From: Variovorax sp. PAMC 28711
GTDB taxonomy: Bacteria; Pseudomonadota; Gammaproteobacteria; Burkholderiales; Burkholderiaceae_C
Direction of reading: 5' to 3'
DNA length: 64,000 bases
NCBI RefSeq assembly: GCF_001577265.1
Contig: NZ_CP014517.1
Location: 2,471,001 to 2,535,000 of the forward strand
A program made the translations under genes and the position numbers. This document shows, piece by piece, positions 1 to 64,000 of this stretch. The number at the start of each line of letters is the position of its first letter. Position 1 is the first letter of the stretch. The notes under the pieces were generated by a model, which was not told where the DNA came from, did no database searches, and saw nothing but the letters and a program-made list of their open reading frames with translations.

Positions 1-958
1 AGCCGAGCACCCCGGCCATGGCGAGGAACACCCCGTTCGGCATGCCCGGAATCACGCCCAGCAAGGCCAGGATGCCGGCAGTGAGCCCGAGCACGCGCGG
101 CGAGGTGAAGAGCTGTTGCACGATCTGGTGGCCGACGTCTTCTTCCTTGCCCACGCGCGAGATCACCATCGCCGCGGCGACCGAAATCAGCAGGCCGGGA
201 ATCTGCGCGACCAGCGCGTCGCCCACGGCCAGCAGCACATAGGTATCTGCCGCCTTGCCGACCGCCAGGCCGTGCTGCAGCACGCCGATGGTGAAGCCGC
301 CGATCACGCTGATGACGAGGATCAGGATGCCCGCGATCGCGTCGCCGCGCACGAACTTCGAGGCACCGTCCATGGCGCCGAAGAAGTTGGCTTCTTCCGC
401 CACTTCGAGGCGGCGGCGGCGTGCTTCCTTCTCGTCGATCACGCCGGCGTTGAGGTCGGCGTCCACCGCCATCTGCTTGCCGGGCATCGCGTCCAGCGTG
501 AAGCGGGCCGACACTTCGGCGATGCGCTCGGCGCCCTTGGTCACCACCACGAAGTTGATGACCACCAGGATCGCGAACACGATCAAGCCCACCGCGAAAT
601 TGCCGCCGATGAGAAAGTGGCCGAACGCCTCGATCACCGCGCCGGCCGCGCCCGGGCCGGTGTGGCCTTCGAGCAGCACCACGCGCGTGGAGGCCACGTT
701 GAGCGACAGCCGCATCAGTGTGGTGAGCAGCAGCACCGACGGAAAAGCCGCGAAGTCGAGCGGCCGGATCATGTAGGCCGCCACCATCATCACCATCAGC
801 GCGACCGCGATGTTGATGGTGAAGAAGGTGTCGAGCAGCCAGGGCGGGATCGGCAGCACCATCAGCGCGAGGATGGCGACGACCAGCAGCGGCGCGGCAG
901 CGCGCTGGAACATCGCGCCCTGCGTGCCGAACCACTGACGAATGGCTTGCGGGTTCAT
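1..958 (-). CDS. flhA: Flagellar export gate protein FlhA (N-terminal part)
   Basis: FlhA is a membrane subunit of the flagellar type III export gate; it works with FlhB and FliP/FliQ/FliR, and its C-terminal domain docks export substrates. About 319 codons are present; the cytoplasmic domain lies beyond the left edge. The visible part is the multi-spanning membrane region. It carries the family motifs RLSLNVASTR and, in the first large loop, DAMPGKQMAVDADLNAG (the FHIPEP signature), then REATION-free hydrophobic helices typical of the family. The ATG overlaps the flhB stop as ATGA, so the two are translationally coupled. Truncated only by the window edge. Confidence 0.95.
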   Translation of the reverse strand, partial: MNPQAIRQWFGTQGAMFQRAAAPLLVVAILALMVLPIPPWLLDTFFTINIAVALMVMMVAAYMIRPLDFAAFPSVLLLTTLMRLSLNVASTRVVLLEGHTGPGAAGAVIEAFGHFLIGGNFAVGLIVFAILVVINFVVVTKGAERIAEVSARFTLDAMPGKQMAVDADLNAGVIDEKEARRRRLEVAEEANFFGAMDGASKFVRGDAIAGILILVISVIGGFTIGVLQHGLAVGKAADTYVLLAVGDALVAQIPGLLISVAAAMVISRVGKEEDVGHQIVQQLFTSPRVLGLTAGILALLGVIPGMPNGVFLAMAGVLG

Positions 959-2112
959 GCGGAGGTGCTTTCGGCAGACGGTTTCTTGTGGAGCGGATCG
1001 AGCTCGGGCGGCACGAAGGGCTCGGGCACGACCTGCGGCATCGGGGCCTCACCGCGCAGCGCGGCCTTCAGGCGATACACATAGGCCAGCACCTGCGCCA
1101 CCGCGGTGTAGAGGCTGGCGGGAATCGGCTGGTCGATCTCGGCGTGGGCATACAGCGCACGCGCCAGCATCGGCGACTGCACCACCGGGATCGAATATTC
1201 CTTCGCGATGTCGCGGATCTTCATGGCCAGCAGGTCGGCTCCCTTGGAGATGACCTGCGGCGCGCTCATTTCCTTTTCGTCGTAGCGCATCGCCACGGCA
1301 AAGTGGGTCGGGTTCATCAGGATGAAGTCGGCGCGCGGCACCGCGGTGATGCTGCTGCGCTGCGCCATGTCGCGCGCGTTGTTGCGCTGGCGTCCCTTGG
1401 TGTGCGGGTTGCCGTCGGCTTCCTTGTGTTCCTGCTGGATTTCCTGGTGCGACATCTTCAGCTTGGCGCGGTGGAAGTGGTTCTGCAGCGGCACATCGAC
1501 CAGTGCGGCGGCCAGCACCACCAGCAGCACCAGGCTCAGGCCGGTGACCAGCCAGTCGCCCATCGCGGCCAGCCCGGCCGGCGAGTGCTGCATCCCGAGT
1601 TGCGCGATGGTGTGCAGCGAGCCTGCCGCGAACAGATAGCCGACCGTGCCGAGCAGCCCCGACAGCAAGACCAGCTTGGCGACGTTCACGAGTTGCTGCT
1701 TGGAGAGCAGGTTGCCGATGCCCGAGAGCGGATTGAGCCGGTTCAGGTCGGGCGTGATCGACTTGAGGCTGGCGACCCAGCCGCCGGTAGCCACGGTGGT
1801 CGCGACGGCGGCGAACAGCACGATCGCCGCGAAGATCGCGCACGCGGTCAGCCCGACCGTGGTGTACGCGGTCAGCCGCGCGAGCATGTCGGCGGGTTGC
1901 TGCACGTTGGCGGCGTTGAAATGAAAAGCCTGGGCCAGGCCAGCGCGCATGCGCTCGAACGCGGTGGGCGCCAGCAGCAGCAATGCGACGCCGCCGGTGC
2001 CGAGCACGGCCAGGTGCGGCAGGTCTTTCGAACGCGCGGCCTGACCATCGCGACGCGCCTGGTCGAGCTTGCGTTGCGTGGCGGGGAGTTGACGATCCTG
2101 GCTGCTGGACAT
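955..2112 (-). CDS. flhB: Flagellar export switch protein FlhB
   Basis: Membrane component of the flagellar export gate that switches specificity from rod/hook to filament substrates after self-cleavage. The 385-residue protein matches the usual length. It has four hydrophobic segments in the first ~215 residues, a basic linker, and the autocleavage motif NPTH at residues 267-270 (cut between N and P). The charged N-terminus and the proline-rich tail are normal for the family. It is the first gene of flhB-flhA, overlaps flhA by 4 bp, and is preceded by a copy of the 39-bp flagellar promoter element. Confidence 0.97.
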   Translation of the reverse strand: MSSSQDRQLPATQRKLDQARRDGQAARSKDLPHLAVLGTGGVALLLLAPTAFERMRAGLAQAFHFNAANVQQPADMLARLTAYTTVGLTACAIFAAIVLFAAVATTVATGGWVASLKSITPDLNRLNPLSGIGNLLSKQQLVNVAKLVLLSGLLGTVGYLFAAGSLHTIAQLGMQHSPAGLAAMGDWLVTGLSLVLLVVLAAALVDVPLQNHFHRAKLKMSHQEIQQEHKEADGNPHTKGRQRNNARDMAQRSSITAVPRADFILMNPTHFAVAMRYDEKEMSAPQVISKGADLLAMKIRDIAKEYSIPVVQSPMLARALYAHAEIDQPIPASLYTAVAQVLAYVYRLKAALRGEAPMPQVVPEPFVPPELDPLHKKPSAESTSA

Positions 2113-2133
2113 GAGGGGCTTCGGGTGTGCCGT

Positions 2134-2172
2134 TCATTGTCCGGAGCGGTGGCGCTTTCGAAGCGCCGATAA
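2134..2172 (-). promoter_or_regulatory. Flagellar promoter element, flhB copy
   Basis: Read on the minus strand, this is TTATCGGC, 21 nt, then CGGACAATGA. It lies 21 nt before the flhB ATG. The same two blocks with the same 21-nt gap occur before fliF and fliL. The downstream block resembles a -10 (ACAAT); no good -35 hexamer is visible, which suggests an activator-dependent promoter. The factor is not known; FlhDC is the obvious candidate by inference. Confidence 0.6.
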
Positions 2173-2188
2173 GCGGGTGCAGGGCCGG

Positions 2189-3193
2189 TCAATTCCCGGT
2201 GCTGCCGGTGCCGGCGATCTTTTGCGGCGCTTTCTCCGCGACCTTGTCGGCCGCCTTGCGGTCGCGCTGCACCTGGTCGGTGATGGCCTTCACCGCATCG
2301 GGCGCGTCCATGCGCGCGGTGCCGAGCAGCCGCGATTCGGCTTCGCGCGTGAGCACCGTGATGCTGATGCGGCGGTTCACCGGCGACAGCGCGTTGGTCT
2401 TGTCCATCAGGTCGCTGGCCGCGAGCCCGACCACGCGCACGAGCTTCTCGTCGGGCATGCCCGAGGCCACGAGTTCGCGGCGCGAGGCGTTGGCGCGGTC
2501 GGCCGAGAGTTCCCAGTTTCCGTAGCCGCGGTCGCCGTTGCCGTAGGGTGCGGCGTCGGTGTGGCCGGCCAGGCTCACGCGGTTTTCCACGCCGTTCAGC
2601 GAGGTGCCGATGGCGCGCAGGATGTCGCGCATGTAGGGCTTCACCAGCGCGGCGCCGGTGTCGAACATGGGGCGGTTCTGCGCGTCGACGATCTGGATCT
2701 CGAGGCCGTCGAGCGTCACTTCGAGGCGAACCTGCGATCTGAATTCCTTCAGGATCGGGCTCTCGTTGATGAGGCGCTCGATCTTCTGCTGCAGCGACGC
2801 CATGCGGCGCGCGTCCTGGCTGGCCGCCTCGCGCTTCATGTCGTCGTCGTTCATGCGCGCGCGGTCGTTGTTCTGGCCCTGCGACTTGCGCACCTGGCCG
2901 ACGCTGCGCGTGAGGTCGGTGCCGCCACCGGGAATGATGCTGGAGCTGTTGCCTGCGCCGGAGCCGCCCGGCATCGCCACCTGCAGCGGCGAATTGAAGT
3001 ACGAGGCGATGCCCTGCAGGTCGCCCTTGGCGGTCGAGCCGAGCAGCCACATGAGAAGGAAGAACGCCATCATGGCGGTCACGAAGTCGGCGTAGGCGAT
3101 CTTCCAGGCGCCACCGTGGTGGGCATGGGCCGTCTTCTTCACCCGTTTGATGATGATCGGCTGGAGCTTCTTGGTGCCGGGGCTGGTGGCCAT
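2189..3193 (-). CDS. motB: Flagellar motor stator protein MotB
   Basis: Stator subunit that anchors the MotA/MotB proton channel to peptidoglycan. The 334-residue protein has a basic N-terminus, one transmembrane helix at about residues 32-52 containing the channel aspartate D36 (motif YADFVTAMMAFFLLMWLL), a plug/linker region, and a C-terminal OmpA-like peptidoglycan-binding domain with LAGHTDA. It follows motA by 13 bp in the same orientation. The next gene downstream, flhB, has its own promoter element. Confidence 0.97.
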   Translation of the reverse strand: MATSPGTKKLQPIIIKRVKKTAHAHHGGAWKIAYADFVTAMMAFFLLMWLLGSTAKGDLQGIASYFNSPLQVAMPGGSGAGNSSSIIPGGGTDLTRSVGQVRKSQGQNNDRARMNDDDMKREAASQDARRMASLQQKIERLINESPILKEFRSQVRLEVTLDGLEIQIVDAQNRPMFDTGAALVKPYMRDILRAIGTSLNGVENRVSLAGHTDAAPYGNGDRGYGNWELSADRANASRRELVASGMPDEKLVRVVGLAASDLMDKTNALSPVNRRISITVLTREAESRLLGTARMDAPDAVKAITDQVQRDRKAADKVAEKAPQKIAGTGSTGN

Positions 3194-3206
3194 GGTGTGT
3201 TCCTGC

Positions 3207-4064
3207 CTACTTCTTCTTTACGTGGGCTTCGAGCTCGCTGAAGCTCGGGCGGTCGGTCGAGAACAGCACCTTGCGGCCGAACTCGATCGCGGTGGTCGGG
3301 TTGTAGCCCTGCATGCTCGCGAGCAGCGTGGTCTTGATGCACTGCAGCTCCTTGGAGGCGTCTTCGGCCTTCTGCTCGAGCAGGCCGCCGAAGGGCTCGA
3401 CGATGCAATACGCCAACAGGATGCCGAGGAAGGTGCCGACCAGCGCCGAGCCGATCATGGCGCCGAGCACGGCGGGCGGCTGGCCGACCGAGCCCATGGT
3501 GTTCACCACGCCGAGCACGGCCGCCACGATGCCGAAAGCCGGCAGGCCGCCGGCCAACCGCGCGATGGCGGCCACTGGCGCATGTTCTTCCTGGTGGTGC
3601 GTTTCGATCTCGCTGTCCATCAGCGCTTCGATCTCGTGCGCGTTGAGGTTGCCCGAGACCATCATGCGCAGGTAGTCGGTGGTGAACTCCACGACGTGGT
3701 GGTCCTTGCCGACGACCGCGTACTTCTGGAAGATCGCCGAATCCTGCGGTGCCTCGACGTCCTTCTCGATCGACATCAGGCCTTCCTTGCGCGCCTTCTG
3801 CAGGATGTCGTAGAGCAGCGCCATCAGTTCCATGTAGCGCGCCTTGGTGTACTTGGAACCCTTGAAGGCCTTGGGCACGGCCTTGAGCGTGGCCTTCAGC
3901 ACCTTGGGCTGGTTGTTCACGACGAAGGCGCCGAGGGCACCGCCGCCGATCACCATCATCTCGATGGGCAACGCGTGCAGCACGACGCCGATGTTGCCGC
4001 CGTGGATGATGTATCCGCCGAAGACGCAACCCAGCGCGACGAGGTAACCGATGATGACGAACAT
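3207..4064 (-). CDS. motA: Flagellar motor stator protein MotA
   Basis: Proton-channel stator subunit that couples ion flow to torque on FliG. The 285-residue protein has the family layout: two N-terminal membrane helices (starting MFVIIGYLVALGCVFGGYI), a large cytoplasmic loop (about 60-165), then two more helices including the conserved PAFGIVAAVLGVVNTM segment. It is the first gene of motA-motB. A terminator separates it from the upstream flhDC unit, so it probably has its own promoter. Confidence 0.97.
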   Translation of the reverse strand: MFVIIGYLVALGCVFGGYIIHGGNIGVVLHALPIEMMVIGGGALGAFVVNNQPKVLKATLKAVPKAFKGSKYTKARYMELMALLYDILQKARKEGLMSIEKDVEAPQDSAIFQKYAVVGKDHHVVEFTTDYLRMMVSGNLNAHEIEALMDSEIETHHQEEHAPVAAIARLAGGLPAFGIVAAVLGVVNTMGSVGQPPAVLGAMIGSALVGTFLGILLAYCIVEPFGGLLEQKAEDASKELQCIKTTLLASMQGYNPTTAIEFGRKVLFSTDRPSFSELEAHVKKK

Positions 4065-4109
4065 GGGGCAGTGATCAGTTCAAGGGCAGTGGGGCGCGGC
4101 AACAGGCAG

Positions 4110-4125
4110 TGCACCGCGCATGCCA
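4110..4125 (-). promoter_or_regulatory. Candidate sigma-54-type promoter upstream of motA
   Basis: On the minus strand the sequence is TGGCATG, four bases, then GTGCA, with GG and GC exactly 10 nt apart as in -24/-12 promoters (consensus TGGCACG-N4-TTGCA). It lies about 46 nt before the motA ATG. No enhancer site was identified, and in a GC-rich genome a chance match is possible. Confidence 0.3.
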
Positions 4126-4163
4126 CGATTGGGCGCTGGGTCGGGCTTGGGCGCTCCATGGAA

Positions 4164-4185
4164 AAGGGCCCGTAGAAGGGCCCTT
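4164..4185 (-). terminator. Rho-independent terminator after flhC
   Basis: Perfect 8-bp arms AAGGGCCC and GGGCCCTT flank a 6-nt loop. On the minus strand the stem runs into TTTTC. It lies about 35 bp past the flhC stop and separates flhDC from motAB. Confidence 0.7.
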
Positions 4186-4220
4186 ATCGCGTCTTTGACC
4201 GTTGGCGCGGTGCGCAGAAT

Positions 4221-4760
4221 TCACTGCAAATGAATGCCACCTGCCGCCGCACCCTTGCCCGCCCGCGCCGGCGGCACGCACAGCCCGCAGACGTAATGCT
4301 TGGCGTTCTCGTAGGGCTCGGTCACGAAGTGGCCGCCGCAGCGGGAACACTTCGTCATGGCGAGCATGTTGTTCTCCATGAAGCGCACCAGGCGCCAGGC
4401 CCGCGTGATCGACAACTGGGGTTCCAACTCGCAGGAACTGATCTGCTCGGTGTAGAGCTGGTAGGCCTTGATGAGCACGTCGACCGGCTCGAGGTCGCTG
4501 GTCTTGGCCAGATAGCTGTGAATGTTCTGGAACAGCGATGCGTGGATGTTCGGCTGCCAGGTGAGGAACCAGTCGGTCGAGAACGGCAGCTGGCCCTTGG
4601 AAGGCGACTTGCCGGCCACCTCCTTGTAGAGGCGCAACAGGCGCTCGTAGGAGAGTTCGGTTTCGCTCTCGAGCACCTGCAGGCGTGCGCCGAGCCCGAT
4701 CAGGCTGACCGCGCGACCGATCTGTCGCGAATCGCCGAGGACGCTTTTGGATGTGGCCAT
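4221..4760 (-). CDS. flhC: Flagellar master transcription activator FlhC
   Basis: FlhC forms the FlhD4C2 activator that recruits sigma-70 RNA polymerase to class II flagellar promoters. The 179-residue length is near the family norm (~190). The zinc site is intact: Cys138, Cys141, Cys158 and Cys161 (CSRC and CGLC). It lies 24 bp downstream of flhD on the same strand and is followed by a terminator. Confidence 0.96.
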   Translation of the reverse strand: MATSKSVLGDSRQIGRAVSLIGLGARLQVLESETELSYERLLRLYKEVAGKSPSKGQLPFSTDWFLTWQPNIHASLFQNIHSYLAKTSDLEPVDVLIKAYQLYTEQISSCELEPQLSITRAWRLVRFMENNMLAMTKCSRCGGHFVTEPYENAKHYVCGLCVPPARAGKGAAAGGIHLQ

Positions 4761-4784
4761 GACAGTTGCTCGCGTCTTCTTCGT

Positions 4785-5120
4785 TCAGGGCTGGATGGTC
4801 TCGGCGTAACGGCCGGCCATCACGATGCCCGCATGCAGGCGCGTCGTCGCGTCGTTCACCGTGCGGCCGCTGAGGTTGTGTTGCGTCAACAGGCTCCAGA
4901 CCATGTCGTCGTCGGCGCGGAAGCGGCACAGCAGCATGCTGCCCGAGGCGATCTTCATGATCTGCGCCGGGGACAACGCTTCGATCAGGTCGGCCGATTC
5001 TTCCGGCAGGCCGAGACGGAACAACGCCTGTGCCTTGTCCGCGCGGATGAGGCTCTGGGCCAGCATCAGGTAGGTGAGGTTGGCTTCACGAATCTCGGCA
5101 AGGATCTGTTCGCTGGTCAT
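4785..5120 (-). CDS. flhD: Flagellar master transcription activator FlhD
   Basis: Partner of FlhC in the master flagellar regulator. The start chosen gives 111 residues beginning MTSEQILAEIREANLTYLML, where the FlhD family starts; the longer upstream reading is AT-rich and does not look like protein. Helical content and the DKAQALFRLGL segment match FlhD. First gene of flhDC. Its upstream region is a long, unusually AT-rich non-coding stretch, as expected for a heavily regulated master promoter. Confidence 0.95.
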   Translation of the reverse strand: MTSEQILAEIREANLTYLMLAQSLIRADKAQALFRLGLPEESADLIEALSPAQIMKIASGSMLLCRFRADDDMVWSLLTQHNLSGRTVNDATTRLHAGIVMAGRYAETIQP

Positions 5121-5635
5121 TTCGGTGGCTTTCGTAGGACATCGTCCCGTTTGCGTTAAAGCCGATTCTGATCTTCGTAACAAAAACTTTAATAAGTAAA
5201 CAACTGTTAACAGCGTCTCTTTCTTGCGCCGTTTTGTCGTCCTGCGCCCTACGTCCAAAGTGTTCATGTGAACTTCCAGATTACAAAAACGGTGACGCTT
5301 TCGGCACCTTCGAGGTCGAAGGTATTCATTTATGAAGTCAAGGCCATGAAGCGGGGTGCTTGTTCCTCTGTTCACACGCTTCGCCAGAACCTTCAACTTG
5401 TTGGCGGCGTTGTGACGAGTGTGGCGTTGCAGACACGAATCGCGTGCTCGCAACCTCTGCAGTTCTTCCGGATTCTTGAGGGTGCGTTACGAAAAATAAA
5501 AGCCTCAAGCGCAGGCCGCATCGCACCGAAAACAAACCCAACGGGCCGCAAATGCGTTCCGCCAGGTGGCCAGTCTCTTTGCTGGCGTGACAGTGGCAGC
5601 AATGCCTGATTTATTCAGCTTTAAAGGAGCTTTCC
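5121..5635. promoter_or_regulatory. Divergent flhDC / fliC regulatory region (515 bp)
   Basis: No convincing gene is present. The half nearest flhD (about 5150-5220) is strikingly AT-rich against the GC-rich surroundings and includes a perfect 10-bp palindrome CTGTTAACAG at 5204-5213. A second dyad, GTTCA-TG-TGAAC, lies at 5262-5273. Both are plausible operator sites for flhDC control. A sigma-28-like site and a strong ribosome-binding site (AAAGGAG, 5623-5629) lie near fliC. Confidence 0.6.
5497..5522 (+). promoter_or_regulatory. Candidate sigma-28 promoter of fliC
   Basis: TAAAAGCC, 10 nt, then GCCGCATC, compared with the FliA consensus TAAAGTTT-N11-GCCGATAA. The TAAA and GCCG cores match, but the spacer is one base short and the last four bases of the -10 differ. 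It lies 113 nt before the fliC ATG. Weaker than the fliS promoter. Confidence 0.35.
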
Positions 5636-6802
5636 ATGGCCTCGATCATCAATACCAACATCAGTTCGCTGACCGCCCAACGCAACCTCTCGATGAGCCA
5701 GTCGTCCCTGGCCACGTCGATGCAGCGTCTGTCCTCAGGCCTTCGCATCAACAGCGCCAAGGACGACGCCGCCGGCCTCGCCATCTCCGAGCGCATGAGC
5801 TCGCAGATTCGCGGCATGAACCAGGCTGTGCGCAATGCCAACGACGGCATCTCGCTGGCGCAAACCGCTGAAGGCGCGCTGGGCGAAGTCGGCAACAACC
5901 TGCAGCGCATCCGCGAACTCGCCGTGCAGTCGGCCAATGCCACTAATTCGACGACGGACCGCGCAGCGCTCAATGCCGAAGTGACCCAGCTCGTTTCGGA
6001 AATCGACCGCGTGTCCAAGCAAGCCGACTTCAACGGCACCAAGCTGCTCGACGGCTCGTTCAGCAGCCAGCTGTTCCAAGTCGGTGCGAATGCAGGCCAG
6101 ACGATCGCTGTCGACAAGATCGCTAATACAACGGCCGGCGCGCTGGGCAATGTCAAGTTTGCCGCATCGGTCACCGGCGCCGCGATCACAGACGCTGCCG
6201 CCGCTGCGACCCTCGGCGGGTTCACCATCAACGGCGTCACGATTGGAGACGTCAAGGTCACCGTTGGGATGACCGGCGCAGACCAAGGTAAGGCGCTGGC
6301 CAGCGCGATCAACGCGAAGATGGGCGAGACCGGCGTCTACGCGACGCAGAACGAGACCGACCCCAGCCAAGTCGTGCTGACCTCGATCAAGGCAGGCAAG
6401 GATTTGGTGATCGCGGATGGCGCGGTCGGCACGGCAGCTGCGTCAGGTCAAGCAGCGGATACGACTGAAGTCGATGACGCCGATTTCAGCTTCGCCAAGG
6501 ACCTGGACATCACGTCCGTGGCCGGCGCCCAGAAGGCCATGGAAATCATCGACGCCGCCCTGACGCAAGTCAACGGCAGCCGTGCTGACCTCGGCGCGAT
6601 CCAGAACCGCTTCACCTCGGTGGTCACGAACCTGCAAACCAACGCAGAAAACACCTCGGCGTCGCGTTCGCGGATCCAGGACGCCGACTTCGCGGCCGAA
6701 ACGGCCAACCTGTCGCGCGCCCAGATCCTGCAACAAGCCGGCACGGCGATGGTCGCCCAGGCCAACCAGTTGCCGCAAACGGTGCTGAGCCTGCTGAAGT
6801 AA
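5636..6802 (+). CDS. fliC: Flagellin FliC
   Basis: Filament subunit, exported through the flagellar channel and capped by FliD. The 388 residues show the standard layout: a conserved N-terminal D0/D1 region (about 1-150, beginning MASIINTNISSLTAQRNL and containing LSSGLRINSAKDDAAGLAI), a variable alanine/threonine-rich centre (about 160-290), and a conserved C-terminal D1/D0 region ending QANQLPQTVLSLLK. Start supported by AAAGGAG seven bases upstream. A terminator follows. Confidence 0.98.
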   Translation: MASIINTNISSLTAQRNLSMSQSSLATSMQRLSSGLRINSAKDDAAGLAISERMSSQIRGMNQAVRNANDGISLAQTAEGALGEVGNNLQRIRELAVQSANATNSTTDRAALNAEVTQLVSEIDRVSKQADFNGTKLLDGSFSSQLFQVGANAGQTIAVDKIANTTAGALGNVKFAASVTGAAITDAAAAATLGGFTINGVTIGDVKVTVGMTGADQGKALASAINAKMGETGVYATQNETDPSQVVLTSIKAGKDLVIADGAVGTAAASGQAADTTEVDDADFSFAKDLDITSVAGAQKAMEIIDAALTQVNGSRADLGAIQNRFTSVVTNLQTNAENTSASRSRIQDADFAAETANLSRAQILQQAGTAMVAQANQLPQTVLSLLK

Positions 6803-6830
6803 TCAGGTAGCGCACAGGCGCACGCACAAG

Positions 6831-6862
6831 GCGGCTGACGGATTTCCCGTCCGCCGCTTTTT
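6831..6862 (+). terminator. Rho-independent terminator after fliC
   Basis: Arms GCGGCTGACGG and CCGTCCGCCGC pair with a single mismatch around a 5-nt loop, followed by TTTTT. It lies 28 bp past the fliC stop and just before the fliD ribosome-binding site, as expected for a highly expressed flagellin. Confidence 0.8.
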
Positions 6863-6888
6863 GGCCATTCGGCCGAAGGAGAAACGAC

Positions 6889-8337
6889 ATGGCAGCAGCG
6901 ATTTCATCGGCCGGCATCGGCAGCGGTCTCAAGGTGGACGACATCATCACGAGCCTGATGGCGATCGAGAAGAAGCCGCTGAATGCGCTGAAAACCCAGG
7001 CCGCGGTGCTCGACAGCAAGATATCGGCCTTCGGCACGCTCACCGGACAACTGGCGTCACTGAGCGATGCGGTCGACAAGCTCAAGCTGCCGGGCACTTG
7101 GAACGCCAAGTCGGTAGTCTCGTCGACGCCGTCCGCCGTCGGCGCGAGCGTGTCGGGCGACAGCGCGCAGGCCACGTCGTTCAGCGTGGCGGTGTCGCAG
7201 CTCGCGCGGTCGCAGTCGGTGGCGTCGAGCGCGGTGGCCGCGGGCAGCGGCTTCGGCGCCGGCACGCTGTCGATCCAGCTCGGCAGTTGGGCCACCGGCA
7301 GCCCGTCGGCCTTCACCGCCGGCAGCGCCGCAGCGGTGTCGGTCACGGTGGAAGAGGGCGACAGCATGGCGACCATCGCCTCCAAAATCAACGCGTCCGG
7401 CGCCGGCGTCTCGGCGACGGTCCTGAAGGACCTGTCGGGCGAGCGCCTCCTGATCCGTTCGTCGAACACCGGCGTGGCCAACGGCTTTCGCATCCGGTCC
7501 GCCGACGATGCCGCCGCCACCGGCCCGAGCCTCGGCGCGCTGGCCTTCGACCCCGAGGCCGGCGCGACCGGCATGGCGGCCAATGCGGCCCGGTACGGGC
7601 TCAATGCGCAGGCCACGATCAACGGCATCGCGATCGACTCCGCGAGCAACACCCTGATCGACACGGTGCCCGGCCTCACGCTCACGTTGTCGCAGGTCAC
7701 GACCTCGCCGGTCGAGGTGGCGGTCGGCAACGACACCACGAAACAGACCGACGCGATCAACGCGTTCGTCAAGGCCTACAACGCGATGAACCAGCTCATC
7801 AATGCGGCCACCAAATACGACGCCACCGCCAAGGCGGGCGCGCTGCTGCAAGGCGATTCCACGACCACCGGCCTGCAGACGGCCATGCGCAGCATGATCG
7901 GTGCGATGTCCGGCGGTGGCAGCACGCTGCAGCGGCTGTCGGACCTCGGCGTGTCGATCGCCAAGGACGCAGCGGGCGACCTGGCGGTCGATTCGACCCG
8001 GCTCGCCACGGCCCTGAAAGACCCGTCGGCGGTCAGGCAGTTCTTCATCAGCGCGGCAGGCGCCTCCGACAGCGGCGCCGGCTTCGCGACCCGGATGTCG
8101 GGATTTCTGCAGTCCGCGATCGGCAGCACGGGCGTGCTCGGCACCAAGACCAGTTCGCTGCAAACCCAGAAAAGTCTCAACACCAAGAGTCAGGACAAGC
8201 TCTCCGATCGCCTCACCCTGGTGGAAGAGCGCATGCGCAAGCAATACACCGCGCTCGACACCAAGATGGCCTCGCTCAATGCGCTGAGCGCCTATGTGAC
8301 GCAGCAGGTCGCCACCTGGAACAAGTCGACGGGTTGA
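6889..8337 (+). CDS. fliD: Flagellar filament cap protein FliD
   Basis: Forms the cap that folds flagellin at the filament tip (hook-associated protein 2). At 482 residues it has the FliD N-terminal domain (starting about residue 8, SAGIGSGLKVDDIITSLMAI), a Ser/Ala-rich central region, and the C-terminal FliD domain ending in a helical segment (YTALDTKMASLNALSAYV). AAGGAGA precedes the ATG. It follows the fliC terminator and precedes fliS-fliT in the usual order. Confidence 0.97.
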   Translation: MAAAISSAGIGSGLKVDDIITSLMAIEKKPLNALKTQAAVLDSKISAFGTLTGQLASLSDAVDKLKLPGTWNAKSVVSSTPSAVGASVSGDSAQATSFSVAVSQLARSQSVASSAVAAGSGFGAGTLSIQLGSWATGSPSAFTAGSAAAVSVTVEEGDSMATIASKINASGAGVSATVLKDLSGERLLIRSSNTGVANGFRIRSADDAAATGPSLGALAFDPEAGATGMAANAARYGLNAQATINGIAIDSASNTLIDTVPGLTLTLSQVTTSPVEVAVGNDTTKQTDAINAFVKAYNAMNQLINAATKYDATAKAGALLQGDSTTTGLQTAMRSMIGAMSGGGSTLQRLSDLGVSIAKDAAGDLAVDSTRLATALKDPSAVRQFFISAAGASDSGAGFATRMSGFLQSAIGSTGVLGTKTSSLQTQKSLNTKSQDKLSDRLTLVEERMRKQYTALDTKMASLNALSAYVTQQVATWNKSTG

Positions 8338-8351
8338 GTCGACGACAGGCA

Positions 8352-8378
8352 TTGAGTTTGCCCGTCGACTGCCGATAA
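8352..8378 (+). promoter_or_regulatory. Sigma-28 (FliA) promoter of fliST
   Basis: TTGAGTTT, exactly 11 nt, then GCCGATAA. This matches the FliA consensus (TAAAGTTT-N11-GCCGATAA) at 14 of 16 positions, including the whole -10. It lies 58 nt before the fliS ATG and would also drive the downstream fliT and ATPase genes. Confidence 0.75.
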
Positions 8379-8436
8379 CAAGAGTGTGAAGTGAATGCAG
8401 CGCACCCCTCGCGAAGCACCCAAGGAACACACCATC

Positions 8437-8859
8437 ATGTACACACCGCCCAGTCTCCGCGCCGCCAATGCCTACAAGAACGTCGGCGTCCAATCCAGCG
8501 TCGATGGCGCCACTCCGCACCAACTCGTGGTGCTGTTGTTCGAAGGCCTGCAGCAGGCCGTGCAGGCTGCAAGCGGCGCCTTGCAGAGGGGCGACGTGGC
8601 CGTCAAGTGCGCGCAGATCATGCGGGCGGTGCGTTTCCTGGAGGAAGGCCTCAAGGGTGGGCTCGACGTCGAGCGCGGCGGCGAACTGGCCGAACGGTTG
8701 CGTTCCCTTTACGATTACTGCATTGAACGGCTCACGCTCGCCAACCTGCGCAACGATGGCGCGCTGTTGGCTGAAGTGGCCGACCTCATCGCCCCCGTGG
8801 CCGAGGGCTGGAAAGCAATCGGTCGACAGCCGCACCCCGCTGTCGGCCAGCCCGCCTGA
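8437..8859 (+). CDS. fliS: Flagellin chaperone FliS
   Basis: Cytosolic chaperone that binds the flagellin C-terminus and prevents premature polymerisation. The start at MYTPPSLRAANAYKNVG gives 140 residues, close to the family norm; AAGGAA precedes it. The motif TPHQLVVLLFEGLQQAV is typical of the FliS fold. First gene of the fliS-fliT-ATPase unit. Confidence 0.95.
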   Translation: MYTPPSLRAANAYKNVGVQSSVDGATPHQLVVLLFEGLQQAVQAASGALQRGDVAVKCAQIMRAVRFLEEGLKGGLDVERGGELAERLRSLYDYCIERLTLANLRNDGALLAEVADLIAPVAEGWKAIGRQPHPAVGQPA

Positions 8860-8879
8860 GGGCAGGAACGGAGTTTTCG

Positions 8880-9179
8880 ATGGAAGACCGACTGCTGGAC
8901 TATTACAAGGCGATCGAAGCCTCGAGCCTTCAGATGCTCGCGGCCGCGCGTCGCGAAGACTGGGACGACGTGGTGCGCTGCGAAGGCGCCTGCGCCGTGC
9001 TGATCGAGCAGCTGCGCTACCGCTCGAAGAGCGAACTGCTGCCGCGCGAGCACCGCGCCGAGAAGTCGAAGATCATGCAACGCATCCTGCGCAACGACGC
9101 CGAAATCCGCGTGCTCGCCGAGCCTTGGCTCAGCCAGTTCGCGCAGATGTTCGATGCGAAACTTCAGCTGATCCATTGA
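8880..9179 (+). CDS. fliT: Flagellar chaperone FliT
   Basis: Small helical protein of 99 residues in the position of FliT, the FliD export chaperone that in enterics also antagonises FlhDC. The sequence (MEDRLLDYYKAIEASSLQML...) is helical and charged and resembles FliT in length and hydrophobic pattern; conservation in this family is low, so synteny carries much of the weight. 20 bp after fliS. Confidence 0.85.
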   Translation: MEDRLLDYYKAIEASSLQMLAAARREDWDDVVRCEGACAVLIEQLRYRSKSELLPREHRAEKSKIMQRILRNDAEIRVLAEPWLSQFAQMFDAKLQLIH

Positions 9180-9243
9180 GGGTGTACAAAGACTGCTCAC
9201 GGGTTCAGGGAGCATTCGAAGTCAACCAGGCGCCGAGGGCGCC

Positions 9244-11631
9244 GTGTTCCTCATGAAGCTTGCCTACGCCAATGACGGTTATGTGTGGCCTGTTCCGCCC
9301 GGTGCGGCCGCGCCACTGCTCGCGCTGGACGACAACGCGCCGACCTGCGAGATCGTCGGCCTCAACGCCCAGCGCGCCCAGGGCCGCCTGATCCGTTTCG
9401 TGCCGGCCGAACAGGTCGCCCACGTCCAGCTCAACCAGTTGCGCCGCCCGACCGCGCTGCGCTTCGACCATTTCCGCATGCTGGTGCTGTCGGAGTCGCT
9501 GCCGGTGGTGCCGGGCGCCGCCGGCCTCTTGACGTACGACATCGTCTGGGCCGACGGCTCCAGAAGCAGCGGCCAGAGCCTCGGCCGGCAGGAAATTCCG
9601 TTCGGCCTTTTTCTGTTCATGCTGACCGAGGACGGGGACGCGGTGCGCCGCGCCTTCGTGCCGCGGGTGAGCCTGCGCAGCGTGTCGTGGTCGGAGCCCG
9701 GAGACCCCGGGCGCGGCGGCGCGCCGCCCGAGCCGCCGCTCGACGCGATGCCGCCCGAGGTGACCACGCCGGAAGAGCTGCTGCTGCAACTCGCGGCCCA
9801 GAGCCGCATGCCCATCGTGCGCATCGGCCAGGCATTGAAGTCGCTCGGCATGGTCACCGAGGCGCAGCTCGCCGAGGCGCTGGAGAAGCAGCAGGTCGAC
9901 CGCGGCGTGCCGCTGGGCGAAATGCTGGTGCGCATGAACGTCGTGACGCGGGCCGACCTGCAGGTCGCGCTGGCTCGCAAGATGGGCTATCCGCTGGTCG
10001 ACCTCGATGCCTACCCGGTGGCGGCCGACGCGATGCGCAAGGTGCCGCACGAGGTCGCGCGCCGGCTCGAACTCATGCCGCTCATGCTGCACGAAGGGCG
10101 GCTGATCGTCGCGCTCGACGATCCGGCCAACCGGCGTTCGGCGCTCGACGAGATCGAGTTCGTGTCGCAAATGAAGGTGGTGGGCGTCATCGGCCAGTGC
10201 CGCGATCTGCCGGCCGTGCTGTTCAAGGCCTACGACAAGATCGGCGCGACCGCCCAGGGCAAGCCGATCTCGGGCGACCCGAGCCAACCCATCGAGTTCG
10301 ATCTGGCGGGCACCACCGAACTGCTGGAGACGCTCGAGAAAGAAGGCGTTTCGCGCTTCGACGAGGATTCGCCGATCGAGCAGTCGGACAACTCGCTGGT
10401 GCGGATGATCAACCGCATGATCCTGGAAGCGCACGCGCAGGGCGTGTCGGACATCCACGTCGAGAGCTATCCGGGCCGCGAAAAGATCCGCATCCGCTTT
10501 CGGCGCGACGGCCGGCTCTACACCTATCTGGAGCTGCCGCCGAACTACCGCAGCGCGCTGATCGCGCGCATCAAGATCATGTGCGACCTCGACATCAGCG
10601 AGAAGCGCAAGCCGCAGGACGGCAAGATCAATTTCTCCAAGTTCTCGCCGCAACACAAGCTCGAGTTGCGCGTTGCCACCATCCCGACCAACAACGGGCT
10701 CGAAGACGTGGTGATGCGCATCCTGGCGTCGGCCAAGCCGATCCCGCTCGACGCACTGGGGCTCTCGCCGAGCAACCTGGCGCAGTTCAAGACGGCGATC
10801 GAGCGGCCCTACGGCATGGTGCTGTGCGTCGGCCCCACGGGGTCGGGCAAGACGACCACGCTGCACTCGGCGCTGATGCACATCAACACGCCCGAGCGAA
10901 AGATCTGGACCGCGGAAGACCCGATCGAAATCACGCAGGCGGGTCTGCGGCAGGTGCAGGTCAATCCGCGCATCGACTGGACCTTTGCCAAGGCGCTGCG
11001 CGCCTTCGTGCGCGCCGACCCCGACGTGATCATGGTCGGCGAGATCCGCGACGAGGAGACCGCGAAGACGGCGATCGAGGCGTCGCTCACCGGCCACCTC
11101 GTGCTGTCCACGCTGCACACCAACAGCGCGCCCGAGACCGTCACGCGCCTGCTCGACATGGGCATGGACCCGTTCAACTTCGCGGACTCGCTGCTGGCCG
11201 TGCTCGCCCAGCGGCTGGTGCGCCGGCTGTGCCGCCACTGCACCACCCACCGTCCGGCCACGCCGGAAGAAGTCGAGGTGCTGCTGGCCGACTACATGCA
11301 CGCCTTCGGGCCGCACGACACCCCCGCCGCGCGCGACCCGGTGCGCAGCGGCTGGCTCGCGACCCATGGCCGCAACGGCGAATTGCCCGTCTACGAACCG
11401 AAGGGCTGCAAGCAATGCGACGACACCGGCTTCAAAGGTCGCGTCGGCATCCACGAGTTGATGGTGATCTCGCGCACCCTGCGCCGCCTGGTGCAGAACG
11501 GCGCGCGGGCCGAGGAGCTGCAGGAAACCGCCTTGTTGGAGGGCATGCGCACGCTGCGGCAAGACGGCATCGACAAGGTGCTGGCGGGCCACACCACCAT
11601 CGACGAAGTGCGCGCCACCAGCAACGTCTGA
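9244..11631 (+). CDS. GspE/PilB-family secretion ATPase with MshEN-type c-di-GMP domain
   Basis: An AAA-type ATPase of the type II secretion/type IV pilus extension family. Regions seen: an unassigned ~170-residue N-terminal region; an MshEN-like region (about 192-255) with RIGQALKSLGMVTEAQLAEA and PLGEMLVRMNVVTRADL, the repeat pattern that binds c-di-GMP in MshE; a linker; Walker A GPTGSGKTTT (530-539); Asp box and Walker B region with DVIMVGEIRDEE; and a four-Cys zinc site (CRHC, CKQC, about 663-726). The start is GTG; an in-frame ATG lies 9 bp downstream. It follows fliT by 64 bp on the same strand. No pilin, platform or secretin gene is nearby, so its partner machine is unknown. Confidence 0.85.
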   Translation: MFLMKLAYANDGYVWPVPPGAAAPLLALDDNAPTCEIVGLNAQRAQGRLIRFVPAEQVAHVQLNQLRRPTALRFDHFRMLVLSESLPVVPGAAGLLTYDIVWADGSRSSGQSLGRQEIPFGLFLFMLTEDGDAVRRAFVPRVSLRSVSWSEPGDPGRGGAPPEPPLDAMPPEVTTPEELLLQLAAQSRMPIVRIGQALKSLGMVTEAQLAEALEKQQVDRGVPLGEMLVRMNVVTRADLQVALARKMGYPLVDLDAYPVAADAMRKVPHEVARRLELMPLMLHEGRLIVALDDPANRRSALDEIEFVSQMKVVGVIGQCRDLPAVLFKAYDKIGATAQGKPISGDPSQPIEFDLAGTTELLETLEKEGVSRFDEDSPIEQSDNSLVRMINRMILEAHAQGVSDIHVESYPGREKIRIRFRRDGRLYTYLELPPNYRSALIARIKIMCDLDISEKRKPQDGKINFSKFSPQHKLELRVATIPTNNGLEDVVMRILASAKPIPLDALGLSPSNLAQFKTAIERPYGMVLCVGPTGSGKTTTLHSALMHINTPERKIWTAEDPIEITQAGLRQVQVNPRIDWTFAKALRAFVRADPDVIMVGEIRDEETAKTAIEASLTGHLVLSTLHTNSAPETVTRLLDMGMDPFNFADSLLAVLAQRLVRRLCRHCTTHRPATPEEVEVLLADYMHAFGPHDTPAARDPVRSGWLATHGRNGELPVYEPKGCKQCDDTGFKGRVGIHELMVISRTLRRLVQNGARAEELQETALLEGMRTLRQDGIDKVLAGHTTIDEVRATSNV

Positions 11632-11632
11632 G

Positions 11633-14266
11633 CTAGACCCCGGCCGCCTTGTGCGCCGGTGCCACCTGCACGTTGTTGCGCCCGGCACCCTTGGCCTGGT
11701 AGAGCATTTCGTCGGCCTTGCGGATCAGCGCCTGGCTGGTCATGTGGCCGCCCTCGTAGCACGCAACGCCGACACTGGCGCCGACGTTGAGCGTCCGTTC
11801 GTCCAGCACGAAGGGCTCGTTCAGGGATTTCAGGATCTTCTGCGCGACACGCTCGGCGTCTTCGGGATGACCGAGCGCCTGCAGGATCACCGTGAACTCG
11901 TCACCGCCGAGCCGGGCGACGAAATCGACATTGCGCGTCGCCGTCGACAGCCGGGCGCCCACGGCGCGCAGCAACGCGTCGCCGCACGGATGGCCCCAGC
12001 GGTCGTTGATCTGCTTGAAGCGGTCCAGGTCGACGTACAGCAGCGCCATGCCCGTGTCACGCAGCCTGGACTGGTTCATCGCATCGGCGAGCCGTGCCTC
12101 GAACGCGCTCCGGTTACCGAGGCCGGTGAGCGGATCCTGGCTGGCGAGCTCTGCCAGCCGCCGTTCCTCGCGCTTTTGCCGGGTGATGTCCAGCGTCACG
12201 GCATGGAAGCCGACGACCGCGAGTCCGTCGACGCTCCACTGCGGGATGTAGCTCACTTCGTAGCTCGCGTGGCCGCTGGAATTGACGGCTTCGCTCTCGA
12301 ACGTGACGCGCTCGCCGCCCAGGGCGGCGCGCACATGCGGAGCGATCGTGAGATAGCGCGTCTTGCCGAACAGCTGCTCGATCGTCTGGCCTTCGATCGA
12401 CTTGCGGCTGACGCCGAACACCGGCTCGTAGGCGAGGTTGGCGAACTGGTAGCGCTCGTCCGCGCCGATGTAGGCGACCCGCATCGGCAGAACATCGGCC
12501 ACGGTGCGAAGCCGCGCTTCGCTTTCGAAAAGCGCGCGCTTGTTGGCCTTGTCGGCCGAGATGTCTCGCATGATGGCCGAGAAGTGCTCGATCTTGCCGT
12601 TGCGATCGCGGTGTGCGATCACCATCTGGCTGACGGGAAACACCACGCGTTCGGCATTCCAGAGGTCCAGCTCGCCGACCCAGACGCCCTGCGCGGCGGC
12701 CGCCGGAACCACCTCGACGCTCAGGTGCGCGACCGTGGCCGGCGGATAGAAGTCGGCCATCGTCAGATCGGAAACGGGCGCGTCCGGTGCGATGCCGGTG
12801 ACGCGGCGCGCCGCGGGATTCATGTAGGTGAGCCGCCCGCTCTTGTTGAGTTGCACCACGTAGTCGGTGGTCGCCTCGAAGAACCCGGTGAGCGTGCGCA
12901 TCGCCTTTTCAGCGCGCGTGCGCTCGGTGATGTCCGACAGCGTGCCGACCTGGCCGGTGACCTGGCCGTCGGTCAGGATCGGCCGCATGTGCAGCGACAC
13001 CAGCACGTCCGTGCCGTCCAGCCGTCGCAGCCACCGCTTCACATGGAACGGCTGCGTCTGCTGCGTGAGCGCGAGCCACTGCCGCCACACCGCGTCCCGC
13101 TCCGGCTCGGCGACCAGGCTCAGCCAGCCGCGCGCGGCGTCGGCCCGTGGCAGGCCCTGAATTTCCAGGAAGGCGTCGTTCACGTACACCATGTGCCCCG
13201 ACATGTCGCAGCGGAAAAGACCCATCGGCGACGCGTCGGTGATGGTCGCAAGTTCGGTGCGCTGGTTGCGCAGTTCGGTCATGAGCGCATCGAACTCGCG
13301 CGCCAGGTCGCCCAGCTCGTCTTCGGCATGAACGTCGAGCGGCACCGTGCGGTCCGGCGCCTTGCGCAACGCATGGATCGCACCGTGCAGCCGGCCCAGC
13401 GGCCGCATCATCCACACGGTGCCGATCCACACCAGCACGCTGCTCAGCAGGGCCAGCAGCAGCATCTGGCCAAGCAAGGTCTCGCGCGCCCGTGCGAGCG
13501 GTGCGTAGGCCGCGGCCGCCGGCAACACCACGCGCAACACCCAGCCTGTGCTTCGGATGGGAACGCTGGCGATCAGATCGCCGACTTCGCTGCTTTCCCG
13601 ACTCGACGCCGGCTTGAGAACGCGCAGCGGGTCCGGATGCACCACGTAGACAGGCTGCGGCCCGGTGGTCTCGATGAGGAAATAGCCGCCTTCACCCACG
13701 CGCGCGCGGGACAGCTCGCCGAGCACATTGGCCTTGGAGAGGCTCAGGCCGCCACCGACCATGCCCGCCATGCCGGCTGCGCCATCGTGAACCGGAACCA
13801 CCATCACGATGGCGGGCTGGTCGGTGGTGCGGGCCTGGAGCGGCGCCGAAATGGCGGGCTCGCCGCTATCGCGCGCGCGCCGGAAGTAATCGCGGTCGGC
13901 GATGTTCAGCGCCTTCGGGTTGGGGGGATCGCTGGCCACGATGGCGCCGTCGGGGTCGATCAGCGCGAGGCCGTCGAACTTGGCGCGCAGCCCGCTGTCG
14001 GCCAGAAAGCGCTGTTGCGCCGACGAGGAGGCGAAGGTCGCAGCATTGGCGTGGCGAGCTTCCCGCGCGAGGATGTCCAGGTGGCTGGCGATCTTGTAGT
14101 CCACATCGCCGGCCGCCAGTTGCGCGAAACCCTGTTGTTGCTGCTGCATCAGGATGACGTAGCGGCTCGACAGGCCGCGGTACTGCCAGGCCCCCGTCGC
14201 TCCCACGGTGAAAAGGACCAGCGCGGTGGTCAGGAGCGCCGTCTTCGTGGGGAGCGTCAGGCGCAT
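11633..14266 (-). CDS. Membrane-bound sensor diguanylate cyclase (multi-PAS, GGDEF)
   Basis: Makes c-di-GMP from GTP. The start MRLTLPTKTALL gives 877 residues; upstream codons overlap the EAL gene and look non-coding. Order: a signal/TM helix (about 5-28), a periplasmic sensor region (about 30-245, dCache-like), a second TM, a HAMP-like linker, several PAS segments, then a GGDEF domain. The signature GGDEF (about 787-791) is intact and preceded by an RNVD inhibitory I-site five residues upstream, so product inhibition is likely. It starts 4 bp after the EAL gene stop. Tail-to-tail with the ATPase gene. Confidence 0.93.
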   Translation of the reverse strand: MRLTLPTKTALLTTALVLFTVGATGAWQYRGLSSRYVILMQQQQQGFAQLAAGDVDYKIASHLDILAREARHANAATFASSSAQQRFLADSGLRAKFDGLALIDPDGAIVASDPPNPKALNIADRDYFRRARDSGEPAISAPLQARTTDQPAIVMVVPVHDGAAGMAGMVGGGLSLSKANVLGELSRARVGEGGYFLIETTGPQPVYVVHPDPLRVLKPASSRESSEVGDLIASVPIRSTGWVLRVVLPAAAAYAPLARARETLLGQMLLLALLSSVLVWIGTVWMMRPLGRLHGAIHALRKAPDRTVPLDVHAEDELGDLAREFDALMTELRNQRTELATITDASPMGLFRCDMSGHMVYVNDAFLEIQGLPRADAARGWLSLVAEPERDAVWRQWLALTQQTQPFHVKRWLRRLDGTDVLVSLHMRPILTDGQVTGQVGTLSDITERTRAEKAMRTLTGFFEATTDYVVQLNKSGRLTYMNPAARRVTGIAPDAPVSDLTMADFYPPATVAHLSVEVVPAAAAQGVWVGELDLWNAERVVFPVSQMVIAHRDRNGKIEHFSAIMRDISADKANKRALFESEARLRTVADVLPMRVAYIGADERYQFANLAYEPVFGVSRKSIEGQTIEQLFGKTRYLTIAPHVRAALGGERVTFESEAVNSSGHASYEVSYIPQWSVDGLAVVGFHAVTLDITRQKREERRLAELASQDPLTGLGNRSAFEARLADAMNQSRLRDTGMALLYVDLDRFKQINDRWGHPCGDALLRAVGARLSTATRNVDFVARLGGDEFTVILQALGHPEDAERVAQKILKSLNEPFVLDERTLNVGASVGVACYEGGHMTSQALIRKADEMLYQAKGAGRNNVQVAPAHKAAGV

Positions 14267-14270
14267 CGCG

Positions 14271-14993
14271 TCACACGGCGTCCCAGTCCACGACCGGCAG
14301 CCTCCCCGTGGCGGGTTCTGCAAACAAATAGCCCTGGAACAGCGTGACGCCGAGTTTGCGCAAGGCCGTCAGTTCTTCGGCGGTTTCCACCCCTTCGGCG
14401 ATCACCCGGATGCCGAGCTCGTCGCAGGTGGCGACGAAGTCTTTCACGTTGTCGAGCTGGACGGGTTTCTGCTGGATGTCGCGCACGACGCTCATGTCGA
14501 TCTTCACCACGTCGGGCTGGAACGACGACAGCAACTCGAACGGCACAAAGCCGGTGTCGTGATCGTCGAGGGTCGACGTGAAGCCGTAGCGCTTGAAGGT
14601 GCGAAAAGCGGCCGCGAGGCCCGGCAGGTCGGCCACGCGTTCGCCCCCGGTGATCTCGAACATCAGCCACTTCACGGGGAAGCCGCAGGCCGAGGCGACG
14701 CGCATGGCGGTGCGAAAACACTCGGCCTGGCCGGAAAGATCGTCCGGGGTGACGTTCAGGCTGAGTCGCGTGTCCATGCCGAGCGCCGCAGCCATCTCGA
14801 TCGCCCGGGTCCGGCAGGCTTCGTGGAATGCGTAGCGCTCGTCCGGGCCGACGCGGCCCAGCACGTCCAGCGCGCCCTCGCCTTGCAGGCCGCGCACCAG
14901 CGCCTCGTACGCGAAGGTTTCGCGGCGCACGACGTCCACGATCGGCTGGAACGCCATCGTGAACTCGGGGAAGAGGGAATGGGGTTCGGTCAT
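14271..14993 (-). CDS. EAL-domain c-di-GMP phosphodiesterase
   Basis: A stand-alone EAL protein of 240 residues with no sensor or membrane domain; the family hydrolyses c-di-GMP to pGpG. Catalytic positions appear kept: EALVRG (30-35), N in LSLNV, E in FEITGGE, the Asp pair in TLDDHDTG, K in VKIDM, E in AEGVET and Q in QGYLFAEP. DDHDTG deviates from the usual DDFGTG loop, so activity could be altered. It lies 8 bp after fliE and 4 bp before the GGDEF gene on the same strand, suggesting one transcript. Confidence 0.92.
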   Translation of the reverse strand: MTEPHSLFPEFTMAFQPIVDVVRRETFAYEALVRGLQGEGALDVLGRVGPDERYAFHEACRTRAIEMAAALGMDTRLSLNVTPDDLSGQAECFRTAMRVASACGFPVKWLMFEITGGERVADLPGLAAAFRTFKRYGFTSTLDDHDTGFVPFELLSSFQPDVVKIDMSVVRDIQQKPVQLDNVKDFVATCDELGIRVIAEGVETAEELTALRKLGVTLFQGYLFAEPATGRLPVVDWDAV

Positions 14994-15001
14994 GGGCGGG
15001 G

Positions 15002-15310
15002 TCAGACTTGCATGTTCATGATGTCGGTATACGCCTGAACCATCCGGTTGCGCACATGCAGCGTGGCCTGGAAGCCGATTTGCGCTTTTTGCAGCGCGAC
15101 CATGGTCTGCTCCAGGCTGACGTTCGGATTTTCGAGCTGAACTTCGCGCTGCAGGGTGGAGGCGTCGCCCTGGGCGGCGCTCACGGCCTTGAGAGCGCCG
15201 GACAGGGCGCCGGCGAAGCCGGCTTCCTGGACGGCACCGGTGGCGGCGCGTGCAGCCCCGGCCGGACGCGACGTGAGCGGGGCGGTGACGGGGTTGAGGC
15301 GGAGGTCCAT
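15002..15310 (-). CDS. fliE: Flagellar hook-basal body protein FliE
   Basis: Junction protein between the MS ring and the rod. The start MDLRLNPVTAPL gives 102 residues, the family size; an upstream ATG would add only non-family sequence. The conserved C-terminal half (NPNVSLEQTMVALQKAQIGF and LHVRNRMVQAYTDIMNMQV) is clear. It diverges from fliF and heads the fliE-EAL-GGDEF unit. Confidence 0.96.
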   Translation of the reverse strand: MDLRLNPVTAPLTSRPAGAARAATGAVQEAGFAGALSGALKAVSAAQGDASTLQREVQLENPNVSLEQTMVALQKAQIGFQATLHVRNRMVQAYTDIMNMQV

Positions 15311-15372
15311 GGTCGTGATGCTAAAGGCGGTCGACCGTGGCATGGCCGGGAATTGAGCCGGAAAGGCGCGCC

Positions 15373-15411
15373 TTATCGGGCTTATGCGGAATGGGTCGGC
15401 CCGAATAATCG
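15373..15411. promoter_or_regulatory. Flagellar promoter element between fliE and fliF
   Basis: TTATCGGG, 21 nt, then CGAATAATCG, 27 nt before the fliF ATG. The block pair is itself a dyad (TTAT-CGGG against CCCG-A-ATAA), so it could serve both fliF and the divergent fliE. The spacing is identical to the copies before fliL and flhB; the CGAATAATCG block is identical to that at fliL. Confidence 0.65.
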
Positions 15412-15438
15412 TGCCACGCCCAGAGCCCACACACACCC

Positions 15439-17151
15439 ATGTCCGCCGTCGTCGAAATACCCGTCCCCCTCGCCACCACCGCCCCGTGGTCGCGCAAGCT
15501 TGCCAGCCTGGACTCGCGCCAGCGCATGCGTTTTGCCATCGGCGTCGTGTTGCTGGTCGGAGTGGCCATCGCGGCCATCGTGATCGGTCGCCAGCCCGAC
15601 TGGCGCGTGCTCTACGCCAACCTGGCCGACAAGGACGGCGGCGCCGTCATCGCCCAGCTCGCGCAGATGAACGTGCCCTACAAGTACTCCGAAGGCGGCG
15701 GCGCGGTGATGGTGCCGGCCGATCGCGTGCACGACCTGCGCCTGCGCCTGGCCTCGCAGGGCTTGCCCAAGGGCTCGGTCGCCGGCTTCGAGCTGATGGA
15801 GAACAACCGCTTCGGCATGACCCAGTTCCAGGAGAAGCTGAGTTTCCAGCGCGGGCTCGAAGGCGAGCTCACCCGCTCGATCCAGGCGCTCGGCTCGGTG
15901 CAGGCCGCCCGTGTGCACCTGGCGCTGCCCAATCAGAACGGCTTTTTTCGCGAGCAGCAGAAACCCACCGCTTCGGTGCTGCTGACGCTGCATCCAGGCC
16001 GCACGCTCGAGCGCAACCAGATCGCCGGCATCGTGCACCTGGTCGCCTCCAGCGTGCCGGAGCTGAACCCGGCCGCGGTGAGCGTGGTCGACGACACCGG
16101 CAAGCTGCTGTCGAACAACAACAACGAATCCGGCAGTGGCGCCGACGCCCAGCAACTGCAATACACCCAGCAGATCGAACAGCAATATGCGCGCCGCATC
16201 CTCGACATGCTGGAGCCCATGGTCGGCCGCCAGAACGTCAAGGCGCAGGTGACGGCCGACGTCGATTTCTCGCAGACCGAAGCCACGTCGGAAGAGCACA
16301 AGCCCAACCTGTCGGCCGACGCCAGCGCGGTACGCAGCCAGCAGACGGTGGAGAGCACCGGCGCGGCTGCCGTGGCCGCTGCGCCGTCGGGCGTGCCGGG
16401 TGCCACGTCGAACCAGCCGCCCGGCCCGTCTTCGGCGCCCGTCAACGGCGGTGCCGCACCGCTCACGCCAGCCGGCACCACGGCCACCGCCGGTGCAGCG
16501 GCCGCCCGGCCGCCGGGCAAGCGCGAGTCCACGACCAACTACGAGGTCGACAAGACCACCCGGACCGTGCGCAGCGCGACCGGCCAGATCAAGCGGCTGA
16601 GCGCGGCCGTCGTCATCAACTACCAGAGCGTGGTCGATGCCCAGGGCAGGCCCGGCGCGGCCACCGCGTTGTCGGCCCAGCAGATCGAGCAGATGACGGC
16701 GCTGGTGCGCGAGTCGATCGGCTTCAGCAAGGACCGCGGCGATTCGGTCAACCTCATGAACGCGCAGTTCCTCGCCGAGCGCAACGAGGTCGCTGAAGTC
16801 CCGATCTGGAAGAATCCGCAAACGCTCGACACGGCGCGCAGCTTCGCCTGGCCGATCGGCCTGGTGCTGATCGGCGCGATCGTGCTGCTCGGCCTGGTTC
16901 GCCCGGGCCTCAAGACCCTGGCGGCGGCCGCGCCGCCGCAGCTGCCGGGCAGCCAGCTCGACGCGATGCTGTCCGAAACGCCGCAGCGCCCCGCGCTCGC
17001 CTCCATCGCCGAAGCCCTGCCGCCGCCGGCCGCGCCCGAACAGGCCCGGCTCGAAGGCGCCCGCCAGATGGCGCGCCAGAACCCGGTCGCGGTCGCGAAC
17101 ATCGTGAAGACCTGGGTCAACGGCGACGAAGCCGCGGCCGCATCGGCCTGA
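15439..17151 (+). CDS. fliF: Flagellar MS-ring protein FliF
   Basis: Forms the MS ring, the base on which the flagellum assembles. The 570 residues carry a first TM helix (about 31-51), two ring-building (YscJ/FliF-type) domains with LPKGSVAGFELMENNRFGMT, a long Ala/Pro/Thr-rich periplasmic loop (about 310-360), a second TM (about 470-490), and a C-terminal tail that binds FliG. First gene of fliFGHIJK. Confidence 0.97.
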   Translation: MSAVVEIPVPLATTAPWSRKLASLDSRQRMRFAIGVVLLVGVAIAAIVIGRQPDWRVLYANLADKDGGAVIAQLAQMNVPYKYSEGGGAVMVPADRVHDLRLRLASQGLPKGSVAGFELMENNRFGMTQFQEKLSFQRGLEGELTRSIQALGSVQAARVHLALPNQNGFFREQQKPTASVLLTLHPGRTLERNQIAGIVHLVASSVPELNPAAVSVVDDTGKLLSNNNNESGSGADAQQLQYTQQIEQQYARRILDMLEPMVGRQNVKAQVTADVDFSQTEATSEEHKPNLSADASAVRSQQTVESTGAAAVAAAPSGVPGATSNQPPGPSSAPVNGGAAPLTPAGTTATAGAAAARPPGKRESTTNYEVDKTTRTVRSATGQIKRLSAAVVINYQSVVDAQGRPGAATALSAQQIEQMTALVRESIGFSKDRGDSVNLMNAQFLAERNEVAEVPIWKNPQTLDTARSFAWPIGLVLIGAIVLLGLVRPGLKTLAAAAPPQLPGSQLDAMLSETPQRPALASIAEALPPPAAPEQARLEGARQMARQNPVAVANIVKTWVNGDEAAAASA

Positions 17152-17172
17152 CCCGCACAAGGCGAACGCGCG

Positions 17173-18168
17173 ATGGACGAACAAGGCCTCAACGACGCAG
17201 CGATCCTGCTGATGTCGCTTGGCGAACACGAAGCCGGCGAAGTGCTGCGCCACCTGTCGCCGCGCGAGGTGCAGAAGCTCGGCGAAACCATCTCGAGGAC
17301 CCGGGCCGTCTCGCGCGAGCGCCTGGGCGCCGTGGCCGACCGCTTCGTGGTGGCGACCGCGGGCCAGAGCCTCTTTGCCGCCGACACCGGCGACTACGTG
17401 CGCGCCGTGATGAAGCACGCGCTGGGCGAAGAAAAAGCCTCGATCCTGATCGACCGCATTCTCCAGAACGGCGACCTCACCGGCATCGAAAACCTCAAGT
17501 GGATGGACGCGCCCTCAGTCGCCGAACTGCTCAAGGTCGAGCACCCGCAGATCGTCGCCGCCATCCTGGTGCACCTGGAGCCCGAGCAGGCTTCGGCCAT
17601 CCTGGTGAAGCTGCCCGAACAGCAGCGCGCCGAAGTGCTGCTGCGCGTGGCCACGCTCGAAGGCATCCAGCCGGCCGCGCTCGAAGATTTGAACGAAGTG
17701 ATGTTCCGCGTGCTGGCCGGCGGCGCCAAGGTGCTGAAGCCGTCGCTCGGTGGCGCGCGCACGGCGGCCGGCATGATCAACCTGCTCGGTGCCGGCGTCG
17801 ACACGCAGGTGATCGAAGCCATTCGCAGCCACGACCCCGACCTCGCCTCCGAGATCGCCGAGCTGATGTTCGTGTTCGACGACGTGATGAAGCTGGACGA
17901 CAAGTCGATCCAGCTGCTCTTGAAGGAAGTGGCCTCGGAGACGCTGATCATCGCGCTCAAGGGCGCGGCGCCGCCGCTGCGCAACAAGTTCCTGTCGAAC
18001 ATGTCGTCGCGCGCCGCCGAAGCGCTGCGCGAAGACCTCGAATCGCGCGGCCCGATGCGGCTGTCCGAGGTCGAGGCGCAGCAGAAGGAAATCCTGCGCT
18101 CGCTGCGCCGTCTGGCCGACGAGGGCCAGATCGTCCTGGGTGGCGGTGCCGGCGGCGGCATGGTCTGA
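17173..18168 (+). CDS. fliG: Flagellar switch protein FliG
   Basis: Rotor protein that meets MotA and sets rotation direction. The 331 residues match the family; the EHPQI motif is present (KVEHPQIVAAILVHL, about 117-131), and the C-terminal torque domain keeps the charged helix (DKSIQLLLKEV). It lies 21 bp after fliF. Confidence 0.97.
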   Translation: MDEQGLNDAAILLMSLGEHEAGEVLRHLSPREVQKLGETISRTRAVSRERLGAVADRFVVATAGQSLFAADTGDYVRAVMKHALGEEKASILIDRILQNGDLTGIENLKWMDAPSVAELLKVEHPQIVAAILVHLEPEQASAILVKLPEQQRAEVLLRVATLEGIQPAALEDLNEVMFRVLAGGAKVLKPSLGGARTAAGMINLLGAGVDTQVIEAIRSHDPDLASEIAELMFVFDDVMKLDDKSIQLLLKEVASETLIIALKGAAPPLRNKFLSNMSSRAAEALREDLESRGPMRLSEVEAQQKEILRSLRRLADEGQIVLGGGAGGGMV

Positions 18169-18172
18169 CGCG

Positions 18173-18844
18173 ATGCGAAGCAGCAGCACCCGACTCATCG
18201 CCAGCGAAGACATCGCGCATGTCGCGCGCTGGCAGTTCGGCGCGGTGGGCAACGGCGGGGCCGTGCCAGAAGGCGGCATCTCCGATCCGAAAGCGCTGCG
18301 CGACGCCCACGCGGCAGGTCATGCCGAAGGCGTCGCGGCCGGCCGCGCCGAGGCGCTGGCCGAGGCCGAAGCGAGGCACGCGATCTACCGCATCAACGAA
18401 GGCCAGGACGCGGCGCGCCGGCTCGCGTCGCTGCTGCAGTCGGCCGAGGCGGGCCTGGCCGATGCGCAACAGTCGATCGCCCGCGGCACGCTGGAGATCG
18501 CCTGCGCGCTTGCGCGTCAGGTGCTGCGGCACGAGCTCGCGACCGACCCCAACGCGCTCGAGCCGGTGGTGCACGAGGCGCTTTCGCTGCTGCTGGCCGA
18601 TGGCCGCGCTGCCACGGTGCGGCTCGCACCGGTCGACTTCGATCTGTTCGACGACGCGTTGCGTGCGCAGTTCTCGGGCCAGGCGGTGACGGTGCTTTCA
18701 GACACGGCCGTGCAGCCGGGCGACTGCCTGGTCGAATCGGCCGGTGCGGTGGTCGATGGCAGCGTGGCGTCGCGCTGGTCGCGCGCCGTCGCCAGCCTCG
18801 GCCTTTCGATGCCATGGCGCGAGGAGGACGGTGATGCCGCCTGA
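18173..18844 (+). CDS. fliH: Flagellar export ATPase regulator FliH
   Basis: Binds and holds down the export ATPase FliI and links it to the C ring. The start [14 protein letters not shown], 4 bp after fliG, gives 223 residues. An Ala/Glu-rich helical stalk (about 45-95) and a C-terminal FliH/YscL-type domain are visible. It overlaps fliI by 11 bp. Confidence 0.92.
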
Positions 18845-20234
18845 ACGCCAGGTCTGGCAACGCTTCATGGACGACGCGCAGGCGCGCGCCTCGCAGGACG
18901 CGGGGCTCGCGCTGCGTGGCACGCTCACCCGCCTGACCGGCCTGGTGCTGGAGGCAGCGGGCCTGCGCGTGCCGGTCGGCTCGCAGTGCCTGGTGCGCAT
19001 GGGCAACCAGGCGCCGGTGCTGGCCGAAGTCGTCGGCTTTTCGGACCAGCGCGCCTACCTCATGCCGGCCGGCGACGTGCACGGCCTCTCCAGCGGGGCC
19101 AGCGTGATGCCGGCGCCGCCCTATGTGCCGATTCCGCGGCTGGGCGAGCCCGAACGCGACGTGACCGCACGCGTCGGCGTGCTCCGGTTGCCGCTCGGCG
19201 CCGGCCTGCTCGGCCGCGTGGTCGACCCGCAAGGCACGCCGCTCGACCATCAAGGCCCGCTCGACGATGTGTCGGCCGAACCGCTCGACCGGCAACCGAT
19301 CAACGCGATGGACCGCGACCCGGTGCGCGAGCCGCTCGACACCGGCGTGCGCGCGATCAACGCGCTGCTCACCGTCGGCCGCGGCCAGCGCATCGGCCTC
19401 TTCGCCGGCTCGGGCGTGGGCAAGAGCGTGCTGCTCGGCATGATGGCCCGCTACACCGAAGCCGACGTGATCGTGGTCGGCCTGATCGGCGAGCGCGGTC
19501 GCGAGGTCAAGGAATTCGTTGAAGACATCCTCGGCCCCGAAGGCCGTGCGCGCTCGGTGGTGGTGGCTGCGCCGGCCGATTCGCCGCCGCTGCTGCGCAT
19601 GCAGGGCGCGGCCTACGCCACCGCGGTGGCCGAGTACTTTCGCGACCGTGGCCAGCACGTGCTGCTGCTCATGGATTCGCTCACCCGCTACGCGATGGCA
19701 CAGCGCGAAATCGCGCTGGCCATCGGCGAGCCGCCGGCCACCAAGGGCTATCCGCCGTCGTGCTTCGCCAAGCTGCCGCAGCTGGTGGAACGCAGCGGCA
19801 ACGGGCTCAACGGCGTCGGCTCGATCACCGCGTTCTACACGGTGCTGTCGGAAGGCGACGACCAGCAGGACCCGATCGCCGACGCGGCCCGCGCCATCCT
19901 CGACGGGCACATCGTGCTGTCGCGTTCGCTGGCCGAAGAAGCGCACTTTCCGGCGATCGACGTCGAGCAGTCCGCCTCGCGCGTGATGCACAACGTGGTT
20001 TCGCGCGAACACAACGACTGCGCGCGCCGCTTTCGCGCAACCTATTCGCGCTACCGCCAGAGCCGCGACCTGGTGCGTCTGGGCGCCTACGCGGCGGGCA
20101 GCGACCCCGCGCTGGACGAAGCAATTCGCCTGCAGCCGGCCATGACCGCCTTTCTCCAGCAGGACATGTACGAAGGCGCGGCGCTCGGCGCCAGCATCGG
20201 CGCCATGGCCGGCACGCTCGGCGACCGCGCCTGA
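18834..20234 (+). CDS. fliI: Flagellum-specific export ATPase FliI
   Basis: Hexameric ATPase, related to the F1 beta subunit, that feeds substrates to the export gate. The start [11 protein letters not shown] is set by GAGGAGG just upstream and gives 466 residues. Walker A AGSGVGKS is at 191-198; the Walker B region ([18 protein letters not shown]) and the [18 protein letters not shown] motif are intact. Confidence 0.97.
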
Positions 20235-20269
20235 GCCCTGTTGTCAGTGAACTCCCCGAAAGCCGAACC

Positions 20270-20728
20270 ATGTCCGACCTGAGCGCCTTGCAGACCGCCG
20301 TCTCACTCGCCACGCGCGAGCGCGACGCCGCCGCCCAGCGGCTCGCCCAGGCGCGCCAGGGCTGGCTCGCGGCGCAGGTGCAGCTCGACCAGCTCGACAG
20401 CTACGCGCAGGAGACGCAGGCCCGCTGGACCGTGCAGGCCGCGCGCTGCGCGCCCGAAATCATGGTCCACCACTATCAATTCATGGAGCGGCTGACGCAC
20501 GCGATCGGCCTGCAGACCGGCACCGTGGCGCAGCAGGCCGGCATGGTCGCGCTGCTGGCCGACCGGTTGCGCGTGGCCGAGATGCGGCGCGAAAGCCTGT
20601 TGCAGGTTTATGCGCGCCGCGAAAGCGCACAGCGTCGCGCACTCGACCGGCGCGAGCAGAAGATCTCCGACGAGCAGGCCGCGCTTCAATACCGTCGCCT
20701 GGCCGGCGGCGTGCTGGGAGGCATCTGA
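20270..20728 (+). CDS. fliJ: Flagellar export chaperone FliJ
   Basis: Coiled-coil protein that sits in the FliI ring and activates FlhA. It has 152 residues, almost entirely predicted helix with heptad-like Leu/Ala and many Arg/Gln, as in FliJ. Its stop overlaps the fliK ATG (TGATG). Identification rests on fold pattern and position. Confidence 0.88.
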   Translation: MSDLSALQTAVSLATRERDAAAQRLAQARQGWLAAQVQLDQLDSYAQETQARWTVQAARCAPEIMVHHYQFMERLTHAIGLQTGTVAQQAGMVALLADRLRVAEMRRESLLQVYARRESAQRRALDRREQKISDEQAALQYRRLAGGVLGGI

Positions 20729-22047
20729 TGGCCATCGACATCGCACGGAGCAGCGAAGCGAGTGCCCCCGCCTCGGGTACCGCGTCGCGCGGCAAGTCCG
20801 CCGCGCCAGAAGCCATCGGCACCTTCGGCGCCGTGCTTGCGTCGATGGACGAGGCGCCCGCGGACTGCACGTCGGCCGTATCGAAGGGCAGTGCATCCGA
20901 CACACTGGAAGATACGGTCAAGACCACCGACGGCAGCGCGCCGACCGATGCTGCACTTCCTGCAGCCGCACAACCCGTGGTGGCCGCACCGGTCCCGGTC
21001 GACCCTTCTGCCTTGTTGCTGGCACAGAGCACGCTCGGCGCTGTCGGCGTGATGCCGCCACCCGTGCGCGACACCGGCGTGCCGCCGTCCGATACGTCCG
21101 TCATGGCCGGTGTGACCGCCGGCATCGGCCGCGTCGGCGATCCGCAAGGCGTGCCCGAAGCCTCCGGCCTGCCGACCCCGCCGCTGGCGCCGCGGCCCGC
21201 GGTGACCACGCCGGGTGTGGCCCGCGACACCGGCACGGTGGACACGCCCTCGGCCGCGCTCGGCGTGGCCCTGCTCGGTCGTGCCGATGGGAAGAACGAA
21301 GGGCGCAAGGATCCGCTGCGCACCGCCGCCACGCAGGAGGCGGGCACCGTCTCCGCGACGCGCCAGACCGCCGCGAGTGCGACGGCCGCCGCGGCCGCCA
21401 CCGATGCCGCGGCCAGCACCCGCGCGCTCGCGCCTGCTGCCGAATTCGCCGTAGCAGCGCCTGTCCTGGCAACCGCGCTGGCCAATGAAATTCCCGCTCC
21501 GTGGCGTCGCCTGGAGCGCGCGCCGGACGGCAGTGCGGGCCACGCCGGCCTCGCGACCGGCAACGACACGGCACTGGCGGCGCCGCCGCTGATCAGCGCG
21601 CCCGACGCCTCCGGCGCGACCGCTTCAGGCGCCGGCGCCGGCTTCACCGAGCGGCTGGTCGACCAGGTCAGCTGGTGGATGGCGAACCGCAGCCAGGGCG
21701 CCGAACTCAAGCTCGACATGCCCGACGGCGCGCCGGTGTCGGTGACCGTGCAGATCACCGGCAACGAGGCGCATGTGGCCTTTCGCAGCGACTCGCCCGA
21801 GGCGCGCCAGTGGCTGGGCGCCGCACTGCCGCAGTTGAAGGAAATGTTCGGAAACGAAGGGCTCATGCTCTCGGGCGCGTCGGTCGGCCAGTCCGGCAGC
21901 GGATCCGAGCAGGAAGCCGCGCGCGATGCGCAGCGCGCCCTGCGTTCCGGCACACCCCCGGGCGGCTCCGGCAGTCTCGACCCCGTGGCCGCGCCAGCCG
22001 CGCGGCCTCGCACGGTGACGGAACGCGCGCTCGACCTGTACGTCTAG
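20728..22047 (+). CDS. fliK: Flagellar hook-length control protein FliK
   Basis: Secreted ruler that measures the hook and triggers the FlhB switch. The 439 residues have a low-complexity Ala/Pro/Thr-rich N-terminal two-thirds and a folded C-terminal domain (about 310-385; RLVDQVSWWMANRSQGAEL, LDMPDGAPVSVTVQI) typical of the Flg_hook domain. Last gene of fliFGHIJK. Confidence 0.92.
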   Translation: MAIDIARSSEASAPASGTASRGKSAAPEAIGTFGAVLASMDEAPADCTSAVSKGSASDTLEDTVKTTDGSAPTDAALPAAAQPVVAAPVPVDPSALLLAQSTLGAVGVMPPPVRDTGVPPSDTSVMAGVTAGIGRVGDPQGVPEASGLPTPPLAPRPAVTTPGVARDTGTVDTPSAALGVALLGRADGKNEGRKDPLRTAATQEAGTVSATRQTAASATAAAAATDAAASTRALAPAAEFAVAAPVLATALANEIPAPWRRLERAPDGSAGHAGLATGNDTALAAPPLISAPDASGATASGAGAGFTERLVDQVSWWMANRSQGAELKLDMPDGAPVSVTVQITGNEAHVAFRSDSPEARQWLGAALPQLKEMFGNEGLMLSGASVGQSGSGSEQEAARDAQRALRSGTPPGGSGSLDPVAAPAARPRTVTERALDLYV

Positions 22048-22087
22048 CCGCGGTCGAAGCACCGCTAAAGCGCCGCTTTCCCCCCTT

Positions 22088-22126
22088 TTATCGGGGCTTG
22101 GGAAAGGCGGCGGACTCGAATAATCG
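22088..22126 (+). promoter_or_regulatory. Flagellar promoter element, fliL copy
   Basis: TTATCGGG, 21 nt, CGAATAATCG, identical at both blocks and in spacing to the fliF copy. It overlaps an imperfect inverted repeat (CCGCTTTCCC at 22073-22082 with GGGAAAGGCGG at 22100-22110) that has no T-run. It marks the start of a second transcription unit fliLMNOPQR. Confidence 0.65.
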
Positions 22127-22191
22127 GTTCCATGCAGACCCCGCCGCGCCTCGCGCCAAGGGTCGTTCCTGCCGCAACCGAAGGAAATCCC

Positions 22192-22797
22192 GTGTCCGCC
22201 CCTGCTGCCACTGCCACTGCCCAGGCCCCCGAAGCGCCGAAGAAGGGTGGCAAGAAATCAATGCTGATGCTGATCGTCGTCGCCGTGGCGATGCTCGGCG
22301 GTGGCGCGGGCGGCGCCTGGTACTTCCTGCAGAAGCGCGCGGCCGCGGCCACCGACGACGAGCCCGTGGCCCACGCGCCGGCCGAGAAGCACGCCCCGAC
22401 CTACCTGCCGCTGGAGAGCATGGTCGTCAACCTGGCCGACGGCAGTGGCGAGCGCTTCGCGCAGATCGGCGTGACGCTCGACATCGACAACGAGAAGACC
22501 GCCGAGAAGATCAAGACCTACATGCCGGCCATCCGCAGCAGCGTGCTGATGCTGGTGTCGCAACGCACGTCGGAAGAGTTGCTCCGGCGCGACGGCAAGG
22601 AAAAGCTCGCGAACGACATCGTCACGGAGGTCTCGCGCGCCATCGGCTACGAGGTCGCCGATGCAGCACCCAAGGCCAAGCCGAAGGCCGATGCGGATGG
22701 CGACGCCGAAGAGTCTGCACCCAAGCGCAAGAAGAAGCGCGCGGTCGAGCCGAGTCCGATCAACGGCGTGCTGTTCTCCAGCTTCATCGTCCAGTAA
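22192..22797 (+). CDS. fliL: Flagellar basal body-associated protein FliL
   Basis: Inner-membrane protein that rings the stator and affects torque. GTG is chosen as start because AAGGAAA sits just upstream and the protein then begins MSAPAATATAQAPE, 201 residues; an in-frame ATG at 22132 would put the start 5 nt after the promoter element. One TM helix (about residues 24-44), then the periplasmic FliL domain (YLPLESMVVNLADG), with a basic KPK/KRKKK insertion near the C-terminus. Confidence 0.92.
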   Translation: MSAPAATATAQAPEAPKKGGKKSMLMLIVVAVAMLGGGAGGAWYFLQKRAAAATDDEPVAHAPAEKHAPTYLPLESMVVNLADGSGERFAQIGVTLDIDNEKTAEKIKTYMPAIRSSVLMLVSQRTSEELLRRDGKEKLANDIVTEVSRAIGYEVADAAPKAKPKADADGDAEESAPKRKKKRAVEPSPINGVLFSSFIVQ

Positions 22798-22820
22798 GAG
22801 CAAAGACGCACGCGCCCGCC

Positions 22821-23810
22821 ATGGACGAAGTCACCGACATTCCCACCGACGCCGCGGCTGCAGCGGCGCCGATCGACGACGCCGTCGAGCGCATGGCCGA
22901 TGCGGTCGTGCGCGAGTACGACATGGGCGCGCAGGAACGCATGGTGCGCCGGCCGATGCCGACGCTCGACATCGTGAACGAACGCATGCAGCGCTACTTC
23001 CGCACCAGCCTGTTCCACTTCGCGCGGCGCAGCCCCGAAGTGGTGATCGAGCCGGTGCAGGTGCAGCGCTTCTCCGAATTCCTCGGCGTGCTGCCGGCGC
23101 CGGTCCATTTCAGCGTGATGGCCTTGCGCCCGTTGCGCGGCAGCGGCCTGGTGGTGTGCGAATCGACGCTCGTCTCGGCGCTGGTCGACTCGCTCTACGG
23201 TGGTGCCGGCACGCTGCAGGCGCCGATCGAAGGCCGCGAGTTTTCGCCGGCCGAGCAGCGCGTGATCCAGCGCCTGCTGGGCCTCGTGTGCGCCGACTAC
23301 GCCAAGGCTTGGAAAGGCATCTACCCGCTCGAGCTGGAGTTCCAGCGCTCGGAAACCCATCCGCGCTTCGTCAACATCGCGGCCCCGGCCGATCTGGTGC
23401 TGGTCACCACGCTGCAGGTGAGCTTCGGCGGCCTGCAGGGCGCGGTGCGCATCTGCAAGCCGTGGGCCGCGCTCGACCCGGTGCGCGATGTGCTCTACGG
23501 CGCGCAGCAGGCCGACGCCATCGCCGAAGACCGGCGCTGGGTCACGCAGCTCACGCGCGAGATCCAGGCGGCCGAGGTCACGCTCACCGCCGAACTGGCC
23601 CAGCCCGAACTCACCGTGGGCCAGCTGCTCGCGATGAAGCCCGGCGACTTCATCCCGCTCGATCGCGCCTCGCGCATCGTCGCGGCGGTCGACGGCACCC
23701 CTGTTTTCGCCTGCCATTACGGCACCCACAACGCGCGCTACGCCCTGCGCATCGACGAATGTGTGCGCAGCGACAGCGCCCACTGGCTCGGAGGCTCCCA
23801 TGTCCACTGA
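22821..23810 (+). CDS. fliM: Flagellar switch protein FliM, lacking a clear CheY-binding motif
   Basis: C-ring protein between FliG and FliN. The 329 residues have the FliM middle domain (NERMQRYFRTSLFHFARRSP onward) and the C-terminal SpoA domain (PGDFIPLDRASRIVAAVDG). The N-terminus (MDEVTDIPTDAAAAAAPIDD) does not show the usual LSQxEIDALL motif that binds phosphorylated CheY. It overlaps fliN by 11 bp. Confidence 0.94.
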   Translation: MDEVTDIPTDAAAAAAPIDDAVERMADAVVREYDMGAQERMVRRPMPTLDIVNERMQRYFRTSLFHFARRSPEVVIEPVQVQRFSEFLGVLPAPVHFSVMALRPLRGSGLVVCESTLVSALVDSLYGGAGTLQAPIEGREFSPAEQRVIQRLLGLVCADYAKAWKGIYPLELEFQRSETHPRFVNIAAPADLVLVTTLQVSFGGLQGAVRICKPWAALDPVRDVLYGAQQADAIAEDRRWVTQLTREIQAAEVTLTAELAQPELTVGQLLAMKPGDFIPLDRASRIVAAVDGTPVFACHYGTHNARYALRIDECVRSDSAHWLGGSHVH

Positions 23811-24174
23811 AGAACAAACCATTTCGTCTTCCACCGGCGCCGATTGGGCCGAAGCACTCGAAGCGCAGCAGCCCGGTGCCAACGGCAACGCGGCCAACGC
23901 GGCACCGCTCAACGACATCCAGCGCGTGCTCGACATCCCGGTGCAGCTGTCGGTCGAACTCGGCCGCAAGAAGGTGCCGATCAAGCAGGTGCTGCAACTG
24001 GCGCAGGGCTCGATCGTCGAGCTCGACGCGCTGGCCGGCGACCCGATGGACGTGCTGGTCAACGGCTACCTGGTGGCGCAAGGCGAGGTGGTCGTGGTCA
24101 ACAACAAGTTCGGCATTCGCCTCACCGACGTGGTGACGCCGTCGGAGCGGCTGCGCCGCATCCACCGCGCCTGA
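23800..24174 (+). CDS. fliN: Flagellar switch protein FliN
   Basis: C-ring base protein and export docking site for FliH. The start MSTEEQTISS gives 124 residues. A disordered N-terminus is followed by the SpoA domain (VLDIPVQLSVELGRKKVPIK, VNGYLVAQGEVVVVNNKFGI), complete and typical. Overlaps fliM. Confidence 0.96.
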   Translation: MSTEEQTISSSTGADWAEALEAQQPGANGNAANAAPLNDIQRVLDIPVQLSVELGRKKVPIKQVLQLAQGSIVELDALAGDPMDVLVNGYLVAQGEVVVVNNKFGIRLTDVVTPSERLRRIHRA

Positions 24175-24191
24175 ACCGTACGCGAGGTCGA

Positions 24192-24476
24192 ATGACGCAG
24201 AGCCTCATCACCGTCGTGCTGTTCATCGCGCTGCTGGGCGCGATGCCTTATACGCTGCGCCGCTTGCAACAGCGCCGGCTCGGCGCCGCGGGCATCGACG
24301 TCGGGAGCGCGTCGAAGCTGCTCTCCACCGTGGCGCTCGGGCCGCAGCAGCGCGTGGTCACGGTCGAAGTCGGCCCGCAGGGCGCACGCACCTGGCTCGT
24401 GCTGGGTGTGACGGGGCAGGCGATCACCTGCCTGCACACGCTGCCGGCCAACGCCGAAGGCGCCATCGATGTCTAA
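24192..24476 (+). CDS. fliO: Flagellar biosynthetic protein FliO
   Basis: Small membrane protein that helps assemble the FliP ring. It has 94 residues: one N-terminal TM helix (about 4-20), then a basic cytoplasmic domain with [17 protein letters not shown] and [17 protein letters not shown], the FliO pattern. It overlaps fliP by 8 bp. Confidence 0.9.
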
Positions 24477-25227
24477 GGTTCGTCGACTCGGGCTGGCCGC
24501 GTTGTCGCTGCTGGCCGCGCTGCCCCTGGGTGCCTTGGCGCAAACCGCCGCCGGTGGGCAGTTGCCGCTGGTGATCGGCACGGGCGCGGGCGGCAACAGC
24601 TATTCGGTGCCGGTGCAGACGCTGCTGTTCTTCACCGCACTGTCGTTCCTGCCCGCCATCCTGCTCATGATGACCGGCTTCACGCGCATCGTGATCGTGC
24701 TGTCGCTGCTGCGTCAGGCGCTGGGCACGCAGTCGGCGCCGCCCAACCAGGTGGTGATCGGCCTGTCGCTGTTCCTCACCTTCTTCGTGATGGGGCCGAC
24801 CATCGACCGCGTCTACGAAGACGCCTACCTGCCCTACACCAACAACACCCTGAGCTTCGAGGCCGCCATCGGAAAGGCCGAGGCGCCGATGCGTCAGTTC
24901 ATGCTCAAGCAGACACGCGAATCCGACTTCGCGCTGTTCGCGCGGCTCGCCAGGCTGCCCGCCGAGGTCAAGGCCGACACCGCACCGATGCGGGTGCTGA
25001 TCCCGGCCTTCGCGACGAGCGAGCTGAAGTCGGCCTTCCAGATCGGCTTCATGATCTTCATTCCGTTTCTCGTGATCGACATCGTGGTCTCGAGCATCCT
25101 GATGTCGCTCGGCATGATGATGCTGTCGCCCGTGCTGGTGGCGCTGCCGTTCAAGCTCATGCTGTTCGTGCTGGCCGATGGCTGGAATCTGCTGATCGGC
25201 TCGCTCGCCGCGAGCTTCGTGCAATGA
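24469..25227 (+). CDS. fliP: Flagellar export gate protein FliP
   Basis: Core of the export channel, five copies per gate. It has 252 residues with a cleavable signal peptide (about 1-25, ending ALA), then four TM helices. Family motifs [20 protein letters not shown] and the [19 protein letters not shown] segment are present. It overlaps fliQ by 4 bp. Confidence 0.97.
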
Positions 25228-25493
25228 ACGCACAGACCGCCCTCACGCTCGGCCAGGAAGCCCTGGTGCTGCTGCTCACCGTGTCGCTGCCGGTGCTGCT
25301 CGCCGTGCTGGCCGTTGGCCTGCTGGTGAGCATCTTCCAGGCCATCACGCAAATCCACGAAGCCACGCTGGCCTTCGTGCCCAAGCTCATCGCGGCCGTC
25401 GCGGTGTTCGCCGTCGCCGGGCCGTGGATGCTCAACACATTGGTCGACTACATCCGCCGCATGATCGAATCGATTCCGCAGATGGTGCTGTAG
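25224..25493 (+). CDS. fliQ: Flagellar export gate protein FliQ
   Basis: Small channel subunit (89 residues, the family length) with two long hydrophobic helices. The segment [20 protein letters not shown] is the conserved FliQ core. Between fliP and fliR as in most bacteria. Confidence 0.97.
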
Positions 25494-25511
25494 CCGCCAC
25501 GCGCCGCCGCC

Positions 25512-26270
25512 ATGCTGACCTTCACCGAAGCCCAGCTCATGGGCTGGCTGATGCCGGTGCTGTGGCCCTTCCTGCGCGTGCTCGGGCTCTTCACCACCGC
25601 GCCGATCTTCTCCACGCGCGCGATCCCGATCCGCGCGCGCATCGGCCTCGCTTTCATGATCGCGCTGTGCGCCCAGGCCTCGCTGCAGGGCCAGCCGGTG
25701 ATTCCGCTCGACAGCCCGGCGCTGCTCGGCACGCTGGTCCAGCAGGTGGGCATCGGCATGGCGATCGGTTTCATCGTGCGGCTGGTGTTCACCGCGGTGG
25801 AACTCGCGGGCGAGCTGGTCGGGCTGCAGATGGGCCTGAACTTCGCCTCGTTCTTCAACCCGATGAGCAACGCGCAGACCAGCGCCGTGTCGACCTTTCT
25901 CGGCAACATGGCGATGCTGCTGTTCATCGCCATCAACGGCCACCTCACCATCGTGATGGCGGTGATGAAAAGCTTCGATGCGTTCCCGATCGGCGGCAGC
26001 TTCATGCAGGCCCTGGCGCGCATGCGCATCCACGAGCTCGGCGCCGAACTGTTCGCGAGCGCCCTGTGGATCGCGCTGCCGATGATCGGCCTGCTGCTCT
26101 TCGCCAACCTGGTGCTCGGCGTCATCTCGCGCGTCGCTCCGCAGATGAACATCTACGCCATCGGCTTCCCCGTCACGCTGGTGGCCGGGCTGGCCGGCAT
26201 CACGCTGACGCTGCCGATGATGGAGCAGCCGCTGGTGATGCTGATGGAGCAGATGATGGGGCGAATTTGA
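25512..26270 (+). CDS. fliR: Flagellar export gate protein FliR
   Basis: Channel subunit completing the FliP5Q4R1 gate. The 252 residues have about six hydrophobic segments; GLNFASFFNPMSNAQTSAVS and the C-terminal PMMEQPLVMLMEQMMG are typical. Last flagellar gene of this strand run. Confidence 0.96.
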   Translation: MLTFTEAQLMGWLMPVLWPFLRVLGLFTTAPIFSTRAIPIRARIGLAFMIALCAQASLQGQPVIPLDSPALLGTLVQQVGIGMAIGFIVRLVFTAVELAGELVGLQMGLNFASFFNPMSNAQTSAVSTFLGNMAMLLFIAINGHLTIVMAVMKSFDAFPIGGSFMQALARMRIHELGAELFASALWIALPMIGLLLFANLVLGVISRVAPQMNIYAIGFPVTLVAGLAGITLTLPMMEQPLVMLMEQMMGRI

Positions 26271-26278
26271 TCGGAGCC

Positions 26279-26680
26279 ATGGACATGCTGAAAACTTCAC
26301 TCGCCTTCACCGTGGTTGCGGGCCTTCTGTTCGCGGCCTCCGCGGTTGCTGCCGCGCCGGTGAGCAAGTGCGTCGTCAACGGCACGATCACTTATCAGCA
26401 GGGTCCGTGTGCACCGGAGGCGGGAAGAAAACAGCCCACGGTCCAGGAATTGAATACGGAGGAAAAGAAGCGCCGCGCGGCTGTGGTTTCAATACCTGCC
26501 GACAAGGTCGCGCCTCCGGTGGCCGTCGGGCCGGCATCGTTCAATTGCGACGGGCGAAAGTACTGCTCGCAGATGAAGTCGTGTGCCGAAGCAAAGTACT
26601 TTCTCGCCCACTGCCCGGCCGTGAAGATGGACGGCGACGGAAATGGAATTCCCTGCGAGCAGCAATGGTGTGGTCGATAG
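26279..26680 (+). CDS. Secreted Excalibur-domain protein
   Basis: A small exported protein of 133 residues. A signal peptide (about 1-24, ending AVAA) precedes a DUF4124-like segment (KCVVNGTITYQQGPC) and a C-terminal Excalibur domain with the EF-hand-like loop DGDGNGIPCE and paired cysteines (CSQMKSC, C, CEQQWC). The family binds calcium; no specific function is known. It starts 8 bp after fliR but is probably not flagellar. Confidence 0.8.
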   Translation: MDMLKTSLAFTVVAGLLFAASAVAAAPVSKCVVNGTITYQQGPCAPEAGRKQPTVQELNTEEKKRRAAVVSIPADKVAPPVAVGPASFNCDGRKYCSQMKSCAEAKYFLAHCPAVKMDGDGNGIPCEQQWCGR

Positions 26681-26701
26681 CGCGCGGGCCTCGACAGCGC
26701 G

Positions 26702-27331
26702 TCAGATCAGGTTGTTCCGAATCGCATAAACCGTCAGCGCCGCATTCGTCGGCAACCCCAGCTTTTCCATGACGCGTGTGCGGTACACGCTCACGGTCTT
26801 GGGGCTCAGCATCAGCTCTTCGGCGATATCGGAGAGACGCTGGCCCGAAGCGATCTTCACGAGCGTTTGGAGCTCTCGCTCCGACAACGCCGCGTGCGGC
26901 GCCTCGAGCGACGGGCGCGAGACCGAGTCGGCCAGCATCTGCGCCACTTCGGCCGTCACGTACTTGCGGCCTTGTGCGACGGTACGCGTGGCGGCGATGA
27001 GTTCGTCCGGGTCGCCGGCCTTGCTCACGTAGCCTTTGGCGCCGGCGCGCAGGCAGCGGATCGCGTACTGGTCGGCCGGGAACATCGACACCACGAGCAC
27101 CTTCACCGGCGAATCGCTTTCGTTCAGTGCGGTCATCACTTCGAGCCCGCCGCGGCCGGGCATGCTGAGGTCGAGCAGCAGCACGTCGCAGGGCGTGGAA
27201 CGCAGCAGTTCGCGCAGTTCCGCGTAGCCGCCGGCCTCGCCGGTGACCTTGATGTCGACCGCTTCCGACAGCGTGTCCCGAATGCCGCGACGCACCACCG
27301 CATGGTCGTCGCAGAGCACCACATGAATCAT
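26702..27331 (-). CDS. NarL/FixJ-family response regulator
   Basis: Two-component transcription factor of 209 residues: receiver domain with phosphoacceptor D54 (VLLLDLSMPG), acidic pair in CDDH, then a LuxR-type helix-turn-helix (about 147-205; LSERELQTLVKIASGQRLSD, SPKTVSVYRTRVMEKL). Its start overlaps the kinase stop by 4 bp, so the two form a cognate pair. Target genes unknown. Confidence 0.93.
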   Translation of the reverse strand: MIHVVLCDDHAVVRRGIRDTLSEAVDIKVTGEAGGYAELRELLRSTPCDVLLLDLSMPGRGGLEVMTALNESDSPVKVLVVSMFPADQYAIRCLRAGAKGYVSKAGDPDELIAATRTVAQGRKYVTAEVAQMLADSVSRPSLEAPHAALSERELQTLVKIASGQRLSDIAEELMLSPKTVSVYRTRVMEKLGLPTNAALTVYAIRNNLI

Positions 27332-28425
27332 GATTCTTTAACTTTCTCGCCCAGCGGCACGGACAGGATGATCGACGTGCCCACGCCGCCGTGGTTGGTG
27401 ATGTCGAGCCAGCCGTCGACGGTGCGCGCACGTTCGCCGAGGCCCTTCAAGCCGAAGGTCTTGGGCTTGTCGAGTTCGGCGCGGGTCAGGCCGCGGCCGT
27501 TGTCGGTGATCTCCAGCGTGAGCACGCTCTCGCCATCGGTGAGGTCGATGCGCACTTCGCTGCAATCGGCGTGCTTGGCGATGTTGGTCAGCGCCTCCTG
27601 CGCGGTGCGGTAGGCCACCAACTGCACTGCGTCGGGCGCATCGATGGTTTCCTGCGTGGCGGTGAAGGCGGTCTTGACGCCGGTGCGCCGCTCGAAGGCG
27701 GTGGCCAGCCAGTCGACAGCGGCCACGATGCCCTGGTCGAGGATCGGCGGACGCAGGTCCTGCACGATGCGCTGGCATGCGCCGATGGCGTGCTGCAGTG
27801 TTTCAGTGGCGCCGTAGACGTGATCGAGCACGGCAGGGTCGCTGGCATGCCGGCCGATCCAGGCCAGGTCGAAGTTCAGTGCCGCGAGCCAGCCACCGAT
27901 CTCGTCGTGCACTTCGCGTGCGATCGAATGGCGCTCCTCTTCGATGCAAGACTGCAGGTGTTCGTTGAGTTCGGCCGAACGGCGCATCGAGCCGGCCAGC
28001 TCGACCTGCAAATGTTCCTTGGCGGTGCGCATCTTGTTCACGTCGCGGGCCCGCAGGATGGCGCGCGGCAGCTGCTCCATCGCGTCCTTGCGCACGAAGT
28101 CGCTCACCCCACGGCGCACCGCATCGATCGCATCGGCCTCGCTCGCGGAGCCGGACAACACAATGAGCGGTGGCGGCACGCCTGGCAGCGCCAGCAATTC
28201 CTCCCACACCGCCATCGCGGTAAAGCCCACGCAGTGGTAAGCGCACACGACCACGTCGCAGTCCTGGCGCGACATCCGGTCCCTGAACGCTGCCAGCGTC
28301 TCCACGCGGGAGAGGGTTCCTCCCGAACGGTCCAGCCCGAGGGCATCGCAAACCCGGCGATGGTCGGTTTCGGACGGCTCGACGTGCAGGATGCGCAGCT
28401 GTCGAACGAATTGGGCGGTTAACAT
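27328..28425 (-). CDS. Cytosolic hybrid-type histidine kinase with degenerate receiver domain
   Basis: 365 residues, no membrane segment. The N-terminal ~125 residues have a receiver fold, but the phosphoacceptor Asp is replaced (DVVVCAYH; Ala62), so it is a pseudo-receiver that probably senses by protein contact. Then a HisKA_3 dimerisation helix with H173 (SIAREVHDEIGGWLAALNF) and a HATPase domain (TAQEALTNIAKHA, DNGRGL, GLKGLGERA). Coupled to the downstream NarL-type regulator. Confidence 0.9.
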   Translation of the reverse strand: MLTAQFVRQLRILHVEPSETDHRRVCDALGLDRSGGTLSRVETLAAFRDRMSRQDCDVVVCAYHCVGFTAMAVWEELLALPGVPPPLIVLSGSASEADAIDAVRRGVSDFVRKDAMEQLPRAILRARDVNKMRTAKEHLQVELAGSMRRSAELNEHLQSCIEEERHSIAREVHDEIGGWLAALNFDLAWIGRHASDPAVLDHVYGATETLQHAIGACQRIVQDLRPPILDQGIVAAVDWLATAFERRTGVKTAFTATQETIDAPDAVQLVAYRTAQEALTNIAKHADCSEVRIDLTDGESVLTLEITDNGRGLTRAELDKPKTFGLKGLGERARTVDGWLDITNHGGVGTSIILSVPLGEKVKES

Positions 28426-28473
28426 TTGTGTCCATGATAGTCAGCGCGGCGCTGACTGCCCCACTGGCCGCCC

Positions 28474-29193
28474 ATGACAGACCTCGAAAACCTGCCGCTG
28501 ACGTCTTTCCCCGAGGGCTTTCGCGCCATCGTGATCGGGGCATCCGGCGCGATCGGCGGAGCGCTGCTGGCGCATCTCGCGCAACATGCGCGCTGTTCGC
28601 GCGTGATCGCCATCGGACGCCATACGACGCCCTCGCTCGACCTCTGCGACGAGGGCAGCATTCGCGCGTGTGCCGCGTCGCTGGCGGCACAAGGCCCGTT
28701 TCATCTCGTTGTCCACGCCGCGGGTGTGCTGCATGGCGCCGGCTTCTCGCCGGAAAAACGGCTGCAGGATCTGGACGTGGAAAGAATGACGGACGTGTTC
28801 CGCATCAACGCCTTCGGCCCGGCGATGGTGCTCGCGCACTTCGGTCCCTTGCTGGACGTCCAGCGCGGCGTGCTCGCGCTCCTGTCAGCCAAGGTCGGCA
28901 GCATCGGCGACAACCGCCTGGGTGGCTGGTACAGCTACCGGGCGTCGAAAGCCGCCCTCAACATGTTCGTGAAGACGGCATCGATCGAAATGCGGCGGCG
29001 CAACCCGCGATCGGTGGTGCTGGCGCTGCATCCGGGCACCGTGGATTCGCGGCTCTCGGCGCCGTTCAACGGCGCCGAGATCGGCCGCGCCGCGTCGGAC
29101 GCGGCCACCGACCTGCTGCGCGTCATGGACCGATCGGGTCCGGACGAGAGCGGCGGTTTTTTCTCCTACAGCGGCGAGCGGCTGCCCTGGTAG
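28474..29193 (+). CDS. Short-chain dehydrogenase/reductase
   Basis: NAD(P)-dependent oxidoreductase of unknown substrate, 239 residues. Rossmann glycine motif GASGAIGG (22-29), HAAGVLH, catalytic Ser138 and Y155-x3-K159 (SYRASK) are all present. The PGTVDSRLSAPF segment resembles the C-factor/CsgA-like SDRs. Divergent from the kinase gene by 48 bp. Confidence 0.88.
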   Translation: MTDLENLPLTSFPEGFRAIVIGASGAIGGALLAHLAQHARCSRVIAIGRHTTPSLDLCDEGSIRACAASLAAQGPFHLVVHAAGVLHGAGFSPEKRLQDLDVERMTDVFRINAFGPAMVLAHFGPLLDVQRGVLALLSAKVGSIGDNRLGGWYSYRASKAALNMFVKTASIEMRRRNPRSVVLALHPGTVDSRLSAPFNGAEIGRAASDAATDLLRVMDRSGPDESGGFFSYSGERLPW

Positions 29194-29217
29194 GCCGCCC
29201 TCGCCGCGTGGTCGGGA

Positions 29218-29817
29218 TCAGCTCGGCAGCAGCACCTTGTTCACGACGTGGATCACGCCGTTCGACTGGTACACGTTGGCGATCGTCACCATGGCCGTGC
29301 CGCCCTTGGCGTCGGTGATCATGACGTTGTTGCCGCTCATCGTGGCGGTCAGCGTGCCGCCGCTCGCGGTCTTGAGCATGGCCTTGCCGCCGCCGGCCGC
29401 AATCGCGCTCTTGAGCGCGGCGGCGTCCATCTTGCCCGGCACCACGTGGTACGTCAGCACCTTGGTCAGCGTGGGCTTGTTCTCTGGCTTGAGCAGCGTG
29501 TCGACCGTGCCGGCCGGCAGGGCGGCGAAGGCGTCGTTGGTCGGTGCGAACACGGTGAACGGGCCGGGGCTCTTGAGCGTGTCGACCAGACCGGCAGCCT
29601 TCACCGCGGCAACCAGCGTCGTGTGATCCTTGGAGTTCACGGCGTTGTCGACGATGTCCTTGTTGGCGTACATCGGTGCGCCGCCGACCATCGGATTCGA
29701 CATGTTCGACGACATGCCGCTGCCCGACATGCCCATGCCGTCGTTCTTCATGCCCATGCCGCCCGCGCACGCGCTGAGCAGAACCGAAACGCCGACTGCA
29801 ATCATGAGTTTTTTCAT
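29218..29817 (-). CDS. Fasciclin-domain lipoprotein
   Basis: Probable surface or periplasmic lipoprotein, 199 residues from the start [20 protein letters not shown], where LSAC is a lipobox. A Met/Gly/Ser-rich linker ([20 protein letters not shown]) leads to one complete FAS1 domain (about 55-199) with [15 protein letters not shown] and [13 protein letters not shown]1 proteins are adhesion-like; the role here is unknown. Confidence 0.9.
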
Positions 29818-29968
29818 GGAAAGGCTCCTGGATGAAAGTTGATTTTTGAGGTCTGTGGAACCGCCAACAGCGCGGAGGCGCAAAGCGCTTGAGAGCATTA
29901 CGGTCAAGAAGTGCAACTGGATTCGTAGGACAACACCGGATGCACGGCAAGCAATGCCGGAAATGAAA

Positions 29969-29990
29969 AACGGCACCCGAAGGTGCCGTT
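29969..29990 (-). terminator. Terminator after malate synthase
   Basis: Perfect 9-bp arms AACGGCACC and GGTGCCGTT. On the minus strand the loop is TTCG closed by C-G, a very stable tetraloop, followed by TTTTTC. It lies about 23 bp past the glcB stop. Confidence 0.85.
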
Positions 29991-30012
29991 TCTAGAAGGT
30001 GCGCTCAGCCCG

Positions 30013-32190
30013 TCAGGCTTCGCCCTTCACTTTCAGGCGCCATGCATGCAGCAGCGGCTCGGTGTAGCCGCTCGGTTGATCGATGCCCTTGAACACCAGA
30101 TCCTGCGCGGCCTGGTAGGCGGCCGACGTCTTGAAATGACCGGCCATCGGCTGATACAGCGCATCACCCGCGTTCTGGCCGTCGACCACGGCTGCCATGC
30201 GCTCGAAGGTCTCGTTCACTTGCGCCTTCGTCACGATGCCGTGCAGCAGCCAGTTGGCGATGTGCTGGCTCGAGATGCGCAGCGTCGCGCGGTCTTCCAT
30301 CAGGCCGACGTTGTGGATGTCGGGCACCTTGGAGCAGCCGACGCCCTGGTCGATCCAGCGCACCACGTAGCCGAGGATGCCTTGCACGTTGTTGTCGAGC
30401 TCCTGCTGCTTCTCGGCGGCGGCCCAGTTCGGCGTCGAGGTGATCGGCACCTGCAGCAGGTCGTTCAGGATGGCGTCGCGCTCGGCGTCGGCGTCGATCT
30501 TTTCCAGTTCCTTCTGCACATCGGCCACGTTGACCTGGTGATAGTGCAGCGCGTGCAGCGTCGCCGCGGTGGGGGAGGGCACCCAGGCGGTGTTGGCGCC
30601 GGCCTTGGGGTGCGCGATCTTCTGTTTGAGCATGTCGGCCATCAGGTCGGGCATGGCCCACATGCCCTTGCCGATCTGCGCCTTGCCGCGCAGGCCGCAA
30701 TCGAGGCCGACCAGCACGTTGTTCTTCTCGTAGGCGGCGATCCACTTCGTGCCCTTGATGTCGCCCTTGCGCAGCATCGGGCCGCCTTGCATGGCCGTGT
30801 GCATCTCGTCGCCGGTGCGGTCGAGAAAACCGGTGTTGATGAAGGCCACGCGCGCGGCGGCGGAGGCGATGCAGGCCTTGAGGTTCACGCTGGTGCGGCG
30901 CTCCTCGTCCATGATGCCAAGCTTCACCGTGTTCGCGGGCAGGCCGAGCAGCTGTTCGACGCGGCCGAACAGCTCGCTCGCGAAGGCCACTTCGGCCGGG
31001 CCGTGCATCTTCGGCTTGACGATGTAGATGCTGCCGCTGCGCGAGTTGCCCTTGCGCTTCAGGTCGATGGTGGCGATGGTGGTCGTGACCACGGCATCGA
31101 GAATGCCTTCCGGAATTTCGGTGCCGGCGCCGTACAGGATGGCCGGGTTGGTCATGAGGTGGCCCACATTGCGCAGAAACATCAGCGAGCGGCCATGCAG
31201 CTTGACGGTGCCGCTGCCGTCGGGCGCGGTGTATTCGCGGTCGGGGTTCAGGCCGCGCGTGAAGGTCTTGCCACCCTTGGCGACTTCTTCGGTCAGCGTG
31301 CCCTGGATGATGCCGAGCCAGTTCGCATAGGCGACCACCTTGTCGGCCGCGTCGACCACAGCGACCGAGTCTTCCAGATCGAGGATGGTCGAGAGCGCCG
31401 CTTCCATGATCACGTCGCTGATGCCGGCGGGGTCGGTCTTGCCGATCACGGTGTTCCGGTCGATCTGGATGTCGATGTGGATGCCGTTGTGCCTGAGCAG
31501 CACCGACGAGGGCGCCGCCGCGTCGCCCTGGTAGCCGACGAACTGCGCCGGGTCGGCCAGCACGGTGCTGCTGCTCTGCAGCGCGATGTGCAGGGCGCCG
31601 TCTTTCACGCTGTAGCCGGTCGCCATCTTGTGCGAGCCGTTGGCCAGCGGCGCGGCCTGGTCGAGCGCTTCGCGTGCGAACTCGATGACCTTCGTGCCGC
31701 GGACCGGGTTGTAGCCCTTGCCCTTGTCGGCGCCGCCCGTCTCGGGGATCGCGTCGGTGCCGTAGAGCGCGTCGTACAGCGAACCCCAGCGCGCGTTGGC
31801 GGCATTCAGGGCGTAGCGCGCATTCAGGATCGGCACCACCAGTTGCGGGCCGGCCTGCTGTGCGAGCTCGGCGTCGACATTCGTCGTGGTGGCTTTCGCG
31901 CCCTTGGGCGAGGGCAGCAGGTAGCCGATCTTTTCGAGGAACGCACGGTAGGCGGGCATGTCGGCGATCGGGCCGGGGTGGGCCTGGTGCCAGCTGTCCA
32001 TCTCGGTCTGGATGCGGTCGCGCTCGGCGAGCAGCGCGATGTTCTTCGGTGCGAGGTCGGTCACGATCGCATCGAAGCCTTTCCAGAAGGTCGCGCTGTC
32101 CACGCCGGTGGCGGGCAGCACCTTGTCTTCGACGAAGCGGTGGAGTTCGGTCGCGACCTGCAGGCCGTGGACAGTGGTGCGTTCAGTCAT
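30013..32190 (-). CDS. glcB: Malate synthase G
   Basis: Condenses glyoxylate with acetyl-CoA to malate (glyoxylate and glycolate use). The start [19 protein letters not shown] gives 725 residues, the isoform G length. Family segments present: [49 protein letters not shown] and [14 protein letters not shown]. Single-gene unit with its own strong terminator, divergent from the HMG-CoA-lyase gene by about 190 bp; no clear operator was found in that gap. Confidence 0.97.
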
Positions 32191-32382
32191 GGGTTTTGCC
32201 TCTGAAAAGGGATGGAATGCGGGAAAGCCGCGCCGTGCGAGGCGCATGCCGCTACTTTATTTGATACCGTGCCTGCCATTAAGAAGCCGCAAGGCGATTG
32301 ATTGCTGACAAAAACCGGGGTAATCAACGCGAGACGAGACGAGGCGCGCAGCACAATGTACCCAGCCCCGAGGAGACCCGTT

Positions 32383-33330
32383 TTGACGCCTGCTTTCCGT
32401 TCTGTTCCCGACATTCTTATCAGTGAAGTCGGCCCGCGCGATGGCCTGCAATCGGTCAAGGCGACGATGCCGACCGCCGACAAGTTGCGCTGGATCGACG
32501 CGCTGCACGCGGCTGGCGTGCGCGAGATCGAAGTCGCCTCGTTCGTGCCGGCGCGGCTGCTGCCGCAGATGGCCGACGCCGCCGAAGTGGTCAAGCACGC
32601 GATCACGCTGCCCGGCCTCACGGTGATGGCGCTGGTGCCGAACCGGCGCGGCGCCGAAGCGGCGCTCGCGGCCGGCGTCCACAAGCTCACGATGCCGGTG
32701 TCGGCCAGCGCGGCGCACTCGCTTGCCAACGTGCGAAAGACGCGCGAAGAAATGGTCGAGGAAGTGCGCGCGATCTCCGAACTGCGCCGCGCGATCGCGC
32801 CGCACGTGAAGCTCGAAGCCGGCATTTCGACGGCGTTCGGCTGTACCTTGCAGGGCGACGTGCCCGAAGACGAAGTGATCCGCCTGGCCGCGCAGTGCGC
32901 CGAAGCCGGCGCCGACGAAGCCGGGCTCTCGGACACGGTCGGCTACGCGAACCCTGCGCAGGTTCGCCGGCTGTTCAAGCGCCTGCGCGCAGAGCTCGGC
33001 CCGCGCGCCGGTGCGGCCCACATGCACAACACCCGCGGCCTCGGCCTGGCGAACTGCCTCGCTGCCTGGGAAGAGGGTGTGCGCACCTTTGATGCGTCGC
33101 TCGGCGGGCTCGGCGGGTGTCCGTACGCGCCAGGCGCCTCGGGCAACGTCGTCACCGAAGACCTCGTGTTCATGTTCGAGGCGATGGGCGTGCGCACCGG
33201 CATCGACCTCGAGAAGCTGCTGGTCGCGCGCGAGCCGCTCCGGGCCGGACTGCCCGGCGAACCGGTGTACGGCATGACGCCGGAAGCCGGACTGCCCAAA
33301 GGTTTCGTGCAAGGAGCGCTGCGTGTCTGA
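32383..33330 (+). CDS. HMG-CoA lyase-family protein
   Basis: TIM-barrel enzyme of the HMGL family, which cleaves 3-hydroxy-3-methylglutaryl-CoA or similar hydroxyacyl-CoA to acetyl-CoA plus a keto acid. TTG is chosen as start because AGGAG lies 7 nt upstream; an in-frame ATG 27 bp earlier is the alternative. Motifs: ISEVGPRDGLQ (metal site) and the active-site Cys loop GLGGCPYAPGASGNVVTED. It overlaps the CoA-transferase gene by 8 bp; together they suggest breakdown of a branched or dicarboxylic acid. Confidence 0.9.
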   Translation: MTPAFRSVPDILISEVGPRDGLQSVKATMPTADKLRWIDALHAAGVREIEVASFVPARLLPQMADAAEVVKHAITLPGLTVMALVPNRRGAEAALAAGVHKLTMPVSASAAHSLANVRKTREEMVEEVRAISELRRAIAPHVKLEAGISTAFGCTLQGDVPEDEVIRLAAQCAEAGADEAGLSDTVGYANPAQVRRLFKRLRAELGPRAGAAHMHNTRGLGLANCLAAWEEGVRTFDASLGGLGGCPYAPGASGNVVTEDLVFMFEAMGVRTGIDLEKLLVAREPLRAGLPGEPVYGMTPEAGLPKGFVQGALRV

Positions 33331-34516
33331 GCCGGCTTCACCGCTGCCGTACGCCGGCATCCGGATGGTTGAGTTCACCCACATGGTGATGGGGCCGACC
33401 TGCGGCATGCTGCTCGGCGACCTCGGTGCCGAAGTCATCAAGGTGGAGCCGATCGCAGGCGACGACACGCGGCGCCTGCTGGGCTCCGGCGCCGGCTTTT
33501 TCCCGACCTTCAACCGCAACAAGAAAAGCATCGCGCTCGACCTGAAGCAGCCCGAAGGCGTGGAAGCAGCGCTCCGGCTCATTGCCACCGCCGACATCGT
33601 GAGCGAGAACTTCAAGCCCGGCACGATGAAGAAGCTGGGGCTCGACTACGACACGCTGAAAAAGTTGAACCCGCGCCTCGTGTACGTGAGCCACAAGGGC
33701 TTCTTGCCCGGCCCCTACGACCACCGCACCGCGCTCGACGAGGTGGTGCAGATGATGGGCGGCCTCGCCTACATGACCGGCCGTGCCGGCGACCCGCTGC
33801 GCGCCGGTACCAGCGTGAACGACATCATGGGCGGCATGTTCGGCGCCATCGGTGCGATGGCCGCGTTGCGCCAGCGCGAGCGGACGGGCAAGGGCTGCGA
33901 GGTGCAGTCCGCGCTGTTCGAGAACAACGTGTTCCTGGTCGCGCAGCACATGATGCAGTTCGCGGCCACCGGCCGCGCCGCCGACCCGATGCCCAGTCGC
34001 ATTTCAGCCTGGGGCGTGTACGACGTCTTCACCGTCAAAGGCGGCGAGCAGGTCTTTCTGGCGGCCGTGAGCGACAAGCAGTGGGCCATCTTCTGCAAGG
34101 CCTTCGGGCTCGAAGCCCTGCAGGCCGATCCGCGCCTGAAGACCAACAACGACCGCGTGCGTGCGCGGGACTGGATGATGCCGATCCTGCGGTCGCACCT
34201 GGCCGACCGCAGCGCGGCCGAGCTCAGCGCGGTGTTCGAGGCCAACGAGCTGCCCTTCGCACCGATCGTCAAGCCGCAAGAACTGTTCGACGACCCGCAT
34301 CTCAACGAGACCGGTGGCCTGGCGCCCATCCGCATGAACGACGGCAGCACGTCGACGGTGCCGCTCGCGCCGTTCACGCTCGATGGCGAGCGCCCCGGCA
34401 TCCGCCTGCAGCCGCCGCTCCTGGGCGAACACACCGACGCGCTGCTGCGTGAAGTGGGCTACAGCGACGCGGAGATCGATGCGCTCAAGGCGCGGCAAGC
34501 CACGCGCGCCGGCTGA
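33323..34516 (+). CDS. CaiB/BaiF-family (class III) CoA-transferase
   Basis: Moves CoA between carboxylic acids. The 397 residues match the family; GPTCGMLLGDLGAEVIKVEP near the N-terminus and the catalytic Asp167 (AGTSVNDIMGGMFG) are present. Paired with the HMGL-type lyase, it probably activates the substrate that the lyase cleaves. Start overlaps the lyase gene. Confidence 0.93.
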   Translation: MSEPASPLPYAGIRMVEFTHMVMGPTCGMLLGDLGAEVIKVEPIAGDDTRRLLGSGAGFFPTFNRNKKSIALDLKQPEGVEAALRLIATADIVSENFKPGTMKKLGLDYDTLKKLNPRLVYVSHKGFLPGPYDHRTALDEVVQMMGGLAYMTGRAGDPLRAGTSVNDIMGGMFGAIGAMAALRQRERTGKGCEVQSALFENNVFLVAQHMMQFAATGRAADPMPSRISAWGVYDVFTVKGGEQVFLAAVSDKQWAIFCKAFGLEALQADPRLKTNNDRVRARDWMMPILRSHLADRSAAELSAVFEANELPFAPIVKPQELFDDPHLNETGGLAPIRMNDGSTSTVPLAPFTLDGERPGIRLQPPLLGEHTDALLREVGYSDAEIDALKARQATRAG

Positions 34517-34518
34517 GC

Positions 34519-35463
34519 ATGGACCGCCTCACGCAACTCGAATCCTTCGCCTCCGTCGCAACGCGCGGCAGCCTCACGGCGGCGGCGCGGGCCGAGGGCG
34601 TGGCGCCCGCCATCATGGGCCGGCGCATCGATGCGCTGGAAGAGCGGCTCGGCGTGAAATTGCTGGTGCGCACCACGCGCCGCATCACGTTGACGCACGA
34701 AGGCAGCGCGTTCCTGGAGGATTGCCAGCGCCTCCTTGTCGAGTTCGCGAACGCGGAGGCGAGCGTGAGTGCCGGCGGCGTCAAGGCCAGCGGTCATTTG
34801 CGCGTGACGGCGCCTGCGGGTTTCGGCCGTCGCCACGTCGCGCCGCTGGTGCCGCGTTTTCACGCGCTGCATCCCGAGGTGCGCATCTCGCTCAACCTGA
34901 GCGACCGTGTGATCGACGTCGCCGGCGAAGGCTACGACTGCGCGGTGCGGGTCGGCGACATGCCCGATTCGTCGCTCGTGAGCCTGCGGCTGGCCGACAA
35001 CCGGCGCCGTTGCGTGGCGACGCCCGACTTCATCCGCCGGCACGGCGCGCCGCAGCAACCGAGCGACTTGGCGCGCTTTGCGTGCCTGACGCTGTCTAGC
35101 GACGCGTCGCAGACCCGCGGCTGGGCCTTTCGCGTGCCCAGGCGCCACGGCGACGAGGCAAGCACCGAGGTGATCCACCTCAAGCCGAGCGGTCCGCTCG
35201 ATTGCTCCGACGGCCAGGTGCTGCACGACTGGTGCCTGGCCGGGCACGGCATCGCCTGGCGGAGCACCTGGGAGGTCGAGGCCGAGATCGACGCCGGTCT
35301 GCTGGTGCCGTTGCTCGATGCGTTCGCGGCACCGGCAAACGGGATCTACGCCGTGTTTCCGCACGCCAAGCACCTGCCGCTGCGCGTGCGGCTGTGGCTC
35401 GACTTTCTCAAGGCGCAGTACGGTCGCCCCGAGTTCTGGGGCGGGGAAATCCGGGCGGCGTAG
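34519..35463 (+). CDS. LysR-family transcriptional regulator
   Basis: 314 residues: N-terminal winged helix-turn-helix (about 1-60; GSLTAAARAEGVAPAIMGRR) and a LysR substrate-binding domain. Follows the CoA-transferase by 2 bp in the same direction, which is unusual for LysR regulators and suggests it is co-expressed with the lyase/transferase pair it may control. Confidence 0.93.
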   Translation: MDRLTQLESFASVATRGSLTAAARAEGVAPAIMGRRIDALEERLGVKLLVRTTRRITLTHEGSAFLEDCQRLLVEFANAEASVSAGGVKASGHLRVTAPAGFGRRHVAPLVPRFHALHPEVRISLNLSDRVIDVAGEGYDCAVRVGDMPDSSLVSLRLADNRRRCVATPDFIRRHGAPQQPSDLARFACLTLSSDASQTRGWAFRVPRRHGDEASTEVIHLKPSGPLDCSDGQVLHDWCLAGHGIAWRSTWEVEAEIDAGLLVPLLDAFAAPANGIYAVFPHAKHLPLRVRLWLDFLKAQYGRPEFWGGEIRAA

Positions 35464-35505
35464 GCAGAATGGCACGACCCCACGACGTTTCCAGAAAGCC
35501 CCCCG

Positions 35506-35958
35506 ATGACGCTCGAAGCCATCCTCGCGTACCTGCACATCCTCGCCATCCTCACGATGGTCGTCTTCATCTCGAGCGAAGCCGCGCTGTGCCGCGTGCA
35601 GTGGCTCAACGCGGCGGTGGTCGAGCGGCTCGCGAAGATCGACATGGTCTACGGCATCGCGGCCCTCGCGGTGCTCGCCACCGGCATCGCGCGCACAGTG
35701 TGGGGCATCAAGGGCACGGCCTGGTACTGGACCCATCCGCTGCTGCACGTGAAGCTCACGCTTTTCATCATCATCGGCGTGGTATCGATCTTCCCGACAC
35801 TGACCTACTTTCGATGGCGCAAGGCGCTGCGCGCGACGGGCGCGCTGCCTGCGGAGGCCGACATCAAGAAGACGCGCCGGCTGGTGATGGTGCAGGCGCA
35901 CCTGATCGCGGTGATTCCGCTGGTCGCCGTGTTCCTCGCGCGCGGTTTCGGCAAGTAG
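35506..35958 (+). CDS. DUF2214-family membrane protein
   Basis: 150 residues with four hydrophobic helices (about 3-20, 45-65, 80-102, 125-146). The pattern and length resemble the DUF2214 family, which has no known function. It follows the LysR gene by 42 bp and is followed by a strong terminator. Confidence 0.75.
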   Translation: MTLEAILAYLHILAILTMVVFISSEAALCRVQWLNAAVVERLAKIDMVYGIAALAVLATGIARTVWGIKGTAWYWTHPLLHVKLTLFIIIGVVSIFPTLTYFRWRKALRATGALPAEADIKKTRRLVMVQAHLIAVIPLVAVFLARGFGK

Positions 35959-35977
35959 CGCGCCCGCCCCGCACAGC

Positions 35978-36005
35978 AAAAAGCCCGCACGCAGCGGGCT
36001 TTTTT
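35978..36005. terminator. Bidirectional terminator
   Basis: Arms AAGCCCGC and GCGGGCTT around a 5-nt loop, flanked by an A-run on the left and a T-run on the right, so it can end transcription from both sides. It lies between two converging genes. Confidence 0.85.
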
Positions 36006-36036
36006 GCAGGTGACGTCGTGTGCGTCGGCTCGGCGA

Positions 36037-36336
36037 TCAGCCCTTGGCGTCGGCTTCGCACTTCTTCATGAAGCTGTTCTTGGCGGCACCGGCGAGGGCC
36101 TTGCCGTTCTTGTCCATGGCCTTGGCGGCGCAGGCGGGTGCGGCGGACGACATCGTGTCCTTCTCGCACTTCTTCATGAAGCTGTTCTTGGCGGCGCCGG
36201 CCAGCGGCTTGCCGTTCTTGTCCATGGCCTTGGAATCGCAGGTCGCACCGGCGGCCGGCGCGGCCATCTTGTCCTGCGCGTGGGCGCCGAACGAGAGACA
36301 GGCGCCGAGAGCGATCAGGGAAAGGAGCTTTTTCAT
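36037..36336 (-). CDS. PsiF-like secreted repeat protein
   Basis: 99 residues from MKKLLSLIALGACLSFGAHA (signal peptide ending AHA). The mature part is two near-identical ~23-residue repeats, KAMDKNGKPLAGAAKNSFMK and KAMDKNGKALAGAAKNSFMK, each followed by KCE and with a Cys before it. This is the PsiF repeat pattern (phosphate-starvation-inducible family in E. coli); whether phosphate controls it here is unknown. Confidence 0.8.
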   Translation of the reverse strand: MKKLLSLIALGACLSFGAHAQDKMAAPAAGATCDSKAMDKNGKPLAGAAKNSFMKKCEKDTMSSAAPACAAKAMDKNGKALAGAAKNSFMKKCEADAKG

Positions 36337-36468
36337 GGTGTGGTTGTCCTCGAAAGGTTGATGGGGTGACAGCAGCCCCGGGCCGGGGCCATTCATGCTA
36401 ACGGTCCAGACGGGCTCGCGGATGACCGATCGGGCGAAGCCGGGGTTGGCCCCACGTAAAATTCACGG

Positions 36469-38154
36469 ATGCTATTGGTCAAACAGGAGCTGCTCGCGGC
36501 GCTCGCGAACACGCTCGAATCCTTCTCGCCCGGCGCTGGCGCCAAAGCCGCGTTCGAGTCGCCCAAGGTGGCAGCGCACGGCGATTTCGCCAGCACGGCC
36601 GCCATGCAACTCGCCAAGCCGCTCGGCCGGAAGCCGCGCGAACTGGCCGAAGAACTGAGCGCGGCCCTGCTGGCCACGCCCGCTTTCGGGCAGTGGGTGC
36701 AGGCGGTCGAGATCGCCGGCCCGGGTTTTCTCAACATCCGCCTGAAGACGGCCGCCAAGCAGCAGGTGGTGCGCGAAGTCCACGTTGCCGGCGACGCCTA
36801 CGGCCGTCAGCCCGTGACGGGCGAAAAAGTGCTGGTCGAGTTCGTCTCGGCCAACCCGACCGGCCCGCTGCATGTGGGCCACGGTCGCCAGGCCGCGCTC
36901 GGCGATGCCATCTGCAACCTGCGCGCTTCGCAGGGCGATGCGGTGTACCGCGAGTTCTATTACAACGACGCCGGCGTGCAGATCCAGACGCTCGCCAGCA
37001 GCGTGCAGATGCGCGCCAAAGGCCTGAAGCCCGGCGACGCCGACTGGCCGAGCGGCGAAAAAGCCGCGGCCTACAACGGCGACTACATCGCCGACATCGC
37101 CGAAGATTTCAAAGCGAAGAAGACCGTGAAATCGGACGATCGCGCGTTCACCGCGAGCGGCGACATCGACGACATCGACTCGATCCGCGAATTCGCCGTC
37201 GCCTACCTGCGTCGGGAGCAAGACCTCGACCTGCAGGCGTTTCGCGTGCGCTTTGACAACTACTACCTGGAGTCGAGCCTGTACACCAGCGGCCGGGTCG
37301 AATCGACCGTGGCCAAGCTCGTGGCCGCCGGCAAAACGTACGAGCAGGACGGCGCGCTGTGGCTCCGGTCGACCGACTACGGCGACGACAAGGACCGCGT
37401 CATGAAAAAGGGCGATGGCACGTACACCTACTTCGTGCCCGACGTGGCCTACCACGTCGCCAAGTGGGAGCGCGGCTTTCACACGGTCGTCAACATCCAG
37501 GGCACCGACCACCACGGCACCATCGCGCGGGTGCGCGCCGGCCTGCAGGGCGTGGGCGAGGGCATCCCGGCAAGCTACCCCGACTACGTGCTGCACACCA
37601 TGGTGCGCGTCATGAAGGGCGGCGAGGAGGTCAAGATCAGCAAGCGCGCCGGCAGCTACGTCACGCTGCGCGACCTGATCGAATGGACCAGCACCGATGC
37701 GGTCCGCTTCTTCCTGCTGAGCCGCAAGCCCGACACCGAATACACCTTCGACGTCGACCTCGCCGTGGCGAAGAACAACGACAACCCGGTGTACTACGTG
37801 CAGTACGCACATGCCCGCATCTGCTCGGTGCTCGCCAGCTGGGGCGGCGACGCGGCGACGCTGCAAGATGTCGACCTGTCGGCGCTCGAGAGCCCGGCCG
37901 CGCAGGCGCTCATGCTGCTGCTCGCCAAGTACCCCGACATGCTGACCGCGGCCGCCAAGGATTTCGCGCCGCACGACGTCACGTTCTACCTGCGCGAGCT
38001 GGCCGCCAGCTACCACAGCTACTACGACGCCGAGCGCATTCTGGTCGACGACGAAAGCGTCAAGAAAGCCCGTTTGGCGCTCGTCGCCGCCACCGCGCGG
38101 GTGCTGCACAATGGCCTCGCGATTCTCGGCGTCAGTGCGCCGAGCAAGATGTGA
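36469..38154 (+). CDS. argS: Arginyl-tRNA synthetase
   Basis: Charges tRNA-Arg. Class I synthetase of 561 residues with an N-terminal Add-1 domain, the HIGH-equivalent HVGHG (135-139), the KMSKS-equivalent KISKR in [14 protein letters not shown], and a C-terminal DALR anticodon domain. Start at [12 protein letters not shown]. Confidence 0.97.
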
Positions 38155-38162
38155 ACCTCACC

Positions 38163-38885
38163 ATGAAGAAGACAAGCATGAACCTCGGCCGGCAGCGCGG
38201 CAACATCGTCATCGGGCTGATCGTCGGCCTGGTGCTCGGTCTCGGCGTGGCGCTGGGCATCGCGGTCTACGTGACCAAGGTGCCGATCCCGTTCATGAAC
38301 AAGACGCAGCGTGGCGGCGTCGAGCAGGACGAGGCCGAAGCCCGCAAGAACCGCGACTGGGACCCGAACGGCCCACTGGCCGGCAAGGCCGGCGCCGCCA
38401 AGCCGCCGACCACCGTCTCACCCGTGGCCGTGCAGCCCGCGACCGTCGGGCCGCTGAACGCGCCGACCACGCCGTCCGGCCCGGTGCCGGTGGTGGTCGC
38501 GCCGACCCGGCCCAAGCCGGCGGCGCCGGTCGAAGCCTCGAGCGATCCGCTCGGCGACCTGGCGCGTTCACGTGCCGGCACCGGGGGCGGCTCGGTCCAG
38601 GCCTCGGCCGCACAGACCGCGCAGCCCAATGCCGCCGCCGGCGCCGACCCCTTCATGTACTTCGTGCAGGCCGGCGCTTTCCGCTCCACCGACGACGCCG
38701 AAGCGCAGCGCGCCAAGCTCTCGCTGATGGGCGTGGAAGCCAAGGTCACTGAGCGCGAGCAGGCCGGTCGCACCGTCTACCGCGTGCGCGCCGGTCCCTT
38801 CAACAAGAAGGACGACGCTGACCGCCTCAAGGAGCGGCTCGACGGCGGCGGTCTCGAATCCGCGCTCGTCCGCGTGCAGCGCTGA
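38163..38885 (+). CDS. SPOR-domain membrane protein
   Basis: FtsN-like layout of 240 residues: short cytoplasmic tail, one TM helix (about 15-37), a Pro/Ala-rich periplasmic linker, and a C-terminal SPOR domain (about 165-240; YFVQAGAF, VYRVRAGPF) that binds denuded glycan at division sites. It starts 8 bp after argS, a conserved pairing in this group. Not necessarily FtsN itself. Confidence 0.88.
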   Translation: MKKTSMNLGRQRGNIVIGLIVGLVLGLGVALGIAVYVTKVPIPFMNKTQRGGVEQDEAEARKNRDWDPNGPLAGKAGAAKPPTTVSPVAVQPATVGPLNAPTTPSGPVPVVVAPTRPKPAAPVEASSDPLGDLARSRAGTGGGSVQASAAQTAQPNAAAGADPFMYFVQAGAFRSTDDAEAQRAKLSLMGVEAKVTEREQAGRTVYRVRAGPFNKKDDADRLKERLDGGGLESALVRVQR

Positions 38886-38971
38886 ACGGCGCTTGACTTT
38901 TCTTTACCGGCTGCGGGTGGGAACTCCGCGCGGTGCAACGGGCTCTGTCTGCCCACAGGAGAACCTTCCAC

Positions 38972-39616
38972 ATGAAACGTCGTGATTTTTCGTTGGCCGC
39001 TACTTCGCTGGGCCTGATGGCCATTGCCAATCTGTCGCATGCCCAGGCGCGCATGCCCAAGGCCGGTACCGAGTACCTGGTGCTCGACAAGCGCGCGCCC
39101 AGCGACGCACCGGCCGGCAAGATCGAGGTGGTCGAGTTCTTCTCGTACAACTGCCCGCATTGCAATTCCTTCGAGCCCGAACTCGAAGCGTGGGTCAAGA
39201 CGCTGCCGAAAGATGTGGTGTTTCGCCGCGTGCCGGTGCCTTTCGTGGGCAACGACGTCGAAGCCAAGCAGCGCCTTTTCTACGCACTCGAGGCGATGGG
39301 CAAGCTCGACGAATACCAGCCCAAGGTGTTTGACGCGATCCACAAGCAGCGCCAGAACGTGAACGGCGACGCCGCCATCATCGCGTGGGCCGAAAAGAAC
39401 GGCCTCGACAAAACCAAGTTCACCGAAGCGTTCAATTCGTTCGGCGTGGCGAGCAAGGCCAAGCGCGCATCGCAGCTCACCGAGGCCTACAAGGTGAGCG
39501 GCGTGCCAGCGTTGGGTGTGGCGGGGCGTTTCTATGTCGACGGCGAACTGGCTGGCAACATGACGAAGTCGCTGCAGACCACGAATTTCCTGATCATCGA
39601 GGCGCGCAAGGGTTGA
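38972..39616 (+). CDS. dsbA: Thiol:disulfide interchange protein DsbA
   Basis: Periplasmic oxidase that introduces disulfide bonds. 214 residues from MKRRDFSLAATSLGL; signal peptide ends near HAQA (residue ~26). Thioredoxin-fold active site CPHC at 61-64 within FFSYNCPHCNSFEPELE, and the cis-Pro loop SGVPALGV. 86 bp after the SPOR gene; AGGAG precedes the start. Confidence 0.95.
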   Translation: MKRRDFSLAATSLGLMAIANLSHAQARMPKAGTEYLVLDKRAPSDAPAGKIEVVEFFSYNCPHCNSFEPELEAWVKTLPKDVVFRRVPVPFVGNDVEAKQRLFYALEAMGKLDEYQPKVFDAIHKQRQNVNGDAAIIAWAEKNGLDKTKFTEAFNSFGVASKAKRASQLTEAYKVSGVPALGVAGRFYVDGELAGNMTKSLQTTNFLIIEARKG

Positions 39617-39698
39617 ACCTTTCGACTGCCTGGGCGGGCTTTTTCGTCGAGGACGCGTCAGTTGGGCGTCTACAATCAGCAGCAAGTTTCGTGCCTCT

Positions 39699-40388
39699 AT
39701 GAACCTGCGCTCTATCTCCTTCCCCCGCTTCCTGACCGCCGCCGCTGCCTGCGCCCTCGCGCTGGCGGCGGCCCTGCCGGCCCACGCCGAAAAGGCCGAC
39801 CGCCTCAAGCCAATGAACATCGAGTCGGACGCGTTGCGTTACGACGACCTCAAGCAGACGAGCGTGTTCACCGGCAAGGTGCTCGTGACCAAGGGCACGA
39901 TCGTCATCCGCGGCGCTCGCATCGACGTGCGCCAGGACCCGGAGGGCTACCAGTACGGCGTGGTCACGCCCGAGCCGGGCAAGCAGGCCTACTACAAGCA
40001 GAAGCGCGACGCGCCCGGTGACGAGTGGACCGAGGGCGAGGCCGACCGCATCGAATACGACAGCCGCGCCGACAACGTCAAGTTCATCGGTCGCGCCGTG
40101 ATGCGCCGCCTGATCGGCGCCAAGCCCAACGACGAAACCACCGGCGCGCTGATCGTCTACGACCAGAGCAACGACACCTTCACGGTGAACGGCTCGGCCT
40201 TGCCGCCGGACGCCAGCGTGGCAGCCGGCACGCCGGGCGGCCGTGTCAGGGCCGTGCTGACGCCGCGCCAGCCGGTTTCCGGGGCGGCTGCGGGCGGCAA
40301 GGGCGCACCGGCACCGGCCGCTTCGCCGGCACCCGGCGCCGGCTTGCGTCCGAGCACCACGCTGAACGGCGGAGACGCGCGCAAGTGA
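39699..40388 (+). CDS. lptA: LPS transport protein LptA
   Basis: Periplasmic bridge protein that carries lipopolysaccharide to the outer membrane. 229 residues: signal peptide (1-30, ending AHA), an OstA/LptA beta-jellyroll domain ([37 protein letters not shown]), and a Gly/Pro/Ala tail. Overlaps lptB by 4 bp. The usual lptC is not next to it; dsbA is. A TACAAT box (39671-39676) could be its -10, but no good -35 is seen. Confidence 0.95.
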
Positions 40389-41176
40389 TCGAAACCGCGG
40401 GCACTGCAGACGTCGGCAGCCAGGGCAGCCGCCTCGAAGCGCGCGGTCTGCAAAAGACCTACGGCAGCCGCACGGTGGTGAAAGACGTATCGCTTGAAGT
40501 CCAGAAGGGCGAAGTCGTCGGATTGCTCGGCCCGAACGGCGCCGGCAAGACGACCTCGTTCTACATGATCGTCGGCCTGGTCCGCGCCGATGCCGGCGAG
40601 ATCACGATCGACGGCGAGCCGATTGCGCACATGCCGATCCACAAGCGCGCGCGCATGGGGCTCTCGTACCTGCCGCAGGAAGCCTCGATCTTCCGCAAGC
40701 TCAATGTGGAGGAAAACGTGCGTGCCGTGCTCGAGCTGCAGCGCGAGGACGACGGCAGCGGCCGGTTCGTGCCGCTCTCCAAGGCGCGCATGGAAGAGCG
40801 CCTGACCGAATTGCTGACCGACCTGCGCGTCGACCATCTGCGCGATTCGCCGGCGCTCGCGCTGTCGGGCGGAGAACGTCGCCGCGTCGAAATCGCTCGC
40901 GCGCTCGCCACGCAGCCGCGCTTCATCCTGCTCGACGAACCGTTCGCCGGCATCGACCCGATCGCCGTGATCGAGATCCAGCGGATCATCAGTTTTCTGA
41001 AAGAGCGCGGCATTGGCGTGCTCATCACCGACCACAACGTGCGCGAAACGCTCGGCATCTGCGATCACGCTTTCATCATCAGCGACGGGCAAGTGCTGGC
41101 ACAAGGCACGCCTTCGGAGATCGTCGACAACGCCGAGGTACGACGCGTGTACCTGGGCGAACACTTCCGGATGTAG
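40385..41176 (+). CDS. lptB: LPS export ABC ATPase LptB
   Basis: Powers LPS extraction with LptFG. A GTG start overlapping the lptA stop gives 263 residues. Walker [10 protein letters not shown] (49-57), Q-loop LPQEAS, signature [14 protein letters not shown], Walker [14 protein letters not shown] and switch His in ITDHN are all intact. Followed 8 bp later by rpoN. Confidence 0.97.
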
Positions 41177-41184
41177 CGGGGCGC

Positions 41185-42783
41185 ATGAAGCAAGGCCTGT
41201 CGCTGCGCGTTTCGCAGCACTTGGCGCTCACGCCCCAACTTCAACAGTCGATCCGGCTGCTGCAGCTTTCCACGCTCGAGCTGAGCCAGGAAGTCGAGCA
41301 GATGCTTGACGACAACCCTTTTCTCGAACGCACTGCCGAAGAAGCGGCGCGCGAGGAGTTCGGGCTCGACACGTCCGACACGCCGGCGCCTCGCGAAGAC
41401 GACCGCGACGCCGATTTTTCCGGGAGCACCGCCAGCACGTCGTCCGACGACACGCCTTCTTCCGCCAGCAGCGAGACCGAGTCGCCGGTCGCCGATGTGG
41501 CCGACCGCGAGCCCGACTGGGAAGGCGACGGCACCGTCGAGCTGACGCCCGACGACGGCGAATGGGGCGGCGACGCGCAGGCCAGCGGCAACAACCTCGG
41601 CCCCAACGACGGCAGCGAGCGCATCGACGCCACCGAGTTGGCCCGCAGCCAGGAATCGCTGCAATCGTTCCTGCACCGCCAGGCGCTGAGCCTGCGGCTC
41701 AATGCCAACGACCAGGCCGCGCTGCGCTTCCTGATCGAATCGCTGAACGACGACGGCTACCTCGAAGACTCGCTGCCGGCGCTGGCCTCGGGGCTCGCGG
41801 GCGACGACAACGACCAGTTCGACGATCTGGTTCATCATTTCCAGGTCGCGCTCGGCCTGCTGCAAAGCCTGGAGCCGGTCGGGGTCGGCGCACGCGACCT
41901 CGGCGAGTGCCTGGCGATCCAGCTTCGCGCGCTGGCACCTGCGAACGCGGCCCGCGAAAGCGAAAATGCCCGGCAGGTCCGCAAGACCGCCCTCCTGATC
42001 TGCAAGCAGCCAATGGAGCTGCTCGCGCGCCGCGACTTCAAACGCCTCGCCACGCTCACCCGCAGCAACGAGGAAGAGGTGCGCAGCGCATTGCAGATGA
42101 TCGCGCGGCTCGAGCCCAAGCCGGGTCGTCGCTTCGTCGATGTCGAACGCAACATCGTGGTGCCCGACGTGATCGTCACGCGCACCGGCCGCGGCGCCAC
42201 GCTCAAGTTCCGCGTGATGCTCAACCCCGACGTGATGCCGCGGCTGCGCGTGCACGACATCTACGCCGGCGCGCTCAAGGCGCACAAGGGCGAGGGCAGC
42301 CAGGCGCTGTCGCAGCGGCTGCAGGAAGCGCGCTGGTTCATCAAGAACATCCAGCAGCGCTTCGACACCATTCTTCGCGTGTCCAACGCCATCGTCGAGC
42401 GTCAGAAAAGCTTCTTCGTGCACGGCGAACTCGCCATGCGCCCGCTGGTGCTGCGCGAGATCGCCGACGAGCTGGGGCTGCACGAGTCGACCATCAGCCG
42501 CGTGACGACCGCCAAGTACATGGCGACGCCTTACGGCACGGTGGAGCTCAAATATTTCTTCGGTTCGGCGCTCGGCACCGAGACCGGCGGCAACGCGTCG
42601 AGCACGGCCGTGCGGGCGCTCATCAAGCAGTTCGTCACGGCCGAAGACATCAAGAAGCCGTTGTCGGACAGTCAGGTGTCGGAGATGCTGAAAGAGCAGG
42701 GCATCGAGTGCGCACGTCGCACGGTCGCCAAATACCGCGAGGCGCTGCGCATCGCGCCGGCCAATCTGCGCAAGGCGCTGTAG
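41185..42783 (+). CDS. rpoN: RNA polymerase sigma-54 factor RpoN
   Basis: Sigma factor for enhancer-dependent -24/-12 promoters. 532 residues: Gln-rich activator-interaction region (1-50, SQHLALTPQLQQSIRLLQLS), an acidic variable region (about 50-150), core-binding domain, and the RpoN box ARRTVAKYRE (510-519). Member of the conserved lptA-lptB-rpoN cluster; the hpf gene usual downstream is absent. Confidence 0.98.
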   Translation: MKQGLSLRVSQHLALTPQLQQSIRLLQLSTLELSQEVEQMLDDNPFLERTAEEAAREEFGLDTSDTPAPREDDRDADFSGSTASTSSDDTPSSASSETESPVADVADREPDWEGDGTVELTPDDGEWGGDAQASGNNLGPNDGSERIDATELARSQESLQSFLHRQALSLRLNANDQAALRFLIESLNDDGYLEDSLPALASGLAGDDNDQFDDLVHHFQVALGLLQSLEPVGVGARDLGECLAIQLRALAPANAARESENARQVRKTALLICKQPMELLARRDFKRLATLTRSNEEEVRSALQMIARLEPKPGRRFVDVERNIVVPDVIVTRTGRGATLKFRVMLNPDVMPRLRVHDIYAGALKAHKGEGSQALSQRLQEARWFIKNIQQRFDTILRVSNAIVERQKSFFVHGELAMRPLVLREIADELGLHESTISRVTTAKYMATPYGTVELKYFFGSALGTETGGNASSTAVRALIKQFVTAEDIKKPLSDSQVSEMLKEQGIECARRTVAKYREALRIAPANLRKAL

Positions 42784-42799
42784 CCGCGACAATCGAGGG

Positions 42800-44068
42800 G
42801 TGAACGATCTCTCCCTATTTTTGCCTTGCGCCGCCGGCGTCGAGGAATTCCTGGCGCAGGAAGTCCATGCGCTGACTGGCCGCGTCGGGCAAGACCTGCT
42901 CACGCTGCGGGGCGGCGTCCGGGTGCTTGCCGAATGGCGCGACGCGCTCAAGCTCAACCTGCACAGCCGCCTCGCGCAGCGCGTGCTCATCGAGCTGGCC
43001 CAGGCGCCGTACCGCAGCGAGAACGACCTCTACGCCATCGCAAGCGGCGTGGCCTGGGAGATCTGGTTCACGCCGCAGCAGACTTTCAAGATCGAGACGA
43101 CCGCCCAGCACAGTCCGCTGCAGAGCCTGAACTTCGCCACGCTGCGCATCAAGGACGCGATCGCCGACCGCTTTCGCGCCAAGGCGAACGGCGTGCGGCC
43201 GAGCATCGAGACGCAGTGGCCCGATTGCCGCGTGTTCGCGCACCTGACCACCGACACCTGCACGCTCTACATCGACACCAGCGGCGAGCCGCTGTTCAAG
43301 CGCGGCTGGCGGCAGGACAAGGGCGATGCGCCGCTGAAGGAAACGCTGGCTGCCGCGATGCTCGCCGCCAGCGGCTGGTGGAACCCCGAGACCGGCGAGG
43401 TCGCCCCCCAGCCGCTGTACGACCCGTGTTGCGGCAGCGGCACGATTGCGATCGAGGCCGCGCAGATCGCGGCCCGCATTCCGGCCGGCTGGCTGCGGCG
43501 CTTCGGCTTCGAGAAGCTGCTGCCGTTCCAGTCGCACGTGTGGGAGGCGATCAAGTCCAACGCAGCGCCGGCCGACGAGGTCGACGGGGCGCCCGTGCTC
43601 ATCTTTGGCTCCGACGTGTCGCACCGAATGGTCGACTTCGCCGAGCGCAACGCCGAGCGCGCCGGTGTCGCCGCGCAGATCGAGTTCCGCGGCGGCGACG
43701 CCTTGCAGCGCATGCCGCCCGCCGGGGCCGGCGTGATCGTGCTCAATCCACCGTACGGCGAGCGCATCGAGGTCGGCGGCGTGGCCGGCCCCGACAGCGC
43801 GGGCCGCTTCGGTGCCCGCGAGGCGGCCGACGTCCAGGGCGGCGATGCCAGCGGCGATTTCTTTCCGCAGCTCGCCACGCACTGGAAGCGCAACTACGCG
43901 GGCTGGACCGCCTGGGTGCTCACGCCCGACCTCCAGCTGCCCAAGCGCATGCGCCTGAAGGAATCGCGCCGCGTGCCGATGTGGAACGGCCCGATCGAGT
44001 GCCGGCTCTTCAAGTTCGACATGGTGGCCGGGTCGGCGCGCGCGAAGCCGGCCGCCACCGCCCCGTGA
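42800..44068 (+). CDS. THUMP-domain rRNA guanine-N2 methyltransferase (RlmL-like)
   Basis: AdoMet-dependent RNA methyltransferase resembling the N-terminal half of E. coli RlmL (m2G2445 of 23S rRNA). 422 residues from a GTG start preceded by GAGG: N-terminal ferredoxin-like and THUMP region, then a Rossmann domain with DPCCGSGTIAIEAA and catalytic NPPYGER. No RlmK-type second domain is fused. It overlaps the PIN gene by 4 bp. Confidence 0.88.
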   Translation: MNDLSLFLPCAAGVEEFLAQEVHALTGRVGQDLLTLRGGVRVLAEWRDALKLNLHSRLAQRVLIELAQAPYRSENDLYAIASGVAWEIWFTPQQTFKIETTAQHSPLQSLNFATLRIKDAIADRFRAKANGVRPSIETQWPDCRVFAHLTTDTCTLYIDTSGEPLFKRGWRQDKGDAPLKETLAAAMLAASGWWNPETGEVAPQPLYDPCCGSGTIAIEAAQIAARIPAGWLRRFGFEKLLPFQSHVWEAIKSNAAPADEVDGAPVLIFGSDVSHRMVDFAERNAERAGVAAQIEFRGGDALQRMPPAGAGVIVLNPPYGERIEVGGVAGPDSAGRFGAREAADVQGGDASGDFFPQLATHWKRNYAGWTAWVLTPDLQLPKRMRLKESRRVPMWNGPIECRLFKFDMVAGSARAKPAATAP

Positions 44069-44484
44069 CCGCGCTGGTCATCGACACCAACATCGTTCTG
44101 GACCTGTTCGTTTTCGACGATGCCGCCGCGAAGCCGCTGCGTGCAGCGCTCGAAGCCGGCGCGGTCGAGTGGCTCGCGACGCCGCCGATGCGCGTCGAGC
44201 TCGAACGCGTGCTGGGGTATCCGCAGATCGCGCCGCGGCTGGCCTTCTACGGACGTGCCGCAGCCGACGTGCTCGCGGCTTTCGACCGGCACACGCGCAT
44301 CGTCGACGCCGCGCCGAAAGCGCCCGTCACCTGCAGCGATGCGGACGACCAATGCTTCATCGACCTGGCCGTGGCGCACCGTGCGCCGTTGCTCAGCAAG
44401 GACCGGGCGGTGCTGACGATGAGGAAGCGGTTGGCGGGGTTGGGTGTGGCGGCACAGCCTGTCTGGTCTTCACAGGCGGTCTGA
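44065..44484 (+). CDS. PIN-domain protein (putative toxin-type RNase)
   Basis: 139 residues from a GTG overlapping the previous stop. Acidic PIN residues are in place: D7 (VIDTNI), E45/E47 (MRVELERVL), D94/D95 (DADDQCFIDLA) and D113 (LSKDRAVL). The family (COG1569-like) is called the toxin part of toxin-antitoxin pairs, but no antitoxin gene lies next to it. Confidence 0.82.
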   Translation: MTALVIDTNIVLDLFVFDDAAAKPLRAALEAGAVEWLATPPMRVELERVLGYPQIAPRLAFYGRAAADVLAAFDRHTRIVDAAPKAPVTCSDADDQCFIDLAVAHRAPLLSKDRAVLTMRKRLAGLGVAAQPVWSSQAV

Positions 44485-44485
44485 T

Positions 44486-45379
44486 TCACCCCGCGTGCCA
44501 GCGCGCCAGCAGCCGCGCCACCGCACGCACCCGCTGCGTGTCCCTTCCCCACCTTCGCCCTGAAGGCAAATGCCGCAACCAGCGCATGCGGCGCGCGGCC
44601 GTCGTGAGGCGGTCGTGGACTTCGGGCGTCGCCGACGCCAGCACGGCGTGCCAGTGTTCTTCGGCCGCCTGCGGCGACGCGGCGCGCACGAGCATCGCGG
44701 TGGAGTGCAGGTAGCTGAGCCAGTCGCGCGTCTGGCATTCGGCGAGCGGCAACGTTTCGCCGGGGTCGTCTTCGAAGTCGATGTAGCCGATCACGCCGTC
44801 GGGGCACTGCACCAGGTTGCGGTCGAAGGCCTGGCTCAGGTACTTGCCGCGCGCATGGACGACGGCGATGGCGTCGAGCCCTTCGCGCCAGACCGTGAGC
44901 AATGCCGCGGGGCCGGCGGCCGCGGCTTGGTCGAGCCGCTCCTGCAAGACGACGGTGGCGCGTCCGCTCTCGCCGAGATCCGAGATGAGCAGGCCATCGG
45001 GTTGCTGCGCAAGCACCACCGGCACGCGCAGGCCGGCTGCGCCCAGCTCGCGCAGGCGCCGGGCCTCGATCGCGATCGCCGCTTCGCCGCCCGGATTCGG
45101 TACCGGCTTGAGCACGTCGAGCCGCAGCAGGCCGGCAATGGCCGCCATCAGGTGATAGCGCAGCTTGCCGTGCCGTGCGCCGGCTTTCTTGAGCCACACG
45201 CGTTCGCTGCCGAGGCGGTGGCTCACGACGTTGCTTGGCTGGCGCGGCAGCGTCGCGCGCAGGAATGCGGCGTAGTCGCCGGGCGCGGGCTCCTGGCCCG
45301 ACGCGTCGAGCGGCGCAGGCGCCGAGGCCGCGCCCTTGCGCATCTGGATGCGAGATGAACCGGACCGTCGGGGATTCAT
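44486..45379 (-). CDS. Protein-kinase-fold protein (BUD32/LPS-kinase-like)
   Basis: 297 residues with a reduced kinase fold: catalytic-loop-like ARGKYLSQAFDRNLV and a DFG-equivalent YIDFEDDPGE, like the small atypical kinases related to BUD32 and LPS heptose/Kdo kinases. Substrate unknown. The ATG overlaps the stop of the upstream glutamate-synthase-like gene (ATGA), so the two are coupled. Confidence 0.7.
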   Translation of the reverse strand: MNPRRSGSSRIQMRKGAASAPAPLDASGQEPAPGDYAAFLRATLPRQPSNVVSHRLGSERVWLKKAGARHGKLRYHLMAAIAGLLRLDVLKPVPNPGGEAAIAIEARRLRELGAAGLRVPVVLAQQPDGLLISDLGESGRATVVLQERLDQAAAAGPAALLTVWREGLDAIAVVHARGKYLSQAFDRNLVQCPDGVIGYIDFEDDPGETLPLAECQTRDWLSYLHSTAMLVRAASPQAAEEHWHAVLASATPEVHDRLTTAARRMRWLRHLPSGRRWGRDTQRVRAVARLLARWHAG

Positions 45380-46986
45380 GCGGCGAGCGCGAGCTCCTGT
45401 GACGCCGACGACGGTGTCAGCACCGGCTGGAAACTGGTCGCGGTCGCCAGCGGCCAATAGGTGCGGAACACGTTGTGCTGCTTGTCGAGCGAGCCGAGCA
45501 GCGCGCCGGGTTGCACCTGCATCACGAGGTTGCTGAGCAAGCGGACCTCGGTGTCGGAGATGCGCCGCACGATGTGGTGCGCGGTGATCTGGCGCGGATG
45601 GTCGAGGCCGGCGGCCTGCACCAGTTCCTGCAGCGCGTGCAGGGTGCTGCGATGGAAGTTCTGCACGCGGTCGGCCTTGTCTGGCACCACCAGCGCCTGC
45701 TGGCGCTGCGGGTCTTGCGTGGTCACGCCGGTCGGGCAGTGCCCGGTGTGACAGGTCTGCGCCTGGATGCAGCCGAGCGCCATCATGAAACCGCGCGCCG
45801 CGTTGCACCAGTCGGCACCGAGCGCCATCATCCGCGCGAGGTCGAAGGCGGTGATCACCTTGCCCGCGCATCCGATCTTGATGCGGTCGCGCAGGCCGAC
45901 GCCGATGAGCGTGTTGTGCACCAGCAGCAGCCCTTCCTGCAGCGGCGCGCCGACGTGGTCGCTGAACTCGACCGGCGCCGCGCCGGTGCCGCCCTCGGCG
46001 CCGTCGACCACGATGAAGTCGGGCGTGATGCCGGTCTGTTGCATCGCCTTGACGATGGCGAACCATTCCCACGGATGACCGAGGCAGAACTTGAAGCCGG
46101 TCGGCTTACCGCCCGAGAGGTCACGCAGCTTTGCCACGAACTGCATCAACTCGACGGGCGTGGAGAACGCGCTGTGCGACGAAGGCGAGATGCAGTCCAC
46201 GCCGATCGGCACACCGCGCGCTGCCGAAATCTCGGCCGTGACCTTCGGCCCCGGCAGCACGCCGCCGTGGCCCGGCTTGGCGCCCTGGCTCAGCTTGATC
46301 TCGATCATCTTCACTTGCGGGTCGCACGCGTTGGCGACGAAGCGTTCTTCGTTGAACGTGCCGTCGTCGTTGCGACAGCCGAAGTAGCCGGAACCGATCT
46401 CCCAGATCAGGTCGCCGCCGTGCACGCGGTGGTGCTGCGAGATCGACCCCTCGCCGGTGTCGTGCGCGAAGCCGCCCGCTTTCGCGCCCTTGTTGAGCGC
46501 CAGGATGGCGTTGGCCGACAGCGAGCCGAAGCTCATGGCCGAGATGTTGAACACGCTGGCGTCATACGGCTGCGCGCAGCTGGCGCCGATGGTGATGCGA
46601 AAGTCGTGGTTCGCGATCTTCGTCGGCACCATCGAATGGTTGATCCATTCGTAGCCCGCGATGGTCACATTCAGCTGCGTGCCGAAGGGCCGGTTGTCGG
46701 GCTCGCCCTTGGCGCGCTGGTACACCAGCGAGCGCTGCGCTCGCGAGAAGGGCGCGGCTTCCGAATCGCTCTCGATGAAGTACTGGCGCATCTCCGGCCG
46801 GATGTACTCCAGCAAAAAGCGCAGGTGGCCGATGACCGGGTAGTTGCGCAGGATGGCGTGGCGCGCCTGGCGCATGTCGTGCACGCCGGTGGCGCTCAGC
46901 GCCGCGAACCCCGCCACCGCGATCCACGCCGCCCAGAGTGCGGGCGAGAGCAGCACGGTCGCCAGACTCGCGACGAGGCCGACCAC
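45376..46986 (-). CDS. FMN-binding glutamate-synthase-family protein
   Basis: 536 residues from GTG: two N-terminal hydrophobic helices, then the FMN/Fe-S core of the glutamate synthase large subunit (GAEGGTGAAPVEFSDHVG, LSQGAKPGHGGVLPG) and a Cys cluster in CIQAQTCHTGHCPTG. It lacks the amidotransferase domain, so it is not a full GltB; the membrane-anchored family has unclear function. A better N-terminus may start at ATT 47043 (see findings). Confidence 0.88.
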   Translation of the reverse strand: MVGLVASLATVLLSPALWAAWIAVAGFAALSATGVHDMRQARHAILRNYPVIGHLRFLLEYIRPEMRQYFIESDSEAAPFSRAQRSLVYQRAKGEPDNRPFGTQLNVTIAGYEWINHSMVPTKIANHDFRITIGASCAQPYDASVFNISAMSFGSLSANAILALNKGAKAGGFAHDTGEGSISQHHRVHGGDLIWEIGSGYFGCRNDDGTFNEERFVANACDPQVKMIEIKLSQGAKPGHGGVLPGPKVTAEISAARGVPIGVDCISPSSHSAFSTPVELMQFVAKLRDLSGGKPTGFKFCLGHPWEWFAIVKAMQQTGITPDFIVVDGAEGGTGAAPVEFSDHVGAPLQEGLLLVHNTLIGVGLRDRIKIGCAGKVITAFDLARMMALGADWCNAARGFMMALGCIQAQTCHTGHCPTGVTTQDPQRQQALVVPDKADRVQNFHRSTLHALQELVQAAGLDHPRQITAHHIVRRISDTEVRLLSNLVMQVQPGALLGSLDKQHNVFRTYWPLATATSFQPVLTPSSASQELALAA

Positions 46987-47096
46987 GCAAAGCGCGAATG
47001 CGCTGTAGCGGGCCGGAAAAGGGGTGCTTGTCGATGTCGAAATGAGGTGTCTCCGGAAGCCCTGCTGGCATCATAGAGGGCTCATCCGCCTCCACC

Positions 47097-47891
47097 ATGA
47101 CGACCTTGCCCGACACCCCAGCCATCCCACCGTCCACCACGGCCGGCACGCCCGAACCCCTCGGCCCCGATGATTTCGACGCGCTCGACAACGCGCTCGA
47201 CACCCTGCGCGAACACGACGACGAAGTCCCGCAGTGGGAATTCTGCGAAGGCTTCATGGCCGCGCTGGTCTGCACGCGCCGCCCGATCCCGCCCGCCGAG
47301 TACTGGCCGGTGCTGCTGGGCGAAGGCTTCGTGCCTGCGCAGCAGATGGAATTCGTCTGGCGCTGGAAGCGCCGCTGGGCCGAGATCGAAGAAGGGCTCG
47401 ATGCCGACGTGCAGTCGCTCGACGACGAGCGCACCTGGCAACCCGAAGTGCTCGACACGCGCGGCGCGATCGCGTCGCTGCCGGAAGAAGAGCGCACCGA
47501 GATGGTCGGCGAAGCGATTCCGTCGTTCGCGCAGGTCTGGGCGCTCGGCTTCATGTACGCGGTCGAGAACTGGCCCGACGAATGGACCGCGCCGCGCGAC
47601 AAGGAAGCGGCCGACATGCTCAACGACGCGCTTGACAACATCGTCGCGCTGACCGAGGACGACACCGCCAAACCGACGGTGTCGATGTTCAGCGAAGACG
47701 GCCCGCCGAGCGTGAGCCAGCAGCGCCTGGACGATTTCGGCGCCGCCATCTGGGCCGTCTACGACCTGCGCCAGCTCTGGAAAAGCATGGGTCCGCGGCA
47801 GGAAACGATCCGGAAGGAACCTCAGCCGGGCCGAAACGATCTGTGCCCGTGCGGCAGCGGGAAGAAGTTCAAGAAGTGCCACGGGGCGTGA
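47097..47891 (+). CDS. YecA/UPF0149 family protein with SEC-C zinc motif
   Basis: 264 residues: a UPF0149 helical domain (about 40-200; [24 protein letters not shown]) and a C-terminal SEC-C metal-binding motif ([18 protein letters not shown]). Related proteins bind zinc and ribosomes; the exact role is unclear. Confidence 0.9.
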
Positions 47892-47915
47892 GCCCTGTCC
47901 CGCGCTGAACGATCG

Positions 47916-48464
47916 CTACTTGACCTGCTGCTTGCCCAGCTTGCGCGCCAGCGTGCGCCGGTGCATGCCGAGGCGCCGCGCGGTCTCCGAGATGTTGAAG
48001 CCGGTCTCGGCCAGCACCTCGTGGATGCGTTCCCATTCGAGCGTCTTGATCGAGGTGGCGCGGTTCGTGAGTTCCACCTCCGTGGTGCCGCCCGCGCGGC
48101 CGAAGGCGGCTTCGATGTCGTCGGTGTTCGACGGCTTGGCCAGGTAGTGGCAGGCGCCCAGCTTGATGGCCTCGACCGCGGTCGCGATGCTTGCGAACCC
48201 CGTGAGCACCACGATCAGCATGGTCGCATCGTGCGCGTGCAGCGCCTGCACGCAGGCCAGGCCCGATGCATCGCCGTGCAGCTTCAGGTCGACCACCGCG
48301 TAGTGCGGCGATTGCGTCTGCAGCACCGCCGTTACCTCGTCGAAGCTGGCGGCCTGAAGCACCGTGTAGTCGCGCCGCTCGAAGGAGCGCCCGAGCGTGC
48401 GCGCGAAGGCCGCGTCGTCCTCGACGATGAGCAGCGTGCGGTCAGTCGTTTCCATGGCCGCCAT
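47916..48464 (-). CDS. regA: Redox response regulator RegA/PrrA/ActR family
   Basis: Global regulator of respiration genes. 182 residues: receiver domain with acidic pair EDD, phosphoacceptor Asp in HYAVVDLKLHG and Lys in YLAKPSN, then a short Fis-type helix-turn-helix (NISETARRLGMHRRTLARKL). GGGGGAAG precedes the first ATG; a second ATG is 9 bp in. Overlaps regB by 23 bp. Confidence 0.9.
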   Translation of the reverse strand: MAAMETTDRTLLIVEDDAAFARTLGRSFERRDYTVLQAASFDEVTAVLQTQSPHYAVVDLKLHGDASGLACVQALHAHDATMLIVVLTGFASIATAVEAIKLGACHYLAKPSNTDDIEAAFGRAGGTTEVELTNRATSIKTLEWERIHEVLAETGFNISETARRLGMHRRTLARKLGKQQVK

Positions 48465-49776
48465 CTTCCCCCGCCAGCGCGATCGCTGCCAGCGGCAGGG
48501 TGATCGTGACCTGTGCGCCGCCGCCAGGCAAGTTCTGCGCCGTGACGGTGCCGCCGAGCGTGCGCGCCACGTTCACGACCAGGAACAAGCCGAGCCCGCC
48601 GCCGGGTCGCCCCTTGGTCGACTGGTAGGGCTTGCCGAAATTGGCGAGCACACCCGTCGCGAAACCGCGGCCGCGGTCGCTGACTTCCAGCTTCAGTGTC
48701 TTGCCGTCGCGCGAGACGACCAGGTGCACCCACCCGGGCGAGGCTTCGAGCGCGTTGTCGAGCACGTTGCTCACCATCTGCTTGACCGCCGAGTCGGACA
48801 CCATCGGCATGTCCTGGCCGAAGCGGTTGTCGTAGTCGAACGCCATGGTGCTGCGCGTCGCGCGCCACTCGGCGGCCAACTCGTCGAAGAAAGTGCAGAT
48901 CGTCGTGCGCGCCGACGATTCGCCACGCGCCTTGCCGGCCGACAGCAGGATGCCGCTCACGATCGTCTTGCAGCGCTGCACCTGCGTCTCCATTTCGGCG
49001 ACCTCTTGCAGCAGCTCGGCGTCGGACGCGAAATTCGGCAGGCGGCGCCAGTCGCCGAGGATCACGGCCAGCGTGGCGAGCGGCGTGCCGAGCTCGTGCG
49101 CCGCACCCGATGCCAGCAGGCCCATGCGCACGATGTGTTCTTCTTCGGCCGCCCGCTGGCGCAGGCCGGCGAGCCGTGCATCGCGCTCGCGCAGGTTGCG
49201 GTTGATGCGCGTGATGAAGGTGACCAGCAGCGCCGCGTTGAGCGCGAAGCACACCAGCATGCCCTGCACGTAGGGGCTCGCCAGGCCGCGGTCGTGGTCG
49301 AGCGGCAGCTCGAGCGGCCGGCCGAAGAGCGCGAGGCCGGCGAAGCAGCAGGTCGTCACGCCGACGATGGTCCAGGTCGACCACGCCTCGAGCAGCACCG
49401 CGCCGAGGATCACTTGCAGCAGGTAGAGAAACACGAACGGGTTCGTCGCGCCGCCGCTCAGGTAGAGCTGCACGGTCAGCATGCCGATGTCGACCAGCAG
49501 CGCCAGGAACAGCTCGCCGTTGGTGACTTCGCGGTGGCTGTGCCAGCGCAGCAGGCTCGCGCCGTTGAAGGCCACCAGGCAGCCGAGCACCACCAGCATC
49601 TGGTCGATCGGCAGGTGGATGCCGAAGCCGTAGTGCACGACCTCGATGGTGAAGAACTGGCCGACGGCCGCGAACCAGCGCAGCTGGATCAGCTGCTGCA
49701 TGTTCTTGAAGCCGGTGGCGTCGTCGACGCGAACGGCGCCGTCACTCGGGCTGGGCATCGCTTCGATTCTCGGCAT
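48442..49776 (-). CDS. regB: Redox sensor histidine kinase RegB/PrrB family
   Basis: Membrane kinase sensing the quinone pool and thiol redox state. 444 residues: about six TM helices; the quinone-site heptad GGATNPF (108-114); H-box with H227 (GAAHELGTPLATLAV); a Cys in QVQRCKT (C269) aligned with the redox-active Cys of Rhodobacter RegB; and an ATPase domain with DRGRGFA and GGGLGLFL. Last-but-one gene of the cyo operon. Confidence 0.93.
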   Translation of the reverse strand: MPRIEAMPSPSDGAVRVDDATGFKNMQQLIQLRWFAAVGQFFTIEVVHYGFGIHLPIDQMLVVLGCLVAFNGASLLRWHSHREVTNGELFLALLVDIGMLTVQLYLSGGATNPFVFLYLLQVILGAVLLEAWSTWTIVGVTTCCFAGLALFGRPLELPLDHDRGLASPYVQGMLVCFALNAALLVTFITRINRNLRERDARLAGLRQRAAEEEHIVRMGLLASGAAHELGTPLATLAVILGDWRRLPNFASDAELLQEVAEMETQVQRCKTIVSGILLSAGKARGESSARTTICTFFDELAAEWRATRSTMAFDYDNRFGQDMPMVSDSAVKQMVSNVLDNALEASPGWVHLVVSRDGKTLKLEVSDRGRGFATGVLANFGKPYQSTKGRPGGGLGLFLVVNVARTLGGTVTAQNLPGGGAQVTITLPLAAIALAGEDGGHGND

Positions 49777-50494
49777 TTCGCCGGCGCCGGCTTTCGCGGC
49801 GCACCTGCCAGGCCGCGCCCACCACCATCGCCGCGAGCGTGTACCAGGTGATCGCGTAGACCAGGTGGCTGTTGTGGAAGGCGACGATGGTCAGGCCGCC
49901 CACGGGCCACGCGTCCGCCGGCGTGGCGTCGCCATCCACGAAGTACGGCGCGACCGGGCGCAGGCCACGCGCGTCGGCGATGGCGGCCACGTCGCGCGAA
50001 AACCAGCGGTCTGCGGCCGGGTCGTTCTTGCGCAGGAAGCCGCCGCCCGGTTCGGTGAGGCGCAGCAGGCCGGTGACGGTGGTGGTGCCCGCCGTCTCGG
50101 TCGCGGAGCGGGCGGCGCGCTCGCGCACTTCGGGCGGCACGAAGCCGCGGTTGACGAGCACGGTGCTGCCGTCGGCCTGGCGCAACGGGGTCAGCACCCA
50201 AAAGCCGCTGCCGCGCGTGGTGACGGCCTGGACGAAGGTCTCGCGGTCGTGGAGGAAAGTGCCGGTGAGGGCGACGTGGCGGTACTCGTCGGCCGCGGGC
50301 GTGACGGCCGCCCATTGGTCGGGGCCGGGCGCCGGTGAGGGCGCGGCATGGACGCGGGCTTCGACGCGGGCGATGAGGTCCAGTTTCCAGGCCCGGCGCT
50401 CGACCTGCCAAGTGCCCAGCGCGATGAAGCCCGCAAAAGCCAGGACGGCAACGGCCGCCCAGGCGACCAACGCGGGCCGCATCGGGGGCTTCAA
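49742..50494 (-). CDS. SURF1-family oxidase assembly protein
   Basis: Assists heme insertion into terminal oxidases. 250 residues: N-terminal TM (about 8-26), a periplasmic SURF1 domain (GFWVLTPLRQADGSTVLVNR, YFVDGD), and a C-terminal TM (about 213-230). Overlaps cyoD by 4 bp and regB by 35 bp. SURF1 usually serves aa3 oxidases; here it sits where cyoE often lies in enteric cyo operons. Confidence 0.9.
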   Translation of the reverse strand: MKPPMRPALVAWAAVAVLAFAGFIALGTWQVERRAWKLDLIARVEARVHAAPSPAPGPDQWAAVTPAADEYRHVALTGTFLHDRETFVQAVTTRGSGFWVLTPLRQADGSTVLVNRGFVPPEVRERAARSATETAGTTTVTGLLRLTEPGGGFLRKNDPAADRWFSRDVAAIADARGLRPVAPYFVDGDATPADAWPVGGLTIVAFHNSHLVYAITWYTLAAMVVGAAWQVRRESRRRRNAENRSDAQPE

Positions 50495-50862
50495 GGCATG
50501 TTCTTCATGTCGTGAACGGACATCGGCATCATGTTGTGATTCAGGTGGTACATCACCCAGATCGATCCGCTCAGCGTGATCACGACGAGCACCAGCGTGA
50601 AGACCAACGCCAGCATCGACCAGCCGCCCTCCGACTTGGTGTTCATGTGCAGGAAATAGATCATGTGGACCACGATCTGTATCGCCGCGAAGGCCAGGAC
50701 CACGAGCGCGGTGGTGCTCGACTTGTCGAACACCTTGCCCATCACGAGCCAGAACGGAATCGCGGTGAGGACGATCGACAGGACGAAGCCTGTCATGTAG
50801 CCCTTGAAGGTGCTGTGCGGTGCGCCGTCGTCGTGCGCGTGGTGGTCGTCGTGTGCGCTCAT
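50491..50862 (-). CDS. cyoD: Cytochrome o ubiquinol oxidase subunit IV
   Basis: Small accessory subunit of the bo3 oxidase, 123 residues from [13 protein letters not shown] His/Asp-rich N-terminus precedes three TM helices, with [16 protein letters not shown] typical of CyoD. Overlaps cyoC by 4 bp. Confidence 0.95.
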
Positions 50863-51500
50863 GGCAGTGAACCCATCAGGTAAACGAAGGTGAAGACGCC
50901 GATCCAGACCACGTCCAGAAAGTGCCAGAACATCGACAGGCACATCAGCCGCCGCTTGTTCTCGGGAATGAGGCCGCCGCGCGACACCTGCACCATCAGC
51001 GTGACGAGCCAGATGATGCCGAACGTGACGTGCAGGCCGTGCGTGCCGACCAGCGTGAAGAAGGCCGACAGGAAGGCGCTGCGCTGCGGGCCCGCGCCTT
51101 CGTGGATGAGGTGCGCGAACTCGTAGAGTTCAAGGCCGAGGAATGCCAGGCCGAACAGGCCGGTGATGCCGAGCCACACCAGCATCGGCTTGAGGCGATC
51201 CTTCTGCATCTCCAGCATCGCGAAGCCGTAGGTGATGGACGACAGCAGCAGCATCGACGTGTTGAGCGCGACGAGCGGCAGGTCGAACAGATCGGCACCC
51301 GACGGGCCGGCCGCGTAGCTGCGCCCCAGCACCGCGTACACCGCGAACAGGCACGCGAAGATGAGGCAGTCGCTCATCAAGTAGAGCCAGAACCCCAGCA
51401 GCGTGCCGTTCTCGGGGTGGTGCTCTTCGGTCTCGTAGAAGCGCAGCGTGTCGGCGTTGTTCACGACGCCGTGCGCGGAGGTGAAAGTGACTTCAGACAT
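50859..51500 (-). CDS. cyoC: Cytochrome o ubiquinol oxidase subunit III
   Basis: Five-helix subunit III, 213 residues, with [19 protein letters not shown] and the conserved [15 protein letters not shown]. Overlaps cyoB by 8 bp and cyoD by 4 bp. Confidence 0.97.
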
Positions 51501-53499
51501 GACCGGCAGCCAGCAAGGTTGTGCGCGCGGCTTCCGTGCGGGCGACGTCGTCGGCCGCGATGTGATAGTCGCGCTTGTAGTTGAAGGTGTGGGCGATGGC
51601 CGCGATGATCAGCACGGCGAACGACAGGATCGCGAGCGCCCACATGTGCCAGATCGTCGCGAAGCCGAACACCGCGGAGAGGCCGGCCAGCACCATGCCA
51701 GCGGCCGTGTTCTTCGGCATGTGGATCGGGATGAAGCCGCTGAGCGGGCGCTGGTAGCCGCGTTTCTTCATGTCGTGCCAGGCATCGCCGTCATGGATGC
51801 GCGGCGTGAACGCGAAGTTGTAGGCAGGCGGCGGCGAGGAGGTCGACCACTCGAGCGTGCGGCCGTCCCACGGGTCGCCGGTGCGGTCGCGCAGGGCTTC
51901 GCGGTTGCGGTAGGTCACGACGAACTGGATGATCATCGCCAGGATGCCGAGCGCGATCAGGAAGGCGCCGAACGCGGCGATCACGAACCAGATCTGCAGC
52001 GACGGGTCGTCGAACTTGCTCATGCGGCGTGTCACGCCCATCAGACCCAACACGTAGAGCGGCATGAACGCGAACCAGAAGCCCGAGAGCCAGAGCCAGA
52101 ACGAGATCTTGCCCCAGCGCGGATCGAGCTTGATGCCGGTCGCCTTCGGGAACCAGTAGTTGATGCCGGCAAACGCGCCGAACACCACGCCGCCGATGAT
52201 CACGTTGTGGAAGTGGGCGATCAGGAACAGGCTGTTGTGCAGCACGAAGTCGGCCGGCGGCACGGCCAGCAGCACGCCTGTCATGCCGCCGATGGTGAAG
52301 GTCACCATGAAGCCCATGGTCCACAGCATTGGCACTTCAAAGCGGATGCGGCCGCGGTACATCGTGAACAGCCAGTTGAAGATCTTCGCCCCGGTCGGGA
52401 TGGAGATGATCATCGTCGTGATGCCGAAGAACGAATTGACGCTGGCACCCGAGCCCATCGTGAAGAAGTGGTGCAGCCACACGAGGTAGGAGAGGATCGT
52501 GATCACGATGGTGGCGTAGACCATCGAGGCATAGCCGAAGAGGCGCTTGCCCGAGAACGTCGACACCACTTCGGAGAACACGCCGAAGAGCGGCAGGATC
52601 AGGATGTAGACCTCCGGGTGACCCCAGATCCAGATCAGGTTGACGTACATCATGGCGTTGCCGCCGAGGTCGTTCGAGAAGAAGTTGGTGCCCGCGTAGC
52701 GGTCGAGCGAGAGCAGGCCCAGCACGGCGGTCAGGACCGGGAACGCGGCGACGATCAGCACGTTGGTGCACAGCGAGGTCCAGGTGAAGATCGGCATCTT
52801 CATCAGGCCCATGCCGGGTGCGCGCATCTTCACGATCGTGGCGATCAGGTTGATGCCCGAAAGCAGCGTGCCGACCCCGGCAATCTGCAACGACCAGATG
52901 TAATAGTCGACCCCCACGTCAGGGCTGTACGCGATGCCCGAGAGCGGCGGGTAAGCGAGCCAGCCGGTGCGCGCGAATTCGCCGACGAACAGCGACGCCA
53001 TCACCAGCCCGGCACCCGCGGTGGTCATCCAGAAGCTGAAGTTGTTCAGAAACGGGAAGGCCACGTCGCGTGCGCCGATCTGCAGCGGCACGGCGAAGTT
53101 CATGAGTCCGGTGACGAGCGGCATCGCCACGAAGAAAATCATGATCACGCCGTGCGCCGTGAACACCTGGTCGTAGTGGTGCGGCGGCAGGAAGCCCTCG
53201 TTGCCGCCGAAGGCCATGGCCTGTTGCGCGCGCATCATGATCGCGTCGGAGAAGCCGCGCAGCAGCATGACCAGACCGAGGATGATGTACATGATCCCGA
53301 TCTTCTTGTGGTCGATGCTGGTGAACCACTCGCGCCAGAGGTAGCCCCAAACCTTGAAATAGGTCAGTGCGCCGACCAGCGCGATGCCGCCCAGCCCCAC
53401 CGCGATGAAGGTGGCGAGCAGGATCGGCTCGTGGTACGGGATCGCCTCCCAGGTGAGGCGGCCGAAGATGAGTTTGGTGAGATCGAGGTGATCGAACAT
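51493..53499 (-). CDS. cyoB: Cytochrome o ubiquinol oxidase subunit I
   Basis: Catalytic subunit of the proton-pumping bo3 quinol oxidase, 668 residues with about 15 TM helices. Heme and CuB ligands are seen: His in [11 protein letters not shown], the cross-linked HPEVY ([12 protein letters not shown]), the His pair in VWLHHFF, and the two His in [12 protein letters not shown]. Full family length. Confidence 0.98.
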
Positions 53500-53520
53500 C
53501 GTGAATGCGAGAGCCAGTTA

Positions 53521-54576
53521 TCAGTTCGGCCGGGCCACAGGCGCCAAAAGCGCGTCGGACGGATCGTTGACGCTGCACATGGCAGCGACATAGGGACGGC
53601 TCGCCTTGCCCGTGAGGGCCGGGTCGAGCGAGGACAGGTTGTAGGCGCCCGGCTTGCCGAGTCCACCGCCTGCGTCGATCGCCATCATTTCCTTCATGCA
53701 CATCTTGCTGCGGTCGACGCAGCGGTTGAGGATGGCGTCGTACAGGTCGGGCGCCACGGCGGCGTAGCGCTGGACCGGATTGCGTTCGCTGGGCTTTTCG
53801 AGCGCCATGTAGGCATCGCGCGTGAGCTGCCCGCCGTCGCCCTTTTTGGCATTGGCGACCCACTGGTCGAAGTCGCCGGTGCTCAGGCCGTGGAACTTGA
53901 ACCGCATGTTGGAAAAGCCCGCGCCGCTGTAGTTGGCCGAGAAGCCGTCGAACACGCCGGGCTTGTTGATGACGGCGTGCAGCTTGGTCTCCATGCCCGG
54001 CATCGCATAGATCTGACCGGCCAGCGCGGGAATGAAGAACGAGTTCATGACCGACGACGCCGTGATCTTGAACATGATCGGTCGGTTGATCGGGGCGGCC
54101 AGTTCATTGACTGTCGCGACGCCCTGCTCGGGATAGATAAAAAGCCACTTCCAGTCGAGTGCGACGACTTCGACCACCAGCGGCTCGGTGCCGGGAACCA
54201 CGTTCTGCTCGGCCGTGATGCGGGTGAGCGGCCGGTAGGGGTCGAGGGTGTGGGTGCTGATCCAGGTCAACGCGCCGAGCGCAATGATGATCAGCAGCGG
54301 GGCCGCCCAAATCACCAGCTCGAGTTGCGTGGAATGGTCCCAATCGGGCCGGTAGTCGGCCTCGGTGTTCGCCTTGCGATAGCGCCAGGCGAACACGAAG
54401 GTGAGTGCGATCACCGGGACGACGATCAGCAGCATCAGCACCGTGGACTGGATGATCAGGTCGCGTTGCTGAACCGCCACGTCGCCGGACGGGTTCATGA
54501 GCACCATGTTGCAGCCGGCCAGCAGGGCGGCGGCGGGCAACAGGAGCAGTCCACGGAGGGTCTTGAGGGAGGGCAT
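53521..54576 (-). CDS. cyoA: Cytochrome o ubiquinol oxidase subunit II
   Basis: Quinol-oxidising subunit, 351 residues from MPSLKTLRGLL: lipoprotein signal with lipobox LLAGC, two TM helices, then a cupredoxin domain (LDWKWLFIYPEQGVATVNEL) without the CuA cysteines, as expected for a quinol rather than cytochrome c oxidase. It has a C-terminal extension containing CVDRSKMC beyond the E. coli length. First gene of cyoABCD-SURF1-regBA. Confidence 0.96.
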   Translation of the reverse strand: MPSLKTLRGLLLLPAAALLAGCNMVLMNPSGDVAVQQRDLIIQSTVLMLLIVVPVIALTFVFAWRYRKANTEADYRPDWDHSTQLELVIWAAPLLIIIALGALTWISTHTLDPYRPLTRITAEQNVVPGTEPLVVEVVALDWKWLFIYPEQGVATVNELAAPINRPIMFKITASSVMNSFFIPALAGQIYAMPGMETKLHAVINKPGVFDGFSANYSGAGFSNMRFKFHGLSTGDFDQWVANAKKGDGGQLTRDAYMALEKPSERNPVQRYAAVAPDLYDAILNRCVDRSKMCMKEMMAIDAGGGLGKPGAYNLSSLDPALTGKASRPYVAAMCSVNDPSDALLAPVARPN

Positions 54577-54628
54577 GCCGTACAAACGTACTAAGGGTGG
54601 AAAGCGTGAGCGGGAACGCGCAGAATCT

Positions 54629-54660
54629 ACGTCCAACGGCGCCCGGAGGGCATTGGACGT
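54629..54660. promoter_or_regulatory. Inverted repeat in the cyoA/MFS divergent promoter
   Basis: Perfect 8-bp arms ACGTCCAA and TTGGACGT, 16 nt apart, 52 bp upstream of cyoA. Possible operator for a dimeric regulator; RegA or another oxygen/metal regulator is conceivable but not shown. Confidence 0.45.
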
Positions 54661-54739
54661 TTTGTCCTATGGCGACTTTGGGCGAGCAATGAGACCCTCC
54701 AGTTCCAGTGTGACAACACCCTAATCACAAGCGAGCACG

Positions 54740-56077
54740 ATGTCCAGCGTCCCCCAAGCCCACAACGAACTGTCGCCTCGGCAAATGGAACAGGACGTCC
54801 GCAACGTCACCGCCGACCACTCCGGCATCGCCCCGAGCGAGATCGCCGTCGGCGTGATCATCGGACGCGCCTCCGAGTATTTCGACTTCTTCGTCTACGC
54901 CATCGCCTCGGTGCTGGTGTTCCCGGCGGTGTTCTTCCCGTTCGAAGCGCGGCTCGAAGGCACGCTCTATTCCTTCGTGATCTTCTCGTTCGCATTCATC
55001 GCGCGCCCGATCGGCACCGTCGCCTTCATGGCGATCCAGCGGCGCTGGGGCCGCGGCGTCAAGCTCACCGCGGCGTTGTTTCTGCTGGGCGTGTCGACCG
55101 TGTGCATCGCGTTTCTGCCGGGCTACGCCAGCATTGGCCCTGCGGCCATCGTGCTGCTCTCGGTGCTGCGCTTCGCCCAGGGCATCGCGCTCGGCGGCTC
55201 ATGGGACGGGTTGCCCTCGTTGCTCGCGCTCAGCGCACCGGAAAAGCGCCGCGGCTGGTACGCCATGATTCCGCAGCTCGGCGCGCCGATCGGTTTCATG
55301 ATCGCCGCCGGCTTGTTCATGTTCTTGCATGCGAGCCTCTGGTCGGGCGACTTCCTGGACTGGGGCTGGCGCTATCCGTTCTACGTGGCCTTCGCCATCA
55401 ACGTGGTGGCGCTCTTCGCGCGGCTGCGCCTGGTGGTGACGAACGAATACGAAGCACTGCTCGACAAGAACGAGCTGGAGCCGGTGCCGGTCCGGGAGCT
55501 GTTCAAAGCCCGCGGCGGCAACCTGTTCATCGGCGCTTTCGCCTCGCTCGCCAGCTACGCGCTGTTTCACCTGGTCACGGTGTTCCCGCTGTCGTGGATC
55601 ACGCTCAAGTCGTCGCAGCCGGTGAGCGACGTGCTGCTGATCCAGATCATCGGCGCGGCGATCTGCATCGTGGGGGTGATCGTTTCGGGCTGGGTCGCCG
55701 ACCGTTTTGGCCGCCGTACGACGCTGGGCGTGCTGGCGGTGGCGATCGCGGTGTTCAGCGGCTTCGCCCCGACCCTGCTGACCGCCGGTGAGTTCGGCGA
55801 GGACGCCTTCATCCTGGTGGGCTTTGCGCTGCTCGGTCTGTCGTACGGCCAGGCGGCGGGTGCCGTGACCTCCAACTTCGAGGCCAAGTACCGCTACACC
55901 GGCGCCGCGCTGACCTCCGACTTCGCCTGGCTCATCGGCGCGGCTTTTGCGCCTCTGGTGGCGCTCGGCCTGTCCGCCCACTTCGGGTTGGCGTACCTCA
56001 GCGTCTACCTGCTGTCGGGCGCCGCCTGCACGCTGGTCGCGCTGCAGGTCAACCGCTCCCTCGAAATCAGGGACTGA
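54740..56077 (+). CDS. MFS transporter (metabolite:H+ symporter type)
   Basis: 445 residues, 12 predicted TM helices. Motifs fit the MHS subfamily (sugar/organic-acid proton symporters): GRASEYFDFFVYAIAS in TM1, RFAQGIALGGSWDG, and VADRFGRRTTLGV between TM8 and TM9. Substrate unknown. Divergent from cyoA with 163 bp between, so possibly co-regulated with the oxidase. Confidence 0.9.
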   Translation: MSSVPQAHNELSPRQMEQDVRNVTADHSGIAPSEIAVGVIIGRASEYFDFFVYAIASVLVFPAVFFPFEARLEGTLYSFVIFSFAFIARPIGTVAFMAIQRRWGRGVKLTAALFLLGVSTVCIAFLPGYASIGPAAIVLLSVLRFAQGIALGGSWDGLPSLLALSAPEKRRGWYAMIPQLGAPIGFMIAAGLFMFLHASLWSGDFLDWGWRYPFYVAFAINVVALFARLRLVVTNEYEALLDKNELEPVPVRELFKARGGNLFIGAFASLASYALFHLVTVFPLSWITLKSSQPVSDVLLIQIIGAAICIVGVIVSGWVADRFGRRTTLGVLAVAIAVFSGFAPTLLTAGEFGEDAFILVGFALLGLSYGQAAGAVTSNFEAKYRYTGAALTSDFAWLIGAAFAPLVALGLSAHFGLAYLSVYLLSGAACTLVALQVNRSLEIRD

Positions 56078-56389
56078 TCAGATCTTGAAGGCGCGGCGGA
56101 TGTCGTCGCGCACCAGGTCGACGTAATCCGGATGCTTGCGAATGTAGCCGGCGATGAACTGGCACACCGGGATCACATGCCGCTTTTGTGCCCGCGCATC
56201 GTCCAGCACGTGCCGGGCGATGGCCGATCCGATACCCTTGCCTTCGTTTTCAGGCAGCACCTCGGTGTGCGTGAACATGATCGCGTCGGTCAGCAGGTTG
56301 TATTCGGCGAACCCTGCGAGCCGGCCGTCGACCGTGGCTTCGTAGCGGTGCTGCGCCGTGTTGTTGTTGAAGACAATGTCGGTGGCCAC
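56078..56389 (-). CDS. Small GNAT-family N-acetyltransferase
   Basis: 103 residues, a minimal GNAT (COG2388/YjdJ type) with acetyl-CoA loop ENEGKGIGSAIARHVL and FTHTEVLPE. Substrate unknown. Converges with the MFS gene, whose stop lies directly adjacent. Confidence 0.88.
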   Translation of the reverse strand: MATDIVFNNNTAQHRYEATVDGRLAGFAEYNLLTDAIMFTHTEVLPENEGKGIGSAIARHVLDDARAQKRHVIPVCQFIAGYIRKHPDYVDLVRDDIRRAFKI

Positions 56390-56402
56390 GGACAGGATTC
56401 TT

Positions 56403-56891
56403 TCAGGGCTGGTGGGCCAGGAAGGCCGCGAGGTGGGTGGCGGCGGTCGTGCGGACCTTGGCGCGCAGCATCGGCGTCCAGCCGAGCAGCAGGCCCGGCG
56501 CGCCGAGCGCCTGCCGTGACCACGGCCAGAAGGCGAAGCGGTCTTGCTGAACCGAAATCAAGCCATCCGGCGTGAAGGTGAAACGCGAGTCGACGCTGTT
56601 GTCGACGATGCGTCCGGTGGCGCTGAAGCGGTAGTGCGCATCCCAGTGCGCCTGGCCGCTGGTGCCGTCGGCGGCCACGTCGCGGTAGGTCAGCTTCCAC
56701 ACGTCGGCGCCTTTGGCCTTCGTGCCGGCGCAAAGCATCTTCCACATGCCGCCGACCTCCCGGGCGCCGCGCAGCGAGAACGCCTCGTCGTCGAACGTTG
56801 CATCGCGGGCATAGCAGGCGGCCATGGTGTCGGCGTCGAGCCGGGCGAAGGCGTCGTAGAAGCGGCGGATTGTTTGTTCGTTAGCCGGCAT
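56403..56891 (-). CDS. NTF2-like (SnoaL-type) protein
   Basis: 162 residues from MPANEQTIRRFYDAFARLDA, a compact alpha+beta cone fold as in SnoaL/NTF2 proteins (FYDAFARLDADTMAACYARD, GQAHWDAHYRFSATGRIVDN). Such proteins bind small molecules or act as isomerases; no function can be assigned. Confidence 0.8.
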   Translation of the reverse strand: MPANEQTIRRFYDAFARLDADTMAACYARDATFDDEAFSLRGAREVGGMWKMLCAGTKAKGADVWKLTYRDVAADGTSGQAHWDAHYRFSATGRIVDNSVDSRFTFTPDGLISVQQDRFAFWPWSRQALGAPGLLLGWTPMLRAKVRTTAATHLAAFLAHQP

Positions 56892-56914
56892 GATTTCTCT
56901 CGTACACGTCATTT

Positions 56915-57805
56915 TCAAAGCGCATCCGGAAGACTGCGCGCGAGGAAATCATAGACGGCGCGGATGCGGCGGTTGGTGCGAATTTCGCGGTGCACCACCA
57001 GCCAGACCGGAAGCGGCGGGATCTTCAGCGACGGAAGCAGCCGTTCGACCTCGCTGTCGGTGCGCTTCACGTACTCGGCGACAAAGCCGATGCCGAGCCC
57101 GGCGCGCACCGCCTGCCAGTACACGTTGAGGTCGTCGCTGCGGAACGCGAATTGCTCACGTGCGATCGGCATGCCCATCGCCGCGAATCCGCGCACGATG
57201 GTGTTGTCCCGGTCGGTGCCGATCAGGTCGTGCTGCAACAGGTCGGCCGTCTGGCGCGGCGTGCCGCGGCGACGCAGATAGTCGCGATGCGCGCAGGCCG
57301 TGAAAGCCACCTTGCCGACGCGCCGGATCACCAGAGACGACTGCACGGGTTGCACCATGCGCAACGCAATATCGGCCTCGCGCCGTAACAGGTTGGTGAC
57401 CTCGTTGCTCGACACCAGCTCGATCTGGATGCCGGGCAGTGCCTGGCGCAGCTGCGCCAGCAGCGGCGGCAGCAGGTGCACGGCCACGGGCTGGCTCGCG
57501 CTGATGCGCACCGTGCCACTCGCCATCGCGTCGGCACCCGACACGCCGCGCGTCAGCGCTCCGGCTGCGGCTTCCATCGCGCGGGCCGCATCGGCCAGCT
57601 GGAGCGCCATCGCGGTCGGCTGGAGCCCGCGACCGGTGCGCTCGAACAGCACGGTGTCGAGCTGCGCCTCCAGTTCGGCGATGTGACGCCCCACGGTCGG
57701 CTGGCTGGACCCCATCGTGCGCGCCGCACCCAGCAAGCTGCCGCGCTCGAGTACGGCGAGGAAGGAGCGCACCAGGTGCCAGTCGAAGTCAGTGGCGGTG
57801 GTCAT
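56915..57805 (-). CDS. LysR-family transcriptional regulator
   Basis: 296 residues from MTTATDFDWHLVRSFLAVLE; N-terminal HTH (RGSLLGAARTMGSSQPTVGR) and C-terminal effector domain. Divergent from the nitroreductase gene, the classical layout for a LysR regulator and its target, with two dyad sites in between. Confidence 0.93.
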   Translation of the reverse strand: MTTATDFDWHLVRSFLAVLERGSLLGAARTMGSSQPTVGRHIAELEAQLDTVLFERTGRGLQPTAMALQLADAARAMEAAAGALTRGVSGADAMASGTVRISASQPVAVHLLPPLLAQLRQALPGIQIELVSSNEVTNLLRREADIALRMVQPVQSSLVIRRVGKVAFTACAHRDYLRRRGTPRQTADLLQHDLIGTDRDNTIVRGFAAMGMPIAREQFAFRSDDLNVYWQAVRAGLGIGFVAEYVKRTDSEVERLLPSLKIPPLPVWLVVHREIRTNRRIRAVYDFLARSLPDAL

Positions 57806-57815
57806 GGTTGATTTC

Positions 57816-57833
57816 CTATTCAAGTATGAATAG
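57816..57833. promoter_or_regulatory. Dyad operator next to the LysR gene
   Basis: Perfect 7-bp inverted repeat CTATTCA-AGTA-TGAATAG, 10 bp upstream of the LysR ATG. It fits a site for LysR autorepression. Confidence 0.6.
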
Positions 57834-57853
57834 CTGTTATGGAAAAGTACGCA

Positions 57854-57883
57854 ATTGTGGGGACACTCTATCGTTTCCACAAT
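57854..57883. promoter_or_regulatory. Second dyad between LysR and nitroreductase genes
   Basis: Perfect 7-bp arms ATTGTGG and CCACAAT, 16 nt apart, with partial pairing continuing inward. It lies 34 bp before the nitroreductase start; possible activation site. Confidence 0.45.
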
Positions 57884-57917
57884 CGCGTCATCACCACAGC
57901 ATTTCCAGGAGCATCCC

Positions 57918-59117
57918 ATGATCCAACGTCGCAACTTCGTTCGCCTGGTCGGGGGTGGCGCGGTCGCAGTCGCCACAGCCGGCACGCTGGCGGCCTGCTC
58001 TCTCACGCCCGAATATCCAGCCGCAGCGGTCGAGATTTGGCGCGGGCCCGGCCACGAGACCGATGTGCGCAAGCGTGCCATCGCCTATGCAGTGACTGCG
58101 CCCAATCCGCACAACCGCCAGCCTTGGCTGCTGGATGTCGACACGCCCGACACCCTCACGCTGTACTGCGATACCGAGCGCTTGCTGCCCGAGACTGATC
58201 CATTCGGCCGGCAGATCCTGATCGGCCATGGCGCTTTCATCGAGTTGCTGGTGATGGCGCTGGCCGAACAGGGCGTGCGCAGCGAAGTGCAGCTGTGGCC
58301 CGAAGGCGAGCTGCCACGCACGCTCGCCGCATGGTCGCGCAAACCGGTTGCGCGCCTCGTGCTGTCGCCCGGTGCCCGACCCGATCCGCTGTTCGCGCAA
58401 GTGCTGCTGCGCCACACGCCGAAGATGCGCTACGACACGACGCAACCGGTGTCCGCGCAGGCACTCCAGAAGCTCATCGAAGCCGGCGGGCAGCGCGGTG
58501 GCGGTGTGCAAAGTGGCGGCACGGTGGACGCCGTACGCGTCGAACCGCTGCGCAAGCTGTGCCTGGACGCGGCGCGCGTCGAACTGCTGACGCCCGCGAC
58601 GGCGATGGAAAGCGTTCGTCTGATGCGTGTCGGTCCGGACGAAATCCTGCAGCACCGCGACGGCATCTCGATCACCAGCCGGATGGCACGCATTTTCTCC
58701 GTGCTCGGTCAGTTCGACCGCAGCCGGCCGCCCACGGCCGACAGCGCGGCTTACAAGCAGGCCCTTCAAACGTTCGACGACTACAGCAACACGGCCATGG
58801 GCTTCGTCTGGTTGAGCACCGCGCGCAACGGGCGCAATGACCAGATCGAAACGGGTCGGGCCTATGTCCGGCAGCAACTGCAGGCCACGGCGGCGGGTGT
58901 GGGCATCCACCCAATGAGCCAGGCGCTGCAGGAGTTCCCCGAAATGGCGCCGCACTTCGAGGCGGTGCATCGCATGCTGCTCGAACGGCCGGCGCCGCGC
59001 ACCGTGGACGATTCAACGGTGCAGATGATGTGCCGCATCGGCTATCCCTTCGCGTCGGTGCCGGCCACGCCGCGTCGGCCGCTGCCGCAATTCTTCAGGC
59101 GTGCTGCAGCCGCATGA
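57918..59117 (+). CDS. Acg-type nitroreductase-family lipoprotein
   Basis: 399 residues from MIQRRNFVRLVGG: twin-arginine-like signal (QRRNFVRLV) with lipobox LAAC at about 27-30, suggesting export of a folded, flavin-loaded protein. The body resembles the Acg branch of FMN nitroreductases (AVTAPNPHNRQPWLLDV; QQLQATAAGVGIHPMSQALQ). Its 3' end overlaps the converging cinA gene by 23 bp. Substrate unknown. Confidence 0.8.
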   Translation: MIQRRNFVRLVGGGAVAVATAGTLAACSLTPEYPAAAVEIWRGPGHETDVRKRAIAYAVTAPNPHNRQPWLLDVDTPDTLTLYCDTERLLPETDPFGRQILIGHGAFIELLVMALAEQGVRSEVQLWPEGELPRTLAAWSRKPVARLVLSPGARPDPLFAQVLLRHTPKMRYDTTQPVSAQALQKLIEAGGQRGGGVQSGGTVDAVRVEPLRKLCLDAARVELLTPATAMESVRLMRVGPDEILQHRDGISITSRMARIFSVLGQFDRSRPPTADSAAYKQALQTFDDYSNTAMGFVWLSTARNGRNDQIETGRAYVRQQLQATAAGVGIHPMSQALQEFPEMAPHFEAVHRMLLERPAPRTVDDSTVQMMCRIGYPFASVPATPRRPLPQFFRRAAAA

Positions 59118-59604
59118 GCAAGGTCTGAATCGCGTGCGCGACCGTGGCGGCGCGCACCGCGGTGCGATCGCCGTGGAAGCGGCGGCGCTCGGCGTGTACA
59201 TGGCCGTCGATGGACCAGCCGAACCACACAGTGCCCACCGGCTTCTCGGCGCTGCCGCCGGAGGGGCCGGCTACGCCGGTGACGGCCACCGACACCTGAG
59301 CGTGCGAACGAGCCAGCGCGCCTTCGGCCATTGCGTGGACCACGGCTTCGCTGACCGCACCGTGCGCGCTGATCACGGCCGCATCGACGCCGAGCATCTC
59401 GCTCTTGGCCTCGTTCGAATAGGTCACGAAGCCGCGCTCGAACCAGACGCTGGAGCCAGCCAGCTCGGTGCAGCCGGCGGCGATCAACCCGCCGGTGCAG
59501 CTTTCGGCCGTGGCGAGCATCCAGCGCTTTTGCTGGAGCAGATCGGCCGCAAGACGCAGGAGGTCGAGCACGGAGGGGTCCGGATTCGAATGCAGATCGG
59601 TCAT
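59095..59604 (-). CDS. pncC: CinA-type nicotinamide-nucleotide amidohydrolase
   Basis: Hydrolyses NMN to nicotinate mononucleotide (pyridine salvage). 169 residues from MTDLHSNPDP; the single CinA C-terminal domain with TAESCTGGLIAAGCTELAGS and VAVTGVAGPSGGS. No N-terminal MoCF domain. Last gene of the operon, 10 bp after pgpA. Confidence 0.93.
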   Translation of the reverse strand: MTDLHSNPDPSVLDLLRLAADLLQQKRWMLATAESCTGGLIAAGCTELAGSSVWFERGFVTYSNEAKSEMLGVDAAVISAHGAVSEAVVHAMAEGALARSHAQVSVAVTGVAGPSGGSAEKPVGTVWFGWSIDGHVHAERRRFHGDRTAVRAATVAHAIQTLLMRLQHA

Positions 59605-59614
59605 GAAGGGTTGC

Positions 59615-60157
59615 TTACCAGGCGCGCCAGGCGGCGATGACCAGCAGCGTACAGAACGCTGCCACCAGGTCGTCCAGGAGGATGCCGAAACCGGCACGCC
59701 ACCAGTCGGGCGCCGTCGCGCCGCGCTGCTTGAACAGGCCGTCCGCCCATTTCACCGGCCCGAACTTGGCGGCGTCGAAGAAGCGGAACAGGCCGAAGGC
59801 GATGGCCTGCGCCAGCAGTCCGGCCGGCGTCACCAGCCACAGCACGAGCCAGAACGCGACCACTTCGTCCCACACGATGGCACCGGGGTCGGCGATGCGC
59901 ATGTGCCTGGCCGTGACCGAGCAAGCCCACCAGCCGACCGGCAGCGACACGAGGATGACCCAGCCGATCGTCGACGGCGCGAGCCAGCGCTGCATCACGA
60001 CGAAAGCGGCCCAGGCCCACAGCGTGCCGACGGTGCCCGGCGCGAAGCGCGGCAGGCCGGAGCCGAAGCCGAGCGCGATGCAATGCGCCGGGTGCGACAG
60101 CATGAAGCGCCAGGTCGGACGGAAAGGGGTGGATGGCGAGGAAGACATGGGGCTCAC
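59615..60157 (-). CDS. pgpA: Phosphatidylglycerophosphatase A
   Basis: Dephosphorylates phosphatidylglycerol phosphate in the inner membrane. 180 residues with about four TM helices; FAPGTVGTLWA and the acidic WDEVVAF and FRFFDAAKFGPVKW match PgpA. A GTG overlapping the thiL stop (GTGA) is used; an in-frame ATG lies 9 bp further in. Confidence 0.94.
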   Translation of the reverse strand: MSPMSSSPSTPFRPTWRFMLSHPAHCIALGFGSGLPRFAPGTVGTLWAWAAFVVMQRWLAPSTIGWVILVSLPVGWWACSVTARHMRIADPGAIVWDEVVAFWLVLWLVTPAGLLAQAIAFGLFRFFDAAKFGPVKWADGLFKQRGATAPDWWRAGFGILLDDLVAAFCTLLVIAAWRAW

Positions 60158-61137
60158 TGGAAATGGTCGAACGACGTGAATCGCTGCCCGATGTCGGCAC
60201 CGCCTGCGTTAACGATGCGCAGACCCGGCGCCGCCTCGATGCGGCCGATGCGGGTGACGGCGGTGTCGCTGTCGCGGCCGGCCTGCAGCACGGCGTCGCG
60301 CGCGGCTTCGGGCGCGGTGAAGACCAGCTCGTAGTCGTCGCCCCCCGAGAGCGCACAGGTGCGCCACGCGTCGAGGCCGATTCGGTGCGCCTCGCCATTG
60401 GACCCAGCGCGCGCTGCGATCAGTTCGACAGCCGCATCGGCGTCCAGCCGGGCGCCGACCCGGCTGGCGCCGAGGATGTGGTTCAGGTCGCCGATGAGCC
60501 CATCGCTCACGTCGACCGCCGAGGTTGCAATGCCGCGCAGCGCCATGCCGAGCGCCACGCGCGGCGTCGGCGTTTCCATGCGGGCGCGCGCCGCCTCGAA
60601 CACATCGGCCGGCAAGGAGAGCGTGCCGCGGAACGCTTCGAGCGCGAGTCGCGCGTCGCCGAGCGCGCCGCTCACCCAGAGGTCGTCGCCCGGCTTCGCG
60701 CCCGAACGCAGCAGCGCGGCGCCGCTCGGCACTTCGCCGAACACCGTGATGCAGATGTTGAGCGGGCCGCGCGTCGTGTCGCCGCCGACCAGTTCGCACG
60801 CATGCGCATCGGCCAGCGCGAGCAGGCCGCGCGAGAAACCCGCGAGCCAGCCCTCGTCGACCGCAGGAAGCGACAGTGCCAGCGTGAAGGCCAGCGGCTT
60901 CGCGCCGCACGCGGCGAGGTCGCTGAGGTTGACCGCCAGCGCCTTGTGGCCGAGTCGCGCCGGATCCACCGTCGACAGAAAGTGCCGCCCCTCGACCAGC
61001 ATGTCGGTCGACACCGCCAGCTGCATGCCGGCGGCCGGCGCCAGCAGCGCGCAATCGTCGCCGGTGCCGAGCGGCGAGCGCCAGGCCGGCCGCGCGAAGT
61101 ACCGCGCGATCAGGTCGAATTCGCCGAGGGCCGCCAT
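60154..61137 (-). CDS. thiL: Thiamine-monophosphate kinase
   Basis: Phosphorylates thiamine phosphate to thiamine diphosphate. 327 residues from [46 protein letters not shown] and the C-terminal SGGDDYELVFT are the family motifs. The thiL-pgpA-cinA order is common in Proteobacteria. Confidence 0.96.
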   Translation of the reverse strand: MAALGEFDLIARYFARPAWRSPLGTGDDCALLAPAAGMQLAVSTDMLVEGRHFLSTVDPARLGHKALAVNLSDLAACGAKPLAFTLALSLPAVDEGWLAGFSRGLLALADAHACELVGGDTTRGPLNICITVFGEVPSGAALLRSGAKPGDDLWVSGALGDARLALEAFRGTLSLPADVFEAARARMETPTPRVALGMALRGIATSAVDVSDGLIGDLNHILGASRVGARLDADAAVELIAARAGSNGEAHRIGLDAWRTCALSGGDDYELVFTAPEAARDAVLQAGRDSDTAVTRIGRIEAAPGLRIVNAGGADIGQRFTSFDHFQ

Positions 61138-62282
61138 CAGGCTTGTCCCCGGAAGCGCAACGCAGCCTGTCGCACGACCTCGGCCAGCATGCGCTCCTTG
61201 CCCTGCTTTTCGCGCAACCAGCGCGCGTCGTTGCGGTTGGCTTCCACGCTGGTGCGCAACTCGCCGAGCACCTGCGTCGCGCCGAGCGCTTCGCTGTGCC
61301 ACTCGAGCTGCGTCATGGTCATGAGGATGTGGTCGCGCAGCGGCATGTGCTCGCCGCTGGCCGGGTCGACATACACCGCGTCGAGCCCGAAGCGGCAGGC
61401 CTGGAAACGGTTGTAGGTGTAGACGAGGTAGTCGTCTTCGGTCGGCACGAACGGGTCTTCCTGCAGGAACCAGGCCGCAAGCGATTGCACGTAGCCGGCC
61501 AGCGCGGCGGCGCGTTCCACCGTGAGCGGCGTGTCGAACACGCGGATCTCGATGGTGCCGAACTCGGGCTTGGGGCGAATGTCCCAGTAGAAATCTTTCA
61601 TGCTGCGAACGACGCCGGTGCGGGTCATGCGCTCGAAGTAGTTCTCGAACTCCTTCCAGCTCAGCGTGAATGGCGCGCGGCCCGACAGCGGGAACGCGAA
61701 CACCGAATTGAGCCGTGCCGAATCGAACTGCGTGTCCTGTCCCTGCACGAAGGGCGAAGACGCCGACAGCGCGATGAAGTGCGGGATGTAGCGCGACATG
61801 CGGTGCAGCATCAAGAGCGCGGCGTCGGCGCTCGGGCAACCGATGTGCACATGCTGGCCGAAGATGGTGAATTGCTTGGAGAGGTAGCCGTACAGCTCCG
61901 ACAGTTCGCGAAAGCGCGGCTTGTCGTAGATGCGCCGCTCGTGCCATTGCTGGAACGCGTGCGTGCCGCCGCCGACCACCGCGATGTTGAGCTTGTCCGC
62001 ATTGCGGATCAGCGCCTCGCGGATCGGCGACAGCTGGTCGATCACGTCCTGCGCCGAGTGGCAGATGTCGGTCGAGATCTCGATCATGCTCGACGTCATT
62101 TCGGGCACGACGCTGCCCGGCAACGGCGTTTCGGCCATCAACCGCAGCATGTCTTCGGCATAGGGCGCGAGGTCGTAGTCGTGGGTGTTCACGAGCTGCA
62201 ATTCGAGCTCGACACCGAGCGACAGCGCCTTGGACTGGTTGAAGGGTTCGAGCGCAATCGCCTTGCTCTTGTCGTAGGTCAT
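61137..62282 (-). CDS. YbdK-type carboxylate-amine ligase
   Basis: Member of the glutamate-cysteine ligase 2 family, which joins a carboxylate to an amine with ATP; E. coli YbdK has weak gamma-glutamylcysteine activity. 381 residues with [25 protein letters not shown] and [14 protein letters not shown]. Overlaps thiL (TGATG) and the antiporter gene. Confidence 0.9.
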
Positions 62283-63547
62283 CGCAGTGTCTCTTCGTGG
62301 CCGCTGAACGCCTCGGGCGTCCAGGGTCTGGAGCTTTCGCCGGCCCCGTGGATGGCGATGGTGGCCAGCACCGCACCGAGCACCTCCATGAGCAAGATCG
62401 CGGGCAGCGCGACCTGCGTGATCATGGCGCCGAGCAGCGGCGACGCAGTGACGAACGCCGAGGCGATGAGCAGCGCGATCGACGAGAGCGGCGACATCGC
62501 ACAGCCGACCCACAGCGCCTGCTTCCAGCTCGCACCGCTGCCGGGATTGGCGATGGCGACACCGGCGATTTTCGCGGCGAAGCGGGTGCCGATCACGGCC
62601 AGTACGACGCTGGCCACCGGCAAGCTCCAGTCGGCCTGCGCCGCGACGATCGACACCAGCACGAACATCAGCATGGTCAGCAGCGATGCGGCGGTGCCCA
62701 GCTGGCGCGGCCAGGCCCAGGGTCTGGGATTGAGCTGTTTCAGCAGGATGCCGCCGATCAACGCGGCGAGCGGTGCCGAACCGCCGATGTGCGCCGTGAG
62801 CGCGGCGCCCGCCGCGATGATCGCGAGCAGCAGGATCGAGGTGTTCTCGCTGGTCGGGCTCATCACCCGCAATGCCGAGCGCAACGCGAGCGCCATCAGC
62901 GCGCCCACCACGAACGACAGCCCGAGCACCACGCCCACCGGATAGAGCTTTTCCATCAGCCCCTGCGGCGCGCGTTCGATCAGTCCAGCCTGCGCGTAGC
63001 CCAGTGCGAGCGCGTAGAACGTGTTGAGCGTCGCGAGCGTCATGGCGCGTTCGGTCACCGGGCCGGAGGCGCGCGTGTCCATCACGACGCGGCTCAGCAC
63101 CGCCGGCGAGGCGACGATCGCCATCAGGGCGATCGGGTTCGCCACCGGGTCGGGAATGCCCAGCCAGTGCAGCATCCAGAACACACCGAAGTAGGTGAGC
63201 GACGCTTCGAGCAGGCTTTGCAGCAGCACGCGCGGGTTGTAGCGGAACCAGCGCAGCGGCAGGCGGCCGCCGGCCTCGAACAGCACGATCGCCACGCCGA
63301 GCTCGAGCAGGAACAGCGGAATGCCCTGCAGCGGCCAGATCGCGCCTTCGAAGCCGGCAAAGCCCACGATCGTGCCGACGATCGAATAGCCCACCACCTT
63401 CGGCAGGCCCATGTAGCGCTGCACCAGGTGACCGGTGGCCGCGGCCACGGCCAGCAGCAGCGACCACAGCACGGTGGGCAGCCCGGCCGAGGGCCGCGCC
63501 CATTCGGACCAGAAGCCCATCAATTCAGTGGTGAGGGTAGAAATCAT
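62279..63547 (-). CDS. CPA2-family cation/proton antiporter
   Basis: 422 residues from [13 protein letters not shown], about 12 TM helices, resembling KefB/NhaA-like monovalent cation:H+ antiporters ([38 protein letters not shown]). It ends without the TrkA-N domain of KefB/KefC, so it would not have glutathione/NAD gating of that type. Ion unknown. Confidence 0.85.
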
Positions 63548-64000
63548 CGTGCAGGAACAAAAAATCGGGCCGGCCGGCTTCGCCAGCGGGCCAGGGTGGC
63601 GGCGCGGATGCGGGAGCGGTCGAGGCCGCTGACGCTGTGCGCGCGCAGCGCCAAGCGAAACGCGCAGTAGAAGCTCACGCTCACATTGAGCGCCCCGATG
63701 AAAGGGAGGGCCGCGACCGCCCACCATAGCGCAGGTTGCTGCAGCGCCGGCATGCCGATGGACGCGACCGCTGCGGCCAGCTGGCCGGTCGACAACGTCA
63801 CATGCCGCACGTCCAGGCCGATGCCGAAGAATGCCGCGAACGCCGGCACCAGCCCGAGCATGAAACCGAGCGACACGTTGGACGCGAAACCGGAAATATG
63901 GGTGCGCATGAAGGTCGCCCAGCGGTGGGCGCGGGCTGCGCCCAGGACGGCGCCGATGCGTGGGTTGTAGCGCATGGCCGAGTCCAGCCGGTGCAGGACA
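63544..64000 (-). CDS. Site-specific recombinase family membrane protein (C-terminal part)
   Basis: The reading frame is open to the right edge, so only the last ~151 codons are present. Segments such as SGFASNVSLGFMLGLVPAFA, DVRHVTLSTGQLAAAVAS and NVSVSFYCAFRLALRAHSVS fit the COG4389/Gcr family, called site-specific recombinase but strongly hydrophobic and of unproven activity. Its stop overlaps the antiporter ATG, so it heads or precedes this operon. Confidence 0.7.
   Translation of the reverse strand, partial: VLHRLDSAMRYNPRIGAVLGAARAHRWATFMRTHISGFASNVSLGFMLGLVPAFAAFFGIGLDVRHVTLSTGQLAAAVASIGMPALQQPALWWAVAALPFIGALNVSVSFYCAFRLALRAHSVSGLDRSRIRAATLARWRSRPARFFVPAR

Follow-up and report, generated by a model that had tools for sequence, protein, structure and literature searches.

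Candidate FlhDC-dependent class II flagellar promoters in Variovorax sp. PAMC 28711 with a near-fixed distance between box and -10 element

For the FlhDC box of enteric bacteria a long consensus made of two 16-bp inverted repeats, AAYGSSNNAAATAGCG-N10-12-CGCTATTTNNSSCRTT, has been given, and the alpha C-terminal domain was reported to be essential (PMC9962212, partial text). A refined E. coli consensus, ANNAN18TN(A/T)TN6(A/T)T, is quoted in PMC12888815 (partial text), where an FlhDC box was already reported, in 2026, in Acidovorax delafieldii LR140. In vitro, a single FlhD4C2 site of E. coli activates two divergent sigma-70 promoters, flgAP1 and flgBP1 (PMC12781870, partial text), and in Burkholderia glumae FlhDC activates flagellar genes (PMC3885665, partial text).

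We studied a window of 64,000 bp (the whole stretch of DNA analysed) of Variovorax sp. PAMC 28711, a member of the Comamonadaceae; positions are those of the window unless given as genome coordinates. The closest relatives of its FliF, among the best 80 of 570 loci, were from Xenophilus and Variovorax. The genes that adjoin the element or encode its proposed activator were the following:

955-2112, minus strand: flhB (Pfam FlhB)
4221-4760, minus strand: flhC (Pfam FlhC, 2.1e-80; sole match in the genome), subunit of the proposed activator
4803-5120, minus strand: domain extent of flhD (Pfam FlhD; sole match in the genome, G000:C1:2475803-2476120), subunit of the proposed activator
15002-15310, minus strand: fliE (Pfam FliE in a longer ORF; start re-assigned from relatives to the ATG at 15310)
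15439-17151, plus strand: fliF (Pfam YscJ_FliF and YscJ_FliF_C)
22132-22797, plus strand: fliL (Pfam FliL)

The flhD and flhC genes adjoin the flagellar cluster, and MotA and MotB were also named by Pfam in the surroundings. Behind flhB, on the same strand, ORFs were read as flhA (named by position), flhF (by its SRP54 domain) and, beyond the window start, a sigma-factor gene of the sigma-70 family (by its sigma-70 domains), which is probably fliA. The flgB gene lies at genome coordinates 2465254-2465700 with flgA divergent from it; the start of flgA was placed by eye, and the ORF scanned at flgA had no Pfam match. As judged by eye, the real start of fliL may be a GTG after the Shine-Dalgarno-like GAAGGAAA near 22193. 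On the minus strand at 4162-4187, GGGCCC-N6-GGGCCC followed by TTTT forms a putative hairpin, probably the flhDC terminator; read on the opposite strand, it resembles the FlhDC consensus (match at 4162-4195). Between fliT and fliE (9244-14993) there are genes for an MshEN/T2SSE ATPase, a dCache-PAS-GGDEF protein and an EAL protein, which suggests that c-di-GMP signalling genes adjoin the flagellar ones. Farther to the right, the minus strand carries an apparent orthologue of Acidovorax citrulli AcrR at 26702-27331, convergent with fliR, and beside it a HisKA_3 kinase gene at 27328-28425.

The first-pass annotation of this DNA had described the word TTATCGG followed, at constant spacing, by a second block before flhB, fliF and fliL; when re-read in the sequence, the three copies, their spacing and their positions were as given. 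A pattern search with TTATCGG-N22-CGRAYAAT found exactly three matches in the window, before these same genes (mean of 0.00 exact matches in 100 shuffles of the window), and the whole 4.3-Mb genome held the same three copies at 0 mismatches, against about 0.005 expected if bases are assumed independent. With two mismatches allowed, six further genome matches appeared, versus 0 for the reversed pattern. A genome-wide search had been proposed that should also hit flgB and flgA; the pattern as written matches neither. Among related loci, 12 of 80 had the exact N22 pattern and 17 of 80 had it with N22-24. Three relatives carried the pattern (N22-23) away from fliF (L028:6741, L030:6853 and L015:2164), and in the first two, both Acidovorax, this copy lies about 3 kb upstream of fliF.

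Each copy is very probably an FlhDC-dependent class II flagellar promoter. On sequence grounds, the first block, TTATCGG, is the right (promoter-proximal) half-site of a putative FlhDC box, and the second a -10 hexamer of the sigma-70-like type. The left half starts 22 bp upstream of TTAT at all three copies, as AATTGA at flhB and fliF and as TAAAGC at fliL; the 39-bp interval formerly taken for the whole element was thus incomplete, with a conserved left half upstream of it. The boxes were numbered with the first T of TTAT as T23 of the refined E. coli consensus, which puts A1 22 bp before it; for flgB, fliE and some of the E. coli boxes the register was our own choice. The predicted elements are:

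2136-2141, minus strand: flhB -10, GACAAT, at offset 31
2161-2194, minus strand: FlhDC box of flhB, 6/7 of the refined consensus
15318-15323, minus strand: fliE -10, TAGCAT, at offset 31 counted from the mirrored box position
15351-15384, plus strand: FlhDC box of fliF, mirrored for fliE (A1 at 15351, right half T23-T34 at 15373-15384; 5/7; conserved in 81 aligned upstreams)
15404-15409, plus strand: fliF -10, AATAAT, at offset 31 (counted from the first T of TTAT)
22066-22099, plus strand: FlhDC box of fliL, 6/7 of the refined consensus
22119-22124, plus strand: fliL -10, AATAAT, at offset 31 (31-33 in relatives)

In all three copies the -10 hexamer starts 31 nt after T23. The flgA box matched the refined consensus at 7/7 positions; weaker scores were those of fliE (mirrored, 4/7) and of flgB (3/7 in its first register), although flgB read one base further on gave 6/7 with CATAAT at offset 31. 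Taken together, the six class II promoters of this genome had their -10-like hexamer at offset 31 in five cases and at 32 in one (flgB), and none besides these between offsets 18 and 51. The -10 match was 4-5/6 (flgB read as CATAAT) and the best -35 match only 2-4/6. The element had been said to be unlike the enteric FlhDC box, a statement that the data do not support: fliF, fliL, flhB and flgA score 5-7/7 against the refined consensus, and the -10 offset is that of E. coli fliF, fliL and fliA. The claim that the copies mark class II operons was borne out for flhB, fliF and fliL, for fliE through the mirrored half, and for flgA/flgB with a diverged copy. The dyad noticed between fliE and fliF is indeed present, but extends outside 15373-15411: the palindrome AAGGCGCGCCTT, 12 bp long, has its centre at 15368/15369, and the fliE/fliF axis falls at about 15363.5, midway between the -10-fixing box positions 15354 and 15373.

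In the mechanism that we propose, FlhD4C2 would bind the inverted-repeat box at about -65 to -32, the TTATCGG half-site would occupy the place of a -35 element, and sigma-70 RNA polymerase would read AATAAT or GACAAT as -10, with transcription starting some 7 nt past the second block. The spacing would be constant because the position of the activator is fixed relative to the polymerase. At fliE/fliF, a single dyad would serve two divergent -10 elements. FlhDC binding, sigma-70 use, activation and start sites are what we infer here; sequence, conservation, geometry and co-occurrence with FlhC were computed directly.

The upstream regions of fliF were aligned for 81 loci (80 relatives, the best 80 of 570 loci, plus the window). 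They keep the left half, the right half and both -10 elements, with conserved blocks GGGAA.TGATGG, CTTATC and CCGAATAATCG, and ATCCTAG on the fliE side. The fliF -10 was AATAAT in 76/81, and its offset was 31 in 60 and 32 in 21. On the opposite strand, counted from the mirrored box position, TANNAT was at offset 31 in 62 of the 81 loci, at 32 in 16 and at 33 in 3, and offsets 20 to 39 held no other copy. Of 72 fliL rows, 59 had a hexamer matching at least 4/6 at 31-33; the other 13 lacked a good -10 there, in part because the stretch ends early, and 3 rows had no TTAT-like word. The box-to-(-10) offset is accordingly 31 for the three copies here and 31-33 across the wider group, and the spacing of exactly 21 nt first described holds in this genome but widens to 21-23 in the group. 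The element had been offered as a possible class II signature of the lineage. TTATCGG is shared by the three copies here, but GG after TTATC is not general: in the aligned promoters the right half at fliF reads TTATCGG in 21/81, TTATCC in 35/81 and TTATCG in 23/81, and TTATCGG stands in 1 of 69 aligned fliL promoters.

Among 200 genomes of the order Burkholderiales, FlhC was matched in 75 and FliF in 139. We compared 40 FlhC-positive (E < 1e-70) with 40 FlhC-negative genomes, scoring 511 bases around each fliF start with a weight matrix of box plus -10 built from the 43-sequence alignment A1, with 8 shuffles per region. Median scores were 16.1 in FlhC-positive and -6.0 in FlhC-negative genomes (shuffled means -6.2 and -6.1), a difference with a Mann-Whitney p of 6.5e-12 among species that are related. 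A score above 15 was reached by 24/40 FlhC-positive versus 2/40 FlhC-negative genomes and by 0 shuffled sets; above 6 the figures were 38/40 versus 6/40, but about 18 of the 80 regions had a shuffle above 6. When the box was placed blind to the -10, a hexamer was found at 31-33 in 34/40 versus 2/40 genomes; the 34 distinct FlhC-positive genomes had it at 31, 32 and 33 in 9, 13 and 12 cases. By eye, the fliF upstream of FlhC-negative genomes often resembles fliE coding sequence, so that operon layout and descent confound the comparison; because of related species and operon layout, the 80 genomes cannot be counted as independent tests. A strong FlhDC-type fliF box was nevertheless present in G023 and G195 (loci L156 and L191), both FlhC-negative; a targeted FlhC search in these two gave nothing convincing, and an assembly gap or a regulator replacement may account for them. 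An order-wide search with profile R1 matched 86 of 200 genomes at E <= 0.1, and at E <= 0.005 it matched 18 (14/75 FlhC-positive and 4/125 others), a modest co-occurrence. Location, geometry, conservation and FlhC co-occurrence all support the class II reading put forward at the outset.

Within the genome, profile R1 recovered fliF, fliL and flhB together with two other weak matches (E 0.086 and 0.19), and missed flgA/flgB. A loose consensus scan of 144 kb gave 7 matches at offset 31 (mean 1.78 and largest 5 in 100 shuffles), 2 of them outside class II promoters. Other offsets gave 0-9 matches and spacers of 8-29 gave 5-11, the box spacer not being preferred; because other offsets and spacers give similar counts, the scan was rejected as proof for being unspecific. 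Compared by eye with the long enteric consensus, the left half is present with diverged bases and there is no literal match. We also dropped the idea of a contracted box whose spacer would be 0-2 bp, the left half being at its normal distance in the refined E. coli register.

The box might instead be bound by the LuxR-family response regulator encoded beside fliR, the apparent AcrR orthologue, rather than by FlhDC, which we judge very improbable. This regulator of 209 aa occupies the same place as AcrR, convergent with fliR, and lies downstream of fliR in 15 of the 19 relatives whose locus reaches far enough; in an acrR mutant flagella were lost and most of the listed flagellar genes were expressed less, but flhD and flhC mRNA were also reduced (PMC7060138, partial text), so that AcrR can act upstream. 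The geometry common to E. coli fliF, fliL and fliA also argues against AcrR, as do those of the compared genomes in which the two regulators separate: scores above 6 were found in 7/8 FlhC-positive genomes without an AcrR-like match (AcrR-like being E <= 1e-50) and in 2/8 FlhC-negative genomes with one (p 0.04), the cut-offs of this comparison having been chosen afterwards.

Still less probable is a role of the blocks as promoter elements of sigma-28 or sigma-54. The sigma-28 promoter consensus is TAAA-N15-GCCGATAA and that of sigma-54 (FleQ-type) TGGCA-N5-TTGCA, and TTATCGGC is the sigma-28 -10 box in reverse complement, a literal identity seen at the flhB copy. Sigma-28 promoters do overlap the FlhDC site at E. 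coli flgA/flgB (PMC12781870, partial text). Against this, TTATCGG is present in only 21/81 fliF promoters, hence the sigma-28 identity is not kept, and the poor fit to both factors noted earlier was reproduced, the best scores at the three sites being 8/12 for sigma-28 and 7/10 for sigma-54, against these consensus sequences and with no shuffled control. One FleQ-domain match (23.4 bits, cut-off 22) lies about 130 kb outside the window; Xanthomonas-type FsnR/FleQ regulation was dropped, the genome being that of a Comamonadaceae with FlhDC. A chance repeat or a recent duplication of an intergenic segment would agree with there being only three exact copies, but we give it almost no weight: shuffles averaged 0.00 matches, the copies differ from one another between the blocks, and relatives keep the blocks at orthologous positions.

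Returning to the FlhDC-dependent promoters, the end of the putative fliE -10 lies 7 nt ahead of the ATG of fliE (15308-15323, minus strand), and a leaderless fliE mRNA is therefore predicted. Of 81 loci, 10 have their first fliE ATG at this distance of 7 and 54 have it 30-36 nt away; the former are the window, the Xenophilus and Variovorax loci L010-L012, L014, L015 and L044, and also L013, L016 and L019. This predicted leaderless mRNA and the shared fixed geometry are the fresher details of the present analysis. We give an even chance to a wider proposal, that FlhDC promoters from beta- to gammaproteobacteria obey a hard geometric rule in which the promoter-proximal half-site is held firmly at 31-33 nt from the -10 and takes the place of the -35, fliE/fliF being symmetric on both strands with one FlhD4C2 ring positioned for two polymerases. 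Among the titles and abstract openings listed by literature searches, none described a fixed box-to-(-10) distance. The results give a precise class II signature (box, near-fixed distance and -10) for FlhC-bearing Burkholderiales, correct the view of an unknown class II element in this lineage, and offer a simple test of the contact between FlhD4C2 and polymerase: a half-turn shift of the spacing should kill the promoter.

Compared with described systems, A. delafieldii LR140, of the same family, has a 34-bp motif before the same class II genes; that motif is the box only, and the main-text parts covered contain neither the box-to-(-10) distance nor a mirrored fliE element (PMC12888815, partial text). 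One box for divergent genes occurs here at fliE/fliF and in E. coli at flgA/flgB (PMC12781870, partial text). The positions of the refined consensus are common to the E. coli box and to this one, and FlhDC promoters of E. coli likewise lie upstream of flhB, fliL, fliE/fliF and flgA/flgB. The half-sites are GC-richer here (TTATCGG versus TATTT in E. coli), and the gene for the sigma factor follows flhF, while E. coli fliA carries a separate box. Six E. coli promoters had the hexamer at offset 31 in 3 and 32 in 2, with single matches at 20, 34, 44 and 46, and in E. coli K-12 fliF, fliL and fliA the -10-like hexamer stands at 31, as here. The element thus appears to be a known kind of promoter, a switch of ordinary design, though well conserved, ahead of the first flagellar genes.
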